Source: Chloroflexia bacterium
GTDB taxonomy: Bacteria > Chloroflexota > Chloroflexia > Thermobaculales > Thermobaculaceae
Reading direction: 5' to 3'
DNA: 64,000 nt
NCBI GenBank assembly: GCA_030446765.1
Contig: JAUJMR010000014.1
Location: 1 to 64,000, forward strand
The notes under the pieces are model-generated. The model was not told where the DNA came from. It did no database searches and worked only from the letters and a program-made list of their open reading frames with translations. Positions 1 to 64,000 of the stretch are shown here, in pieces. The stretch's first letter is position 1. Every line of letters begins with the position of its first letter. Both the position numbers and the translations under genes were made by a program.

Positions 1-760
1 GAGGACACCCACTACATCTGGTAGCCTGCACCCGATGCGCGGAAGAACCACCAAACCGGGGTAGGTCCAGATCGTCCTGAACGTCATCCTGTGTGTCGTC
101 ATCTGCGCCCTTACCGGTGTCCGTGTCTTCGTCGTCTTGCCGGATGTCGTCCTGAGTGTCGTCCTTCGGGCACCTCCTGTTCATCGCCGACGCCCGTGCC
201 GTCTTCGAAGTTGTACCAGGCGGTGTTCGTCATGTCGACGCTGAGGGTCTCCGTGCCAGAGTGGAACACCTCATCCATGCCAGGGTCCGCCCGAACGAAG
301 GCAAACCCGATGGTGGTGCCTGCGGTAATCACCACGCTCCTCGTGTACACGCCCTCCTTGCACGACGGCTGCGACTCGGCGAGTTCTGTCTGGGGATCGC
401 CGCAGAAGACCTAGATGGTGCCTTCCCCACGACGCTGCCCATAACCGATGGAGAACGCCTGGTCCGCGGGCACCGTGCCGTGGAGGGTGAGCTGAAAGGT
501 CTTGGTGACCACGTCCTTGCCGCCGCTTCTGTGTTGACGATCCGGGGTGGTCAGCTTGGCACCGGCCCACTGGTCATCCTGTCCATCGCCACCTTGCTGG
601 TCGTCCGGGATGTCGCCAGGCCTAGGGCGGGATCTCTCGCGCGGTCAGTTCACGCCTCCGGACGCCGAGGAGGACCACCAAGCACGCCAGAAGGATCCCC
701 ACCATATCCACGATGACCGGTGTCCGAATCAGGCGCCTGCGTCCCATCTCTTCCGAGCAA
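1..760 (-). pseudogene. Degenerate exported/membrane protein gene with Asp-rich tail
   Basis: Minus-strand translation gives a TM-like start (MGRRRLIRTPVIVDMVGILLACLVVLLGVRRREL), then VTKTFQLTLHGTVPADQAFSIGYGQRRGEGTI*VFCGDPQTELAESQPSCKEGVYTRSVVITAGTTIGFAFVRADPG. There is an in-frame TAG at 411-413 and an Asp-rich tail (DDTQDDIRQDDEDTDTGKGADDDTQDDVQDDL) in another frame. Confidence 0.35.
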
Positions 761-1509
761 AGTCTCATCAATCCCACCCCCGGCACTCCGTCCATCTCCC
801 GTCTGTGACACCACTGTCGAATGCCCACCCTACGGCGCGACAACGGTGGTGACGGAGTGTGAGGCGATACGATGACTATTGGCCTGACTTCTACACCCGC
901 CCGCAGCTCGTCTCGTGGCCCCGACCTACTCGTCCCATGGACCTGTCGCCGCCCGACCGCCTGGATCAATCGGCATTTTGCCCGGCAGCGTCGCACAGTT
1001 CGGTAGTCGAGCCTGTGGCCAGTGCTTCAGCCCCACTTGTTCAGCTGTGAATCAGGGACTGAGCGGTCAGGCTGTAGCGGAGACGTTCGTAGTGTGGCTG
1101 GCGACGGTAAAGCAGTGCGCGGCGAGGTGGAAGCGTGATCCCGTCGATGCCCTGGCACCGAGGACACCGCGGGTCGGCACTGAACATCGACGCACGGCAC
1201 TTCAGGACGCTGTCGGCGCGGCTTGCGACAAGTGCGACGGCCAAAGCTGCAGAGCACGCGTGGTTATGGAACGAAGCTCGGGGAGCCAACCTGAGCCAGT
1301 GGACGCTCGGGCGTGTTTTCCGTCGTTCGAGCTAAACAAGAATAAGCCACCGCGCGTGACAAGCGCTCCCGGACCGAGTACAGACAATAGGTGAGGTCGC
1401 GCGACATGAGCGATTTCGGGATGGCGACCAAGTGGCAGCACCACGAAAGTCGTACATCGCTCCGCCCGGGCACTTCGATGTGAGTGGGCGTACCGGTCGG
1501 CTCTTAGGA

Positions 1510-1889
1510 ATACAAGGTGGAACACCACGCTGGTCGCCGACCCCATGATGCCGGCGATGGTACTCACCTGAGGTACAGACACTCCCGGGTTCGAGTCGTA
1601 CATCGAGCGAGTGCTGGCGCCGAGCTTGGTCGCCGGGCGGGTGGTGTGGATGGGCAGCCTCTCGGCGCACAGGAGTATGCGCGTAGGAGAGCTCATCGAG
1701 GCAAGAGGTTGCGAGTTGTGGTACCTGCCCGTCTACAGCCCTGAGCTATTACCGATCGTGGAGGTGTTCTCCAAGACGAAGCCCCCACTCAGGAAGTTCG
1801 AGGCGAGGAACAGCGCTGCCCTGGAGCGGTCGAATGCGGCTGCATCGGTCGAGGTCACCGCCTCCGGCACGACTGTTGGGATAGCTTGA
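1510..1889 (+). pseudogene. IS630-family transposase C-terminal remnant
   Basis: Reads RWNTTLVADPMMPAMVLT*GTDTPGFESYIERVLAPSLVAGRVVWMGSLSAHRSMRVGELIEARGCELWYLPVYSPELLPIVEVFSKTKPPLRKFEAR. It matches the IS630 DDE C-terminal layout but has a premature stop and altered catalytic motif positions. Confidence 0.65.
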
Positions 1890-1903
1890 TGACCATGCCC
1901 GCC

Positions 1904-1939
1904 GCTCTAAAACACGAAAGGCCAAGCAATGCCTGGCCT
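1904..1939 (-). terminator. Putative intrinsic terminator downstream of tRNA-Pro
   Basis: Minus strand AGGCCAGGCATTGCTTGGCCT hairpin followed by TTTCGTGTTTTAG. Confidence 0.45.
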
Positions 1940-1945
1940 CTCAAC

Positions 1946-2021
<76 letters not shown>

Positions 2022-2118
2022 TCGTTGCCGCGATTATAGCATAGTGCGACGTCCCTTATACCAGCGAATGTGGCAGGGCGACGAGCCGATAAAAGCGCCG
2101 CCGCCCGCCTCGGTGTCC

Positions 2119-2505
2119 TTACTTGACGTCCGCGGTCGCCCCTGCCTCCTGCAAGTGCGACTGAGCCTTCGCCGCTTCCTCGCGGGGCACGGCCTGCAGA
2201 ATCGGCGCCGGAGCCGACTCCACGAGATCCTTGGCCTCCTTGAGGCCGAGTGGCGTCAGGTCGCGCACCGCCTTGATGACCGCGATCTTGTTTGCCCCTA
2301 TGGCCGTGAGCACCACATCGAACTCCGTCTGCTCCTCAACCACTTCCGCCGGCGCAGCAGCACCGCCGGCGCCCGCACCTGCGGCAGCAACGGGGGCCGC
2401 GGCACTCACGCCGAACCGATCCTCGAGTGCCTTCACGAGCTGCGAGAGCTCGAGAACGGTCATGCCCTCAATCGCCTGAATCATCTCTTCCTGTGACGTT
2501 GCCAT
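2119..2505 (-). CDS. rplL: 50S ribosomal protein L7/L12
   Basis: [41 protein letters not shown]...[36 protein letters not shown]. Confidence 0.97.
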
Positions 2506-2525
2506 TTCTTGTTTCCTTTCCTGTT

Positions 2526-3086
2526 TTACGACGCGACCGGAACCGCTTCGCCATCTGAATCCTCCGACGCACCACCGAGCTGATCAATGCGCGCCTGAAG
2601 AACATACGCGATAGAGCTAATGCTCGCGTTCAACACACCGACAAAACTCGCGATCGGCGCGTTGAACCCGCCGAGCACCTTCGCCAGCAGGACCTCTCGC
2701 GGTTCGATCGTGGCAAGGGTGCCGACTTCCTCCGCCGAGATCATTCGGTTGTTCAGCAGTCCCGCGCGAATCGTCAGTATCCTGCTGGTCCGGGCGAAGT
2801 CGTTCAACACCTTCGCGGGCGCGGCCGGATCTCCGAACGCGAATGCGAGCGCGGTCGGCCCGGTGAGTGCGGGGGCCATTCCCTCGATGCCGGCAGACTG
2901 CGCCGCCCGTGATGCCAGGGTATTTTTCGCTATGTGGTACTCGCTGTCTACACCGCGAAGCTGCGAGCGCAGACCGCTTAGTGCCGACACCGAGAGACCG
3001 CGATAGTCAGTCACGATCACGGCGGTAGACCGTTCCATGAGCTCTTGTAGCTCACCGACCTGTTGTTCCTTTCGTGCAGTTGGCAT
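2526..3086 (-). CDS. rplJ: 50S ribosomal protein L10
   Basis: [47 protein letters not shown]; adjacent to rplL. Confidence 0.96.
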
Positions 3087-3129
3087 TTCCTGTTTACCTC
3101 CTTTCCTTCGTGATGATCAAGCGAGTCGT

Positions 3130-3290
3130 CTTCCCCAAAAGAAGAACCCTCGCGACGCCTGAAGTGCGTGCGAGGGCTGAGATTGCGAGTAGACCCTAGT
3201 GGCCCATCGTTCTGCTCTGCTCCCACACCTCGGCCGGCATTCTCGATTAAGCGCACTACGCGCGCCGGCTGTCTCAGGTCTGGTGTTGCT
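3130..3290 (-). ncRNA. L10 leader (ribosomal protein autoregulatory 5' UTR)
   Basis: Minus strand CCTGAGACAGCCGGCGCGCGTAGTGCGCTTAATCGAGAATGCCGGCCGAGGTGTGGG resembles the conserved L10-leader core (AGACAGC..GGC...UUAAU...GCC.GCCGAGGU), directly upstream of rplJ. Confidence 0.75.
3136..3176 (-). terminator. Attenuator hairpin with U-run inside the L10 leader
   Basis: Minus strand CCCTCGCACGCACTTCAGGCGTCGCGAGGG followed by TTCTTCTTTT, between the L10-leader core and rplJ. Confidence 0.75.
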
Positions 3291-3314
3291 TTATTGCGGT
3301 ATGCAGTTCTCCAG

Positions 3315-4046
3315 TTAGGCCGCGTGCGCCTGCGATGCAAGCGCTAACGTCGATGATATGTCGAGCGGAATGCCCGGTCCCATGGTGCTTGTAAGCGTCA
3401 TACTCCGAACGTATACCCCCTTCGCACCTGTGGGTTTGTTGCGCTGTACCGCGTCCACGAGAGCCGCGAGGTTTTCGCGAATCTGCTCCGCGGAGAAGCT
3501 CGTCTTGCCGATCGGCACATGGAGCAGGCCGGTCCGGTCGTTCCGGAACTCGACCTTGCCTTTGCGGACCTCCTCGATCACGCGCGCCAGATCCGGACCT
3601 TGCACGATCGTGCCGCTGCGCGGGTTCGGCATCAAACCTCTACGGCCCAGAATCCGGCCCAGTTTGCCTACCTTGCCCATCATATCGGGCGTCGCGATAG
3701 CGACATCGAACTCCATCCACTCGCCCTCGATCTGGCGGATCAGGTCGTCGGCTCCGACGTAGTCCGCGCCCGCCTGCTCTGCAATGCGGGCAGCATCGCC
3801 CTGAGCGAACACCAGGATACGCACGACTTTCCCAGTACCGGCGGGCAGGGTGGCGGTGCTCCGAATCTGCTGATCCGCATGACGCGGGTCAATGCCCAGC
3901 CGTGCGTGGACCTCGATCGTCTGATCGAATTTTGCGGTTTTCTCGGCCGTCTGCTTCAGGATCTGTATCGCCTCGCCCGGGCCATACAACTTCTCGCGAT
4001 CCACGAGCTCCGCTGCCGCGCGATAGTTCTTGCCTCGCTGTGCCAT
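3315..4046 (-). CDS. rplA: 50S ribosomal protein L1
   Basis: MAQRGKNYRAAAELVDREKLYGPGEAIQILKQTAEKTAKFDQTIEVHARLGIDPRHADQQIRSTATLPAGTGK. Start placed at MAQRG rather than the upstream ORF start. Confidence 0.95.
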   Translation of the reverse strand: MAQRGKNYRAAAELVDREKLYGPGEAIQILKQTAEKTAKFDQTIEVHARLGIDPRHADQQIRSTATLPAGTGKVVRILVFAQGDAARIAEQAGADYVGADDLIRQIEGEWMEFDVAIATPDMMGKVGKLGRILGRRGLMPNPRSGTIVQGPDLARVIEEVRKGKVEFRNDRTGLLHVPIGKTSFSAEQIRENLAALVDAVQRNKPTGAKGVYVRSMTLTSTMGPGIPLDISSTLALASQAHAA

Positions 4047-4118
4047 GTTGCTCTCCTCTGTGGTCATAACGGAGCGCCGGCGGCGTCCTGCCACGTTCCG
4101 TTGTAGCTGGGGGAACCC

Positions 4119-4541
4119 CTACGCTACCTCGATACCCATGCTTCGCGCTGTGCCTTCGATCATCTTCATCGCCTGAGTCAACTCGAAAGCGTTCAGGTCC
4201 TTCATCTTTAGTTCGGCGATCTCACGGATCTGATCCTGAGTTACCCTGCCGACCTTTGTGCGGTTCGGTACACCCGAGCCTTTGTCGACGTTCGCCGCCT
4301 TGCGCAGCAGATCCGCCGCAGGCGGTGTCTTGGTGACAAACGAGAACGAGCGATCTTCGAATACCGTGATCTCAACCGGGATGACGTTCCCGGCCTGCTG
4401 CGCGGTGCGCTCGTTATACTCCTTGACGAAGTTCATAATCGCCACGCCGTGCTGACCGAGCGCCGGCCCGACCGGCGGTGCCGGTGTCGCTTTGCCCGCA
4501 GGTATCTGGAGCTTGATTATCGCCTTGACCTTCTTAGCCAT
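4119..4541 (-). CDS. rplK: 50S ribosomal protein L11
   Basis: [43 protein letters not shown]. Confidence 0.97.
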
Positions 4542-4557
4542 GCTTCCCCTTCCCGCG

Positions 4558-5133
4558 TTACGGGTTCAGCTTCTCGACTTGCAAGAAGTCGAGCTCGACG
4601 GGAGTTGCGCGGCCAAAGATGCTGATCAGCACCTTCACCTTGCCCTTCTCCTCGTTTATCTCATCGACAGTGCCCTCGAAGTCGGTGAACGGCTCATCCG
4701 TGATGCGCACAGCCTCCCCAACGTTCAGGCTCATCTTGACCTTCGGCGGTTCCTCATCCATGCGCTTCAGGATGCGATCCACCTCGCGCGGCTCCAGTGC
4801 CGTCGGCTTACTGCCGTCGCCCACGAAGCTGGTCACACCCGGCGTGTTGCGGACCACCGACCAGGATGCATCATCCAGCGACATGTTGACGAGCACGTAT
4901 CCGGGGAATACCTTGCGCTGCACCGTGTGCCGCTTGCCATTCCGGATCTCGATCTCATCGACAGTTGGTACGACGATTTGCTCGATGCTCTCCATCAGGC
5001 CCATGGTGTCAACCCGATGTTGCAGGTCGCGCTTCACCTTGTCCTCGTACCCGCTATACGTATGGATGACGTACCACTTTTTCTCGGTCGATTCCTGGAT
5101 CGTATCAGAGACCGACTGCGTACTATTGCTCAT
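4558..5133 (-). CDS. nusG: Transcription termination/antitermination protein NusG
   Basis: [27 protein letters not shown]...[10 protein letters not shown]...PTEVDFLQ-type NusG architecture with C-terminal KOW domain. Confidence 0.96.
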
Positions 5134-5146
5134 CCGATCGATCCCC

Positions 5147-5383
5147 CTACAAGCCTATAATCCGGCTATAAAGCCAGAAGAACGCCCGGTCGACGATCAC
5201 ACCGAGAAACAGGGCCAGCGTGATCGAGAGAGCGATGACCACCAGCGTCAAGCGGATCGTCTCCTCCCGTGTCGGCCACGTAATCTTGCGCAACTCGGCA
5301 CGGGTATCCTGATACGCTCGGTTCAGGTTAACCCGAGCCGCACGTGGCGCGATACTACGCCTGGTGGTGCGAACGGCCCGCAC
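5147..5383 (-). CDS. secE: Preprotein translocase subunit SecE
   Basis: RAELRKITWPTREETIRLTLVVIALSITLALFLGVIVDRAFFWL; GTG start. Confidence 0.9.
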   Translation of the reverse strand: MRAVRTTRRSIAPRAARVNLNRAYQDTRAELRKITWPTREETIRLTLVVIALSITLALFLGVIVDRAFFWLYSRIIGL

Positions 5384-5548
5384 TTACCGGGTCTCCCGAT
5401 GCAGGTTGTGTACCCTACAACGCGGACAGTACTTCTTGAACTCCAGGCGGCCCGGATCATTCCGCCGGTTCTTTTCGGAAGTATAGTTCCGCTCACGGCA
5501 CACCGTGCACGCCAGCGTCATAATGCTCCGATCCGCCTTCTTGGCCAT
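5384..5548 (-). CDS. rpmG: 50S ribosomal protein L33
   Basis: Manual reverse translation: [54 protein letters not shown]. Not in the supplied ORF track because of its size. Confidence 0.93.
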
Positions 5549-5592
5549 TTCCTCACCTACCTATATCGCGACCATCGTATTGGCCGTCAGTG

Positions 5593-6798
<1,206 letters not shown>

Positions 6799-6859
6799 TT
6801 TAATTCCTACTCCCTTGGTATAACTGCTTTATTGCTATAAATCGGCGCCAGGATAATCC

Positions 6860-8962
6860 CTAGCGCCGTGCCTTTGCTTGAATCTCGGTCGCGATGTTCG
6901 CCGGCACCTGCTCGTAGTGGTCGAACTGCATCGTGTATGATGCTCGACCCTGTGTTGCAGAGCGCAGGTCCATGACGTAACCGAACATCTCCGCAAGTGG
7001 GACCAGAGCGCGCACCACGGACGCATTGCCGCGGGTATCCATACCCTCGATCTGGCCACGGCGAGAACTCAGATCACCGATCACCGAGCCCTGAAACTCC
7101 TCGGGCGTGACGACCTCGACACTCATCATCGGCTCAAGCAGCGCTGGTGCCGCTCGCTGAACGCCGTTCTTGAGCGCCATCGACCCCGCGATGTGGAACG
7201 CCATTTCGTTCGAGTCCACCTCGTGGTACGAGCCATCCACTAGCGTGGCGCGCACACCGACAAGCGGGAAGCCGGCGATAACGCCACCCTCCAACGCCTC
7301 CTTGACGCCAGCCTCAACAGGACCGACGTACTCGCGTGGAACGACGCCGCCGACGATCTTGTTGACGAACTCGAAGCCCGTCGCACCCTCCATCGGCTCC
7401 AGCTCGAGCCAGACGTGACCGTACTGCCCACGTCCACCCGTCTGCCGGACGAAGCGCCCCTCAGCGCGCGTCGGCCGCGTAATTGTCTCGCGGTACGCGA
7501 CCTGTGGCCGCCCGATGTTTGCGTTCACCTTGAACTCGCGCATCATCCGGTCAACGATTACCTCAAGGTGCAACTCGCCCATCCCTGCGATGATTGTCTG
7601 CCCGCTTTCCTGATCGGTCTGTACTCGGAAGGTAGGATCCTCTTCCGCCAGCCGAGTTAGGGCAACAGACATCTTATCCTGGTCGACCTTAGTCTTGGGC
7701 TCGATCGCCTGGGAGATGACCGGCTCGGGGAACGTGATTGTTTCCAGCACCACCGGCTCGTCCTCCGCGCACAGCGTGTCACCGGTGAACGTGTTCTTCA
7801 GGCCCACCACGGCGGCGATATCGCCAGCGTGCACCTCCGTGATCTCTTCACGGTGGTTCGAGTGCATCCGCAGAAGGCGACCAACCCGCTCGCGCGAACC
7901 CTTGGTGGAGTTCAAAGCATAGGACCCAGCGGACAGCGTACCCGAATAGACCCGCAGATACGCGAGCTTCCCGACGAACTGGTCCGCGACGATCTTGAAG
8001 ACTAGCGCAGAGAATGGCTCATCCTCATCGAGCGTCCGGGCGATTTCTTCGTCCGTACCCGGTCGAAGACCAGTCACTGGCGGCACATCAAGCGGACTCG
8101 GAAGATAATCGATCACCGCATCAAGCATCGGCTGTACGCCCTTGTTGCGCAGCGCGGAGCCGCAGAGCACAGGGCAGAGCGTCTGCTCCACCGTGCCTTT
8201 TCGCAGCGCGGCGCGAAGCTCATCCGGCGTGATCTCCTCGCCCTCGAGGTATTTGAGCGTCAACTCCTCGTCGGTCTCCGCCACGGCCTCCACGAATTTG
8301 GCGCGGTTCGCCTCTGCCTGCGCGCGGATGCTCTCGGGGATCTCCGACTGCTCGACATTGCTACCGAGGTCGTCGGTGTAAATAATCGCGACGTTGTTGA
8401 TAAAGTCGATGATGCCCTGGAAGTTATCCTCGGAGCCAATCGGCATCTGCACTGGCACGGGGTTCGCACCGAGCCGGTCACGCATCATCTCGATAGTCCG
8501 CTCGAAGTTCGCTCCGGTTCGGTCCATCTTGTTAACGAACGCTATGCGGGGCACCCGGTAGCGATCCGCCTGACGCCAGACTGTCTCGCTCTGCGGCTCG
8601 ACGCCGGCGACCGCGTCGAACACGACAACGCCACCGTCCAGAACACGGAGTGAACGCTCAACCTCGACGGTGAAGTCCACGTGACCAGGGGTGTCGATGA
8701 TGTTGATGCGATGGTCCTGCCAGCTGCAGGTCGTGGCGGCAGCGGTGATCGTGATACCACGCTCCCGCTCCTGCTCCATCCAGTCCATCGTGGCCGCACC
8801 CTCGTGGACCTCGCCCATCTTGTACAAGCGGCCGGTATAAAACAGGATTCGCTCTGTCGTCGTCGTCTTACCGGCGTCGATGTGGGCGATAATGCCTATG
8901 TTCCGGGTACGCTCAAGCTGTTCGCGGCGCGTGCCCGTCAATTGTTTCGCGATCGTTGCCAA
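6860..8962 (-). CDS. fusA: Elongation factor G
   Basis: [60 protein letters not shown]. Confidence 0.98.
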
Positions 8963-9012
8963 AAGATGTTCCTCTCAAAAGACCGCCGGCCCTCTCCGGC
9001 CGGCCCATGCGC

Positions 9013-9483
9013 CTACCAGCGGTAGTGCGCGAATGCCTTGTTTGCTTCCGCCATGCGGTGCGTATCTTCACGCCGCTTCACCGTCGCGCCAACGTTGTTT
9101 GACGCATCCAAGATTTCCGCCGCAAGCTTCTCGGACATCGAACGCCCGTTGCGGTTCCGGGAGGAGCCGATCAGCCAGCGCATCGCGAGCGACTGCCGGC
9201 GATCGCCGCGGATCTCGACCGGGACCTGATACGTCGAGCCACCCACGCGCCGAGGCTTGACCTCGAGCACCGGAGTCGCGTTGCGCAGCGCCTGCTCGAA
9301 CACCTCAACCGGATCCCGACGAGTGCGCTCCTCGACGATGCTCAGTGCGCCATACACAACGCGCTCGGATGTGCCCTTCTTACCGCCATACATCATCTTA
9401 TTGATGAACCGGCTGAGCACACGGTTCCCGTAGCGCGGGTCCGGCAGTATCTCTCTTTTCTGTACAGTCGCTCGACGTGGCAT
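9013..9483 (-). CDS. rpsG: 30S ribosomal protein S7
   Basis: [47 protein letters not shown]. Confidence 0.97.
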
Positions 9484-9562
9484 CTCGGCCTTCCTTAGCT
9501 CACTCTGGTAACGCTATGTCTCGCGCAAAGGGGATCCACCCCCCAACAATTTTTGACATCGC

Positions 9563-9985
9563 CTACTTCGGCTTCTTCGCTCCGTACTTGGAGCGGCCCT
9601 GCTTGCGATCTCGCACGCCCTGCGTGTCGAGTGTGCCGCGCACGATGTGATAGCGGACGCCCGGCAGGTCGCGGACGCGGCCACCACGGATCAGCACCAC
9701 CGAGTGCTCCTGCAAGTTATGCCCCTCACCAGGGATATATGCGGTAACTTCCATGCCGTTCGAGAGGCGCACCCGCGCGACCTTGCGAAGCGCAGAGTTC
9801 GGCTTTCTCGGCGTCACGGTCTTCACCTGCGTCGCCACACCGCGCTTCTGCGGCGCACCATCGCGGCGGCGGAGACGGCCCGCGTACCGGCCCATGCCGT
9901 TGTTCGTGAACCCGAGCGCTGGAGCCTTCGTCTTCTTCGTCGACTTTGACCTGCCCTTGCGGACCAGTTGGTTAACCGTCGGCAT
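9563..9985 (-). CDS. rpsL: 30S ribosomal protein S12
   Basis: [26 protein letters not shown]...[68 protein letters not shown]. Confidence 0.98.
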
Positions 9986-10016
9986 TCGTGTCTCCTAAAG
10001 TTATGCACACAATGAT

Positions 10017-10041
10017 GGTTGGGCGCCTGCTGCGCCCAACC
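10017..10041 (-). other. Hairpin in rpoC-rpsL intergenic region (1 of 2)
   Basis: ggttgggcgCCTGCTGcgcccaacc, perfect 9-bp stem. Confidence 0.6.
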
Positions 10042-10065
10042 ACAACGGATTACTTTACCAAAGCT

Positions 10066-10096
10066 GGGAGCCCCCGGTCAAGGACCGGGGGCTCCC
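10066..10096 (-). other. Hairpin in rpoC-rpsL intergenic region (2 of 2)
   Basis: gggagcccccggtcAAGgaccgggggctccc, perfect 14-bp GC-rich stem immediately downstream of rpoC; no U-run. Confidence 0.65.
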
Positions 10097-10106
10097 GCCA
10101 ACTTGC

Positions 10107-13100
10107 TTAGTCGGCCTGCATCAGTCCGATCAGCGCCAGTTCCTCCGGCGCCAACGCGTACTCATCATCGTCGCGATTCTGCCAGCCCGAGCCTGCCGGG
10201 ATCAGCTTGCCGATGATGACGTTCTCCTTGAGTCCACGCAGGTGGTCGACGCTGCCGTTGATCGCGGCCTCTGTCAGCACCCTCGTGGTCTCCTGGAACG
10301 ACGCTGCCGAAAGGAACGAGCTGGTCTTCAGCGATGCCTTCGTCACACCCAGCAGCTCCGTGAACGCGGTAGAGGGCACACCGCCCTCCGCGAGCACGTG
10401 GGAGTTGACTTCCTTGAGGGTGAATCGGTCGATCAACTCGCCCGGAAGCAGCTCCGTGTCACCAGGTTCCTCGATCGTGACCTTGCGCAGCATCTGCCGC
10501 GCCACGACCTCGATGTGCTTGTCGTTCGTATTCACGCCCTGGCTTCGGTACACCCGCTGCACCTCGTCCACCAGGTATCGCTGCACCTCGTCCCGACCAC
10601 GGATGCTGAGGATCTCGTGCGGGTTCTGAGGTCCTTCTGTGAGCTGGTCGCCAGCGGCGATCGAGTCCCCGTCGCTCACCCGGAGCCGGGCTGCGTGCGG
10701 GATGGTGTACTCCTTCTCCTCTGTCGTGACACCGGAGATCTCGATGGTGTTCCCCGAGACAACCGCCTGACCCGAGGTCCGGGCAGTCAGTTCCGAGACA
10801 TCGTCACCGTTCGTGATACGCGCAAGCGGGCTGCCTTCGGAGACGTTCTGCCCGCTCTCGATGAGCACCTCCGCTCCCGCAGGGAGTGGATACGCATGCG
10901 TGAAGGGCTGGGACGAAACCACGCGGATGCGGCGGCTTCCATCCTCCGTCTCCGGTATCTCGATCACACCGTCCTGTTCTGATAGCGTCGACTGCCCCTT
11001 CGGGTTACGCGCCTCGAACAACTCCTCCACGCGCGGCAGACCGCTCGTGATATCACCTGCTTCGAGCGCGACGCCTCCCGTATGGAACGTGCGCATGGTG
11101 AGCTGCGTGCCCGGCTCGCCGATGCTTTGGGCCGCGATGATGCCCACTGCCTCACCGATCTCGACCAGCACGCCGGTTGCCAGGTCGCGCCCATAGCACA
11201 TCTGGCACACACCCGACTCGGCCGTGCAGGTAAGTGCTGACCGGACGGTAACCTCTGAGATATTGCTGGACAGAATCCGCGCGACCGCTTCCTCGTCGAT
11301 CACATCGTTCTTCCCAACCAGTACCTCCCCCGTTTCGGGATCAGCGACTGGGCGCGCCGCCTGCCTGCCGAGGATGCGATCCTGCAGCGGCGGCGTCATG
11401 CCGATCTCATCCGAGCGGCGTAGCGTGATCCCTTCGTCCGTGCCACAGTCGTCGATGGCGACGATTACATCCTGCGCCACGTCCACAAGCCGGCGCGTCA
11501 GGTACCCGCTGTCCGCGGTACGCAGCGCGGTGTCGGCCAGCCCCTTGCGCGCGCCGTGCGTGGAGATGAAGTACTCCAGCACCGAGAGACCTTCGCGGAA
11601 GTTCGAGCGGATCGGCAGGCTGATGATGCGGCCTGAGGGGTCAGCCATGAGCCCGCGCATACCCGCCATCTGGCTGATCTGCTGCATGTTACCCTTCGCC
11701 CCGGATGTCGCCATCATCGAGATAGGGTTGTGGACACCGAGTGCACTCTGAACGTCCTTCATCAACTTCTCGCGCGTCTCGGTCCACGTCTTGACGGTCT
11801 CAACCTCGCGCTCATCTTCGGTCATAAGTCCGCGGTTGTAGTCCTTGTCGATTCTGCGAACTTGCTCGTCCGCGTCGTCAAGAAGCTGCTGCTTCGATTC
11901 CGGTATACGCACGTCATCCACAGCGAGCGTCATACCACCCTTCGTCGCGTAGCGGAAGCCGACACGCTTGATTGTGTCCGCGACCTGAGCGGTTCGCTCC
12001 GGCCCGTAGCGTCGGTACACCTCCGCGACGACCTTGCGGAGTTCCGTCTTCGGCAGCACCTTCCCAAGCAGCTCAGTGTTGTACTGCATCGCCGGCGGCA
12101 GCGTCTCCGCGAAAATCAACCGTCCCACCGTCGTATCGACCATGTGCGCCGGTACGCCGTTCTCGGGGATATACACGCGTATTGGGGCCTGCAACTCGAT
12201 CGCACCCAACTCGTACGCGAGCTGTGCCTCCTGCGGTGACGAGAACGACTTGCCTGTGCCCTTCGCGCCAGGCTTCGCGAGGGTCATGTAGTACACACCC
12301 AGCACGATGTCCTGCGTCGGCGTGATCACCGGGTCGCCGTTGGACGGCAGCAACAGGTTCGCCTTCGAGAGCATCCGCTCCCGTGCTTCCTGCTGGGCAG
12401 CCTGGGAGAGCGGCACGTGCACCGCCATCTGGTCGCCATCGAAATCGGCGTTGAAGGCCGAAGTCACGAGCGGGTGCAGCTGAATCGCGCTCCCCTCGAT
12501 CAGCTTCGGCTCGAACGCCTGGATGCCCAGACGGTGAAGGGTTGGGGCGCGGTTCAGCAGCACCAGGTACTCCTGGGTGACCTCCTCGAGTACGTCCCAC
12601 ACCTCGGGCCGCATGCGCTCCACGATCCGCTTCGCGCTCTTGATGTTTACCGCGTGTCCGCGCTGGACGAGCCGCCGCATAACGAACGGCTTGAACAACT
12701 CCAGCGCCATCTTCTTCGGAAGGCCACACTGATGCAGCTCCAACTCCGGACCAACGACGATCACGGAGCGGCCGGAGTAGTCCACGCGCTTGCCGAGTAG
12801 ATTCTGGCGGAACCGCCCCTGCTTGCCCTTGAGCATGTCGGACAAGCTCTTCAGCTTGTGCTTGCTCGAGCCCGCGACGGGCCGGCCACGCCGTCCGTTA
12901 TCGATCAGTGCGTCCACCGCTTCCTGGAGCATCCGCTTCTCATTGCGGATGATGATCTCCGGCGCGCCTAAGTTCATCAGTCGGGTCAAACGATTGTTGC
13001 GGTTGATGACGCGGCGGTATAGATCGTTGAGGTCGCTCGTCGCGAACCGGCCACCATCGAGCTGCACCATCGGACGCAGGTCGGGCGGGATCACCGGCAG

Positions 13101-14333
13101 TGAGGTGAAGATCATCCACTCCGGCCGGTTGCCGCTCTTGCGGAAAGCCTCAGCGACCCGCAGCCGCTTCGTCGCCTTCTTGCGGCGCTGCCCCGACGAC
13201 GACTGCATCTCGAGGCGTAACTCCTCCATCAGCGCGTCCAAGTCAACCCGCTTGAGGATCTCCAGCACCGCTTCGGCGCCCATGCCTGCGGTGAACACAG
13301 GGCCGAACTCGTCCTGTAGTTGCCGGTACTCGCTCTCCGTGAGCAGGGCCATCGGCCGGACGAGGTCGAGCAAGCGGCGGCGCTCCTGCATCTCCTGGCG
13401 CAGCGCGTCGGTGCGCTCCTTCTGCTCGTCGGAAACCTGCTCGCGATTCTGCTGGCCGGCGCTGATAAACTGCTCGCGCTCGGCACCTAGTAGAGCCTGT
13501 GCGTCCGCGATGCGGCCACCATACAACTGGTCGATCTGCCGCGCGGCCTCATCGGCCGCCTCGCGCAACTCCTCCAGGCGCGACTCGTTGATCGCCTCGC
13601 CCTCTTCGAGCAGCACACGCCGCCACGCCTGACCTTCGCCGAACACGATCTGCTCCGACGTCGCCGTGTTCATCAGTGCGCTCAACGTTTCCTCGATCGT
13701 AGTCGCCTCTTCGTCGACCGCGTCATGCGCCGCCTTCTGCTCCGCCCGCAAGGTCGCAATCGATGACTGCCCCGCCTCTTCGATCCGCGCAAGCTCGCTC
13801 CTGCGAGACTCGTCGAGTTCGCCAATCCGGCCCGCGATGTCGCTCGCGATCTCCGCTGTGCCCGCTTCCAGGCTCTCGTCAAGCTCCGTGCGAAGGCGGG
13901 TCAACTCGTCGTCCTGTACCGTCGTGACGATATACGTCGCGAAGTACAAGACGCGCTCAAGGTTGCGTGGCGTTATGTCGAGCAGGAGCCCGAGACGGCT
14001 CGGCGTTCCCTTGAAGTACCAGATATGACTCACCGGGCTCGCAAGCTGGATATGGCCCATCCGTTCACGGCGAACGCGGCTTCTCGCCACTTCGACGCCG
14101 CACTTCTCGCAGACCACACCCTTGAACCGAATCCGCTTGTACTTCCCGCAGTAGCACTCCCAGTCCTTCTGGGGACCGAAGATGCGCTCACAGAACAGGC
14201 CATCGCGCTCCGGCCGAAGCGTCCGGTAGTTGATCGTTTCGGGCTTGGTGACCTCCCCGAAGCTCCACTCGCGGATATCCTCTGGCGAGGCGAGCCTGAT
14301 CTTGATAGCGTTGAAATTGTTAACTTCCAGCAA
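10107..14333 (-). CDS. rpoC: DNA-directed RNA polymerase subunit beta'
   Basis: [47 protein letters not shown]...[16 protein letters not shown]. Contains a long coiled-coil-like insertion near the N terminus. Confidence 0.98.
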
Positions 14334-14426
14334 TGTATATCTCCAGTGAGCTATCCGCCCTCAACAGCCAGCTCCCAGCGGGTGATACCCACTGATCGCT
14401 GACTGTCGAAGGTTATTGGCCGCTCG

Positions 14427-17969
<3,543 letters not shown>

Positions 17970-18069
17970 ATGTACTTTTCTCCTCGGGAAACAAGTGGGA
18001 AGACAGAAGCCGCTGGAATGGGGCGATGGGCATCCCCCTGAAAGCCCATCAGCGATAGTGCGGCCTTGT

Positions 18070-18099
18070 ATAGTAACAAGGGCCACCCAGCTATGTCAA
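18070..18099 (-). promoter_or_regulatory. Candidate sigma70-type promoter for rpoBC
   Basis: Minus strand TTGACA (18099-18094), 18-nt spacer, TACTAT (18075-18070), about 100 nt upstream of the proposed rpoB start. Confidence 0.6.
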
Positions 18100-18142
18100 G
18101 GTTTGGATCCTAGCGAAAGTAGTGTCTTTGAGGCGCCTCGAC

Positions 18143-19132
18143 TTACGTTCGGGCCAGAGGCTTCTCCGGCTGCGTGAGGGAGCGGTAATACCACCGCAGC
18201 CAGTGGTTCGACCAGCCGAACGCGGTGGTGTTGCGCACGATCAACGACACCTGGTCGCGCCCGATCTTCGCCTCGCTCAACAACACTTCGGCGTTGTTGC
18301 GGCTCATCGCGAGCGTCTTTGCCGCGAAAAAGAGCGGCCAGATGCAGGCGAGGCGGATGCGGTGCTGCCTACGCGGGAGCGCGAGCACGAACGCCATACC
18401 CGCGTTCAGGTGTCGCTCCGCCTTGAGCGCGAGCAAGTCGATCACCTTCAGCGCCTTGTCCATATTGGAAGGATCGAAGAGCTGGCTTGGCGTCAGCCCG
18501 ACGCTCGCGCAGAAGGTCCGTGGCACGAAGATCCAACCTCGCTCGAAGTCCTTGCGCAGCCCGCGGATCACGTTCACCGTCTGCAGCGCCAGGCCAAACT
18601 CGCGCGCCAGCGGCATGAGCTCCTTACGCCTGCGCCGCACACCGGGCAGGTACCACGCGAAGATATCGGTGACCAGGTAGCCAACGAGTCCAGCGACATG
18701 GTGCATATAGTCGTCCATCTCTGCTTCGTCGTCGACGTTCGGGCCGTGTTCCTGCCAACGGGCCATACCAAGTGAGGTCTCTCGCACGTGCTTGAGGATC
18801 GTCACCTGAATCTCTTCGGGCAGGCTCTTGAGCTTCTCCATAAGCTCGCTCGCCTGCTGCGTGACGTAGACCTCCGGATCAGCGCTGTCCAGGTCGGCGA
18901 CCGCGTGCGTCAGGCTCTCGACAGGTACATCACCACTGAGTACGCGGTCCCAGAGACGCAGGAGATCCGCCTTGCGGTCGGCGGGCAGGGTCGCGTGGTC
19001 CTCCAGGCAGTCGGACACGCGGAACAGGAGGTATGCAATCGTGACCGAGTCGCGGAGCACACGGGGAAGATGTTCGATCGAGAGCGCGAAGGTACGGCTA
19101 ACGGCGCGAAGCATCTCGTACTGTTGCAGCAT
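18143..19132 (-). CDS. Squalene/phytoene synthase family protein
   Basis: SRTFALSIEHLPRVLRDSVTIAYLLFRVSDCLEDH...DDYMHHVAGLVGYLVTDIFAWY...ALQTVNVIRGLRKDFERGWIFVP: head-to-head prenyl synthase motifs. Confidence 0.88.
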   Translation of the reverse strand: MLQQYEMLRAVSRTFALSIEHLPRVLRDSVTIAYLLFRVSDCLEDHATLPADRKADLLRLWDRVLSGDVPVESLTHAVADLDSADPEVYVTQQASELMEKLKSLPEEIQVTILKHVRETSLGMARWQEHGPNVDDEAEMDDYMHHVAGLVGYLVTDIFAWYLPGVRRRRKELMPLAREFGLALQTVNVIRGLRKDFERGWIFVPRTFCASVGLTPSQLFDPSNMDKALKVIDLLALKAERHLNAGMAFVLALPRRQHRIRLACIWPLFFAAKTLAMSRNNAEVLLSEAKIGRDQVSLIVRNTTAFGWSNHWLRWYYRSLTQPEKPLART

Positions 19133-19517
19133 CGCCTCTCACCTCTGCATGTGTAACCATCGGAGGAAAACATGGCCAAGCCCGCTGAATTGTAAAGCAC
19201 GTGGCGTACCTCGCACTATAGCACAATAAATTGCGGACCTATGCGGCGGGCGGGAACTTACCGTTTCTTGCTGCGGAATGTACTCTCGGAGCGGGGGAAC
19301 GGGCTGTAGCGACGGTGCACGCGCGTTTCGGCCCCCGATAACCCGCCCGACCCGCCTCTGTCCGGGCCTTGGGGGCCCTCGGAAGCAACCTGCCCGCAGT
19401 TGGCACCGAGCCAATCTGGAACCCTGGGACCACGCAAGGCGCCTTGACTCCCATTCGCCACGCACCTAAACTTAACCTCCATCCGACGCCACCAGGATAG
19501 CGACGAGAGGAACCTGC

Positions 19518-20627
19518 TTGTCCACGACCACGCACGAGACCGATACCACTATTACCTCCGCGACGTACACGATGCGGGAAGTCCGCAGCGCGACGCAGGA
19601 ACAATGGAATGGTTGGCTTTGCGATGTGCCCGGCGGCGGGCATATCTATCAATCCTACGAGTGGGGCGAGTTCAAGCGGACCATCGGCTGGCGGCCCATC
19701 CGTCTCGTGCTTGAGCAGGACGGAAAGATAATCGGTGCCGGACAGTTCCTTGCGTGGAACACCCCCGGCGTGCCCGGCTGCCTGATGTACTGCACGAAGG
19801 GCCCGTGGCTACCCTGGGACGACGAACAGTCCGTCCGCACGTTCTTCGCCGGTGTCCGCACCGTCGCCCGGCGGGAGAACGCCCACACCGTCAAGATCGA
19901 GCCGGAGGTTCTGGAGGAGCAAACAGAAGTCAAGGCCGTCCTCGCCGACATCGGCTTTGAGAAGTTTCGGTGGGACCTCCAGTTCAAGACCACCATGCTC
20001 ATCGATCTGACCCCTTCCGAGGAAGAACTCCTCGCCGCCATGAAAAGTAAGACGCGCTACAACACGCGTCTGGGCGCGAAGAAAGGCGTTCAGATCGTCG
20101 AGGACAACTCGCTTGAGGCCCGCGAGGAATTTCACACGATGATGGAACTGACCGCCCAGCGCGACGGCTTCTTCAAGCGGCCGCACGACTATCTCTTGGC
20201 GTGCTGGCAGGCGATGTATAACGCCAATCGGGCACACCTCTTCTTCGCGGTTCACGAGGGACAGAAACTGGCCGGTATTCTGGTCTTTACCTTTGGGCAC
20301 AAGTACTGGTACACCGTCGGCGCCTCGGCCGACGAGAAGCGCAACCTGATGCCTACGTATCAGCTTCAATGGGAAGTGATGCGCTGGGCCAAGGAACAGG
20401 GCATCACGTTCTACGACATGGTGGCGATACCCAACCCGGAGAACCTGAGCGAGGACGACTCGATGTACGGCCTGTACCGGTTCAAGTCCGGCTTCGGTGG
20501 GCGCATCGTGGAGTTCGTCGGCTGCCTCGACCTGCCCGTCGCCTCACTCCGTGCCGCTGCATGGAACCGGATCGAGCCCCTCTACTATCGCGCGTACAAG
20601 CGCCTCAAACACGACGTCTACTACTAA
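19518..20627 (+). CDS. FemAB/FemX-like peptidoglycan bridge aminoacyltransferase (GNAT-like)
   Basis: HIYQSYEWGEFKRTIGWRPIRLVLEQDGKIIGAGQFL...MKSKTRYNTRLGAKKGVQIVEDN...YDMVAIPNPENLSEDDSMYGLYRFKSGFGGRIVEFVGCLDLPV. Confidence 0.85.
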   Translation: MSTTTHETDTTITSATYTMREVRSATQEQWNGWLCDVPGGGHIYQSYEWGEFKRTIGWRPIRLVLEQDGKIIGAGQFLAWNTPGVPGCLMYCTKGPWLPWDDEQSVRTFFAGVRTVARRENAHTVKIEPEVLEEQTEVKAVLADIGFEKFRWDLQFKTTMLIDLTPSEEELLAAMKSKTRYNTRLGAKKGVQIVEDNSLEAREEFHTMMELTAQRDGFFKRPHDYLLACWQAMYNANRAHLFFAVHEGQKLAGILVFTFGHKYWYTVGASADEKRNLMPTYQLQWEVMRWAKEQGITFYDMVAIPNPENLSEDDSMYGLYRFKSGFGGRIVEFVGCLDLPVASLRAAAWNRIEPLYYRAYKRLKHDVYY

Positions 20628-20634
20628 CCCGCCG

Positions 20635-22185
20635 GTGAGCAGCCGACTCGCTCGATTCGCGGCGATTACCGCCCTCGCCTTCGTGCTCAGCCGCCTGCTC
20701 GGCCTGGTGCGCGACCAGGTGATCGCGTGGCGTTTCGGTGACACCAACCAGTTCGACGCGTATGTCCTCGCCTTCCAGATACCTGACACGCTGTTCATCC
20801 TCGTGTCCGGCGGCGCGCTTGGCACTGCATTTATCCCCGTTTTCACCGGCCTGCTCCACTCCGGCGACGATGAGGCCGCCTGGAGGATGGCGTATGGGGT
20901 CATGGTGGTGCTCGGCGCCGGGCTGGTTGCCCTGATCGCCGTCACATGGATTTTTGCCCCGACGCTAATGTCGGAAGGGCTCGCCCGTCGCGATGCACCG
21001 GAGACGCGCATACTCGCGACCGGCTTGATGCGCGTGCTCCTGTTCTCACCGTTACTGCTCGCGATGGGCAGTATCGCGACCGCAATCCTGCAGTCGTTCG
21101 ACCAGTTTGGGGTCGCGGCCTTTGCGCCAGCCGCATATAACGTCGGAATCATCGGAGGCGCGCTCTTCATCGCGCCCCTCTTCCCGGATGGATACGGCAT
21201 GTATGGCGTCGCCACGGGTGTCCTCGTCGGGACGTTCTTCTTCCTGGCCCTCCAATTGCCGCTCACGCTCCGGCTCGGTCTGCGGCGATTCTCCACCGCT
21301 CCGCTCCGCGACCCCAACGTGCGAACGACCCTGCGACTCTTGTTCCCCCGCATACTGGGACAGTCGGCCATCCAGATCAGCACACTCATCACGTTCTTCC
21401 TTGCGGCCGGTCTGGCCGATAACGGCCCCACCGCGTACCGGCTCGCGTTCACGCTCTTCGTGCTGCCGGTAGGCCTGTTCGCAACCAGTATCGGCACAGT
21501 CGCGTTCCCCTCGATGTCGCGGGAGGCGGAGGAGGCCGACACCGCGACGTTTTCCTACCTGTTGCGGCGCTCGATGCGCGCCATCCTCTTCTTCGTCCTT
21601 CCGGGCAGCGTCGGCCTGGCACTCCTACGGCTGCCGATCACCAAGCTGATCTATCAGCACGGCGAGTTTTCCGCGCAAGGCACCGAGCTCACCGCGAACA
21701 CGCTGGCGTATTTCTGTCTCGGTATGTGGGCCTACGCTCTGCTGGACATCGTGCCACGCGCCTTCTACGCCATGCAGGACACCCGCACGCCGGTCCTAAT
21801 CGCCTTGGGTGTCGTCATCCTGGACGTCGCGCTCTCGTTTCTGCTCGGTAGCCTTATTGGTCTCGGCGGCCTTGCGCTCGCGTTCGCCATTGCCAGTATG
21901 GTGCAGGTGCTCGCGCTCCTGGTCGCCCTGAACCGCCGCACCGGCTTCACGCTCGACCCGGGCACACTCCGGTTCGGCCTGAAGGCAGCGGCCGCCACGA
22001 TGGTCATGGCTGCCATCGTGCTGCTGACGGGTCCGTTCTGGCGCGGCTATCAGACCCTCGGCACCGTCGAGTTGCTGCTACGGCTCGTCGCCGTCATCAG
22101 CGCTGCGGCCGGTGCGTACCTTCTGGTCAGTTTTCTGCTCAAGCAGGAGGAGGTCGGTACGCTCCGACGGATCGTCAGGAGGTAG
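20635..22185 (+). CDS. murJ: Lipid II flippase MurJ/MviN
   Basis: [48 protein letters not shown]...; multi-TM MATE/MviN-like. GTG start at 20635 preferred. Confidence 0.9.
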
Positions 22186-22199
22186 GAGCAACGACGACC

Positions 22200-22916
22200 A
22201 TGCGCTTTGACATCTTCACAACGCTTCCGGCTATGTTCCAGGGCCCCTTGAGCGAGAGCATCATCAAGCGCGCCATTGCCCGCGGGCTGCTCCAGATAGA
22301 GGTGCACGACATTCGGCGGTGGGCGACGGACAAGCACCACACAACAGACGCCCCACCGTTCGGTGGCGGACCTGGGATGGTAATGAAGCCGGAGCCGATC
22401 TTCGCTGCGGTCGAGACAGTGCTCGAGCTCGAACCGGGCACACCCAGTCCCACGCCCGTGATCCTGCTCGGCCCCGGCGGCGAGCGATTCACGCAGGCTC
22501 TTGCGGAGCACCTAGCCCTTCAGCCTCGGGTCGCGCTCATCTGCGGGCACTACGAGGGCGTGGACGACCGGGTCAGACAGCATCTGGCTACCGACGAGAT
22601 CTCGATCGGCGACTACGTGTTGAGCGGCGGAGAACTACCCGCTATGGTGCTGGTGGACACAATCGCGCGTCTCGTGCCCGGGGTCATTAAGACGCGATCA
22701 CGCGAGGACGAGTCGCATACTTCCGGCCTGCTGGAGTACCCACAGTATACGCGGCCAGCTAAGTTCCGGGATATGCCGGTGCCCGAGGTCCTGCTCAGTG
22801 GCGATCACGCTGCGGTCGATCAATGGCGTCGTGAGCAGGCAATTTGGCGGACCGCCGCAGAACGGCCGGAGATGCTTGCGGCTTGGCGTGCAATGCAGGA
22901 GACAGAGGGAGAGTAG
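22200..22916 (+). CDS. trmD: tRNA (guanine-N1)-methyltransferase
   Basis: [68 protein letters not shown]...[22 protein letters not shown]. Confidence 0.96.
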
Positions 22917-22935
22917 CCCTGATTCCGCGCTCCGG

Positions 22936-23130
22936 CTAGGCCCTGTCTTCAAAGCGACGTCGTAACCAGTCATTGATGGCGGCGATTTGCACGGTGGCCT
23001 CGTAGCTGACGGCGAGCTTGTCGTACATCGTGGCCACCGCGCGGTGTCGCTTGATTGTGTTGATCCCGCACTCGACCGCGTGACGTTGCTTGCAGTGCGC
23101 GGAGTACTGCATCCGCAGTCTCCAGTATTG
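22936..23130 (-). pseudogene. IS5-family transposase C-terminal fragment
   Basis: MQYSAHCKQRHAVECGINTIKRHRAVATMYDKLAVSYEATVQIAAINDWLRRRFEDRA*: typical ERxIxxLKxxRxxATxYDK IS5-family C terminus; the N-terminal catalytic part is missing. Confidence 0.75.
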
Positions 23131-23883
23131 ATTGTCATCTTGGTCGATGACATCACCTACCGGAGACAAGCTCGGCCAGGTGGTGCAGCGAGTTGGTGAG
23201 ATGCTCAGGGCCGAACGGCGGGAACTGGAGGTACTCCCGGATGAACTGCGGCACCGCCGACCAGTCGTAGGTGAGCGTGACCTCGGTCTCGGACGGACCG
23301 AGCGGCGCAAGGTCGTAACGCCAGATCCAGCCGCCGAACTCCAGGTGACCGTCGCCCTTCTCCTGCCCCGTCAGCCAGCCGATGGCGCGCGGCGGGTCGA
23401 GCACCTGGACCTTGTTGGCCACCTGGTAGCCACCGTTTGGATGGTTGGCGTGATACATGTCCATCCGGAAGATCTGCCCCACCTCGGTCAGCGGCGCCCG
23501 GTCGACCGCTTCCTGGACCCATCCGGTGCCATCGATCGCAGAATGGGTCGTCGGGTCCGACAGCACCGCGAACAGCCTCGCGGCGGGCACGGCGACGGCC
23601 AGGGTGGCGCTCACGTACTCCCGGTCCACGGTGTGCACGCTCCTTGTCATCTCATCTCGGGCCGCCTGTAGGCGCGAGAGGGAGGGACGGCCCCAACATG
23701 CAGACGACGCGGCTAGTCGGAACTCATCGGTCGTGTGGGCGGAACCCGCACCCGTGCCACCAATGGCGGGCTTGTAAGGGTCAAGTTTCGAGCGCCGGGG
23801 AGGCAGTCTCACTCATACGCATCCTGCGACACGCCACCGCGACCAGCAACGGCACCCACCATACTCGTTTTTGAAGACACGGT
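22940..23883. mobile_element. IS5-like (IS427-type) element remnant bounded by terminal inverted repeats, flanked by CTAG on both sides
   Basis: Left end CTAG|gccctgtcttcaaa and right end (reverse complement) CTAG|accgtgtcttcaaa match at 12/14. CTAG at 22936-22939 and 23884-23887. Confidence 0.7.
23153..23650 (-). CDS. SRPBCC (START-like / polyketide cyclase) family protein located inside IS ends
   Basis: MTRSVHTVDREYVSATLAVAVPAARLFAVLSDPTTHSAIDGTGWVQEA...WIWRYDLAPLGPSETEVTLTYDWSAVPQFIREYLQFPPFGPEHLTNSLHHLAELVSGR. Confidence 0.75.
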   Translation of the reverse strand: MTRSVHTVDREYVSATLAVAVPAARLFAVLSDPTTHSAIDGTGWVQEAVDRAPLTEVGQIFRMDMYHANHPNGGYQVANKVQVLDPPRAIGWLTGQEKGDGHLEFGGWIWRYDLAPLGPSETEVTLTYDWSAVPQFIREYLQFPPFGPEHLTNSLHHLAELVSGR

Positions 23884-24753
23884 CTAGTACGACTCGATAC
23901 GCGCGACGACCTCGTCGATCACCTCGTCCGGCGTCGATGCGCCTGCGGTCACACCTGCGACGCTCCGCTGGTCAAACCACTCACGCCGCAATTCATCGGG
24001 CCACTCGACGTGATACGTCGTCACGCCCTCTTCCTCGCTGATCTCAGCTAGGTGTCGCGTGTTCGCGGACTCGTGCCCCCCGACGACGATCATTACATCG
24101 ACATCTTGCGCGAGGTCGATGACCGCGCTCTGCCGATCGAGCGTAGGGTCGCAGATCGTGTTGTGCACCTGGATCTCGCGGAAGTCATCCGGCAGTTGGT
24201 TGAAAAGGTCGGAGACAAACTGCTTGAACCGGGAGGCGGGTTGCGTGGTTTGGGAAACAATCGCGATGCGCTTCGGTACGCGCTTGCCTGAACGGGTCAG
24301 CCCAATCAGGCGAGGCACCAGCTCCTTGGCGTCCGTGCTGACGAGCGCCGTATTCTCGGTCCAGCCGACGATCCCCCGCACCTCCTGGTGAGTTGCATCG
24401 CCAAAGACTACTACCTGGTGCCCCGCATTGTGCAGGTCCTGCGCGATTTTCTGAACCTTGGTGACGAGCGGACATGTGGTGTCGATGACGCGGAGACCCT
24501 TCGCCTCCGCCTCGGCGATGGAGTCAGGAGTCGCACCATGAGCGGTGATCGTTAACGTCCCGCTCGAAACGTTGGCCACGTCGCCGATAACGGTAACACC
24601 GCGCTGCTTCAGGCTTTGCACCACCTGGGGATTGTGTACCAGCGTGCCGAGGGTGTGCACCCCCTGACTATCGCCGCCCATATCGTCGAAAAGCTTCAAC
24701 GTCTTCTTCACCCCGAAGCAAAATCCCAGCTCTCGCGCCCGCTTGACTTTCAT
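23884..24753 (-). CDS. ispH: 4-hydroxy-3-methylbut-2-enyl diphosphate reductase
   Basis: RARELGFCFGVKKTLKLFDDM...HTLGTLVHNPQVVQSLKQRGV...ITAHGATPDSIAEAEAKGLRVIDTTCPLVTKVQ...VGGHESANTRHLAEIS. Confidence 0.96.
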   Translation of the reverse strand: MKVKRARELGFCFGVKKTLKLFDDMGGDSQGVHTLGTLVHNPQVVQSLKQRGVTVIGDVANVSSGTLTITAHGATPDSIAEAEAKGLRVIDTTCPLVTKVQKIAQDLHNAGHQVVVFGDATHQEVRGIVGWTENTALVSTDAKELVPRLIGLTRSGKRVPKRIAIVSQTTQPASRFKQFVSDLFNQLPDDFREIQVHNTICDPTLDRQSAVIDLAQDVDVMIVVGGHESANTRHLAEISEEEGVTTYHVEWPDELRREWFDQRSVAGVTAGASTPDEVIDEVVARIESY

Positions 24754-24818
24754 CGTTCAATACCACCCTTGCGCGTTTGATCTCTCTTGTGCAGTTTAGC
24801 AACAACGGCAGGGCGAAT

Positions 24819-24861
24819 CAAAAAAGACGCACGCAAGCGAGACTGTTCGCTTGCGTGCGCC
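24819..24861 (-). terminator. Intrinsic terminator downstream of HU gene
   Basis: Minus strand GCGCACGCAAGCGAACAGTCTCGCTTGCGTGCGTC followed by TTTTTTG. Confidence 0.85.
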
Positions 24862-24878
24862 GGGTAAGTTCCGCGAAT

Positions 24879-25133
24879 TTACTTGCTCAACTTGAAGCTG
24901 ACGCGCTTGCCTGCCGCAATATCGATTTCTTCACCAGTCCGCGGGTTGCGCCCCTTGCGCGCGGCCCGCTCCGTGACCTTGAAGTTCCCAAAGCCGCGCA
25001 ACGTCACCGAATCTCCACTCTCGAGCGAGTTGCGAATCTCATTGAGGGTCTCATCGAGGACCTGTTGCACCTCGGTCTTCTTGAGACCCGTCCGCTCGCT
25101 CACCTGATTGACTATCTCGGTCTTTCCCGGCAT
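24879..25133 (-). CDS. hup: HU family DNA-binding protein
   Basis: MPGKTEIVNQVSERTGLKKTEVQQVLDETLNEIRNSLESGDSVTLRGFGNFKVTERAARKGRNPRTGEEIDIAAGKRVSFKLSK. Confidence 0.97.
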   Translation of the reverse strand: MPGKTEIVNQVSERTGLKKTEVQQVLDETLNEIRNSLESGDSVTLRGFGNFKVTERAARKGRNPRTGEEIDIAAGKRVSFKLSK

Positions 25134-25223
25134 TCCGCATCCTCCTTTGTCGTGTCAGTACTGCCCCGTCGAATCGTCGAACGCGATAGGCGCGGATTAT
25201 AACATGACCCACCGGTCGACAAG

Positions 25224-25550
25224 TCAAGGGGTATAGCCAGGCGTCGTCCCGCTCAGGTCCGACCCGGGCTCTTTCGAAGGGTTGTCCGGGTCGTCTTCGT
25301 GCGTCTGCTCACGGGCTGCGCGGGTGGCGATGCCCTCCTGCGGGGAAGGCTCGTCCTGCAACTGGTTCGTGTACTCCATGTCCCCACCGGTCCCGCTTCC
25401 TGGATCGCCACCAGGCGATCCGGTCGGCTCACTGCGTGCCGGATCGTTTCCGCCCGCCGTTCCACGTGATGTGTTCCCATCCGCAAACGGATCGCTTGCC
25501 TGGCTCACGTGGGAGCCGGCTTCCGCGCCACTGCGTGCTGAATTGGTCAT
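25224..25550 (-). CDS. Hypothetical hydrophilic low-complexity protein
   Basis: MTNSARSGAEAGSHVSQASDPFADGNTSRGTAGGNDPARSEPTGSPGG...; GGAGGGGAAG ribosome-binding site upstream of ATG. Confidence 0.5.
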   Translation of the reverse strand: MTNSARSGAEAGSHVSQASDPFADGNTSRGTAGGNDPARSEPTGSPGGDPGSGTGGDMEYTNQLQDEPSPQEGIATRAAREQTHEDDPDNPSKEPGSDLSGTTPGYTP

Positions 25551-25693
25551 CTTCCCCTCCATGAGGTACGGTTTTCGCACACGTCGTTGCAAGAAAAGTG
25601 CCATTTCCGCCTCGTACTCCGCCTGGGCGGGATGCGGTACAGTAGAGCCACAGCGGTGGCAAAAAGTAGTTTTCCAGGAGCAAACATGTGGGC

Positions 25694-26557
25694 ATGCGAC
25701 CTTCTACGTTCTCGATCGTGGCGTTCGATCCGGAGCGACAACAGCTTGGCATCGCGGTGCAGAGCAAGTTCCTCGCGGTCGGCTCCGTGGTACCGTGGGT
25801 GAAAGCGGGCGTGGGTGCCATCGCCACTCAGTCGTGGGCAAACACGGCGTATGGGCCGGCTGGTCTGGACCTGCTGAGTCGCGGCGCAACCCCACAGGAG
25901 GCCCTCGACGATTTGCTGGAGGCGGACCCGGACCGCGATTCGCGCCAGGTCGGCCTGGTAGACGCCGAGGGTCGAGCAGCCACCTTCACCGGCCGCGCCT
26001 GCTTTCCGTGGGCTGGCGGGCGCACGGGCAGGAACTACGCGTGCCAGGGGAACATCCTTGTCGGAGCGGACACGGTCGATGCACTGGCAACACACTTCGA
26101 AGCTACGGACGGCCAGGAGTTGGCTTTCCGCCTCGTCGGGGCACTGCAAGCGGCACAAGCGGCCGGTGGCGACAGCCGGGGACAACAGTCGGCAGCGGTG
26201 GTCGTCGTCCAGGAGGGCGCTGGCTATGGCGGCTTCAATGACCGCTACCTCGACCTCCGGGTGGACGACCACCCAGCGCCGATAGAGGAGCTGCACCGGC
26301 TCCTCACGCTGCACGTCTTGTACTACCCACGGCCTGACGAGCCAACCGTCGCGCTCGACGGCATTGCCCAACAACTGGGTACGGATCTCGCGACGCTTGG
26401 TTACCTGGACCAGCCTACCACCGACATCAACGCGGTGACCGACGCCCTCCGGCGCTTTAGTCTGACCGAGAACCTGGAAGAGCGCCTGCGAGACGACGGA
26501 CGGGTGTTTCAGGTTGTGCTGGAGTACATACAGAAGAGAGCGGCGGAGGCTCGGTAG
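25694..26557 (+). CDS. DUF1028 domain protein (Ntn-hydrolase-like fold)
   Basis: TFSIVAFDPERQQLGIAVQSKFLAVGSVVPWVKAGVGAIATQSWANTAYGPAGLDLLSRGATPQEALDDLLEADPDRDSRQVGLVDAEGRAATFTG. Confidence 0.9.
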   Translation: MRPSTFSIVAFDPERQQLGIAVQSKFLAVGSVVPWVKAGVGAIATQSWANTAYGPAGLDLLSRGATPQEALDDLLEADPDRDSRQVGLVDAEGRAATFTGRACFPWAGGRTGRNYACQGNILVGADTVDALATHFEATDGQELAFRLVGALQAAQAAGGDSRGQQSAAVVVVQEGAGYGGFNDRYLDLRVDDHPAPIEELHRLLTLHVLYYPRPDEPTVALDGIAQQLGTDLATLGYLDQPTTDINAVTDALRRFSLTENLEERLRDDGRVFQVVLEYIQKRAAEAR

Positions 26558-26583
26558 CCTCCACCGCCTGTCGTCTGGTGACG

Positions 26584-29208
26584 CTAGCGCACCTGGAACG
26601 TCTTCGTTATCGGATATGCGATCGCCCTGTTTGCCGCAAGGTCGGACACATACAGCGACCACGTATATGTACCAGCGCTCACGTTGCGCCCATCTGAGGT
26701 AGTACCGTTCCAGGCGAGGGACTGCCCACCCGGCGACTTGATCACAGGGCCCAGCTGCGCGACCCGCTCTCCGGCACCGTTGGTAATCACCGCGCTCACT
26801 AGTGCCCTCTCACTGAGGTTGAAGGCGAGCGTGTATGGCGCAGCGCTGGTTGCGCTCAGACCTGAGACCGAGGGCCTAACATTGTCCACGGTGATGTTGC
26901 CGGCTCTAGTAGGACCAGGGTTTCCCGCGAGGTCGCTGTATTCCAGCGTGTAGCGGTAAACACCGTCTGGCACAACGCGGCCTGTGGAATCCTTGCCATC
27001 CCACCGTGCCGCCTGGGTATTGCTCGTTCCGCCGTAGCTACGCAGGAGCGACCCGCTCGCGCTGCGTACCCGGACCACCCACCGTACTACTTCGGAGAAC
27101 GAAGCATTGATTGCGGATACATCGTTCCTTCCATCTCCATTCGGCGAGATATACGCGGGAGAGCGGCGCACACCCGATGATGCCGGGGGCACAAGGTCAA
27201 CACTGACCGGTATCGTTTTCTCCGATATGACCCCGGAGGAGCTGCGGGCGACGATCCGGGCCAGATACTGGCCCTCCGGCAGCGTATAGGTCTGCGAGCG
27301 CACCGTGTCGTAGTAGTTAGGGATCAGCTTCGCGGTGTGCAGGGTGGTGTCCACCGCGCCCCACGGCTTTAGGGTCTTAACCCATTGACCGGAGGCCGTG
27401 TACAGCTCGATCTTGACCTTCTGCGCCGCCGAGAGTTGATAGCGGATCGTGGCGTAATCCCCCCGACCATCACCGTTTGGGCTGACCGCCGGAGGTGAGG
27501 CATAGGCAGTCGTGAACACCTTCTCCGAAGTCGCTGTTGCCCCGGATGTCACCACGGATACGTTCGCCATCCCTACGCCGGATGCGACAGAGCTAATGTT
27601 CTCCTTGTTCATGCCCGCCCAGAACGAGGCCACGCCTGTTCGTGGCAGCGTGATGTACCCAACGATCACCCGCGACTGGTTAGCGAGAAGTGGCATGCCC
27701 AGCCCCCAGCGGTACGGCCCTGGGTTGCCGGTCGGATTGCGACTCTGGTCGATCAGCACTCGATACTTGCCATCGACTTTCGCGAAGCCCTTGTCGATCC
27801 AGTCCTGATCCTCCGCGTACACAACGCCGGGATTTGGCGCCTGGGTCTCCATCAAGCCCGTGCCGTCGTTGCGCACGGTGACCTCGACTCGTAATTGTCC
27901 GCCATAGTTCAACGTCGTAGGTGCAAACGTCACATCGGTTATCACGGGTTTCGGCGTTGGCCGGTAGCCCATTATCACCGCAACGTCATTCCGTATCTCG
28001 CCGAACCGGTTGTACAGGTACGCGCCGGGATCGACGTGATCATTGTCACACGGCACCGAGGACAACGAGGTATCGTGGTGGGCAAGAATATTCGGAAGGT
28101 CCGCTTTTGGCTCGATGTTGCGTTTCATGAATATGCCGCGGCCGAGCGGATCAATGCCCGCATGATCGAAGTGCCAGGCGATCAACCGCTTGAAGGAGCT
28201 TACCATGGCTTCCGAGGGATGAACTCCGGCGGGCGTGCCACCGTATTCCGGACCATGCCAACCCAATGCCGAAATGCCCAGCGTGCCAAAGTTGTAGCAG
28301 AGTGCATGACCACCGACCACGTTCTGTCCACCGGCCCTGCCCTCGTAGATCCGGCCCTGCTCGTCGATGAGATAGTTGTAACCAATATCACCCCAGCCAC
28401 GGGTTACGGCGTGGTAGTAGTAGATCGACCGCACGGTGGCCGCGGGGTTCGGGTCGTTGTTGCGCGTTACTGTGTCGTGCAGCACTGCCTTGGTGATCGG
28501 CAGGTACTCGCGCTCCCAGATCTCCTTGCCGCTCGCGTCAAACCGGTACTTCTCATCCGCGCCCCAGCCCGCGCGCGAGATGATCGCCGGCTTGCTCACA
28601 CCGAGAGACTGGTATTGCTGCGTTGCGCTCGCCTGAGCCTCCTGCGTGGAGGGGCCGGAACTCGCGTCGATATACGTAAGCGTCACATCTGAAACCCGGG
28701 GCCACTGACCACTCGGTGACGGGAAGGTCTTCACGCGATACTGCGCGTATCGGGACAGTTCGCCCACGACGAGGGTACCGAACGTTCGATCATCCCGATC
28801 ACGGCCTTCGTCACCATGGCTCTCATCGGTGAGCCGCCAGAATGTCCAGTTCTTGCCGTCCGCGCTTGTGCGCACCGAGACCTCGACCGCAGCCCCGGAG
28901 GAAACGTCGGCCAGCCAGTTCGGGCCGACCGCGGTGAATGCCTGCTCCGGTTTATGGATCCTGCTGGTATATGTCGTGCTTTCCGAGAAGCGGCCAGCCG
29001 GTTGGGCAGGAGCATCTGGAGTCATGTGTGTGCCGCCCTGCCTGGTATCGCGGGCGGAGCGAGTTACGGTACCTCGGCGAGCAGCTACGGTTTCCTTCCA
29101 CTCCGAGGCGACCGTCTTGCTTTCTCCAGTCGTGGGGCCAGCCGCGTATGCTGGCAGGGTCGCCAGAGCGAGCGACATGGCAACAACCTGAGCGAGTACC
29201 TGTGACAT
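26584..29208 (-). CDS. Secreted PGRP-type N-acetylmuramoyl-L-alanine amidase with FlgD-like Ig repeats
   Basis: ISRAGWGADEKYRF...VLHDTVTRNNDPNPAATVRSIYYYHAVTRGWGDIGYNYLIDEQGRIYEGRAGG...VIAHHDTS plus SPNGDGRGDYATIRYQLSAAQKVKIELYTASGQWVKTL repeats; signal peptide after start at 29208. Confidence 0.88.
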   Translation of the reverse strand: MSQVLAQVVAMSLALATLPAYAAGPTTGESKTVASEWKETVAARRGTVTRSARDTRQGGTHMTPDAPAQPAGRFSESTTYTSRIHKPEQAFTAVGPNWLADVSSGAAVEVSVRTSADGKNWTFWRLTDESHGDEGRDRDDRTFGTLVVGELSRYAQYRVKTFPSPSGQWPRVSDVTLTYIDASSGPSTQEAQASATQQYQSLGVSKPAIISRAGWGADEKYRFDASGKEIWEREYLPITKAVLHDTVTRNNDPNPAATVRSIYYYHAVTRGWGDIGYNYLIDEQGRIYEGRAGGQNVVGGHALCYNFGTLGISALGWHGPEYGGTPAGVHPSEAMVSSFKRLIAWHFDHAGIDPLGRGIFMKRNIEPKADLPNILAHHDTSLSSVPCDNDHVDPGAYLYNRFGEIRNDVAVIMGYRPTPKPVITDVTFAPTTLNYGGQLRVEVTVRNDGTGLMETQAPNPGVVYAEDQDWIDKGFAKVDGKYRVLIDQSRNPTGNPGPYRWGLGMPLLANQSRVIVGYITLPRTGVASFWAGMNKENISSVASGVGMANVSVVTSGATATSEKVFTTAYASPPAVSPNGDGRGDYATIRYQLSAAQKVKIELYTASGQWVKTLKPWGAVDTTLHTAKLIPNYYDTVRSQTYTLPEGQYLARIVARSSSGVISEKTIPVSVDLVPPASSGVRRSPAYISPNGDGRNDVSAINASFSEVVRWVVRVRSASGSLLRSYGGTSNTQAARWDGKDSTGRVVPDGVYRYTLEYSDLAGNPGPTRAGNITVDNVRPSVSGLSATSAAPYTLAFNLSERALVSAVITNGAGERVAQLGPVIKSPGGQSLAWNGTTSDGRNVSAGTYTWSLYVSDLAANRAIAYPITKTFQVR

Positions 29209-29410
29209 TCCATATTCCCTTCTGTAACAGTCCTGACAAATAAGGGGCGATGCCAGTCCCTCACTACCAGAATAGACCAGTTTCCCGGGTAACAGAATAG
29301 TACTTTGATACCCAATATATGCTGCCGTGACCCAGAGCCGAGACCCGTGCTCAAAGAGTTGTACACTGAACCAGAAGACATATGAGTTTCCCAGAAGGAG
29401 TGCGCAGGGG

Positions 29411-30619
29411 ATGAGATTGCCGGATATAAGACTATTGATCACCATAGTGGCGCTGCCTTTTGTCGCGGCGTGCAGTCTCACTGACTCGGAGACCCGGTCC
29501 GCAGTTCCGAAACCAACCGCGGTAGCGCGACAAGCCAAGCCGCGAGCGACAAGCGTCTCATTGAGCAACCCTCGAAGGGCCGCAGAGGCTCCTAGGGAGA
29601 ATACAGCAGGATCTTCGGCGAACGAGACCGCCAGGATGGCGGATTCGCCCGGGATCAGTCAGAACCAGGGAATGTCGGTACCTGCCGTTGTGCAATCTGT
29701 CCGGGGTGGTGTAGTCGAGATCATCACGCAGACCAGGCAGGGTCAGGGCGGCACCGGGTCCGGTTTTATCATCGACAAAGACGCCAATATCATCACGAAC
29801 AATCACGTTGTTGAGGGCGCCACGCGCATAACCGTCGTGCTCGACGGCAACCGCATCGCCCGAGCGCGACTCGTGGGGCGGGATCCGCTCACGGATGTTG
29901 CGGTCGTCCGCATCGAAAACAGAGACATCACCGTTGTGAAGCTCGGCAACTCAGACAAGCTCCAGATCGGCGAGCCGGTGATTGCGATTGGGAGTGCGCT
30001 TGGTCTCCGTGGTGGTCCGACGGTGACTACAGGCGTCGTCTCGGCCACAAAGCGAGTGGAGACGGAGCCAGCAGGGGATCCGCAATCACCCGCGGACGAT
30101 ATCGCGCTGTACGACCTTATCCAGACCGACACGGCGATCAACCCCGGGAACAGCGGTGGGCCCCTCGTGAATGCCCGCGGCGAGGTGATCGGTGTCAACA
30201 CGCTCGGACAGCGGTTGACCGAGTCGGGCGTACCGGTACAAGGCATCAACTTTGCCGTCTCGATCAACACGGCGCGGTCGGTTGCGCAGGAGCTCATCCA
30301 GACCGGAGAGGTCGAGTACCCGTATCTCGGCGTTGAGGCGAGCTTCCTGACACCGCAACAGGCCATCCGTGAGGGCATACCGTACACACCGGGACAGCGA
30401 ATAGGCACGGTTCTGCCTAACCTGCCGGCGGCGGAGGCGGGGATCCGCCCGGGCGACATCATCACCGGTATCAATGGGACACGCATTGAAGACGAGAGCA
30501 CCTTCACCCTCCTGCTTCGTCAGAACGACCCAGGCGACAGGGTTACGCTAACCGTGCGCCGGAACGGGCAGGAGCGTGAGATCGAGGTGACGCTCGGCAG
30601 ACGCCCTGCGGAACGCTAG
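29411..30619 (+). CDS. HtrA/DegP-like trypsin-like serine protease with C-terminal PDZ (lipoprotein)
   Basis: MRLPDIRLLITIVALPFVAACSLTD lipobox; GTGSGFIIDKDANIITNNHVVEGATRI...LTDVAVVRIE...TAINPGNSGGPLVNARGEVIGVNT; PDZ at the C terminus. Confidence 0.93.
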   Translation: MRLPDIRLLITIVALPFVAACSLTDSETRSAVPKPTAVARQAKPRATSVSLSNPRRAAEAPRENTAGSSANETARMADSPGISQNQGMSVPAVVQSVRGGVVEIITQTRQGQGGTGSGFIIDKDANIITNNHVVEGATRITVVLDGNRIARARLVGRDPLTDVAVVRIENRDITVVKLGNSDKLQIGEPVIAIGSALGLRGGPTVTTGVVSATKRVETEPAGDPQSPADDIALYDLIQTDTAINPGNSGGPLVNARGEVIGVNTLGQRLTESGVPVQGINFAVSINTARSVAQELIQTGEVEYPYLGVEASFLTPQQAIREGIPYTPGQRIGTVLPNLPAAEAGIRPGDIITGINGTRIEDESTFTLLLRQNDPGDRVTLTVRRNGQEREIEVTLGRRPAER

Positions 30620-30648
30620 CTGAAAGTTTCACCGGAGGAAGCAACACG

Positions 30649-31047
30649 ATGACGTTCAATACAAACGACGTACGCGCGCAACTCGACCAGCTAGATCTCT
30701 CGGGCGGCCTCACCCGCGACCAGCTGTGCGAGCAGATCCCCACGTTGCCGGAGGAGGTATATCTGTACCTGCCGGCCGCAAAGAAGTACTACTCGACGGA
30801 TGAGGTTCTGAATCAGACGGGAGAGCACGCGCTCGCCCGTGCCGAGGGAGAGACGGCTGGACCGGAACTGGACATGCCGGCCAGCGGCGCGGAAGATGAT
30901 GACGGACCGATCGCGTTTGGTGACAGTCTCTCCCCCGGCGACCACATTGTCGAGGGTGTGGGCGACTATCCAGGTCCGGTGGATGATCTGTCCGGAAACT
31001 CCCTCGAAACGCGTGCCGGACGCGGCATCCCCAGGGAAAACCGGTAG
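30649..31047 (+). CDS. Hypothetical small acidic protein (possibly DUF2795-like N terminus)
   Basis: MTFNTNDVRAQLDQLDLSGGLTRDQLCEQIPTLPEEVYLYLPAAKKYYSTDEVLNQTGEHAL. Confidence 0.5.
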   Translation: MTFNTNDVRAQLDQLDLSGGLTRDQLCEQIPTLPEEVYLYLPAAKKYYSTDEVLNQTGEHALARAEGETAGPELDMPASGAEDDDGPIAFGDSLSPGDHIVEGVGDYPGPVDDLSGNSLETRAGRGIPRENR

Positions 31048-31135
31048 CACGATACACGGACAAGCGCTTGGGACACGCCTCAGAAGGTTACCTTGCCCTA
31101 AGCGCACCTTCCACAGCGGTACGCTAAAACAGTTC

Positions 31136-31161
31136 GGGGCTCCGATTTATATCGGAACCCC
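31136..31161 (-). terminator. Putative terminator after tRNA-Gly pair
   Basis: Minus strand GGGGTTCCGATATAAATCGGAGCCCC hairpin followed by GAACTGTTTTAG. Confidence 0.55.
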
Positions 31162-31166
31162 TATAC

Positions 31167-31242
<76 letters not shown>

Positions 31243-31249
31243 GTCTGCC

Positions 31250-31323
31250 TGGAGCGGGCACCGGGAATCGAACCCGGGCCAGATGCTTGGGAAGCACCTA
31301 TGATACCATTTCACCATGCCCGC
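31250..31323 (-). tRNA. tRNA-Gly (anticodon TCC), CCA encoded
   Basis: GCGGGCATGGTGAAATGGTATCATAGGTGCTTCCCAAGCATCTGGCCCGGGTTCGATTCCCGGTGCCCGCTCCA. Confidence 0.95.
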
Positions 31324-31526
31324 CAACGGCAAGGGAACGTTACGCCCCCACAGCGATCGCATTATAGAGCGGCGTGCGTAGCAGTGTCAAGCAATGACGT
31401 GCCACAAGATCGTGCCGGTTCGCTCCACTGAGCCCGCCCCTGACATGACCCGCGGGGACAGTGCGGTCGGTAAGGACTTCACCGGCTCCCCACGGGCCAT
31501 CTGCATTGCGGTATGCCGTCTCCGCC

Positions 31527-32906
31527 TTACTGCGGCACCGCCTCCTGTCCCAACCGACGCAGCAACCGGACCCAGCCGATCTGTCCCCGCCGAAAGCTAC
31601 GGAGCCGCAGAAACTCATTAGGTGCGTGAAACTGCTCGTCATCGAGACCGAAACCAAAGCTCACGGTGTAGGCGTTCAGCTCGCTCTGGAAGATGGCGCA
31701 GACCGGGACCGTGCCGCCGCTTCTCGTGAGGTAAGGTTGCACCCCGTACAACTCGGCAAGGACCTCCGCCGCCGCGCGGTTGCCCCAGTGATCCTGCGGA
31801 ATGACGTATGGAGTGCCGGAACCGGGTAGTGGCAGGGTCTCCGCGCGTATTCCGGTCGGGGTATGCTGCTCAACATGCGCGGCGATTGCCTCGAGGATCC
31901 GCGCGGGATCCTGATCGGGCACCAGCCGACACGTGATCTTTGCGTGGGCCTCACTCGGCAGCACCGTCTTAGAGCCCTCACCCTGGAAGCCACCCCAGAT
32001 CCCATTCACCTCTAGCGTCGGTCGCACCCACACCCGCTCGAGCGGGGAGTATCCCGCCTCACCGGCGAATTGCTCCACGCCGACCGCCCGTGCGTACTCC
32101 GCCGCATCGAACGGCACCTGGGCGATGGCCGCTCGATCCTCGTCAGATAGCGACTGGACGTCGTCATAGAAACCATCAACCGTGATCCTGCCGTCTCGGT
32201 CACGCATCGAGTCGAGGATGTGAGACATCGCGTGGATTGGATTCGCCACCATCCCGCCGTAGATACCCGAGTGAAGATCCGAGGCCGGACCATATACGTC
32301 TACCTGCAGGCCCGCCAGCCCGCGAAGCCCCAGGGTCAGCAGCGGCTGCTCCTCCGACCATTGCCCACCATCCGCGCTCACGACCAGGTCACAAGCGAGC
32401 AGCGCCTTATTCACCGCGACAAACTCCGGCAGTTGCGGGCTACCGATCTCCTCCTGTGCCTCGATGAGAAACTTGAGGTTGATCGGGAGACTCCCCTCCG
32501 TGCGCAGCAGCGCCTCCACTGCGAGAATGCTCTCCAGCAGGTTGCCCTTCATGTCCGATGCACCCCGGGCGTAGATACGGTCGCCGCGAACCTCGGGCTC
32601 GAAGGGCGGTGAGTCCCACAGTTCAATGGGATCGACCGGCTGCACATCAACGTGACCATATATCAGCACGGTTGGCAGCTCCGGACGGTGCTGCCACTCG
32701 GCATACACAACAGGATGCCCCCCCGTCGGCATAACGCGGGCGCCTTCCATTCCAGCAACCTGCAGTCGCTCTGCCACCCACTCCGCAGCGCGATGCACAT
32801 CCTCGCGGTGCTCGGGTAGGGCCGATATGCTGGGTATGCGCAGGAGGGTTTCCAACTCGTCGAGCGAGACCGCCTCCCGCGATTCCAATTGTTCCTCTGC
32901 AGTCAT
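31527..32906 (-). CDS. M20 family dipeptidase
   Basis: LIYGHVDVQPVDPIELWDSPPFEPEVRGDRIYARGASDMKGNLLESILAVEALL...LIEAQEEIGSPQLPEFV...SGIYGGMVANPIHAMSHIL. Confidence 0.92.
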   Translation of the reverse strand: MTAEEQLESREAVSLDELETLLRIPSISALPEHREDVHRAAEWVAERLQVAGMEGARVMPTGGHPVVYAEWQHRPELPTVLIYGHVDVQPVDPIELWDSPPFEPEVRGDRIYARGASDMKGNLLESILAVEALLRTEGSLPINLKFLIEAQEEIGSPQLPEFVAVNKALLACDLVVSADGGQWSEEQPLLTLGLRGLAGLQVDVYGPASDLHSGIYGGMVANPIHAMSHILDSMRDRDGRITVDGFYDDVQSLSDEDRAAIAQVPFDAAEYARAVGVEQFAGEAGYSPLERVWVRPTLEVNGIWGGFQGEGSKTVLPSEAHAKITCRLVPDQDPARILEAIAAHVEQHTPTGIRAETLPLPGSGTPYVIPQDHWGNRAAAEVLAELYGVQPYLTRSGGTVPVCAIFQSELNAYTVSFGFGLDDEQFHAPNEFLRLRSFRRGQIGWVRLLRRLGQEAVPQ

Positions 32907-33000
32907 GGTGCGCTCCTCTCCTGTACTATCTCACTATCGCCTTATCGCCGAGAACCTGCGGGGACAGCCGTGACTCTCTGTCCCGCGACAAGCTCGAGGT

Positions 33001-35061
33001 TCATACCACGAAACCACTGTCGTGGGACACCAGCGGGAGCGAGCGCAGTCGCACCCCCGTGGCGTCGAAGATCGCGTTCCCCACCGATGGCGCTATCCCG
33101 ACTATCGGTGTCTCCCCGGCGCCCGCCGAGGGTAGGTCTCGACGGTCCAACAGGACGACTTCGATCTTGGGCACATCCGCGAATCGTGGCACCCGGTACC
33201 GGGAGAAACGATCGCTCAGGATCATGCCGTTCTCGAAACGGATCTCCTCAAACAGTGCACCACCGAGCCCCTGAATTATCGCCCCCTCGTTCTGAAGCAG
33301 CACCGCATCAGGGTTGATTATAGTTCCGCACTCGAACGCCTGCACGACCCGCACCACTGTGATCCGGCTGCTTGCCTGATCGACCGCCACCTCCGCGCAC
33401 GTTGCTACAAAGCTGTTCTTCTCCGTGCCGCACGAGATACCAACGCCACGACCATCAGTTGCAGGTCGCATACCCCAGCCGAAGCGCGACGCGGCCGCCT
33501 CCAGCACCGCCCGCAGTCTGCTCTCACGTATGTTCCGGAGACGCAGGGCGAGAGGGTCTAGCCCCAGCGCATGCGCAAGCTCGTCCATGTGCGTCTCGCG
33601 TGCGAAGTGGTTTACCGTGGCGGCCAGGGCACGGTACGATCCCTCGCGAAGCGGTGATTTTGTCGGGTGAAAGGCAACCCGCTGGTTCGGGACCGTATAC
33701 GGTGTCCTGATGCCTGCCCCGCCGGCGTTGTAGTTGTGGTACTCCCACGCGGTGAGCGAGCCATCGGAACGCACCCCGCTCGCCACATCGATAACTCCTG
33801 CCGGGCGAACGTACGCCTGCGTGAACTCCTCCTCCCGGGTCCACACGACCTTCACCGGCCTGCGCACAGCCCTGGCCAGTCGCGCCGCCTCAACCGCGGC
33901 GTCCCTGGTGTGCTTGCCGCCATATGCCGCTCCGGTGTCCGGCACGATGACCCGTATTCGCTCCTCGGGGACATCGAACGCAATTGCCAATTCACCACGA
34001 ACCCCAAACGGACGTTGGGTGCCGGTCCAGACCGTTAGCCTCTCACCGCTCCAGTCCGCGACCGCAGCCCGCGCCTCGGGCGGTGCGTGCGCGATGTAGG
34101 CGGCGGTATACGTCGCATCGAGGGTCAAATCGGCCGCCGCCCGGCCCACGGCCAAGGAGCCTGTATCCTCAACCGGCGGTTCGAGGACACCGTCGGGCGG
34201 TTCGGCGAGATGCGTCCGAAGGTATGAGTGCAAGTCTTCGCTTGAAGGCTCCTCATTCCGGTGCCACTCCGCGCGCAGCGCTGAGATAGCGCTAGCGGCG
34301 GTCGAGGCATCCGGCGCTACGACCCCAATGAAATCGCCCTCCCAGACGACCAGAACATCCGGCATCGCCTCGGCCGCGGTCGTATCCACAGACCGCAAGG
34401 TCGCGCCAAACGCGGGCGGACGGAGGACTCTTCCGGCCAGCATACCCGGCACGGTCAGGTCGGTGACGTATTGGTGCTCGCCGGTGACCAGCGCACGGCC
34501 GCCGACTCGGAGCGTGTTGGCAGTGGTACGCCGATCGGGCGGCATGACGGGAGCAGCTTCGTTGAAGTGCTCCTCGATCTTCTGGCCCTGGGTCAATGCA
34601 CCGTATCCCGCGGATCGCCCGCTTGCAGGGTGCAGGATTGACCCACCGGCGGCGCTCAGTTCCTCGCGCAGCACTTGCAACTGTCTCGCCGCCAGATTCA
34701 GGAGAAGTTCACGGGCTGACGCGGCCACCGTGCGCAGATGTGGCGTCATGATCGGGGACGTGCGACTGCCGAATGTGCCTGGATCAAACGGGGTGAGATC
34801 GGTGTCTCCCATCACCAGCTTGACCCGATCAATAGAGACACATAACTCCTCGGCGACGACCTGCGCCAACGAGGTGCGTATGTTCTGCCCTACGTCCACC
34901 TTGCCCGTGTACACCGTAATCAATCCGCCAGCGTCGATGTGTAGCCAGTCGCCGATCTGCGGCGCGTCGGATTCCGGCGATAGCGGCCGTTGGCCACCGC
35001 CCGATTGCCCGGCGCCCGGCTCAGGGCCCGGTCGTGTCCTTGTATCCCGCTCCTCGCTCAC
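33001..35061 (-). CDS. Molybdenum hydroxylase large (molybdopterin) subunit, isoquinoline 1-oxidoreductase/xanthine dehydrogenase family
   Basis: IGDWLHIDAGGLITVYTGKVDVGQNIRTSLAQVVAEELCVSIDRVKLVMGDT...AYGGKHTRDAAVEAARLARAVRRPVKVVWTREEEF...ALAATVNHFARETHMDELAHALGLDPLALRLRN. Confidence 0.88.
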   Translation of the reverse strand: MSEERDTRTRPGPEPGAGQSGGGQRPLSPESDAPQIGDWLHIDAGGLITVYTGKVDVGQNIRTSLAQVVAEELCVSIDRVKLVMGDTDLTPFDPGTFGSRTSPIMTPHLRTVAASARELLLNLAARQLQVLREELSAAGGSILHPASGRSAGYGALTQGQKIEEHFNEAAPVMPPDRRTTANTLRVGGRALVTGEHQYVTDLTVPGMLAGRVLRPPAFGATLRSVDTTAAEAMPDVLVVWEGDFIGVVAPDASTAASAISALRAEWHRNEEPSSEDLHSYLRTHLAEPPDGVLEPPVEDTGSLAVGRAAADLTLDATYTAAYIAHAPPEARAAVADWSGERLTVWTGTQRPFGVRGELAIAFDVPEERIRVIVPDTGAAYGGKHTRDAAVEAARLARAVRRPVKVVWTREEEFTQAYVRPAGVIDVASGVRSDGSLTAWEYHNYNAGGAGIRTPYTVPNQRVAFHPTKSPLREGSYRALAATVNHFARETHMDELAHALGLDPLALRLRNIRESRLRAVLEAAASRFGWGMRPATDGRGVGISCGTEKNSFVATCAEVAVDQASSRITVVRVVQAFECGTIINPDAVLLQNEGAIIQGLGGALFEEIRFENGMILSDRFSRYRVPRFADVPKIEVVLLDRRDLPSAGAGETPIVGIAPSVGNAIFDATGVRLRSLPLVSHDSGFVV

Positions 35062-35540
35062 CGGCGGGCCTCAAACGCGGCGCTCGCATCGAGGTGTCGC
35101 GACGCCTGCTGGATCGCTCGCACTATCCGCGGATAGCACCCACAGCGGCAGACGTTCCCTTGCATGTGCGCGATAATCTCCGGCTCCGTCGGCATGGGAT
35201 TGCGCTGCAGTAGGGCCCACGCGGCCATGAGCATGCCCGCCGTGCAGTAGCCGCATTGCAACGCACCGCATTCCAGGAACGCCTGCTGGAGGGGATGCAG
35301 CTCACCGTGCTCCTCCAGCCCTTCAACGGTCCGTATCCGCTTACCGATTACTGTGCCGACCGGCGTCATGCAGGCCCGGCATACCTCGTTATCGACAAGC
35401 ACGGTACAGGTGCCACACTCGCCCTCGCCGCAGCCGATCTTGGCACCAGTCAATCCCAGATCGTCCCGCAACACGAGCAGCAGGGACTTTTCCGCCTCCG
35501 CATTGACGCGGTGAGCCGATCCGTTGACACACAATTCCAT
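35058..35540 (-). CDS. 2Fe-2S subunit of molybdenum hydroxylase
   Basis: MELCVNGSAHRVNAEAEKSLLLVLRDDLGLTGAKIGCGEGECGTCTVLVDNEVCRAC...CGALQCGYCTAGMLMAAWALL...GNVCRCGCYPRIVRAIQQA; exact start uncertain. Confidence 0.9.
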   Translation of the reverse strand: MELCVNGSAHRVNAEAEKSLLLVLRDDLGLTGAKIGCGEGECGTCTVLVDNEVCRACMTPVGTVIGKRIRTVEGLEEHGELHPLQQAFLECGALQCGYCTAGMLMAAWALLQRNPMPTEPEIIAHMQGNVCRCGCYPRIVRAIQQASRHLDASAAFEARR

Positions 35541-35805
35541 AACGCTCGACACGCGGCTCCCCCCGCCGGCGGGACCTGCCATTCCGAACCATGAGGCCCA
35601 GAGCTCGGCAAACTGGGCAAGAGTACCCATAGGACGAACGATAACCTTGAGCACACCGCTTGCCAAGATGGGCACCATCCCATGATAGGACTCCGGACCG
35701 CCGGATGCTCCCAACGCAGGCAAGTGCACGATAAAATACGATCAAAAGCGCAGATGTCGGCACAAATGAATCATTCCGTGGTGGCGTGAGGAAGGAAGAT
35801 CCAGG

Positions 35806-36915
35806 GTGCAACGCTACGTGTACAAGCGGCTTATCAGCCCCACCATGGACAGGCTCGACTCGGAGACATGGCACGATCGCGCGCGGCGGGCCCTGCACCG
35901 CGCCGAGACCAGCGGTCCGGCGCTTGCAGTGGTCGAACGCTGCGCGAGCCTCGGCGGCACGGTGCGGGACGATCGGCTGACGGTCACGCTTTCCGGTATC
36001 GAGTTGGAGAACCCGGTGATGGTGGGCGCTGGCTGGGACAAAGCGGGCACGGCCGTGCGCGGTCTCTATTCCCTAGGTTTCTCGGGTGTGGAGGTCGGCT
36101 CCGTGCTGGAACATCCTCAGCCGGGCAACTCGCGACCGAGGCAGTTCATGCTCGCACCCGGTGTGGCGCTATACAGACTCGGTTTCAACAGTCCCGGCAT
36201 GGTGCAAGTCGCGCGCAACCTCAAAGCGTACGCGGGCAGTAGTATCCCGATTGGGATCAGCCTTGGCAAGAACCGCGACGTGGGACCCCGAGACGCGCCC
36301 GACGCGCACGCAGCCGTCGCGCGGCTACTGTACCAGCACGCCGCATACTTCGCGGTAAACGTCTCCTCACCGAACACCCCTGGCCTCCGGCAGTTGCAGG
36401 ACCGCGGCCCATTGACGGATATCGTGCAAGCGGTGAGTGCCAAGGTGCGGGAGATGGGCGGTCGCACTCCGATCTTCGTGAAGATTGCACCGGACCTCTC
36501 GCTCGGAGCAGTCGACGATGTACTGCAGGTCGCGCTCGACAACGGCGTGGCCGGAATCATCGCGACGAATACCACCAACAACCCGGAACTAAAGGGACGC
36601 TACGGGGAGTACTGGCGAAAACAGGCTGGCGGACTAAGCGGGGATGACGCCGAGTATCGACGGATGTCCACCGCGATGGTGGCGCACATACACCGCGAGG
36701 CAGGCGGGCGCCTTGAGATCATCGGGGTGGGCGGCGTGAAGGATGCAGAAACCGCGCTGGAGAAGCTACTCGCGGGTGCAAGGGCCGTGCAAGTCGTGAC
36801 TGCTATTCGCGGGGAAGGACCAGGCGTCGCCGTGCACATCAATCGGGGCATTCTGCGTTGGATGGAAAAGGAGGGCGTTGGGACTCTGCGAGAGGTTGTG
36901 GGCGCTGCGGAGTAG
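35806..36915 (+). CDS. pyrD: Dihydroorotate dehydrogenase (quinone-type/class 2)
   Basis: IELENPVMVGAGWDKAGTAVRGLYSLGFSGVEVGSVL...YFAVNVSSPNTPGLRQLQ...PIFVKIAPDLS...GIIATNTT...EIIGVGGVKDAETALEKLLAGARAVQVVTA. Confidence 0.93.
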   Translation: MQRYVYKRLISPTMDRLDSETWHDRARRALHRAETSGPALAVVERCASLGGTVRDDRLTVTLSGIELENPVMVGAGWDKAGTAVRGLYSLGFSGVEVGSVLEHPQPGNSRPRQFMLAPGVALYRLGFNSPGMVQVARNLKAYAGSSIPIGISLGKNRDVGPRDAPDAHAAVARLLYQHAAYFAVNVSSPNTPGLRQLQDRGPLTDIVQAVSAKVREMGGRTPIFVKIAPDLSLGAVDDVLQVALDNGVAGIIATNTTNNPELKGRYGEYWRKQAGGLSGDDAEYRRMSTAMVAHIHREAGGRLEIIGVGGVKDAETALEKLLAGARAVQVVTAIRGEGPGVAVHINRGILRWMEKEGVGTLREVVGAAE

Positions 36916-37125
36916 TCCGGCGTCACCCTACCATGTACGCTGTTTTTGGCCGGCGGCCGGTACCTTCCCCCACTCGTAGTATCCAATGCGCAAGCATGAC
37001 CGGTTGAACAACTGGAGCAGGCAAAAGAGAAAGAGCCGATCAACCGCAGGAGCCTGACGGGGTCGGTCGCGGTCGGTTAGACTCAGGTCGCAACGACACG
37101 CAACCGAGCGAGAAGGAGGCTGGCG

Positions 37126-38290
37126 ATGGAAGCACAGGGCGAATCGAGATATCCGCAGACGGTGCTAGTGCCGCTGGACGGCTCGATACTCGCCGAGCTG
37201 GCGCTCAACTTCGCGGAGTCGCTGGCGCGAGCGAGCGAGGCGCGGCTGATCCTGCTTCGTGCGGTCGTGCCATACACCTTCGGAGGGACGGACGAGGCTG
37301 AGGCACGCGCGAAGGCCATCGACGAGGCTGAGCGTTATCTGGCACGCCTCGTGGATCGCCTGGCTCAACGCGGGGATCGAAGCGGAGGCAACGGTCCCTT
37401 ACGGAGACGCCGCGCCGTCGATCGTCCAGCCCGGCTGCGCGCGGTCGATCTGGTCGCGATGTCGACGCACGGCCGCGGGGGCCTTGGACGCTGGGTGTAC
37501 GGTAGCGTCGCCGAGCAGGTGCAGCTGGCAACGGCGCCGACCGCGGTCCTGCGTGCGTGCCTGGCAGGCGCTCGAGTCGGGCAGCCACCAAGCGATCGCG
37601 CGTTCTTGTACCACTCGACGGCGGTCGATCTGGTCGCGATGTCGACGCACGGCCGCGGGGGCCTCGGGCGCTGGGTGTACGGCAGCGTCGCCGAGCAGGT
37701 GCTGGCCACGGCGCCGACCGCGGTCCTGCTCGTGCGTGCCTGGCAGGCGCTCGAGTCGGTAACCCCGGCCACCGAGCGACGTTCGCGGAGAAGGCGCGCC
37801 GAAACGCCGAGCTTGTACCGCTCGACGGATCGGCGTTGGAGGAGGCGTTGCCGGTCGCCGAACAGCTGGTCCTTGACGCAGGAACTCGATGCTGTTGCGT
37901 CGTATCTCGCCGAAGAGTTGGAGACGAGTGAGTCCGCCGCGAGACAATACCTGCAGGAGCGTGGCGGACAGGCTGGTAGCGTAGTGGTCGTTCGCCGAAG
38001 ATGTACGGGTTGGTACACCGGCGTCAGTGATCGCCGACACTCCCGATGGATACCTGGAGGGGTGCCGGCGTCGCTCTCCCGATGGCGACGCACGTTCGGG
38101 CACCGAGCGCCTGATGATGGGAAGCGTCGCAAACGTCGTAGTCCGCCGCGGCGACGTCGCATTCTTGGTGATGGCGTCCCGCGGCGATGGAAGGGACGAG
38201 CGCCTGATGAACCGATTCCGTATCACGTCGCGTCCTACGCGGCGGCGTTTATCTGCCGGTGGGCCGCGGCGATGGATGACCTGACGGGCA
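37126..38290 (+). pseudogene. Universal stress protein (UspA) tandem-domain gene, frame-disrupted
   Basis: YPQTVLVPLDGSILAELALNFAESLARASEARLILLRAVVPY...VDLVAMSTHGRGGLGRWVYGSVAEQVLATAPTAVLLVR; second domain fragments (EDVRVGTPASVIADTPDGYLE, LMMGSVANVVVRRGDVAFLVM) lie in different frames. Confidence 0.75.
37441..37759 (+). repeat. Direct tandem duplication, 180-bp period, of the USP C-terminal segment
   Basis: 37441-37580 and 37621-37759 both read gcggtcgatctggtcgcgatgtcgacgcacggccgcgggggcc..gcgctcgagtcgg with few differences. Confidence 0.9.
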
Positions 38291-39510
38291 ATAGCGAACT
38301 CCCCGATGTGATTCGTTGTGGTCCGCAACCAGCGCACTACGCGCTGGCGCAGCAACGAGTGCCCCCTGCCGAATGACCTAGTCGGAGAATGCGTCGACCC
38401 CGATGTCGCCCGTGTTTCCGCCCACGGAATCTCGCGAACAGCAACGAGTGCCCCCCTGCCGAATGGTAGTGCGGCTGGATCGGTCTGCGGCATCGCGAGC
38501 CGGCCCGTATCCCTCCCCCAGGTCCTCCGTATAGCTTCGATTCTCGCGCGAAGTCGAGGATGTGCCTGCTGGGCCAGCCGGCCAGGTGCTCCAGGCATCT
38601 GCCCGTATACGGCACATTCTCGCGTGGTGTTGTCCGGTCCATCGGGAAATCCGCGACTGTATGGGAAGTGGGCGTTGCTGGGTTCCGCAGGTCCATCCAG
38701 CAACGCCACGGCACGGCACATGCGGCCGCGTGGTGTTGATCCGCGCCATCATAATCCGCCCTCCTCATTGAAGGTCTTGAGACATTCTGTTGCGGGTGGT
38801 GGTGCTACGCAGGAGTGGTTCATCTCTTGCCATCCAGCCGACGCCAGCAATTGCGTCGCGGACAGGCATCCCACCCGTTCGGTAACGATGTACGGGTTGG
38901 TACACCGGCGTCAGGTCACTGCCGACTCGGCACCGATGTCTGCATTCTTGGTGATGGCGCTGTGATGATGGGCAGCGTCGCAAACGTCGCAGTCCCGCCG
39001 CGGCGAAGTTCCCCGCTGTAGGCCCAGCAGCGATGTCATCGCGCAACCGGCATACCTACGCGCGCCGTAACGCCAGTCTTCATGACCTGTCGGAGAATCG
39101 AAACCCCGATGTGCCGTTGGGTCCGCAACCAGAGAACGGCGAATGGTGTGGGGCCTCAAGGTCGGTGTGCTCGGCAACCACCGTATTTCCCCGGTCCTCG
39201 GAAATCCGCTTCCATAATCGCCTGGGCATCGCGGGCCGGCCAACAAGCCAGGGCATCTCCGAAGCTCGATTCTCGCGCGAAGTGTATGTCCCGCTGGGTC
39301 AGCCGCTGAAGGTGCCACGGCGTCATGATTGTGTTGATCCGCTCCATCGGGTTCCGACGCCATCGGATGGGCGTGCCCTCCACGGCCACAGGTTGTCATC
39401 GAGGCTGGCTTCATCCGCCGATGCGAACCGGCATACCACCCGCCGTAATCCTCCGGATGATCGGCGTGCTCGAACACCGGCCGGGGTGCTCGGTAATCGG
39501 ATAAAACAAG
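38001..39510. repeat. Mosaic of diverged, rearranged duplicated segments
   Basis: atgtacgggttggtacaccggcgtcag is identical at 38001-38027 and 38888-38914. cagcaacgagtgccccc(c)tgccgaatg occurs at 38350-38375 and 38439-38465. The 38290-38760 and 39080-39370 segments share gtccgcaacca, ttctcgcgcgaag and gttgatccg blocks. Confidence 0.65.
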
Positions 39511-39539
39511 AGGAGAAACTGAGATGTATGGTCCCAACT

Positions 39540-40002
39540 GGCACCACCGGATGAGCGGACTGTATCGCTGGTTCGCCGATATCGAACCAATCTCTACACC
39601 CTCCGGTTCCCGCCGTCGCTAAAGACGGCCACGGATTGGATCGAGGACCATGAGCAAGGCACCTGTGGATGATCACGGTCGACGGCGGACCATCGCCATG
39701 ACACCATCAACTGGCACCATCGCGGGACAGAATTATCGGGGAGAAAGGGGAGTGGGGCAAGGGCTACGGCACAGAGGACAGTCCGGCTGATCACCCGCTT
39801 CGCTTTTGAGGAGCTCAACCTCGAGAAGCTCATAGGCGAGGCCATCGTTGACAACGTCGGAAGCGTGCGGGTGATGGAAAAAGCAGGATACCGACAGTGG
39901 GGGCTGGCGCGCAGGCACTTCTATCAGGACGGCCACTGGAGCGATATGTGGTTCGGCGAGGCGCTGCGCGATGAGTGGGTCCCGCACGCAGCTACGCCCT
40001 GA
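39540..40002 (+). pseudogene. GNAT (RimJ/RimL-like) acetyltransferase remnant
   Basis: Across frames: LYRWFADIEP, LRFPPSLKTATDWIEDHEQG, IIGEKGEWGKGYGTE, LITRFAFEELNLEKLIGEAIVDNVGSVRVMEKAGYRQWGLARRHFYQDGHWSDMWFGEALRDEW*. Confidence 0.65.
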
Positions 40003-40031
40003 GTCACCGCTACCGTTACGGGTCAATGGCC

Positions 40032-40328
40032 CTATGCGGTCCAACAGAGATAGAGGTCGCCGACCGTGAGCAGGCCAATCGTAAATGCGATCATGAGCAC
40101 GGGCACCAGCAGGACCAGTTGCGGGTTCCGGCGAAGTAACCGGCTCGCGAAGAGCAGCAAAAGCAGCCAGACCGCGAGCAGCAGGCCAACGCCCCACAGC
40201 GGGGCGACAAGCCCCATGAACAGGAGCGGCGGCACCAGCAGCACGTGCAGCACGATACCCAGATACGCGGCTACGCGCGCGGGGAGAGATGCCCTCCGCT
40301 TTGTCCTCATACGTCGATCCTCCATCAC
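40032..40328 (-). CDS. Small membrane protein, unknown
   Basis: RTKRRASLPARVAAYLGIVLHVLLVPPLLFMGLVAPLWGVGLLLAVWLLLLLFASRLLRRNPQLVLLVPVLMIAFTIGLLTVGDLYLCWTA, several hydrophobic helices. Confidence 0.5.
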   Translation of the reverse strand: MMEDRRMRTKRRASLPARVAAYLGIVLHVLLVPPLLFMGLVAPLWGVGLLLAVWLLLLLFASRLLRRNPQLVLLVPVLMIAFTIGLLTVGDLYLCWTA

Positions 40329-40530
40329 GAATCCTGCACACTGTCGCCGCTCTATAGGCAGAACGTTGCGTCGCAGGTGCCGTGGGGCAGGTCATTCGGG
40401 TCTACCATCACCGCGTGCATCCCCCGGTGACCAGGACGGACGAACGGCGTATAATAGCGCCCACGTGCGCTGGCATACGCCGCCGGCGCGAGGCTTAGCA
40501 CCCCGGTATCAGGGCGTAAGGAGAACAACC

Positions 40531-42092
40531 GTGGCAGTCCAAGAGCGCAGTAAAGCCAGGGACGGTATCGGAAACCGGCTGGAAAGCCATATCCTCACAC
40601 ATTACAAGCCCGTCTGGACTATCATTCAGCTCATCCCACCGGTGCGAAAGCGGGTCAACAAGATCCTGATCAACCGGCTGATTTACAAGATCCCGGCGCG
40701 GCCCTACACCATGAGCACCATGGCGGACTACACCTCCTGGGATTCACTCACCGATCGCACCTTCACCGGGCGGCACCTGCCCCCGACCACCCGACAACCA
40801 GACACGTTGCCGAGTGTGGACGCCGTGGTGCAACTGTTCGAACGCGTGCCAGGGCAAACCATCTTGTCGTCCAAGTCGACCATGCTCTTCCCTCACTTCG
40901 CCCAATGGTTCACGGACGGCTTTCTCCGGACGGATCGCGAGAACTATCTCAAGAACACATCGAACCACGAGATTGACCTCTGCCAGGTGTATGGTCTCAC
41001 GCGAGCGCATACCGAGCTGCTGCGCAGTCATCAGCATGGCTTGCTGAAAAGCCAGACCATCAACGGCGAGGAATACCCCTGCTACTATTTCAACCCCGAT
41101 GGGACTGCCAAGGCCGAGTTCAATGGGCTCCCGATCGTCGTACCGCCCGATATCACGCCCGAGCGCAAGCGACCCTCTTCGCGATGGGCGTGGAACGAGC
41201 GAACGTCCAGGTCGGCTATGCCATGATGAACACGTTGTTCCTCCGGGAACACAACCGCATCTGCCGGATACTTGCCCGTGAGCATCCCGACTGGGACGAT
41301 GAGCGCCTCTTCCAGACCGCGCGCAACATCGAGATCGTGCTCCTCATCAAGATCGTCGTCGAGGAGTACATCAACCACATCGCCCCGTATCACTTCAAGT
41401 TCAGGTTCGACGGGTCTGAGTTCGGCAACGAACGATGGTATCGGCAGAACTGGATGACCGTCGAGTTCAGCCTAGTCTATCGATGGCACGGCCTGGTGCC
41501 CGACTCTGTTCAGCTCGGGGGCAAGGATATCCCGACAGAGCAGACCATGTTCAACAACGCCCTCGTGACCGACAGGGGATTGGGCGGCCTGTTCGAGGAT
41601 GCCTCCACACAACCAACCGGCGAGGTCGGCCTGTTCAACACCCCCCAGTTCCTGCTTGATGCGGAACGCGCGAGCATCAATCTGAGCCGGCTCGCTCGCT
41701 TGAGATCGTACAATGACTATCGGAAGCTGTGCGCTTATCCCCCGGTGACCGCTTTCGATCAGATCACCAGCAACCCTGAGTTGCAGCGCGCGCTCGAACG
41801 TCTGTACGGCCACGTCGACAACATCGAGTTCTATGTCGGCTTGATGGCGGAAGATGGCCGGCCAAACTCCGCGGTCGCACCGCTCATCGGCCGCCTGGTC
41901 GGCATCGACGCCTTCTCCCAAGCCCTCACAAACCCGCTACTGTCTGACCCGGTGTTCAACGAGCATACGTTCTCGTCCACGGGTATGAAGATCATCAAGC
42001 AGACCAGGTGTTTGTCCGATGTGCTGCATCGGAATCTCCCGGATTCCAAGAGACGATACCGCGTGACGATGACCCAGTCCGGCGCTGCCTAG
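40531..42092 (+). pseudogene. Animal-haem-peroxidase / cyclooxygenase-like protein, single frameshift near 41160
   Basis: GTG start with AAGGAG. Frame 1 ends ...FNGLPIVVPPDITPE; frame 2 resumes RAQATLFAMGVERANVQVGYAMMNTLFLREHNRICRILAREHPDW...EFSLVYRWHGLVPDSV. Confidence 0.8.
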
Positions 42093-42177
42093 CACGGTAC
42101 GCCCGACCGCCTTACCGTGGTGCGCCGTACTTGGTGGGCTGCCGATCGCGATCAAACAGCATGAGGGGACTATACGG

Positions 42178-42585
42178 ATGCGAACACAGGTTAGCACCAG
42201 CAGCCGCTTGATGATGGTGCGTCTCAACCCGGGGGACGATGTACTGGAGTCCATGCGGGTCGCCGTCCGCGAGAACGACATCCGCAACGGCATCATCCTG
42301 AGTGGCGTCGGATCGCTGAATCGGTATCGCGTGCACGTGGTAAACAAGCCGGTGCTGCCAACCGAGGATGTTTTCTTTGAGGGAGAGGGGCCGTTCGATA
42401 TCCTTACGCTTACCGGCGCGATTCTCGAGGGTCGCGTCCACGCGCATATCACCTTCTCGAACACCGAGCACGCGCTGGGAGGACACCTGGAGGAGGGCTG
42501 CACGGTTCTAACCTTTGCCGTGATCGTGATTGCCGATACGCCGGATGTCGAGATCGCGGGCTGGGATCGGGTCGGCAGTCTCTGA
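42178..42585 (+). CDS. PPC/DUF296 domain protein
   Basis: MRTQVSTSSRLMMVRLNPGDDVLESMRVAVRENDIRNGIILSGVGSLNRYRVHVVN...GPFDILTLTGAILEGRVHAHITFSNTEHALGGHLEEGCTVLTFAVIVI. Confidence 0.85.
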   Translation: MRTQVSTSSRLMMVRLNPGDDVLESMRVAVRENDIRNGIILSGVGSLNRYRVHVVNKPVLPTEDVFFEGEGPFDILTLTGAILEGRVHAHITFSNTEHALGGHLEEGCTVLTFAVIVIADTPDVEIAGWDRVGSL

Positions 42586-42675
42586 CCGTGCCGTTACAGA
42601 GAGTACCCCCGCGGGGAATCATGCATCGTACCGGTTGCCTGGCAGAAGTTGAGCAACGGAAGGAGACTTAAGGGA

Positions 42676-44577
42676 ATGACCGTTCGCAATCGAACATCTT
42701 TGGCTGTGGTGGACACAAGTCTGAGCCCGCGCACGAAGCTACGGCCCGTGCCGCTCGACGCCGTCCAGCTAACGGATCAGTTCTGGGCTCCCCGCAGGAA
42801 GATCAATCGGGAAACCACGCTGCCATCACAGTTCCAGCACCTCGAGACAACCGGGCGGCTCGATAACTTCCGTCGGGCGTCGGGGAAGCTGGACATACCT
42901 TTTCAGGGTATCTACTTCAACGACTCGGATGTGTACAAGTGGCTCGAAGGTGCAGCGTGGACGCTGGCCACCGAAAATGCCCCAGACCTGGTGCGCATGG
43001 TCGATGTCGTGATCCGCGAGATAGCTGATGCGCAGCAACCAGACGGGTATCTCAACACCTACTTCATGTTCGAACACGAAGCGGAACGCTGGTCCAACCT
43101 GCGCGACCTCCACGAGATGTACTGCGCCGGACACCTCATCCAGGCAGCCGTTGCCCACCACCGCGCAACCGGCGAAGATCGGCTGCTCAATGTGGCGCGC
43201 CGCCTGGCGGACCATATCTGCACCGTGTTCGGACCAGAGGCAGGCAAGCGGCCCGGCACGGATGGGCACGAAGAGATCGAGATGGCACTCATCGAGTTGT
43301 ACCGCGACACGGGCGATCAGCGATATCTGCGACAGGCGGACTACTTCATCAACGCACGCGGGCAGGGACTGGTCGGCGGCGACGAATACCATCAGGACCA
43401 TGTACCGTTCCGGGAACAGCGCGAGATCGTGGGGCATGCCGTGCGTGCGGTATACCTGAACGCCGGAGCGGCCGACCTCTATGCGGAAACCGGCGAAGAG
43501 AGCCTGCTCGAGGCGCTCGACGCACTATGGGAAAACATGACCCAGAAGCGGATGTACGTCAGTGGTGGCATCGGCTCGCGCTATGAGGGAGAAGCGTTCG
43601 GCAAGGACTACGAGCTGCCCAATGCGCGCGCCTATACCGAGACGTGCGCGGCGATCGGTAGCGTGATGTGGAACTGGCGAATGCTCCAGCTCGACGGCGA
43701 AGCGCGGTATGCGGATCTCATCGAGCACACGCTGTACAACGCGGTCCTGCCCGGCCTCTCACTCGACGGGCAGTCGTACTTCTATCAGAACCCCCTTGAG
43801 GATGACGGCACACATCGACGCCAGCCGTGGTTCGGCTGCGCGTGTTGCCCGCCTAACGTCACCCGCACCCTCGCCGCACTCCCCGGCTACTTCTACAGCG
43901 CTTCCGATGAATGCGTCTGGGTCCACCTGTACGCCGAGGGCAGCGTCCAACTTTCGCTACCCGATGGTCGGACAGTGGAACTGTGGCAACGCACCCAGTA
44001 CCCATGGGACGGTGTCGTCGAGTTCAAGGTGCGGGGCGAAGGTGAGTTCGCGCTACGGCTGCGAATCCCCAGTTGGTGTGAAACAGGCGCGACGCTCGAA
44101 GTCAACGGCACACGGGCTGATATGCCACTCGTCCCGGGCACATATGCGGAGGTGTGCCGAGACTGGACATCAGGTGACGTGGTACGTCTCACGCTACCGA
44201 TGCCCGTCCGGCGAATGGCGTGTCATCCATCGGTCGCTGAAAACGCCGGCCGGATCGCTTTGACGCGCGGTCCGATACTGTACTGCGTCGAGACGGCCGA
44301 TAATCCCGGCATAGATCCCCGATCCATCATTCTCGCGGTGAACCAGAATCTCACTCCGGAGTTCCGACCGGACCTGCTAAGCGGCGTTGTACTGCTGAGG
44401 GGCGAGACGCATCTCTCCCCCCCGGAGGATTCCTGGACCGGCGTGCTGTATCGGACGGCAAGTACGACGGCGGATCAGCGCCGTGGCAAGCCAACGACGA
44501 TCACCGCCATCCCGTACTTTGCGTGGGCGAACCGCAAGCCGGGCCCAATGTGTGTGTGGCTACACCACGGACCATAA
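42676..44577 (+). CDS. GH127-type beta-L-arabinofuranosidase family protein (DUF1680)
   Basis: TDQFWAPRRKINRETTLPSQFQHLETTGRLDNFRRA...DSDVYKWLEGAAWTLA...YLNTYFM...HEMYCAGHLIQAAVAHHRATG...ARAYTETCAAIGSVMWNWRML...WFGCACCPPNVTRTLAALPGYFY. Confidence 0.92.
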   Translation: MTVRNRTSLAVVDTSLSPRTKLRPVPLDAVQLTDQFWAPRRKINRETTLPSQFQHLETTGRLDNFRRASGKLDIPFQGIYFNDSDVYKWLEGAAWTLATENAPDLVRMVDVVIREIADAQQPDGYLNTYFMFEHEAERWSNLRDLHEMYCAGHLIQAAVAHHRATGEDRLLNVARRLADHICTVFGPEAGKRPGTDGHEEIEMALIELYRDTGDQRYLRQADYFINARGQGLVGGDEYHQDHVPFREQREIVGHAVRAVYLNAGAADLYAETGEESLLEALDALWENMTQKRMYVSGGIGSRYEGEAFGKDYELPNARAYTETCAAIGSVMWNWRMLQLDGEARYADLIEHTLYNAVLPGLSLDGQSYFYQNPLEDDGTHRRQPWFGCACCPPNVTRTLAALPGYFYSASDECVWVHLYAEGSVQLSLPDGRTVELWQRTQYPWDGVVEFKVRGEGEFALRLRIPSWCETGATLEVNGTRADMPLVPGTYAEVCRDWTSGDVVRLTLPMPVRRMACHPSVAENAGRIALTRGPILYCVETADNPGIDPRSIILAVNQNLTPEFRPDLLSGVVLLRGETHLSPPEDSWTGVLYRTASTTADQRRGKPTTITAIPYFAWANRKPGPMCVWLHHGP

Positions 44578-44840
44578 CGACCATCCGAATCCTGACTCGC
44601 CAGTGCCCCTACACTTTGGCACGCGGTACCTCGGGAGTAACAACTACTCACGGTGCCGACCCACCGCAGTCTTACCGCAGTCGGCCTGCGGTACTATCCT
44701 ATGTGAAGCGTTGAACGATTGACCCGAAACGATGTCGGTCAGCGGGTCAGCGTCGAGGCAATGGTGCCAGGCTCGCGGACAGTGCGGATCCGACCGCGGA
44801 GCCTCGGACAGCGCTACGGGTCCGAGCGAAGGAGCGAATC

Positions 44841-47555
44841 GTGGGCGAGATGGAGACTCTGGGCAAGCTTGGCGATATCCTGCGAGGGCACGGGGAGCGG
44901 CCGGCGATAGTGGCGTTGCAGCGGGAGCATGTCGAGCGGTGGTCGTACGCCGACCTTTTGGGTTGCGCTCATCAGCTGGCCGGGGGTATGGCCCAAGCTG
45001 GTGTCGGGCGCGGGGACCGAGTGGTGATGCTTGCGGGTAACCGGCCCGAGTGGATCATTGTGTGCCTCGCGGTGCTTGAGTGCGGGGCGGTAGTAGTCCC
45101 CACCGATGTGCAGTTGCCGGACGACGGCGTCCATCATATCCTGCGGGACAGCGGCGCCCGATGGGTGTTCAGCACCGCCGATCATACCAACCGGCTTGAG
45201 CGGCTCGACGCCGATGTGACGCTTGTTCTGCTGGATGCGGATGTGGACGATAAGCGAAGCTGGCGACGCCTTCTCACCGCGGAAGCGGTCAACCTGCCAC
45301 CCGTGGTGCCAGATGACACAGCGATTCTTTTCTATACCTCCGGCACTACTGGCACGTCGAAGTGTGTGCCTCTGAGTCACGGCAACCTGGCGTTCCAACT
45401 GAGTACGGTGTCTCAGACCGGCATCGTGCGGAGCACCGATCGCGTTCTGCTCCCGTTGCCGCTGCACCATGTGTACCCCTTCGTCATCGGGACGCTATTG
45501 CCGCTGACGCTCGGCCTACCGCTCGTCTTCCCACAATCGCTGACCGGGCCGCAGCTCGTCCGGGCGATTCGCGAGGAACAGGTAACCGCGATCGTCGGCG
45601 TACCTCGGCTGTACAGCGCGCTGTACGCCGGCATCGAGGAGCGCGCCGCATCCCGCGGGCTCATCGCGTCCCGGCTGTTCAAGGCGAGCCTCGGGCGGAG
45701 TATGTGGTCGCGACGCCGCCTGGGGCTGCGCCTCGGCAAGCGACTGCTGCGCCCGCTCCACCAGCAATTTGGGCCGGACCTGCGGCTCCTGGCGTCGGGC
45801 GGGCTCGGCGCTCGATCCGGACCTGGCCTGGAAGCTCGAGGGGCTGGGCTGGCAGGTCGCGATCGGCTACGGTCTTACGGAGACGGCGTCGCTGCTAACG
45901 ATTAACCCGCCGGGCACGCCCAAACTCGCAAGCGCCGGGCAGCCCATCCCCGGCGTTGAGATTCGCATCGACACCGACTACCGGCGCGATACGCCGGAGG
46001 ACGGAGAGACGGAGGCTGATGGAAGTGATGACGAGCTGCAAACAGCGGGCGAGATCCTCGCGCGCGGCCCGAACGTTTTCGCGGGCTATCTCAACCTGCC
46101 GGACAAGACCGCGGAAGTGTTCACCGACGGATGGTTTCGCACCGGGGATCTCGGCCATCTGGACGATGAGGGGTACCTGCACGTCGCCGGACGCGTCTCC
46201 ACGCTGATAGTGACGGAGAGCGGCAAAAAGGTCCAACCCGAGGACGTCGAGGATATCTATCTCCAGCATCCGCTCATCGAGGAGATCGGCGTGATCGGCG
46301 TCCAGGGGCGGCTCGTCGCCGTGATCGTGCCCGATATGCACGAAGTTCGGCGGCGTGGAGACATCGATCTCGACCAGGCGATGCGGGATGCGGTCGGCGA
46401 GATATCTCGCCAGTTGCCATCGTACCGGCGCTTCTCCGACTATGCCGTCACTCGCGAGCCGCTGCCGCGCACCCGCCTGGGCAAGGTCCGACGACACCTG
46501 CTGCCCGAGCGGTACGAAAGCGCCAAGCGCGGGGAGACGCAGGGTCCGCTGCCAGGTCCTATCGCCGTTGAGGAGATGTCGGACCAGGATCAGGCACTGC
46601 TGGAGGACTCACGGGCACGGCAGGTTTGGGACTGGCTGGCCGGGCGCTTTCCCCGACCAGCGCCTGACCCCGGATACCAGCCCTCAACTCGACCTCCGGA
46701 TCGACTCGCTGGGGATGGCTGGATCTGACGCTGGAGATCAGCCAGCGCACGGGTGTCGAGTTGACCGAAGAAGCGATCGGCCGCATCGAGACCATCCGGG
46801 ACCTGCTAGCGGAGGTCTCCGCGCAGGCAGAGCCGGGCCAGGGCGGTTTGCAGTCGTTGTCGCTCGAGCGGCCGGAGGAAGGGCTAACATCGGTGCAGAA
46901 GCAATGGCTGGAACCGCTCGGTCCGGTTCGCGCCGCACTTGGCCGCGGCATGTTCGCCACAAATCGCTGGCTGCTGCGGCGCCTCTTCCGGCTACAAGTA
47001 ACAGGGCTCGAGCGGCTACCGGAACATGGACAGTATCTGATCGCGCCCAATCACGTGAGCTATATGGACTCCGCAATCGTGGCGGCTGCGCTCGACCGGC
47101 AGCGCCTGTCTCGGACGTACTGGGCAGCCTACTCAGGCATCGCCCTCGGCAACCCACTCTTCCGGCTGGGAAGCCGGTTGGCGCACGTCGTACCTATCGA
47201 CTCCGCCCGCGCGCTGTTCTCAAGCCTCGCCTTCGGTGCCGCTGTGCTCAAGCGCGGAAACAACCTGATCTGGTTCCCAGAGGGCAGGCGCTCACCGATG
47301 GGCCAGTTGACACAGTTCAAGCCAGGCATCGGCATGCTGCTGAACAGATACCCGGTGCCCGTCGTCCCGGTACACATTCAGGGGGCGTACGAGGTGATGC
47401 CGGGCAAGTTCATCAAGCGGCTGGGACAGATAACCGTGACCTTCGGCGAGCCCCTGGATCCGCGCCAGTTGGAGCAGGAAGGAGAGGGCGAGCAGCCGCA
47501 CGAACGTATCGTCAGCGGATTGCGGAGCCACGTGGCGCGCCTGGGGAGGAAGTAA
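44841..47555 (+). pseudogene. AMP-dependent acyl-CoA/acyl-ACP ligase - ACP - PlsC acyltransferase fusion, three frame breaks
   Basis: Ligase: AILFYTSGTTGTSKCVPLSHGN, GYGLTETASLLTINPPGTPKLASAGQPIPGVEIRI. ACP-like: PQLDLRIDSLG/WLDLTLEISQRTGVELTEEAIGRIETIRDL. PlsC: LIAPNHVSYMDSAIVAAAL, LIWFPEGRRSPMGQLTQFKPGIGMLL. Frame changes near 45801, 46650 and 46712 sum to zero (2715 nt). Confidence 0.8.
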
Positions 47556-47934
47556 GGCGGACTCAGCACAACGGCAAAGGCGCCGCCGTGCCCACGATAT
47601 CCGATGTGCAAGAGTAGATAAACCGCGGCAAACAGCCCCCTCGGAAGAGGGTGGAAGGACGGCTGCTGAAGTTCTGCGGTGCGGACCGGATCCCGCACCG
47701 CTCCTCGACCCATGCGCGCATCGATGGCTCCGGGAACCGTGAGACGGCTCCCGGCGGTCGGTCCGAACCGGGGAACGCGCTGCCATCGACCGGCAAGTGC
47801 CCGGACCCGAGGTGCGGAGGAATATCAGGACACTGGACTTGGCGCCGAACTCTTCGTTCTGTAACTCGTTATGTCGTATAATCCCGTCGCGGTACTCAGA
47901 CCGATCCGGCGCCAGTTCGATAAAGAGATAACGC

Positions 47935-49968
47935 ATGCCTCTGCAGAACATCTTGCCCGATTTCCTCGTCGCGGTCCTGGCGGCGTGGCTGGGTGCGACC
48001 GTACTGAGTCGCACACGACGCGAATACCCGCAACTCGTGTTCGGCCTTTTGACGCTCCTTGCGGCGACCTGGGGCATGTCGCGGGTGATATATCGTCTAT
48101 CCGGGGACGGCACGGTACGGGCGGTCGCGGACAGCGTGACGGCAGGGGTGGCGACCTTGCTGCCGCGCGGCGCTGCTTCACATGGTGCTGGCATACACCG
48201 TAGGGCGTCGTACCAGCCGGTCGCAGTGGGCCCTGCTAGTCTTCGCCTACGCCTCCGGCCTGGTCATCGGCTACCTCTCTGTGACCGACCGCACCCGCGC
48301 CATCGCCATCAGCCAGCCAAATCGCGGCCTGCTCGGCGTCCCTGGTACCGTGGTGGGATGGAGCTGGATCATCGCCAGGGTGGCCATAATGGCGATGGCG
48401 ATCTGGTGGGCGTGGCGCGCGTGGCAAGCCGAGGGACCCGACGGTCAGAATGCGCGGCCAACTCACAGCGACACTCGCCGCAGTCACGTGCGGTGCTATT
48501 GGCGGGGTAGTAGCGATCCTCCGCAGACAGATCTTGGGACCGGACCTTGATTGGCCCGGCTCGTTGCTGATAGCTGCGTCCCTTGGTCTTGCTCTCCTAC
48601 GGCATCTTCGGCCACCGAATCTTCCTCTCGCCCGCGACTGCGCGCCGGTCATTTCTTACCTCAGTCGGCACCGGACTGGCCACCGCGGCGTATGTGACAC
48701 TGGTACTGGTCATGGATCGGCTTGTCCGGAACGCGCTGGAGATACCATCATCTGTACTCACGGCGGTGGCCCTCGTGCTGACTATCGCCCTCTTCGATCC
48801 GGCACGGGAGCAGATTCGCTCGGTGATAGACAGACGGTCGGGTAGTAAGGACGTTGCGCGCAGGCGCTTGATCCGAATGCTCGGCGGTCAGATGCTAGGG
48901 GTTCAACGTCCGGAAGCCGCCATAGGGCCGGCCTTGGAACGGCTCGCCCGCGCGCTCGGCACGCGGGCTGCGGCTGTGCTAGATCCTCAGGGACGCCCAA
49001 TCGCCGCATATGGCCAGGCGCCGGCGCCACACGCCCACTTTCCCGTTGCCCTTCCTATGACCGCGGGCGACCACAACCTCGGCACCCTCGTCCTGGCGAA
49101 CAAGCGCGACCGGTTGCCGTACTCGACGGAGGAGATGGAACTACTCCAGGACGCGGCGCGTTCATGGGAGCATCCCTCCGGCTTGCCGAGCAACAAGCGG
49201 CGCAGGCACAAGCGCTCGACGCGCTCTCCAAAAGAACAGGCCGCACTCGCGAGCGCGGAGACGCAACTCGCGAGTGCCATCGAGTCCACCGACGATTCCG
49301 CCACGCGACACAAGGTCTCAAGGTGCACGCCCTCGGGCCCCTCCACGTCGAGCGAGGCGGTGAACCGGTTCGCCGATGGGGCGGTGCGAAGGCGGGAACG
49401 CGTCAGGCCGAGGCGATGTTTGCCTTCCTCTTCGACCGGGCCGAGCGCGGAGTGGCGAGGATGATGAGTTCATCGAGGTGATCTGGCCCGATGTGCCGCT
49501 GGAGAGCGCGGATCTGGCGTTCCACCGAACACTCGGCGGGCTGCGCGCACGCTGGAAACCGGTTTACAGCGAGGAGGCGAGTCCACCTTCATCACCTATC
49601 AAAACGACCGCTACCGGCTCAGTGCCGCTGCCATTGACTGGAGCGATGTCAACACATTCGAGGAGCTCATCTCCGGGGCCGCAAGCTCGCCTGACGGCGG
49701 CATTCTCGCACTTGAAGAGGCGCGCAAACTGTATCGTGGCCCCTATCTGGACGACTGTCCCTTCTACGGCGACAGCACGTATGTCGAGGAGCACCGAAGG
49801 CTCCTGGAAGGTCGGCGTATAGACCTGCTGCTCGCGCTGGGAGAGTTGTACGAGGCAGCGGGCGACAGCACCGCCGCGGCGGGATGCTACCGGCAGGCGC
49901 TGCAGGCGGCGGGTGATGACTGCCCGCGGGCTGACGACGGCCTGGCCCGGCTGGGACTGCCCCTGTAA
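47935..49968 (+). pseudogene. Multi-TM, GAF-like, winged-helix + BTAD (SARP-type) regulator, heavily frame-disrupted
   Basis: Spliced across frames: multi-TM region; LERLARALGTRAAAVLDPQGRPIAAYG...LGTLVLANKRDRLPYSTEEMELLQDAA (GAF-like); KVHALGPLHVERGGEPVRRWGGAKAGTRQAEAMFAFLFDRAERGVA...DEFIEVIWPDVPLESADLAFHRTLGGLRARW; LALEEARKLYRGPYLDDCPFYGDSTYVEEHRRLLEGRRIDLLLALGELYEAAGDSTAAAGCYRQALQ (BTAD). Confidence 0.7.
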
Positions 49969-50460
49969 CACCGTCTGCAACAAGGCACGGAAGGATCCCA
50001 ATGCAGCGACTCGGCGCAATGCACGTTGACCGGGGCTAAGTCAGCATAACTGCAAACCCAACGCCGACTATCTTCCTCAACCGCCGGCGAGTCCGCCATA
50101 CACGTGTAGTCACCTTCGGTTTCGCGGGCGATAGTCCTGCCCTCAACCTCCAAGAGGGTTCTCTCACGCCAACGGGCAGGACCGGGTCGCTTGACGGCAC
50201 ACACCGACCAGGCTGATGCAGTTTGCCCTTCCCGCCCCACCCCAACCTCATTGTAGCCTAGCGCTATGTGCGTCGGATGCAACTCGCATCACGCGTAGTT
50301 CCGCCGCAGTTGCGTCGTAGTCCAGCCGCAGTGCACGCATGCGATGGTGTCTGCAGCGACGGGCACCGATCCTGTGAGGAGGTGAAGTATGGACGCGTGA
50401 GAGCAACAGACGGCAGCGAGACGACCTTCGAAGGATGCCAAGTACGAGAAGGGGACAACA

Positions 50461-50955
50461 ATGATAGGCAAGGTATTGAAGTCGGTGTGGATCTCGGCGG
50501 CGATGGTAATGTTCCTTGTGTTGAGCGCAGTGCCAGCATACGCGGATCACGACGGCCCGGGCGAGGGCGAAGAACTAGGCGTGGCGGTGAGCATCAACTC
50601 CGTCGCCAGGCAGCGCGGCGTGCTGGTTGTCACTGGCAGCATCGTCTGCGAGCAGGCGGCAGAGGCTCAGTTGTACGTCGGCGCGATGCAGGCAGTCGGT
50701 CGCTGGCACGCGGTTTACGGCTCTGGCATGGTGGACCAGTTGTCATGCGGGTCGACACCGACGGATTTCATAACGAGGATCACGGCCGAATCGGGCAGGC
50801 AGTTCCAGGGCGGACGAGTCCAAATATTCGCGGACGCGTTTGCGTGCAGTCCCAGCTTCCCCGACTATGAGGAGTACAAGGCGCGGGAGCCCGACGTCCT
50901 GTGTGGATGGGACTACGATGAATTGACAACTAAGGTACGGGCGGCACGCCGCTAG
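50461..50955 (+). CDS. Hypothetical secreted protein
   Basis: MIGKVLKSVWISAAMVMFLVLSAVPAYADHDGPGEGEELG signal peptide; four later Cys residues. Confidence 0.6.
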   Translation: MIGKVLKSVWISAAMVMFLVLSAVPAYADHDGPGEGEELGVAVSINSVARQRGVLVVTGSIVCEQAAEAQLYVGAMQAVGRWHAVYGSGMVDQLSCGSTPTDFITRITAESGRQFQGGRVQIFADAFACSPSFPDYEEYKAREPDVLCGWDYDELTTKVRAARR

Positions 50956-51069
50956 CCATTGCTCAGGGCCGGGCTTGGAACTCGGCCCTTCGTGCGTTCA
51001 TAAGCACCCACCGAGCGCAACGGCTCGGCATAAGCGCCATCAATTGTCCTCAGGGTGGCGCGGGCGGCA

Positions 51070-51815
51070 TCACGTCTTCCCCAGAGCTTGAAGCGCTGTG
51101 GGGAGCAGCGTGAGTTCAGGCACATACGCCCGCGGCGGCAGGGTGATCGCAAAGAGACAGGACGCAGCGACATCCTCCGGACGCAGGCTCTGCTCCCGCA
51201 TCTCGGGGCTCGGGGGCTCGGTCGCCGGTCCAGGATCGGCGTGTCCACCATGCCCGGTAGAATCGCCGTGCAGCGTACACCGTTCTCGTGCTCCTCCCGC
51301 GCCGTGGCGCGGGCGAGGGCGAGCAGGCCCGCCTTGGACGCCTGGTATGCGGCGCCCGAGGCATCCGGCCAGCTACCGGAGACACTGCCAATGAGCACCG
51401 CGATTCCTCGGGATCGACGCAGGTACGGCAGGGCGGCCCCGACGCAGTAGTACGCTCCATTCAGGTTCACCGCCAGGACCGTGCCCCAGCGTTCCGGCGT
51501 GAGTTGTTCGAGGCGCCGCTCCGGCAGGTTCGTACCTGCCGCACAAACGAGGATATCCAGCCCATCCCGGTCCCCGATCTCCCGGATGACCTGCTCGACC
51601 GCTCCTGCATCTGTTACGTCAACACCGTGCGGCGTCAATGCTCCCTGTACGTCATCGGGTGCCCCACTCGGACCTGATTCTTCGAACCGCCGCGCGACAC
51701 CATGCACCCGCGCGCCCGCGTCAGCGAGCAGACGGGCGGTGGCAAGGCCTATCCCGCTACTCGCGCCGGTCACGAGCGCGACCCGTCCTTCCAGCGGGCG
51801 CGGTGATCCACTCAT
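51070..51815 (-). pseudogene. SDR-family oxidoreductase with C-terminal frameshift near 51218
   Basis: LEGRVALVTGASSGIGLATARLLADAGARVHGVARR...ILVCAAGTN...VAVLIGSVSGSWPDASGAAYQASKAGLLALARATAREEHENGVRCTAILPGMVDTPILDRRP, then shifted frame EPPSPEMREQSLRPEDVAASCLFAITLPPRAYVPELTLLPTALQALGKT*. Confidence 0.8.
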
Positions 51816-51964
51816 CGCGTTTTCTCCTTCGGGCATACCTGTTCTCCTGACTGCAATTTTGATCCTTCGCACCGCCAGTCTACCGCGAAATGTGGGCCGC
51901 CACCGGTCATGGATGGTCAACCCATACGGCAAGTGAACCGGGACCGGACTACAATGGAGCATCG

Positions 51965-53125
51965 ATGACCAGGATACTTATCGTTGCCACGGCCGACAAC
52001 CACCTGAGCCGGCCGCACGCGCGGATGTCTCCCGCGAAACTCGAGAGCCGCCGGGAACGGTTGCGGCAGGCGTTCGGCGCGGCGGTGACCCACGCCATCG
52101 AACATCGGGCGGCACTCTTTCTCCACGGCGGCGACCTGTTCGACACGCCGAGTCCGACCAACGCCGATCTGGCCTACGTCGCAGACTGTCTCCGCCGGCT
52201 CCGGGACGCTGGTGTGGTGGTGATTGCGGTCGGCGGCAATCACGACACCCCATCGGGGCGCACGGTCCAGGGCGGGGTTGCTCCCCTTTCTCCCTCGCGT
52301 ACCTTCACGGGCTGACGTACTTCGGTACGCCGACGCTCGAGCGCACAACGCTTGAGGTCGCCGGGATGCCGCTCCACATCGCCGGCCTGACGCCCGCACC
52401 TGGACAGAATGCCATGGACCCGCTGGAAGCGCTCGTTGGTGCCGCAGGCGACGGGGTCCAGATCTTTCTAACGCACGGCGCGATCGAGGGCCACGGGTCC
52501 GGCAGTCGGGAACCAGTGCTGCGTCGACACACCGCGGCCTCCCTGCCTGACCTGCGCCTGGTCATCACCGGGCATATTCATCGACATGCTACAGAGCGGG
52601 TGGAGTAACGTACTGCTCCTCGCGCCCGGCGCGACCGAGTGGATGACTCACGGGGAAACGGACGCGACGCCGGGTTTCGTCACCTGCGTCTGGGATGGTG
52701 AGTGCGTCCGTGACGTTCGGCACATCCCCGTGCCACCGCAGCCACGCGTCACGATCGACGTGGACATGGAAAGGCTCGAAGACGATCCGCACGATCAGGT
52801 ATACGAGCGCATCACGACGCGGTCCGCCGCCCGCGCGCTCACCCGCCTTCGTGTGACCGGAACAGCGAGACGCGAGCAGTACGCCAACTTGCTGCTTCGT
52901 CAGCTCCAGGAGTACGGTGCGGAGCGAAACTTCCACTTTGACATCGACGTGACCAGGCTGCGCATCACGGACAGCCTGCAGGCAGGGGCCGTACGCGGCG
53001 TGCGCAGCTCCCAGCCAGAGGAGATCGCCGCGGTCGCGCAGGAGTTCATCGATGCGTCGAGCACGCAATACGCGCGTGCGCTCTGGAAGGCAGCGCGGGC
53101 CGATGTGCTCGCGCAGTACGAATGA
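51965..53125 (+). pseudogene. SbcD/Mre11/YhaO-like metallophosphoesterase, two frame breaks (near 52280 and 52595)
   Basis: ILIVATADNHLSRPHARMSP...FLHGGDLFDTPSPTNADL...VIAVGGNHDTPSGR / HIAGLTPAPGQNAMDPLEALVGAAGDGVQIFLTHGAIEGHG...LVITGHIHRHAT / NVLLLAPGATEWMTHGETDATPGFV. Confidence 0.8.
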
Positions 53126-55029
53126 TTACCCTCGACTGGCTGGCGGTCACGACGTTCAAGTCGTTGCGCGAGATCCGAATCCAGTTCCCGGCGAGTGGCG
53201 CGGTGCTCATCGAAGGTGCGAATGAGTCGGGCAAAAGCACGCTCTTCGAGTGCATCTACTTCGGTCTATACGGCTCCGGCCTCGTTACTGAGGATAACCG
53301 ACGATCATTCGAGAGCTTGATCATGTACGGCGAGGAGTCAGCACGCGTCTGCCTCGGGCTTCGAACGAGTGACCGGACGCTGAAGATCGAGCGCACGATC
53401 CGGCGAGGCAAGCTGACAACGGCGTCCCTGACGGTGACCGGCGTAGACTCGGTGCCCGAGAGGATCACCGCCGTGCGCGAGGTGAACCACCGCATCATCG
53501 ACGAGCTTGGCGGGCTCGACGGCACGGCCCTACTCAATTCATGCTTCGTGGAGCAGAAGCGGCTCGGCAAGCTTGAGGAAATGGCCGCAGGCGAGCGCAG
53601 GAATTCGCTGCTACGTATCTTGAATTTGGACAAGATATCGCAACTGGAAGATCAATATCGCGTACGACAAGCCGATGAAGTCGCCGTGCGACAGCTTGCG
53701 GACCAAGCAGCAGCCGCATGCGCAAGACAGGAAGAGGCGGTGTTACGCGTTCAGGTTACCCAGCTACGTGCAGCGCTGGATCGACAGAACAGGGAACTGA
53801 AGCTCGAAGCCACCAAGCGCCAAGAGGACGAGCTAACAGCATTAACAGATCGCATCGCGCGGCTCGAACGATTGAGGCAGATCGACGCGCAACGTGCGGC
53901 CGCGCCGAGACGCGCCGATCTCCAGGAGCGGCAACGGGAAGTCGGCGTTCTGCTGGCGCGGAGGCCGAGAATCATCGGTGCCGGTCTGGTTGGAACCGCC
54001 GTGTTGCTGCTCGTTACGTTTGGTGCCCTGGCCGCCGGATCGCCCGTGGCGGGAATTGCAGCAGGCGCTATGCTGTTGGGTCTCAGCGCCGCGGTGATCT
54101 ACACCCTCGTGCGCACGTCTTCGAGGATCGAGACCGCACGCGCCGAGAGCCTCCAACTGAGCCGGGCAGTACGCCAAGCCGATCTGGAATCGGAGCGCCT
54201 GCGCGTAGAGCTTGGGCTCGCGCCGGAAGCGGACATCGAGCACGCCTTAAGCACGGCGAACAGGGCACAAGGAGCGGCCGAGCACGAGCTGACTCAGCTC
54301 AGAAACGAGCTTACCGCGTTCCCGATAGCCGAGGATGGACCGGATCCGGAGGAGCAACCAGCAACAGTCACCGCGGAGACGCTAGAGGCGGCTGAGGAGC
54401 GGCTGCGTGAGCTCGTGGCACAGGTCCGGCATCTTTCGATCACGGTCCGCGACCCGGAACCCCTTGCCGACGCGGAGGATCTGGAAACGAAGCACGCACG
54501 CGCGCTCCGGGATCTAGAGGTACGTCGGCATGCCGGTGAAATCTTAGCCGAGGCACGCCGTCGCATGGTCGACCGCGTCCTGCCGGAAACGGAGCGCAAC
54601 ATGTCGATGATCCTGCCGTTGCTGACAGCGGGGCGCTACTTTCACGCCCGCATCACGGAGGATTATCGCATCGATCTTTGGGACGAGGCCGCTGGCCGGT
54701 ATGTCGGAAAGAACGTCTATTCCGGTGGAACGAAGGATCAGATCAGCCTGGCGCTCCGCCTTGCGTTTGCGATCGCCAGCCTGCCGCAAGAGATGGGCTC
54801 GTCACCCGGTTTTCTGTTCATGGACGAGCCGCTGAGCTCCTTTGACGAGGAGCGGACGGGCGCGCTCGTGGAGCTGATCACACGAGGCGAGCTCGCGGCA
54901 ATCTTTCCTCAAATTTTCCTCATTTCCCACAGCCGCAGTTTCGATCCAGGCAGCTTCCCGTTCGTACTGCGCATGGAGAACGGCGGCATAGGGTACACTA
55001 CGCTCGGCCAGGACCCAGTGCTACGATAG
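53122..55029 (+). CDS. Rad50/SbcC/YhaN-like ATPase with transmembrane hairpin in the coiled coil
   Basis: IQFPASGAVLIEGANESGKSTLFECIYFGLYG (Walker A); coiled coil; RRPRIIGAGLVGTAVLLLVTFGALAAGSPVAGIAAGAMLLGLSAAVIYTLVRTSSRIE (two TM segments); YSGGTKDQISLALRLAFAIASL (signature) ...GFLFMDEPLSSFDEER (Walker B). ATGA overlap with upstream gene. Confidence 0.88.
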   Translation: MITLDWLAVTTFKSLREIRIQFPASGAVLIEGANESGKSTLFECIYFGLYGSGLVTEDNRRSFESLIMYGEESARVCLGLRTSDRTLKIERTIRRGKLTTASLTVTGVDSVPERITAVREVNHRIIDELGGLDGTALLNSCFVEQKRLGKLEEMAAGERRNSLLRILNLDKISQLEDQYRVRQADEVAVRQLADQAAAACARQEEAVLRVQVTQLRAALDRQNRELKLEATKRQEDELTALTDRIARLERLRQIDAQRAAAPRRADLQERQREVGVLLARRPRIIGAGLVGTAVLLLVTFGALAAGSPVAGIAAGAMLLGLSAAVIYTLVRTSSRIETARAESLQLSRAVRQADLESERLRVELGLAPEADIEHALSTANRAQGAAEHELTQLRNELTAFPIAEDGPDPEEQPATVTAETLEAAEERLRELVAQVRHLSITVRDPEPLADAEDLETKHARALRDLEVRRHAGEILAEARRRMVDRVLPETERNMSMILPLLTAGRYFHARITEDYRIDLWDEAAGRYVGKNVYSGGTKDQISLALRLAFAIASLPQEMGSSPGFLFMDEPLSSFDEERTGALVELITRGELAAIFPQIFLISHSRSFDPGSFPFVLRMENGGIGYTTLGQDPVLR

Positions 55030-55106
55030 ATGCGCAAGCGTGTGAGCAAGCAAGACGGGCGCGACCACCGTAGAGCACGGACGGCGTGCCAATCCGGAGG
55101 GACGGC

Positions 55107-55841
55107 ATGAGGCCAAAGGGTACCACTGGACGTCTGAGCATGATCCTCTTTCTCACCTGGCTGCTGTCGAGCGGCTGCGGCGTTTTCTCGCGCGCCGCTG
55201 ATCCAACACCCATCCCGACGGTCCCAACCGCACAGCCAACGTCTCAGCCCACCGTCAAGGTCGCCATGGTTCCCACCAGTCCACCGGCAATGACCGCGAC
55301 GCCGATGTACGGTCCACCGTTCATACCCGCGCCGACGTTCGGGCCACCGTATGGGACTCCTGCGACATCGATCACGCCGACCGCCCAAGCCCCCACCGCT
55401 ACGGTCGCAGCCACCGCTCTCGTCACCACCGGAGTCACCACGATCAGTCCTCCACCGACCGAGGAGGAGGCCGAGGCAGTCGTACGAGCGTACTTCGCCG
55501 CGATCGAGGCTGACACGTCCGATGCCGCACGTGACCTGACAACCGGCGTTGCAACTGAGCAAACAGACGCTGCTGCCGAGCAAATCAGTAAAGAGGCAGA
55601 TGCGGAGGGCGTCACGGTTGATCTTCGCGTTCCAGAACTTGCGACGCAGGCTCTTCCGCCTGGCCTGGAGGGCACACCGGTGCAGACCGACTACGTGGTG
55701 GAGGCGTGGGTGGATTCAGGTTTATTGGGCGACGTGAAGGTACGAGAAGGTCGGGGAAGCACAGTGATTCATACGGTACGAACGAACACGGGCATCAAAA
55801 TCGCCCGGATCGAAGGTGGTCTCCTTCCGCCAGCAGAATGA
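55107..55841 (+). CDS. Hypothetical lipoprotein with Pro/Thr-rich linker
   Basis: MRPKGTTGRLSMILFLTWLLSSGCGVFSRA lipobox; long P/T-rich linker; EEEAEAVVRAYFAAIEADTSDAARDL. Confidence 0.65.
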   Translation: MRPKGTTGRLSMILFLTWLLSSGCGVFSRAADPTPIPTVPTAQPTSQPTVKVAMVPTSPPAMTATPMYGPPFIPAPTFGPPYGTPATSITPTAQAPTATVAATALVTTGVTTISPPPTEEEAEAVVRAYFAAIEADTSDAARDLTTGVATEQTDAAAEQISKEADAEGVTVDLRVPELATQALPPGLEGTPVQTDYVVEAWVDSGLLGDVKVREGRGSTVIHTVRTNTGIKIARIEGGLLPPAE

Positions 55842-56023
55842 AACGCGACCCTCCCGTAGTGTGACCGCCGCTGATTGAGTCACCACGGTGAAGATTAGGG
55901 GGCCGCCTGTGCGTCCCCCTGCAAGTCGCTGAAAGCTGCCTCCGGTCCCACCAGCTGCCCGCCTCGCGGACGGGATCGCACGATACCGGTATGATACGGA
56001 CCCCGGCTGAACGGCAGGGTATC

Positions 56024-56090
56024 TGTCATTCCGAGCGTGCGAGGAATCCGTGGTCCGGGCTAAGGATCCCGCACTGCGTTCGGGATGACA
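56024..56090. repeat. Interspersed palindromic repeat (TGTCATTCCGAGCG...CGTTCGGGATGACA)
   Basis: Imperfect palindrome: arms tgtcattccgagcg and cgttcgggatgaca match 12/14 as inverted repeats; contains gaggaatccg. Confidence 0.7.
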
Positions 56091-56120
56091 TGCATCAAAA
56101 CACAGCCTGAGTCCGTATGA

Positions 56121-57620
56121 CTACCTGTCCATGCGCTCGTGGACGACCGCGATGATCCGCTGCGTGAGCGCCGTGGATTCGGCCTCCGTGTTGTCCAGCG
56201 CTGCCAGGTAATCAGCCGCCTCCGCCCGATCCTTCATGAGCGACGCGTTCACCCGCACGTTCAGGAGCGCGGAGCGGGCTGCTGCGTCGGACAAGAGCGC
56301 GCCCGCACCGGCATCGCTGATGACGTTCGCGTTCGTCTCCCGCGCCACGGGCTCCAGCCAGCGCAGCACCTCGACGCAGGTCTTCGCCGTTTCGAGCGGC
56401 ACATCTGCCGCGTGCCGCAGCGCGGACTCCACCGCAGCCGCGCGGTGTTCCTTTTGTTCCGGCGTGTCACGCGGCAGCTTGTATTGGGCCATAAGCGCCG
56501 AGTACGCCTGCTCGTCCGCCCCCGTGAGCTCGCGCAGGCGTCCCCGCAGCCGCTCGGTCTCCTGCAGGGCGTCGCGCATCTGAGGCTCGACGGCGGCGTA
56601 CTTTGCCCTGCCAACGGTGAGATTGCACACCATTGACCCGAGCGCTGCACCCAGGGCGCCCACGAGCGCGCTCGCCGCACCACCTCCCGGTGTAGAAGCG
56701 CTGCTCGCAAGATCGTCCAGAAACCCGTCCAGCTCCAACCTCCCCTCCCATTCCCCTGCTTCCAGCTCCAACACCTGCCGAGCATCCAGCGACGGCAAGC
56801 CGAGCGCGTGCGCGGCGGCGCGCAGCACGGAGCCAAGCGGCAGCAAGCCGACAAGCTCCGATTCCGCGAGTGCGAATCCTTCCGCCCGGGCGATCTCTCG
56901 GACTCGCTCCACCGCGACATGTGGCGGGGTCTGATCGGTCCGGGTGATATTCATCGAGACCTGTACCCTGCTCGCTCCATGAAGCGGGAGGCCCAGCGCC
57001 TTCACCCCGACAGGACCACCGCCGTTCTCCCTGGTTCGGGCAGCGATGCGCCGCGCCGCGTCCAGATCTGGTTCGCCCAGGAAACAGTTTAGCGCAACGA
57101 GTGGCGCTCTCGCCCCGATCGCCACCGCACCTGCACGGGGATGGGCGTCGGCCGGTCCGTAGTCCGGCATCAGGGTCAGCCCACTCACTCTGGCCTGTTC
57201 ATACCGACGCCGCAAATCCGCCAGGTTCCGGAACTCCGATCGGGTCGCCGCCCACTCGTACAGGAACACGGGCACATCCAGCTCCGCGCCGACCCGCTGG
57301 CCCAGCGTGCGAGCCGCCAGCACACACGCATCGCGGCTCACCCCCGCCACGGGAACGAAGGGCACCACATCGGCCACGCCGATGCGCGGGTGTACGCCCC
57401 GGTGCTCGCGGAGGTCGAGCAACGCCACGGCCCGCTCGATCGCGGCGAACACTGCCCTACCGAGCGCGTCCGGCTCGCCCACCAGCGTAAGCACCGACCT
57501 GTTATGGTCGGCATCGAGGTGCACGTCCAGTAGGCGGACGTCCTCGGTCTGTGTCGCTTGCGCGATGTCGAACACCGCCGCGGTGTCCCGGCCCTCACTG
57601 AAGTTAGGCACGCACTCCAT
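56121..57620 (-). CDS. Bifunctional glutamate formimidoyltransferase / formimidoyl-THF cyclodeaminase-like protein
   Basis: MECVPNFSEGRDTAAVFDIAQA...DVHLDADHNRSVLTLVGEP...EHRGVHPRIGVADVVPFVPVAGVSRD...QVSMNITRTDQTPPHVAVERVREIA, followed by GFLDDLASSASTPGGGAASALVGALGAALGSMVCNLTVGRAKY cyclodeaminase domain. Confidence 0.92.
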   Translation of the reverse strand: MECVPNFSEGRDTAAVFDIAQATQTEDVRLLDVHLDADHNRSVLTLVGEPDALGRAVFAAIERAVALLDLREHRGVHPRIGVADVVPFVPVAGVSRDACVLAARTLGQRVGAELDVPVFLYEWAATRSEFRNLADLRRRYEQARVSGLTLMPDYGPADAHPRAGAVAIGARAPLVALNCFLGEPDLDAARRIAARTRENGGGPVGVKALGLPLHGASRVQVSMNITRTDQTPPHVAVERVREIARAEGFALAESELVGLLPLGSVLRAAAHALGLPSLDARQVLELEAGEWEGRLELDGFLDDLASSASTPGGGAASALVGALGAALGSMVCNLTVGRAKYAAVEPQMRDALQETERLRGRLRELTGADEQAYSALMAQYKLPRDTPEQKEHRAAAVESALRHAADVPLETAKTCVEVLRWLEPVARETNANVISDAGAGALLSDAAARSALLNVRVNASLMKDRAEAADYLAALDNTEAESTALTQRIIAVVHERMDR

Positions 57621-57654
57621 GACCCTACGCCGCACTCGCTGCCTCCAGGCCGAT

Positions 57655-58278
57655 CTACGCCGAATTCCGGAGTGCTCTCTCACGAACCCCGCCGGTTACC
57701 GGGACGCCACTGCGACCGAGCAAGCGCGCGGTTGGTGCAAGGGGAAGGCCCACGACATTGCTATACAGACCGCGTATCCGGTGTACTGGCTGCAACCTGT
57801 CATCCTGGATAGCGTATGCCCCGGCCTTGTCCATCGGCTGTCCGCTCGCCACCGAATCGGCTATCTCCCGCGCGGTATAGGCGCGCATCTCCACCTCGGT
57901 GGTACACGTCACGATCCGCAGGATACCCGGCCCGCCCAAGGCAACCGCTGTGTGCACGAGGTGCCGCCGTCCGGAGAGTGCGCGCAGCATCCACACCGCT
58001 TGCTCCTCGGATGCCGGTTTACCGAGAGCTGTGCCGTCCAGGTCCACAACCGTGTCCGCCGTCAAGACCAGCACGCCTGTGCGCTCCACCCGCGCCGCGT
58101 CCATTTTCAACAGCGCAAGGCGTCGTGCCGTGGCCCAGGGATTCTCACCCGGCAATGGCATCTCCGGCACGTCCACGGGACACACGCGGAACGATACCGC
58201 GAGTTCCTTCAGCAAAGCCGCACGTCGCGGCGACGCCGAGCACAGGAGTAGTTCGAGCTGCGGCGTAGTTCTCATCAC
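57655..58278 (-). CDS. maf: Maf family nucleotide pyrophosphatase
   Basis: LLLCSASPRRAALLKELAVSFRVCPVDVPE...VLVLTADTVVDLDGTALGKPAS...SGQPMDKAGAYAIQD...YSNVVGLPL. Confidence 0.93.
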   Translation of the reverse strand: MMRTTPQLELLLCSASPRRAALLKELAVSFRVCPVDVPEMPLPGENPWATARRLALLKMDAARVERTGVLVLTADTVVDLDGTALGKPASEEQAVWMLRALSGRRHLVHTAVALGGPGILRIVTCTTEVEMRAYTAREIADSVASGQPMDKAGAYAIQDDRLQPVHRIRGLYSNVVGLPLAPTARLLGRSGVPVTGGVRERALRNSA

Positions 58279-58464
58279 CTACTGATTCGGTTCGTATCTG
58301 CACGACAACGGTATTCCGCGCGCGTGAAAGCTTTGCGTACTGGACCGGTGCCGCCCCTCGCCACCAGTCCCAGCGTCCCTAGTGGTCTGCTGTACCGGCG
58401 GGATTATCGTCATCAGGAGCACAGTATACATCAGGGCATTGAGGACTCCTTCGACATCTGGTCC

Positions 58465-58508
58465 TTGACGTCCTCGTAGCTAATTGTTATGCTGAGCTTA
58501 GCGATTAG
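58465..58508 (+). promoter_or_regulatory. Sigma70-type promoter overlapped by a 29-nt dyad operator
   Basis: TTGACG (58465-58470), 17-nt spacer, TATGCT (58488-58493); dyad CTAATtGtTAtGCT-g-AGCtTAgCgATTAG at 58480-58508; AAGGAG RBS at 58511-58516. Confidence 0.65.
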
Positions 58509-58523
58509 TTAAGGAGTGGGGCT

Positions 58524-58988
58524 TTGACGCTGGCGGAAAAGCTGCGAGCCCTACGTGAGGAAGAGGGGCGGGCGCGTGGTCTCGGTCGAGCCCTGTCCAA
58601 GGCGGATGTGTCTCGACTGATGCATGCGGAGTTGGGCAACGGCCTGAGCGCCGCCTATATCTCCCAACTCGAAAGCGGCACCCGCGTCCACCTGTCGGCG
58701 ACGACGCGTGAGCTCCTCGCCGCCTTCTACAAGGTCCACCCTGGCCACCTCGTCAGCGACACCGTTCCCCAAATGCCAGACGCCGATAGCTCGTATCATC
58801 TGTCGGCGTGGCTACGCGTCCACGCGCAGCAGTTCCAACGCGATCACCTCGTCGCAAAAGTTCTTACCGAGCTTTCCGCTCGTGCCGAACCGCGACGCTA
58901 CTTCGAGATCCTTGATCGGCTGCTGGCCCTGTCCAGCGACCAGCTCAATCGCGTGACCGAGCGCGACTTCTGCATCGAACCCGAATAA
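58524..58988 (+). CDS. XRE-type helix-turn-helix regulator
   Basis: TTG start; MTLAEKLRALREEEGRARGLGRALSKADVSRLMHAELGNGLSAAYISQLESGTRVHLSATTRELLAAFYKVHPGHLV. Confidence 0.82.
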   Translation: MTLAEKLRALREEEGRARGLGRALSKADVSRLMHAELGNGLSAAYISQLESGTRVHLSATTRELLAAFYKVHPGHLVSDTVPQMPDADSSYHLSAWLRVHAQQFQRDHLVAKVLTELSARAEPRRYFEILDRLLALSSDQLNRVTERDFCIEPE

Positions 58989-59004
58989 TCGTAGGAGCGG
59001 GAAT

Positions 59005-59598
59005 GTGGAGACCATTCTTCTGGGCGTGTTCCTCTTCGGGCTGATCTTCACGGTGCTCAGCTTCCTGTTGGGCTTCGCCGAAGTGGAGCTCCCGACGCCG
59101 GACTTTCTCGATGTGGACCTTGGAGCGGGTCAGGCCGCGCTCTCGCCGTGGAATGTGAGTACGATTCTCGCCTTCCTGACTTGGTTTGGAGGTATTGGCT
59201 ACCTGCTGGCCGTACAGACCTCGTTCGCGGGCGTGGTCGTCCTTGCCCTCTCAGTCCTCGGCGGACTGTGCGGGGCGGCGGTCGTGTTCCTGGCCATCGT
59301 CCGCCTGCTACTCCCCGGTCAGACCGCACCCATGCGGGCCGAAGACTATCGGCTAGAGGGCACACTCGCTCGCGTCACTATACCGATGGGCGGCGCCCGG
59401 ACGGGCGAAGTGGTTTACAGCAAGCGCGGCACGACACGCAGCGAGGGCGCGCGAAGCGCCGATGGCAGCCCGCTCCCGCGGGATACCGAGGTGGTTGTAT
59501 TGCGCTACGAGAAGGGCATCGCATACGTGGAACCCCTCGACAAGCTTCTCTCCGAGCGTCCCGCGCGGTCTGCTGGTGCACTTCCGGATGCTGATTGA
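59005..59598 (+). CDS. NfeD/YuaF-like membrane protein (paralog 1)
   Basis: LLGVFLFGLIFTVLSFLLGFAEVELPTPDFLDVDLG...FLTWFGGIGYLL...RLLLPGQTAPMRAEDYRLEGTLARVTIPMGGARTGEVVYSKRGTTRSEGARSADG; small OB-like C-terminal domain. Confidence 0.75.
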   Translation: METILLGVFLFGLIFTVLSFLLGFAEVELPTPDFLDVDLGAGQAALSPWNVSTILAFLTWFGGIGYLLAVQTSFAGVVVLALSVLGGLCGAAVVFLAIVRLLLPGQTAPMRAEDYRLEGTLARVTIPMGGARTGEVVYSKRGTTRSEGARSADGSPLPRDTEVVVLRYEKGIAYVEPLDKLLSERPARSAGALPDAD

Positions 59599-59674
59599 TT
59601 GTGCGTGACTTCTGGCGCGCTGAGGCGTTTTGTCTGTAGTAACCGCCCGCTGTGACGGAGAAGATGGAAGGTTG

Positions 59675-60274
59675 ATGGAAGCGTTTTTCCTGGTACTGTT
59701 CCTGACGGGTGCCTCGCTCGCGGTGCTATCGGTGTTGTCTGGCATCGGTCACCTCGGCCTGCACCTGCCCCATTTCCACACCGCACACCTACCTCATCTC
59801 CATATCGGAAGCGCCCATACCAGCGACGTGGCACCAGTGAACGCGACGACGATCACCGCGTTCCTCGCGTGGTTCGGTGGGATCGGCTACGTCCTGACCT
59901 CCACTACGCATCTGCCGACGCTGCTAATCCTGCCGCTCGCGGCTCTGGCGGGGGCTTTTGGGGCGTCTCTCGTCGCCCTGTTCCTCCTGCAGGTCCTGCT
60001 CCGCGGGCAGACTCCCGAGCTGCGCCCGGAGGACTATCGCATCGAGGGCACACTCGGGCGCCTCACGGTGCCAATAAGGCGAGGAGGAACTGGCGAGGTG
60101 GTTTACGACAAGTTCGGCGTGACACGGAGCAACGGCGCACGGTGCGCAGATGGTAGCCTATTGCACCGAGGCACCGAGGTTGTGATCCTCCGGTACGAGC
60201 GCGGCATGGCATATGTGGAGCCGCTCGACCGGTTGCTCGCGGCGCGCGCATCGCATGACACCGAACAGCTGTGA
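59675..60274 (+). CDS. NfeD/YuaF-like membrane protein (paralog 2)
   Basis: FLAWFGGIGYVLTSTT...VLLRGQTPELRPEDYRIEGTLGRLTVPIRRGGTGEVVYDKFGVTRSNGARCADGSLLHRGTEVVILRYERGMAYVEPLD aligns with paralog 1; His-rich loop HLPHFHTAHLPHLHIGSAH. Confidence 0.75.
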   Translation: MEAFFLVLFLTGASLAVLSVLSGIGHLGLHLPHFHTAHLPHLHIGSAHTSDVAPVNATTITAFLAWFGGIGYVLTSTTHLPTLLILPLAALAGAFGASLVALFLLQVLLRGQTPELRPEDYRIEGTLGRLTVPIRRGGTGEVVYDKFGVTRSNGARCADGSLLHRGTEVVILRYERGMAYVEPLDRLLAARASHDTEQL

Positions 60275-60365
60275 GCAAGTACGAGCGATGGATGAGCAGG
60301 GATCCCACCCACACCGACTGCACGTCCGCGGTTTGACGCACACAACGTAGTACAAGGAGACAGAA

Positions 60366-61832
60366 GTGGAAACCATCATCGTCGTCGTCGCGGCGCTCGT
60401 CGTCGTTACCCTGCTTTGTATCTCCGCGCTCGCTCGTATGTTCCGTAAAGTGGGGCCGAACCATGCGCTCGTCGTTTACGGTTTCGGCGGCACCCAGATC
60501 GTGACCGGCGGCGGCCGGTTCATCATCCCGATGGTGCAGAGCCATCGCGAGCTGTCCCTGGAACTGATGAGCTTCGACGTCGCCCCCACCCAGGACCTCT
60601 ACTCCGCACAGGGCGTGGCCGTAACCGTCGAGGCCGTCGCGCAGATCAAGATCAAGAGCGACCCCATGAGCATTCGCACGGCGGCCGAGCAACTCCTGAC
60701 AAAGGCACCCGCGGAACGCGAGGGGTTGATCCGTCTCGTGATGGAGGGGCACCTCCGCGGCATCGTCGGCCAGCTCACTATCGAGGCGATCGTGAAGGAT
60801 CCGGAGATGGTTGCCGACCGGATGCGCGGCAACGTCTCCGAGGACCTCGCCAAGATGGGACTTGAGGTGGTCAGCTTCACAATCCGGGAGGTCCGCGACA
60901 ACAACCACTATATCGAGAACATGGGCAAGCCCGACATAGCGCGAGTGCAGAAGCAGGCAAACATCGCCGCGGCGGAGGCCAGCAGCGCCACGGCGATCCG
61001 TCAGGCCGAGACGACGCGCGAGGCCGCTGTCGCACAGGCGCTCGCGGACCAGGAGCGCGTGATCGCGCAGGCAGCCTCCGCGACGCGCCAGGCCGAGGCC
61101 CAGCGGGACCTCGACCTCAAGAAGGCGGAGTTCGACGCGACGGTCCAAAAGCAGCGGGCCGCCGCGGATAAGGCCTATGACATCCAGGCAAACATCATGC
61201 AGCAGCAGGTCATCGCGGAGCAGGTAAACGTCCAGCGAATCGAGCGCGAAGGACAGATCAAGGTGCAGGAGGCCGAGATCGCTCGTCGCCAGCGTGAGCT
61301 CGACGCCACGGTCCTCAAGCCCGCGGAGGCCGAGCAGCGGCGGGTGGCACTGATCGCGGAGGCGCAGAAGCAGCGCAGTATGCTGGAGGCGGCCGGTCGG
61401 GCGGAGGCGGTGCGGGTCGAGGGGCAGGCAGAGGCGGATGTCATCCGGGTGCGCGGGCAGTCGGAGGCCGAGATCATCGCCGCGAAGGGCACGAGCGAGG
61501 CCAACGCGATGCAACAGAAGGCCGATGCCTATAAGCAGTACAACGAGGCCGCGATCCTTGATAGCCTGATCACCGGACTCCCGGAGCTCGTCAAGGGAAT
61601 GGCCGCGCCGCTCTCCAGCGTGGACAAGATTACCATCGTCTCCACGGGCGATGGCCACAACGGCGCCGGGATGAACCAGATCACCACCGACATCGCCCGG
61701 ATGGTGGCGACCGCCCCTACTCTCGTGGAGTCGCTCACTGGGATCAAAATTACCGACCTTCTCGCCCGAGTGCCTGCGTTGCGCGAAGAGGTCAGCGCGA
61801 TCCAGAAGGAAAACGGCATCAAGCCCCGGTAG
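60366..61832 (+). CDS. Flotillin family protein (SPFH domain)
   Basis: METIIVVVAALVVVTLLCISALARMFRKVGPNHALVVYGFGGTQIVTGGGRFIIPMVQ...VAVTVEAVAQIKIKSDP...LRGIVGQLTIEAIVKDPEMVADRM; Ala/Glu/Gln-rich coiled coil. Confidence 0.92.
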   Translation: METIIVVVAALVVVTLLCISALARMFRKVGPNHALVVYGFGGTQIVTGGGRFIIPMVQSHRELSLELMSFDVAPTQDLYSAQGVAVTVEAVAQIKIKSDPMSIRTAAEQLLTKAPAEREGLIRLVMEGHLRGIVGQLTIEAIVKDPEMVADRMRGNVSEDLAKMGLEVVSFTIREVRDNNHYIENMGKPDIARVQKQANIAAAEASSATAIRQAETTREAAVAQALADQERVIAQAASATRQAEAQRDLDLKKAEFDATVQKQRAAADKAYDIQANIMQQQVIAEQVNVQRIEREGQIKVQEAEIARRQRELDATVLKPAEAEQRRVALIAEAQKQRSMLEAAGRAEAVRVEGQAEADVIRVRGQSEAEIIAAKGTSEANAMQQKADAYKQYNEAAILDSLITGLPELVKGMAAPLSSVDKITIVSTGDGHNGAGMNQITTDIARMVATAPTLVESLTGIKITDLLARVPALREEVSAIQKENGIKPR

Positions 61833-61932
61833 GTAGCGATTACTCGAAGGGCAGAAACACTTCCTGCCGTTCGGTGGTAGTGCAGGCTGGCGGCGCGTGG
61901 CAACGGGCCCGCGCCGCTGCTATATTCGGTGC

Positions 61933-63560
61933 GTGCCTCACTCCCTCGGTCGAACCAGTCCCATACGCATCTCCTTCCTCCCACACGCGCGTGAGGCCGC
62001 GATCCAAGCCGGGCAGACGGCGCTGGAGGCGGCCCATGAGGCAGACACGGTACTCGTCGCGCCGTGCGAAGGGGCGGGGCACTGCGGCAAATGTGTCGTA
62101 CGCTTCCTCATCCACGCACCCGAACCATCCCCGTGGGATGTCCTTCATCTCGATCCCGATGCGGTAGCTGAGGGTTACCGGCTAGCCTGCACGGCCCGGC
62201 CCGCGGATGACTGCATCATCTCCGTGCCCAGGCAGCCGTCCCCGATAGAGATCGGTGAGCACTCGTATCCGTACCGACTGTCACCACCGGCGCAGACTGC
62301 CCAAATCACGGCGAGCGACGCGGACGTGACGGAGGAATTGCGATCCGTACTGCCCGTCGTCGCGCTCCGCGAGACGCCACGCCGGCTGACCCTCTGCTCG
62401 ATCGGCCGCGAGTTGCGCACCGTTGAGCTGGGCTGGGATCGCACAGACCACCTCGGGGTGGCGGTAAGCGTGCACGGGGATACCGTCGAAGGTACGCTCC
62501 ACGACCTCCGCGATGGCCGCACGCTGGCCAGCGCCACTGCTGGACTTATCGGCGATTCTGGGTCCCTCGGATCTACTGCCACGGGCATAAGCTCGGCCAC
62601 TCGACGGCTGGTTCGCACATTGTGCGACGATGCCCGCGTCGCGCCTGCGGCGGTTGCGGACATCGTCGTTCTGGGGATGCCTTCGGGCACCGCAGAGCCC
62701 GACGAACGGCTGCGCTGCGCCGGGCTGGGAGAGAGTCAATCGGTCGATACGGCCGCCGCCGCCGCTGTCGCATGTGCCCCAGCCAGCGATGCGCCACTGC
62801 TCCTGCTCGGGCTGGAGCCATATCCATGGGCTCAGTGCTCCTCTGGCGGCTCGGCACGAATCGCGATAGCACCGGATGCCCGTCTGCCGCAAGGAGCTTC
62901 CTTCGTGCGACTCAGCCGTTGACCCAAGCCATAGGTCCTGGGCACACCAGCCCACGGGCGGTCCCGATGTCGGCGAGGCGACACGGGCCGGATCTTGGAA
63001 TAGCAGTAGACATGGTGGTGGAACTGCGGCGCGCCGGGCTGTTGGATCGTCGCGGTGCGCGCACAGCGCGTGTGGACGGGAGCGAGCCGCAAGACACCGA
63101 CTCGGGTCTCTATGCAGATACCTACGGAGGTAGCCGGGAAGGGCTGCGCCAGGAGCACGTTCGCGCAGTTCAGCGGCTGAGGGCGACGCTGCGCATGCTG
63201 CGGAGCGCCGTCATCGAAGGAATGGGCGTGCACGAGCGCGACCTGCAAAAGGTCGTGCTGGTCGGCCCGGAGGCGGCATCTCTCGGCTATTCCAGCTTGG
63301 CCGCGCTCGATATTGTGCGGGAGGTTTCCGCCCCCTTGTGCGCGGGTTCCCTGATGCCACTCACGTGGGCGCGCGATTGGCGCTCCTTTCGACGAGCGCG
63401 GGAGCGGAGATCGCCGCACTGGCACAGCATTCAGAGCTTATCACGTTGTCCTCAAGCGCACCCGCCTGGGCCGAGGGTCTGTACCTGGATCTCGCGGGCG
63501 ATGGCCGCGCGCTTGACGGCCCACTGCAACCGTTGCTAGACTTTCCGAGCCTGAGACGGA
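61933..63560 (+). pseudogene. RACo-like [2Fe-2S]/ASKHA (DUF4445-type) protein, at least two frame breaks
   Basis: AAIQAGQTALEAAHEADTVLVAPCEGAGHCGKCVVRFL...YRLACTARPADDCIISVP; then other frames VDMVVELRRAGLLDRRG..., VRAVQRLRATLRMLRSAVIEGMGVHERDLQKVVLVGPEAASLGYSSLAALDIV, VGARLALLSTSAGAEIAALAQHSELITLSSS. Confidence 0.65.
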
Positions 63561-63623
63561 GCGCGCGAGAACGGCCCCCGCCATTCGCTGATCGCTCCGC
63601 CCTTGGGTGCGCTGGACCAACAC

Positions 63624-63706
63624 GCCGATGTGGTGAAATGGCAGACACGCACGGCTTAGGACCGTGTGCCCGAAAGGGCGTGGGAGTTCGACTCTCCCCA
63701 TCGGCA
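63624..63706 (+). tRNA. tRNA-Leu (anticodon TAG)
   Basis: GCCGATGTGGTGAAATGGCAGACACGCACGGCTTAGGACCGTGTGCCCGAAAGGGCGTGGGAGTTCGACTCTCCCCATCGGCA with class II variable arm. Confidence 0.93.
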
Positions 63707-63862
63707 CCCATCAGCGCCCCACCGCGCCGCAGCGATCCACATTGATCCCTTCGAGTGCCCGCGATTGGCCCCACCCCCGATGGAAACGGGCAAGATGCAC
63801 TTCTCACTGCCGGACGACCCGGGTGTTGAAATAGCTTTGGGGATATGTTGCCGCCGAGGCCG

Positions 63863-64000
63863 CTAACCGGCCCTCGCCGCTAGGTCCATTTCCAGGGATG
63901 TGACCTCGACGGCGGCCCAGAACGCGTCCTCGGGGTCCCGGTGCTCATCCCCCGCACCGCTCAGGGTGATACCGCCCGCTCGCTTCGTGCCGTCAATCTC
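63863..64000 (-). CDS. C-terminal fragment of an unidentified protein running off the window
   Basis: Minus frame ...EIDGTKRAGGITLSGAGDEHRDPEDAFWAAVEVTSLEMDLAARAG*. Confidence 0.3.
   Translation of the reverse strand, partial: EIDGTKRAGGITLSGAGDEHRDPEDAFWAAVEVTSLEMDLAARAG

Follow-up and report, generated by a model that had tools for sequence, protein, structure and literature searches.

The stretch of DNA that we analysed, hereafter the window, is 64,000 nt long and contains an Mre11/SbcD-like nuclease gene whose stop is overlapped, by ATGA, by the start of a gene for a Rad50-like ABC ATPase (Table 1). Both the overlap and the ATPase, the latter as a Rad50/SbcC-like protein at 53122-55029 with intact Walker A, signature and Walker B motifs, had been proposed in a sequence-only reading of the same DNA, and our analysis confirmed them. 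Precisely, the ORF is real and intact, the evidence from Pfam, Foldseek and the bipartite ABC head agrees, and all the motifs were found, with key residues that do not vary across the family alignment. The 25 rows of this alignment were the window protein plus 24 relatives (lengths of 557-1682 aa, relatives 32-90% identical) from Chloroflexota, Rubrobacter-labelled MAGs, Caldisericota, Armatimonadota and other groups. The ATPase matched the Pfam family AAA_23 with 54.2 bits, and SMC_N was also matched. The top Foldseek match of its AlphaFold2 model (pLDDT 82.5, pTM 0.56) was the Rad50 structure 3auy (E 3.9e-17), and by both sequence and fold the nearest solved structures were Rad50 and Mre11-Rad50 complexes.

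Table 1. Features of the nuclease-ATPase locus, in positions of the window (residue numbers refer to the ATPase; invariance refers to the 25-row alignment)
Feature	Position	Strand	Remarks
Mre11/SbcD-like nuclease gene	51965..53125	+	read in three frames; NCBIfam Mre11/sbcd and Pfam Metallophos matches
Rad50/SbcE-like coiled-coil ABC ATPase with putative membrane hairpin	53122..55029	+	635 aa, ATG start, ORF intact
Walker A GANESGKS (res. 32-39)	53215..53238	+	G32, N34, E35, G37, K38, S39 invariant
Hydrophobic, putative TM helix 1 (res. ~282-304)	53965..54033	+	RRPR just before; AlphaFold2, hydropathy, apolar run
Turn AGSP (res. ~305-308)	54034..54045	+	coiled-coil tip, predicted outer face, without charged residue
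Hydrophobic, putative TM helix 2 (res. ~309-331)	54046..54114	+	VRTSSR just after; AlphaFold2, hydropathy, apolar run
ABC signature SGGTKDQ (res. 534-540)	54721..54741	+	S534, G536, D539, Q540 invariant
Walker B FLFMDEP (res. 564-570)	54811..54831	+	F564, D568, E569, P570 invariant
H-loop SH (res. 602-603)	54925..54930	+	S602, H603 invariant

Compared with an intact 386-aa copy in a sister MAG (L001, ~90% DNA identity), the reading frame of the Mre11-like gene of the window is shifted twice by 1 bp, near 52290 and near 52604, which the earlier reading had missed. These breaks could mean that the locus is decaying in this organism, with the nuclease gene a pseudogene and the ATPase orphaned, a reading that is compatible with the explanation we prefer for the family as a whole and that fits the lack of any lasting break in the ATPase gene, the frame of which is unbroken with respect to L001 except for one compensated alignment gap. 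We consider decay unlikely, however, for three reasons. Both genes are under purifying selection (dN 0.017 and dS 0.21 for the N-terminal part of the nuclease; dN 0.004 and dS 0.26 for the C-terminal lobe of the ATPase, with ~0.063 and ~0.24 over its first 400 codons, the ATPase values being those against a sister MAG), intact nuclease copies are present in same-genus and same-family genomes, and 1-bp indels are spread between 44.5 and 50 kb of this contig, as base-calling errors would give. With such indels scattered and selection acting on both genes, the breaks more likely come from errors of sequencing or assembly than from decay. The metal-ligand-type positions of the Mre11-like proteins are invariant. 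Between 44500 and 50200 of the window there are many 1-bp indels relative to the sister genome, several of them in single-base runs, and the contig looks to have a raised base-calling error rate.

The most unusual part of the ATPase is the tip of its coiled coil. Two hydrophobic segments separated by a short turn, in the position of the zinc hook and without its CxxC motif, had been described there from the letters, and the description stood. In fact, residues 284-330 form a 47-residue stretch without D, E, K, R, N, Q or H, no CxxC is present in the window protein or in its full-length relatives, and AlphaFold2 places both segments at the coiled-coil tip, and not in a globular domain, in the two proteins modelled. 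In the window ATPase the predicted helices span residues 183-259 and 261-304, with residues 305-307 forming the turn and 308-364 the next helix; the antiparallel coiled coil hence has its tip within the apolar stretch. In the model of a Caldisericota relative with much longer arms (L010) the turn, at 406-407, likewise lies within the apolar stretch, which indicates that the hairpin keeps its tip position as arm length changes. Because the pTM values of the two models are moderate (0.56 and 0.48), we took the arm geometry as a sketch only. An SMC-type globular hinge is absent from both models, which have a helix-turn-helix tip instead, and we rejected on the same basis the idea that the segments are buried inside a globular domain.

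An apolar run of 47 residues was reached in 0/20,000 shuffles of the ATPase sequence, and this result, together with conservation, rules out chance hydrophobicity. The Kyte-Doolittle peak of the protein was matched by 8% of the shuffles and is a weaker test taken alone; for this reason the weight of the hairpin case lies on run length and conservation. As to the latter, two adjacent apolar segments were found in 25/25 aligned members, at relative position 0.42-0.53. In the ten residues that precede the hairpin the 25 members together have 65 Lys/Arg, in the ten that follow it 62 and in the turn 4/143, a distribution that corresponds to the positive-inside pattern. Across the alignment the segments keep their hydrophobicity and hardly any of their letters, and low letter conservation is usual for membrane helices. 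Taken together, hydropathy, apolar-run length, charge asymmetry and conservation favour a transmembrane hairpin.

As controls we considered zinc-hook and canonical SbcC/Rad50 proteins, those bearing CxxC being L045, L048, L050, L084 and L086. The hairpin was absent from the SbcC of the same genome, three close SbcC homologues, an SbcC with CPVC (L045), a Priestia plasmid protein (CPVC), an archaeal plasmid Rad50-like protein (CPEC), a Miltoncostaea protein (CSQC) and a phage protein (CEAC), and no control had a mid-protein apolar run near 47 residues. Most of the hook-type and canonical proteins read SGGE where the window protein has SGGT. The window protein shares with SbcC/SbcD and Rad50/Mre11 the bipartite ABC head, the antiparallel coiled coil and the Mre11-like partner, besides the closest solved structures, and differs from them in having a hairpin for the CxxC hook and SGGT-x-DQ for SGGE.

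Two proteins of the same clade as the window family lack the hairpin (L064, 1483-5178, and L065, 1486-5181), although they have the signature SGGTQDQ and an Mre11 neighbour; given these two and the proteobacterial YhaN-like proteins without it, the hairpin is not indispensable. Conversely, two Chloroflexota paralogues (L080, 837-3953, and L081, 1441-4455) have the hairpin and have lost Walker A; their products are possibly non-ATPase subunits.

The apolar hairpin could also be read as a hydrophobic hook, by which two soluble Rad50-like proteins would dimerise tip to tip outside the membrane and without a metal. As dimerisation modules, zinc hook and SMC hinge can replace one another (PMC6969161); the hairpin sits exactly where these modules sit, and its lack in L064 and L065 suggests that other tips can serve. 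However, a dimer interface needs far less than a stretch of ~45 residues with every helix face free of polar side chains, Lys/Arg lie on both flanks and avoid the turn as in membrane proteins, and the segments diverge freely in sequence with their hydrophobicity kept. We therefore regard a soluble hook as improbable, and keep a membrane hairpin as the preferred reading.

We also placed the family in a tree built on the two head lobes, with long deep branches and weak support at some inner nodes. YhaN-like proteins and the window family share a clan that stands apart from the CxxC zinc-hook proteins (99.8/100). Within this clan the two are sister groups (95.5/99), the window family lying outside the YhaN-like group; support for the latter itself varies between trees (100/100 versus 51/58). 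YhaN had been suggested as the closest named family, and this held as far as the clan is concerned. Membership of YhaN proper, here represented by a syntenic Enterococcus YhaN, found no support in the tree, which places the window family outside that clade. The N-lobe matched AAA_27, the YhaN N-domain, just at threshold with 22.6 bits (cut-off 22), more weakly than AAA_23. An ordinary SbcC merely without CxxC was rejected, since the SbcC of the same genome is without the hairpin and occupies another part of the tree. The absence of CxxC is uninformative alone because this SbcC, too, is without a strict CxxC. Its hook region (contig C92, ~736000-743800) reads CPLSRADC.

The hairpin was present in all four Bacillota YhaN-like proteins examined (E. 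faecalis, E. eligens, Monoglobus and Vescimonas) and in one from Chloroflexota (L044), and absent from the proteobacterial YhaN-like proteins examined. The simplest reading is one ancestral hairpin that was lost later in some lineages. The E. faecalis gene has neighbours of yheA/yhaM/prsA type, that is, genes for a YlbF-family protein, an exonuclease, an HD-domain protein and a peptidylprolyl isomerase. As in SbcE/YhaN with YhaO of Bacillota (yhaONM in B. subtilis), a metallophosphoesterase gene precedes the coiled-coil ATPase gene in the window. The two-segment hydrophobic hairpin without zinc hook is common to the window family and the four Bacillota members, and the signature S-x-G-T-x-D/N-Q to the window family and 3/4 of them. 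The window family differs in Walker B (MDEP, versus DD in YhaN), in the better fit of its N-lobe to AAA_23 than to AAA_27 and in its other neighbours. The window protein is a variant within the known SbcE/YhaN clan.

By ORF clustering, the Mre11-like gene adjoins the ATPase gene in 20/29 loci, and in more by direct BLAST; it lies directly upstream in nearly all the loci that reach far enough, sometimes on the opposite strand. Two relatives (L026, 900-7751, and L028, 945-7769) have the order nurA-herA-mre11-rad50 on one strand, with a Rad50 of the hairpin type. This order is that of the classical DNA-end-resection cluster, known in archaea, from which L026 and L028 differ in that their Rad50 has the hairpin and no zinc hook, whereas the window has the Mre11-ATPase pair alone. 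In two Caldisericota MAGs (L010 and L011) the order is herA, one further gene, mre11 and hairpin-type rad50. The further gene of L010 (2922-3845) is of the histone-deacetylase family, and a gene of similar size occupies the same place in L011. Because the other stronger AAA_23 matches examined in these four genomes are RecN and RecF, no Rad50 other than the hairpin protein seems to be present there, provisionally so as all four are MAGs. The genome of the window holds, on C92, a separate canonical SbcC/SbcD with NurA and HerA.

Gene context also bears on whether the pair could belong to a membrane defence complex of Lamassu or MADS type, attacking phage or plasmid DNA on entry instead of acting in repair. 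When PADLOC was run on the Mre11-ATPase pair only, its models mad3 (5e-20) and LmuB (5e-15) matched the ATPase; membrane tethering would suit action on incoming DNA, and E. eligens, Monoglobus and other YhaN-like relatives are on large plasmids. LmuB is about 650 aa long, with short arms and a Rad50-like head (PMC10586767), and resembles the window ATPase in all three respects. Nevertheless, both matches are probably due to the shared Rad50-type head. The window protein departs from LmuB in its Mre11-like partner and its hairpin tip, and no LmuA, LmuC or other Lamassu effector gene was recognised among the neighbours examined (an Mre11-like nuclease, an SDR dehydrogenase and a protein without Pfam match). 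Moreover, two relatives lie within a nurA-herA repair cluster, and the one related locus found in viral contigs has a CxxC hook and no hairpin. A defence function is, in our judgement, very unlikely.

We consider it likely that the two genes encode an Mre11-Rad50-type complex in which the zinc hook is replaced by a hairpin inserting into the cytoplasmic membrane, which supports the membrane-anchored nuclease complex proposed in the earlier reading. It is from features of the sequences and models, and from kinship, that we infer membrane insertion, complex formation, nuclease activity and biological role. The N and C lobes of the ATPase would meet to form the ABC head, and two heads with a dimer of the Mre11-like nuclease would form a cytoplasmic cutting module gated by ATP, by analogy with SbcCD/MRN. 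The coiled-coil arm, of ~100 residues here and up to several hundred in relatives, would tether the head to the membrane. Given a conserved hairpin at the arm tip, this DNA-cutting complex is probably fixed to the cell membrane. As in SbcCD/MRN, nuclease access would be governed by the heads, driven by ATP to engage on a DNA end, and DNA ends would be captured and trimmed at the membrane.

Judging by kinship and gene context, the complex most likely serves to process ends in double-strand-break repair, possibly with a role in processing incoming DNA as for the related B. subtilis SbcE/YhaN. SbcE (YhaN) has been reported in double-strand-break repair and competence (title of Krishnamurthy et al. 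2010, as cited in PMC4205851 and PMC3896406). Furthermore, yhaN and yhaO of B. pumilus are listed as LexA/SOS genes, their cluster being induced by H2O2 (PMC3896406), an interaction screen linked SbcE with YabT, a transmembrane kinase (PMC4205851), and SbcE is listed among the SsbA partners (PMC7031210). A membrane anchor, if true, could explain the link of SbcE to competence, DNA uptake taking place at the membrane.

In textbook Mre11-Rad50 complexes the arms are closed by a zinc hook and the action is on the nucleoid. We suggest more tentatively, as a possibility still short of likely, that the hairpin is, beside zinc hook and SMC hinge, an alternative of ancient origin, defining a whole Mre11-Rad50 branch that works on DNA ends at the cytoplasmic membrane and is the sole such complex in some bacteria (L010/L011 and L026/L028). 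A large, deep branch with a membrane-anchored tip would, if true, put DNA-end processing at the membrane. The interest of the family lies in a membrane-type tip conserved across several phyla, and in the literature searched, with incomplete coverage of journals, we came across no membrane hairpin described for Rad50, SbcC or YhaN. Farther along the window (59005-61832), two NfeD-like genes in tandem, with a flotillin (SPFH) gene after them, were recognised by eye from the translation.
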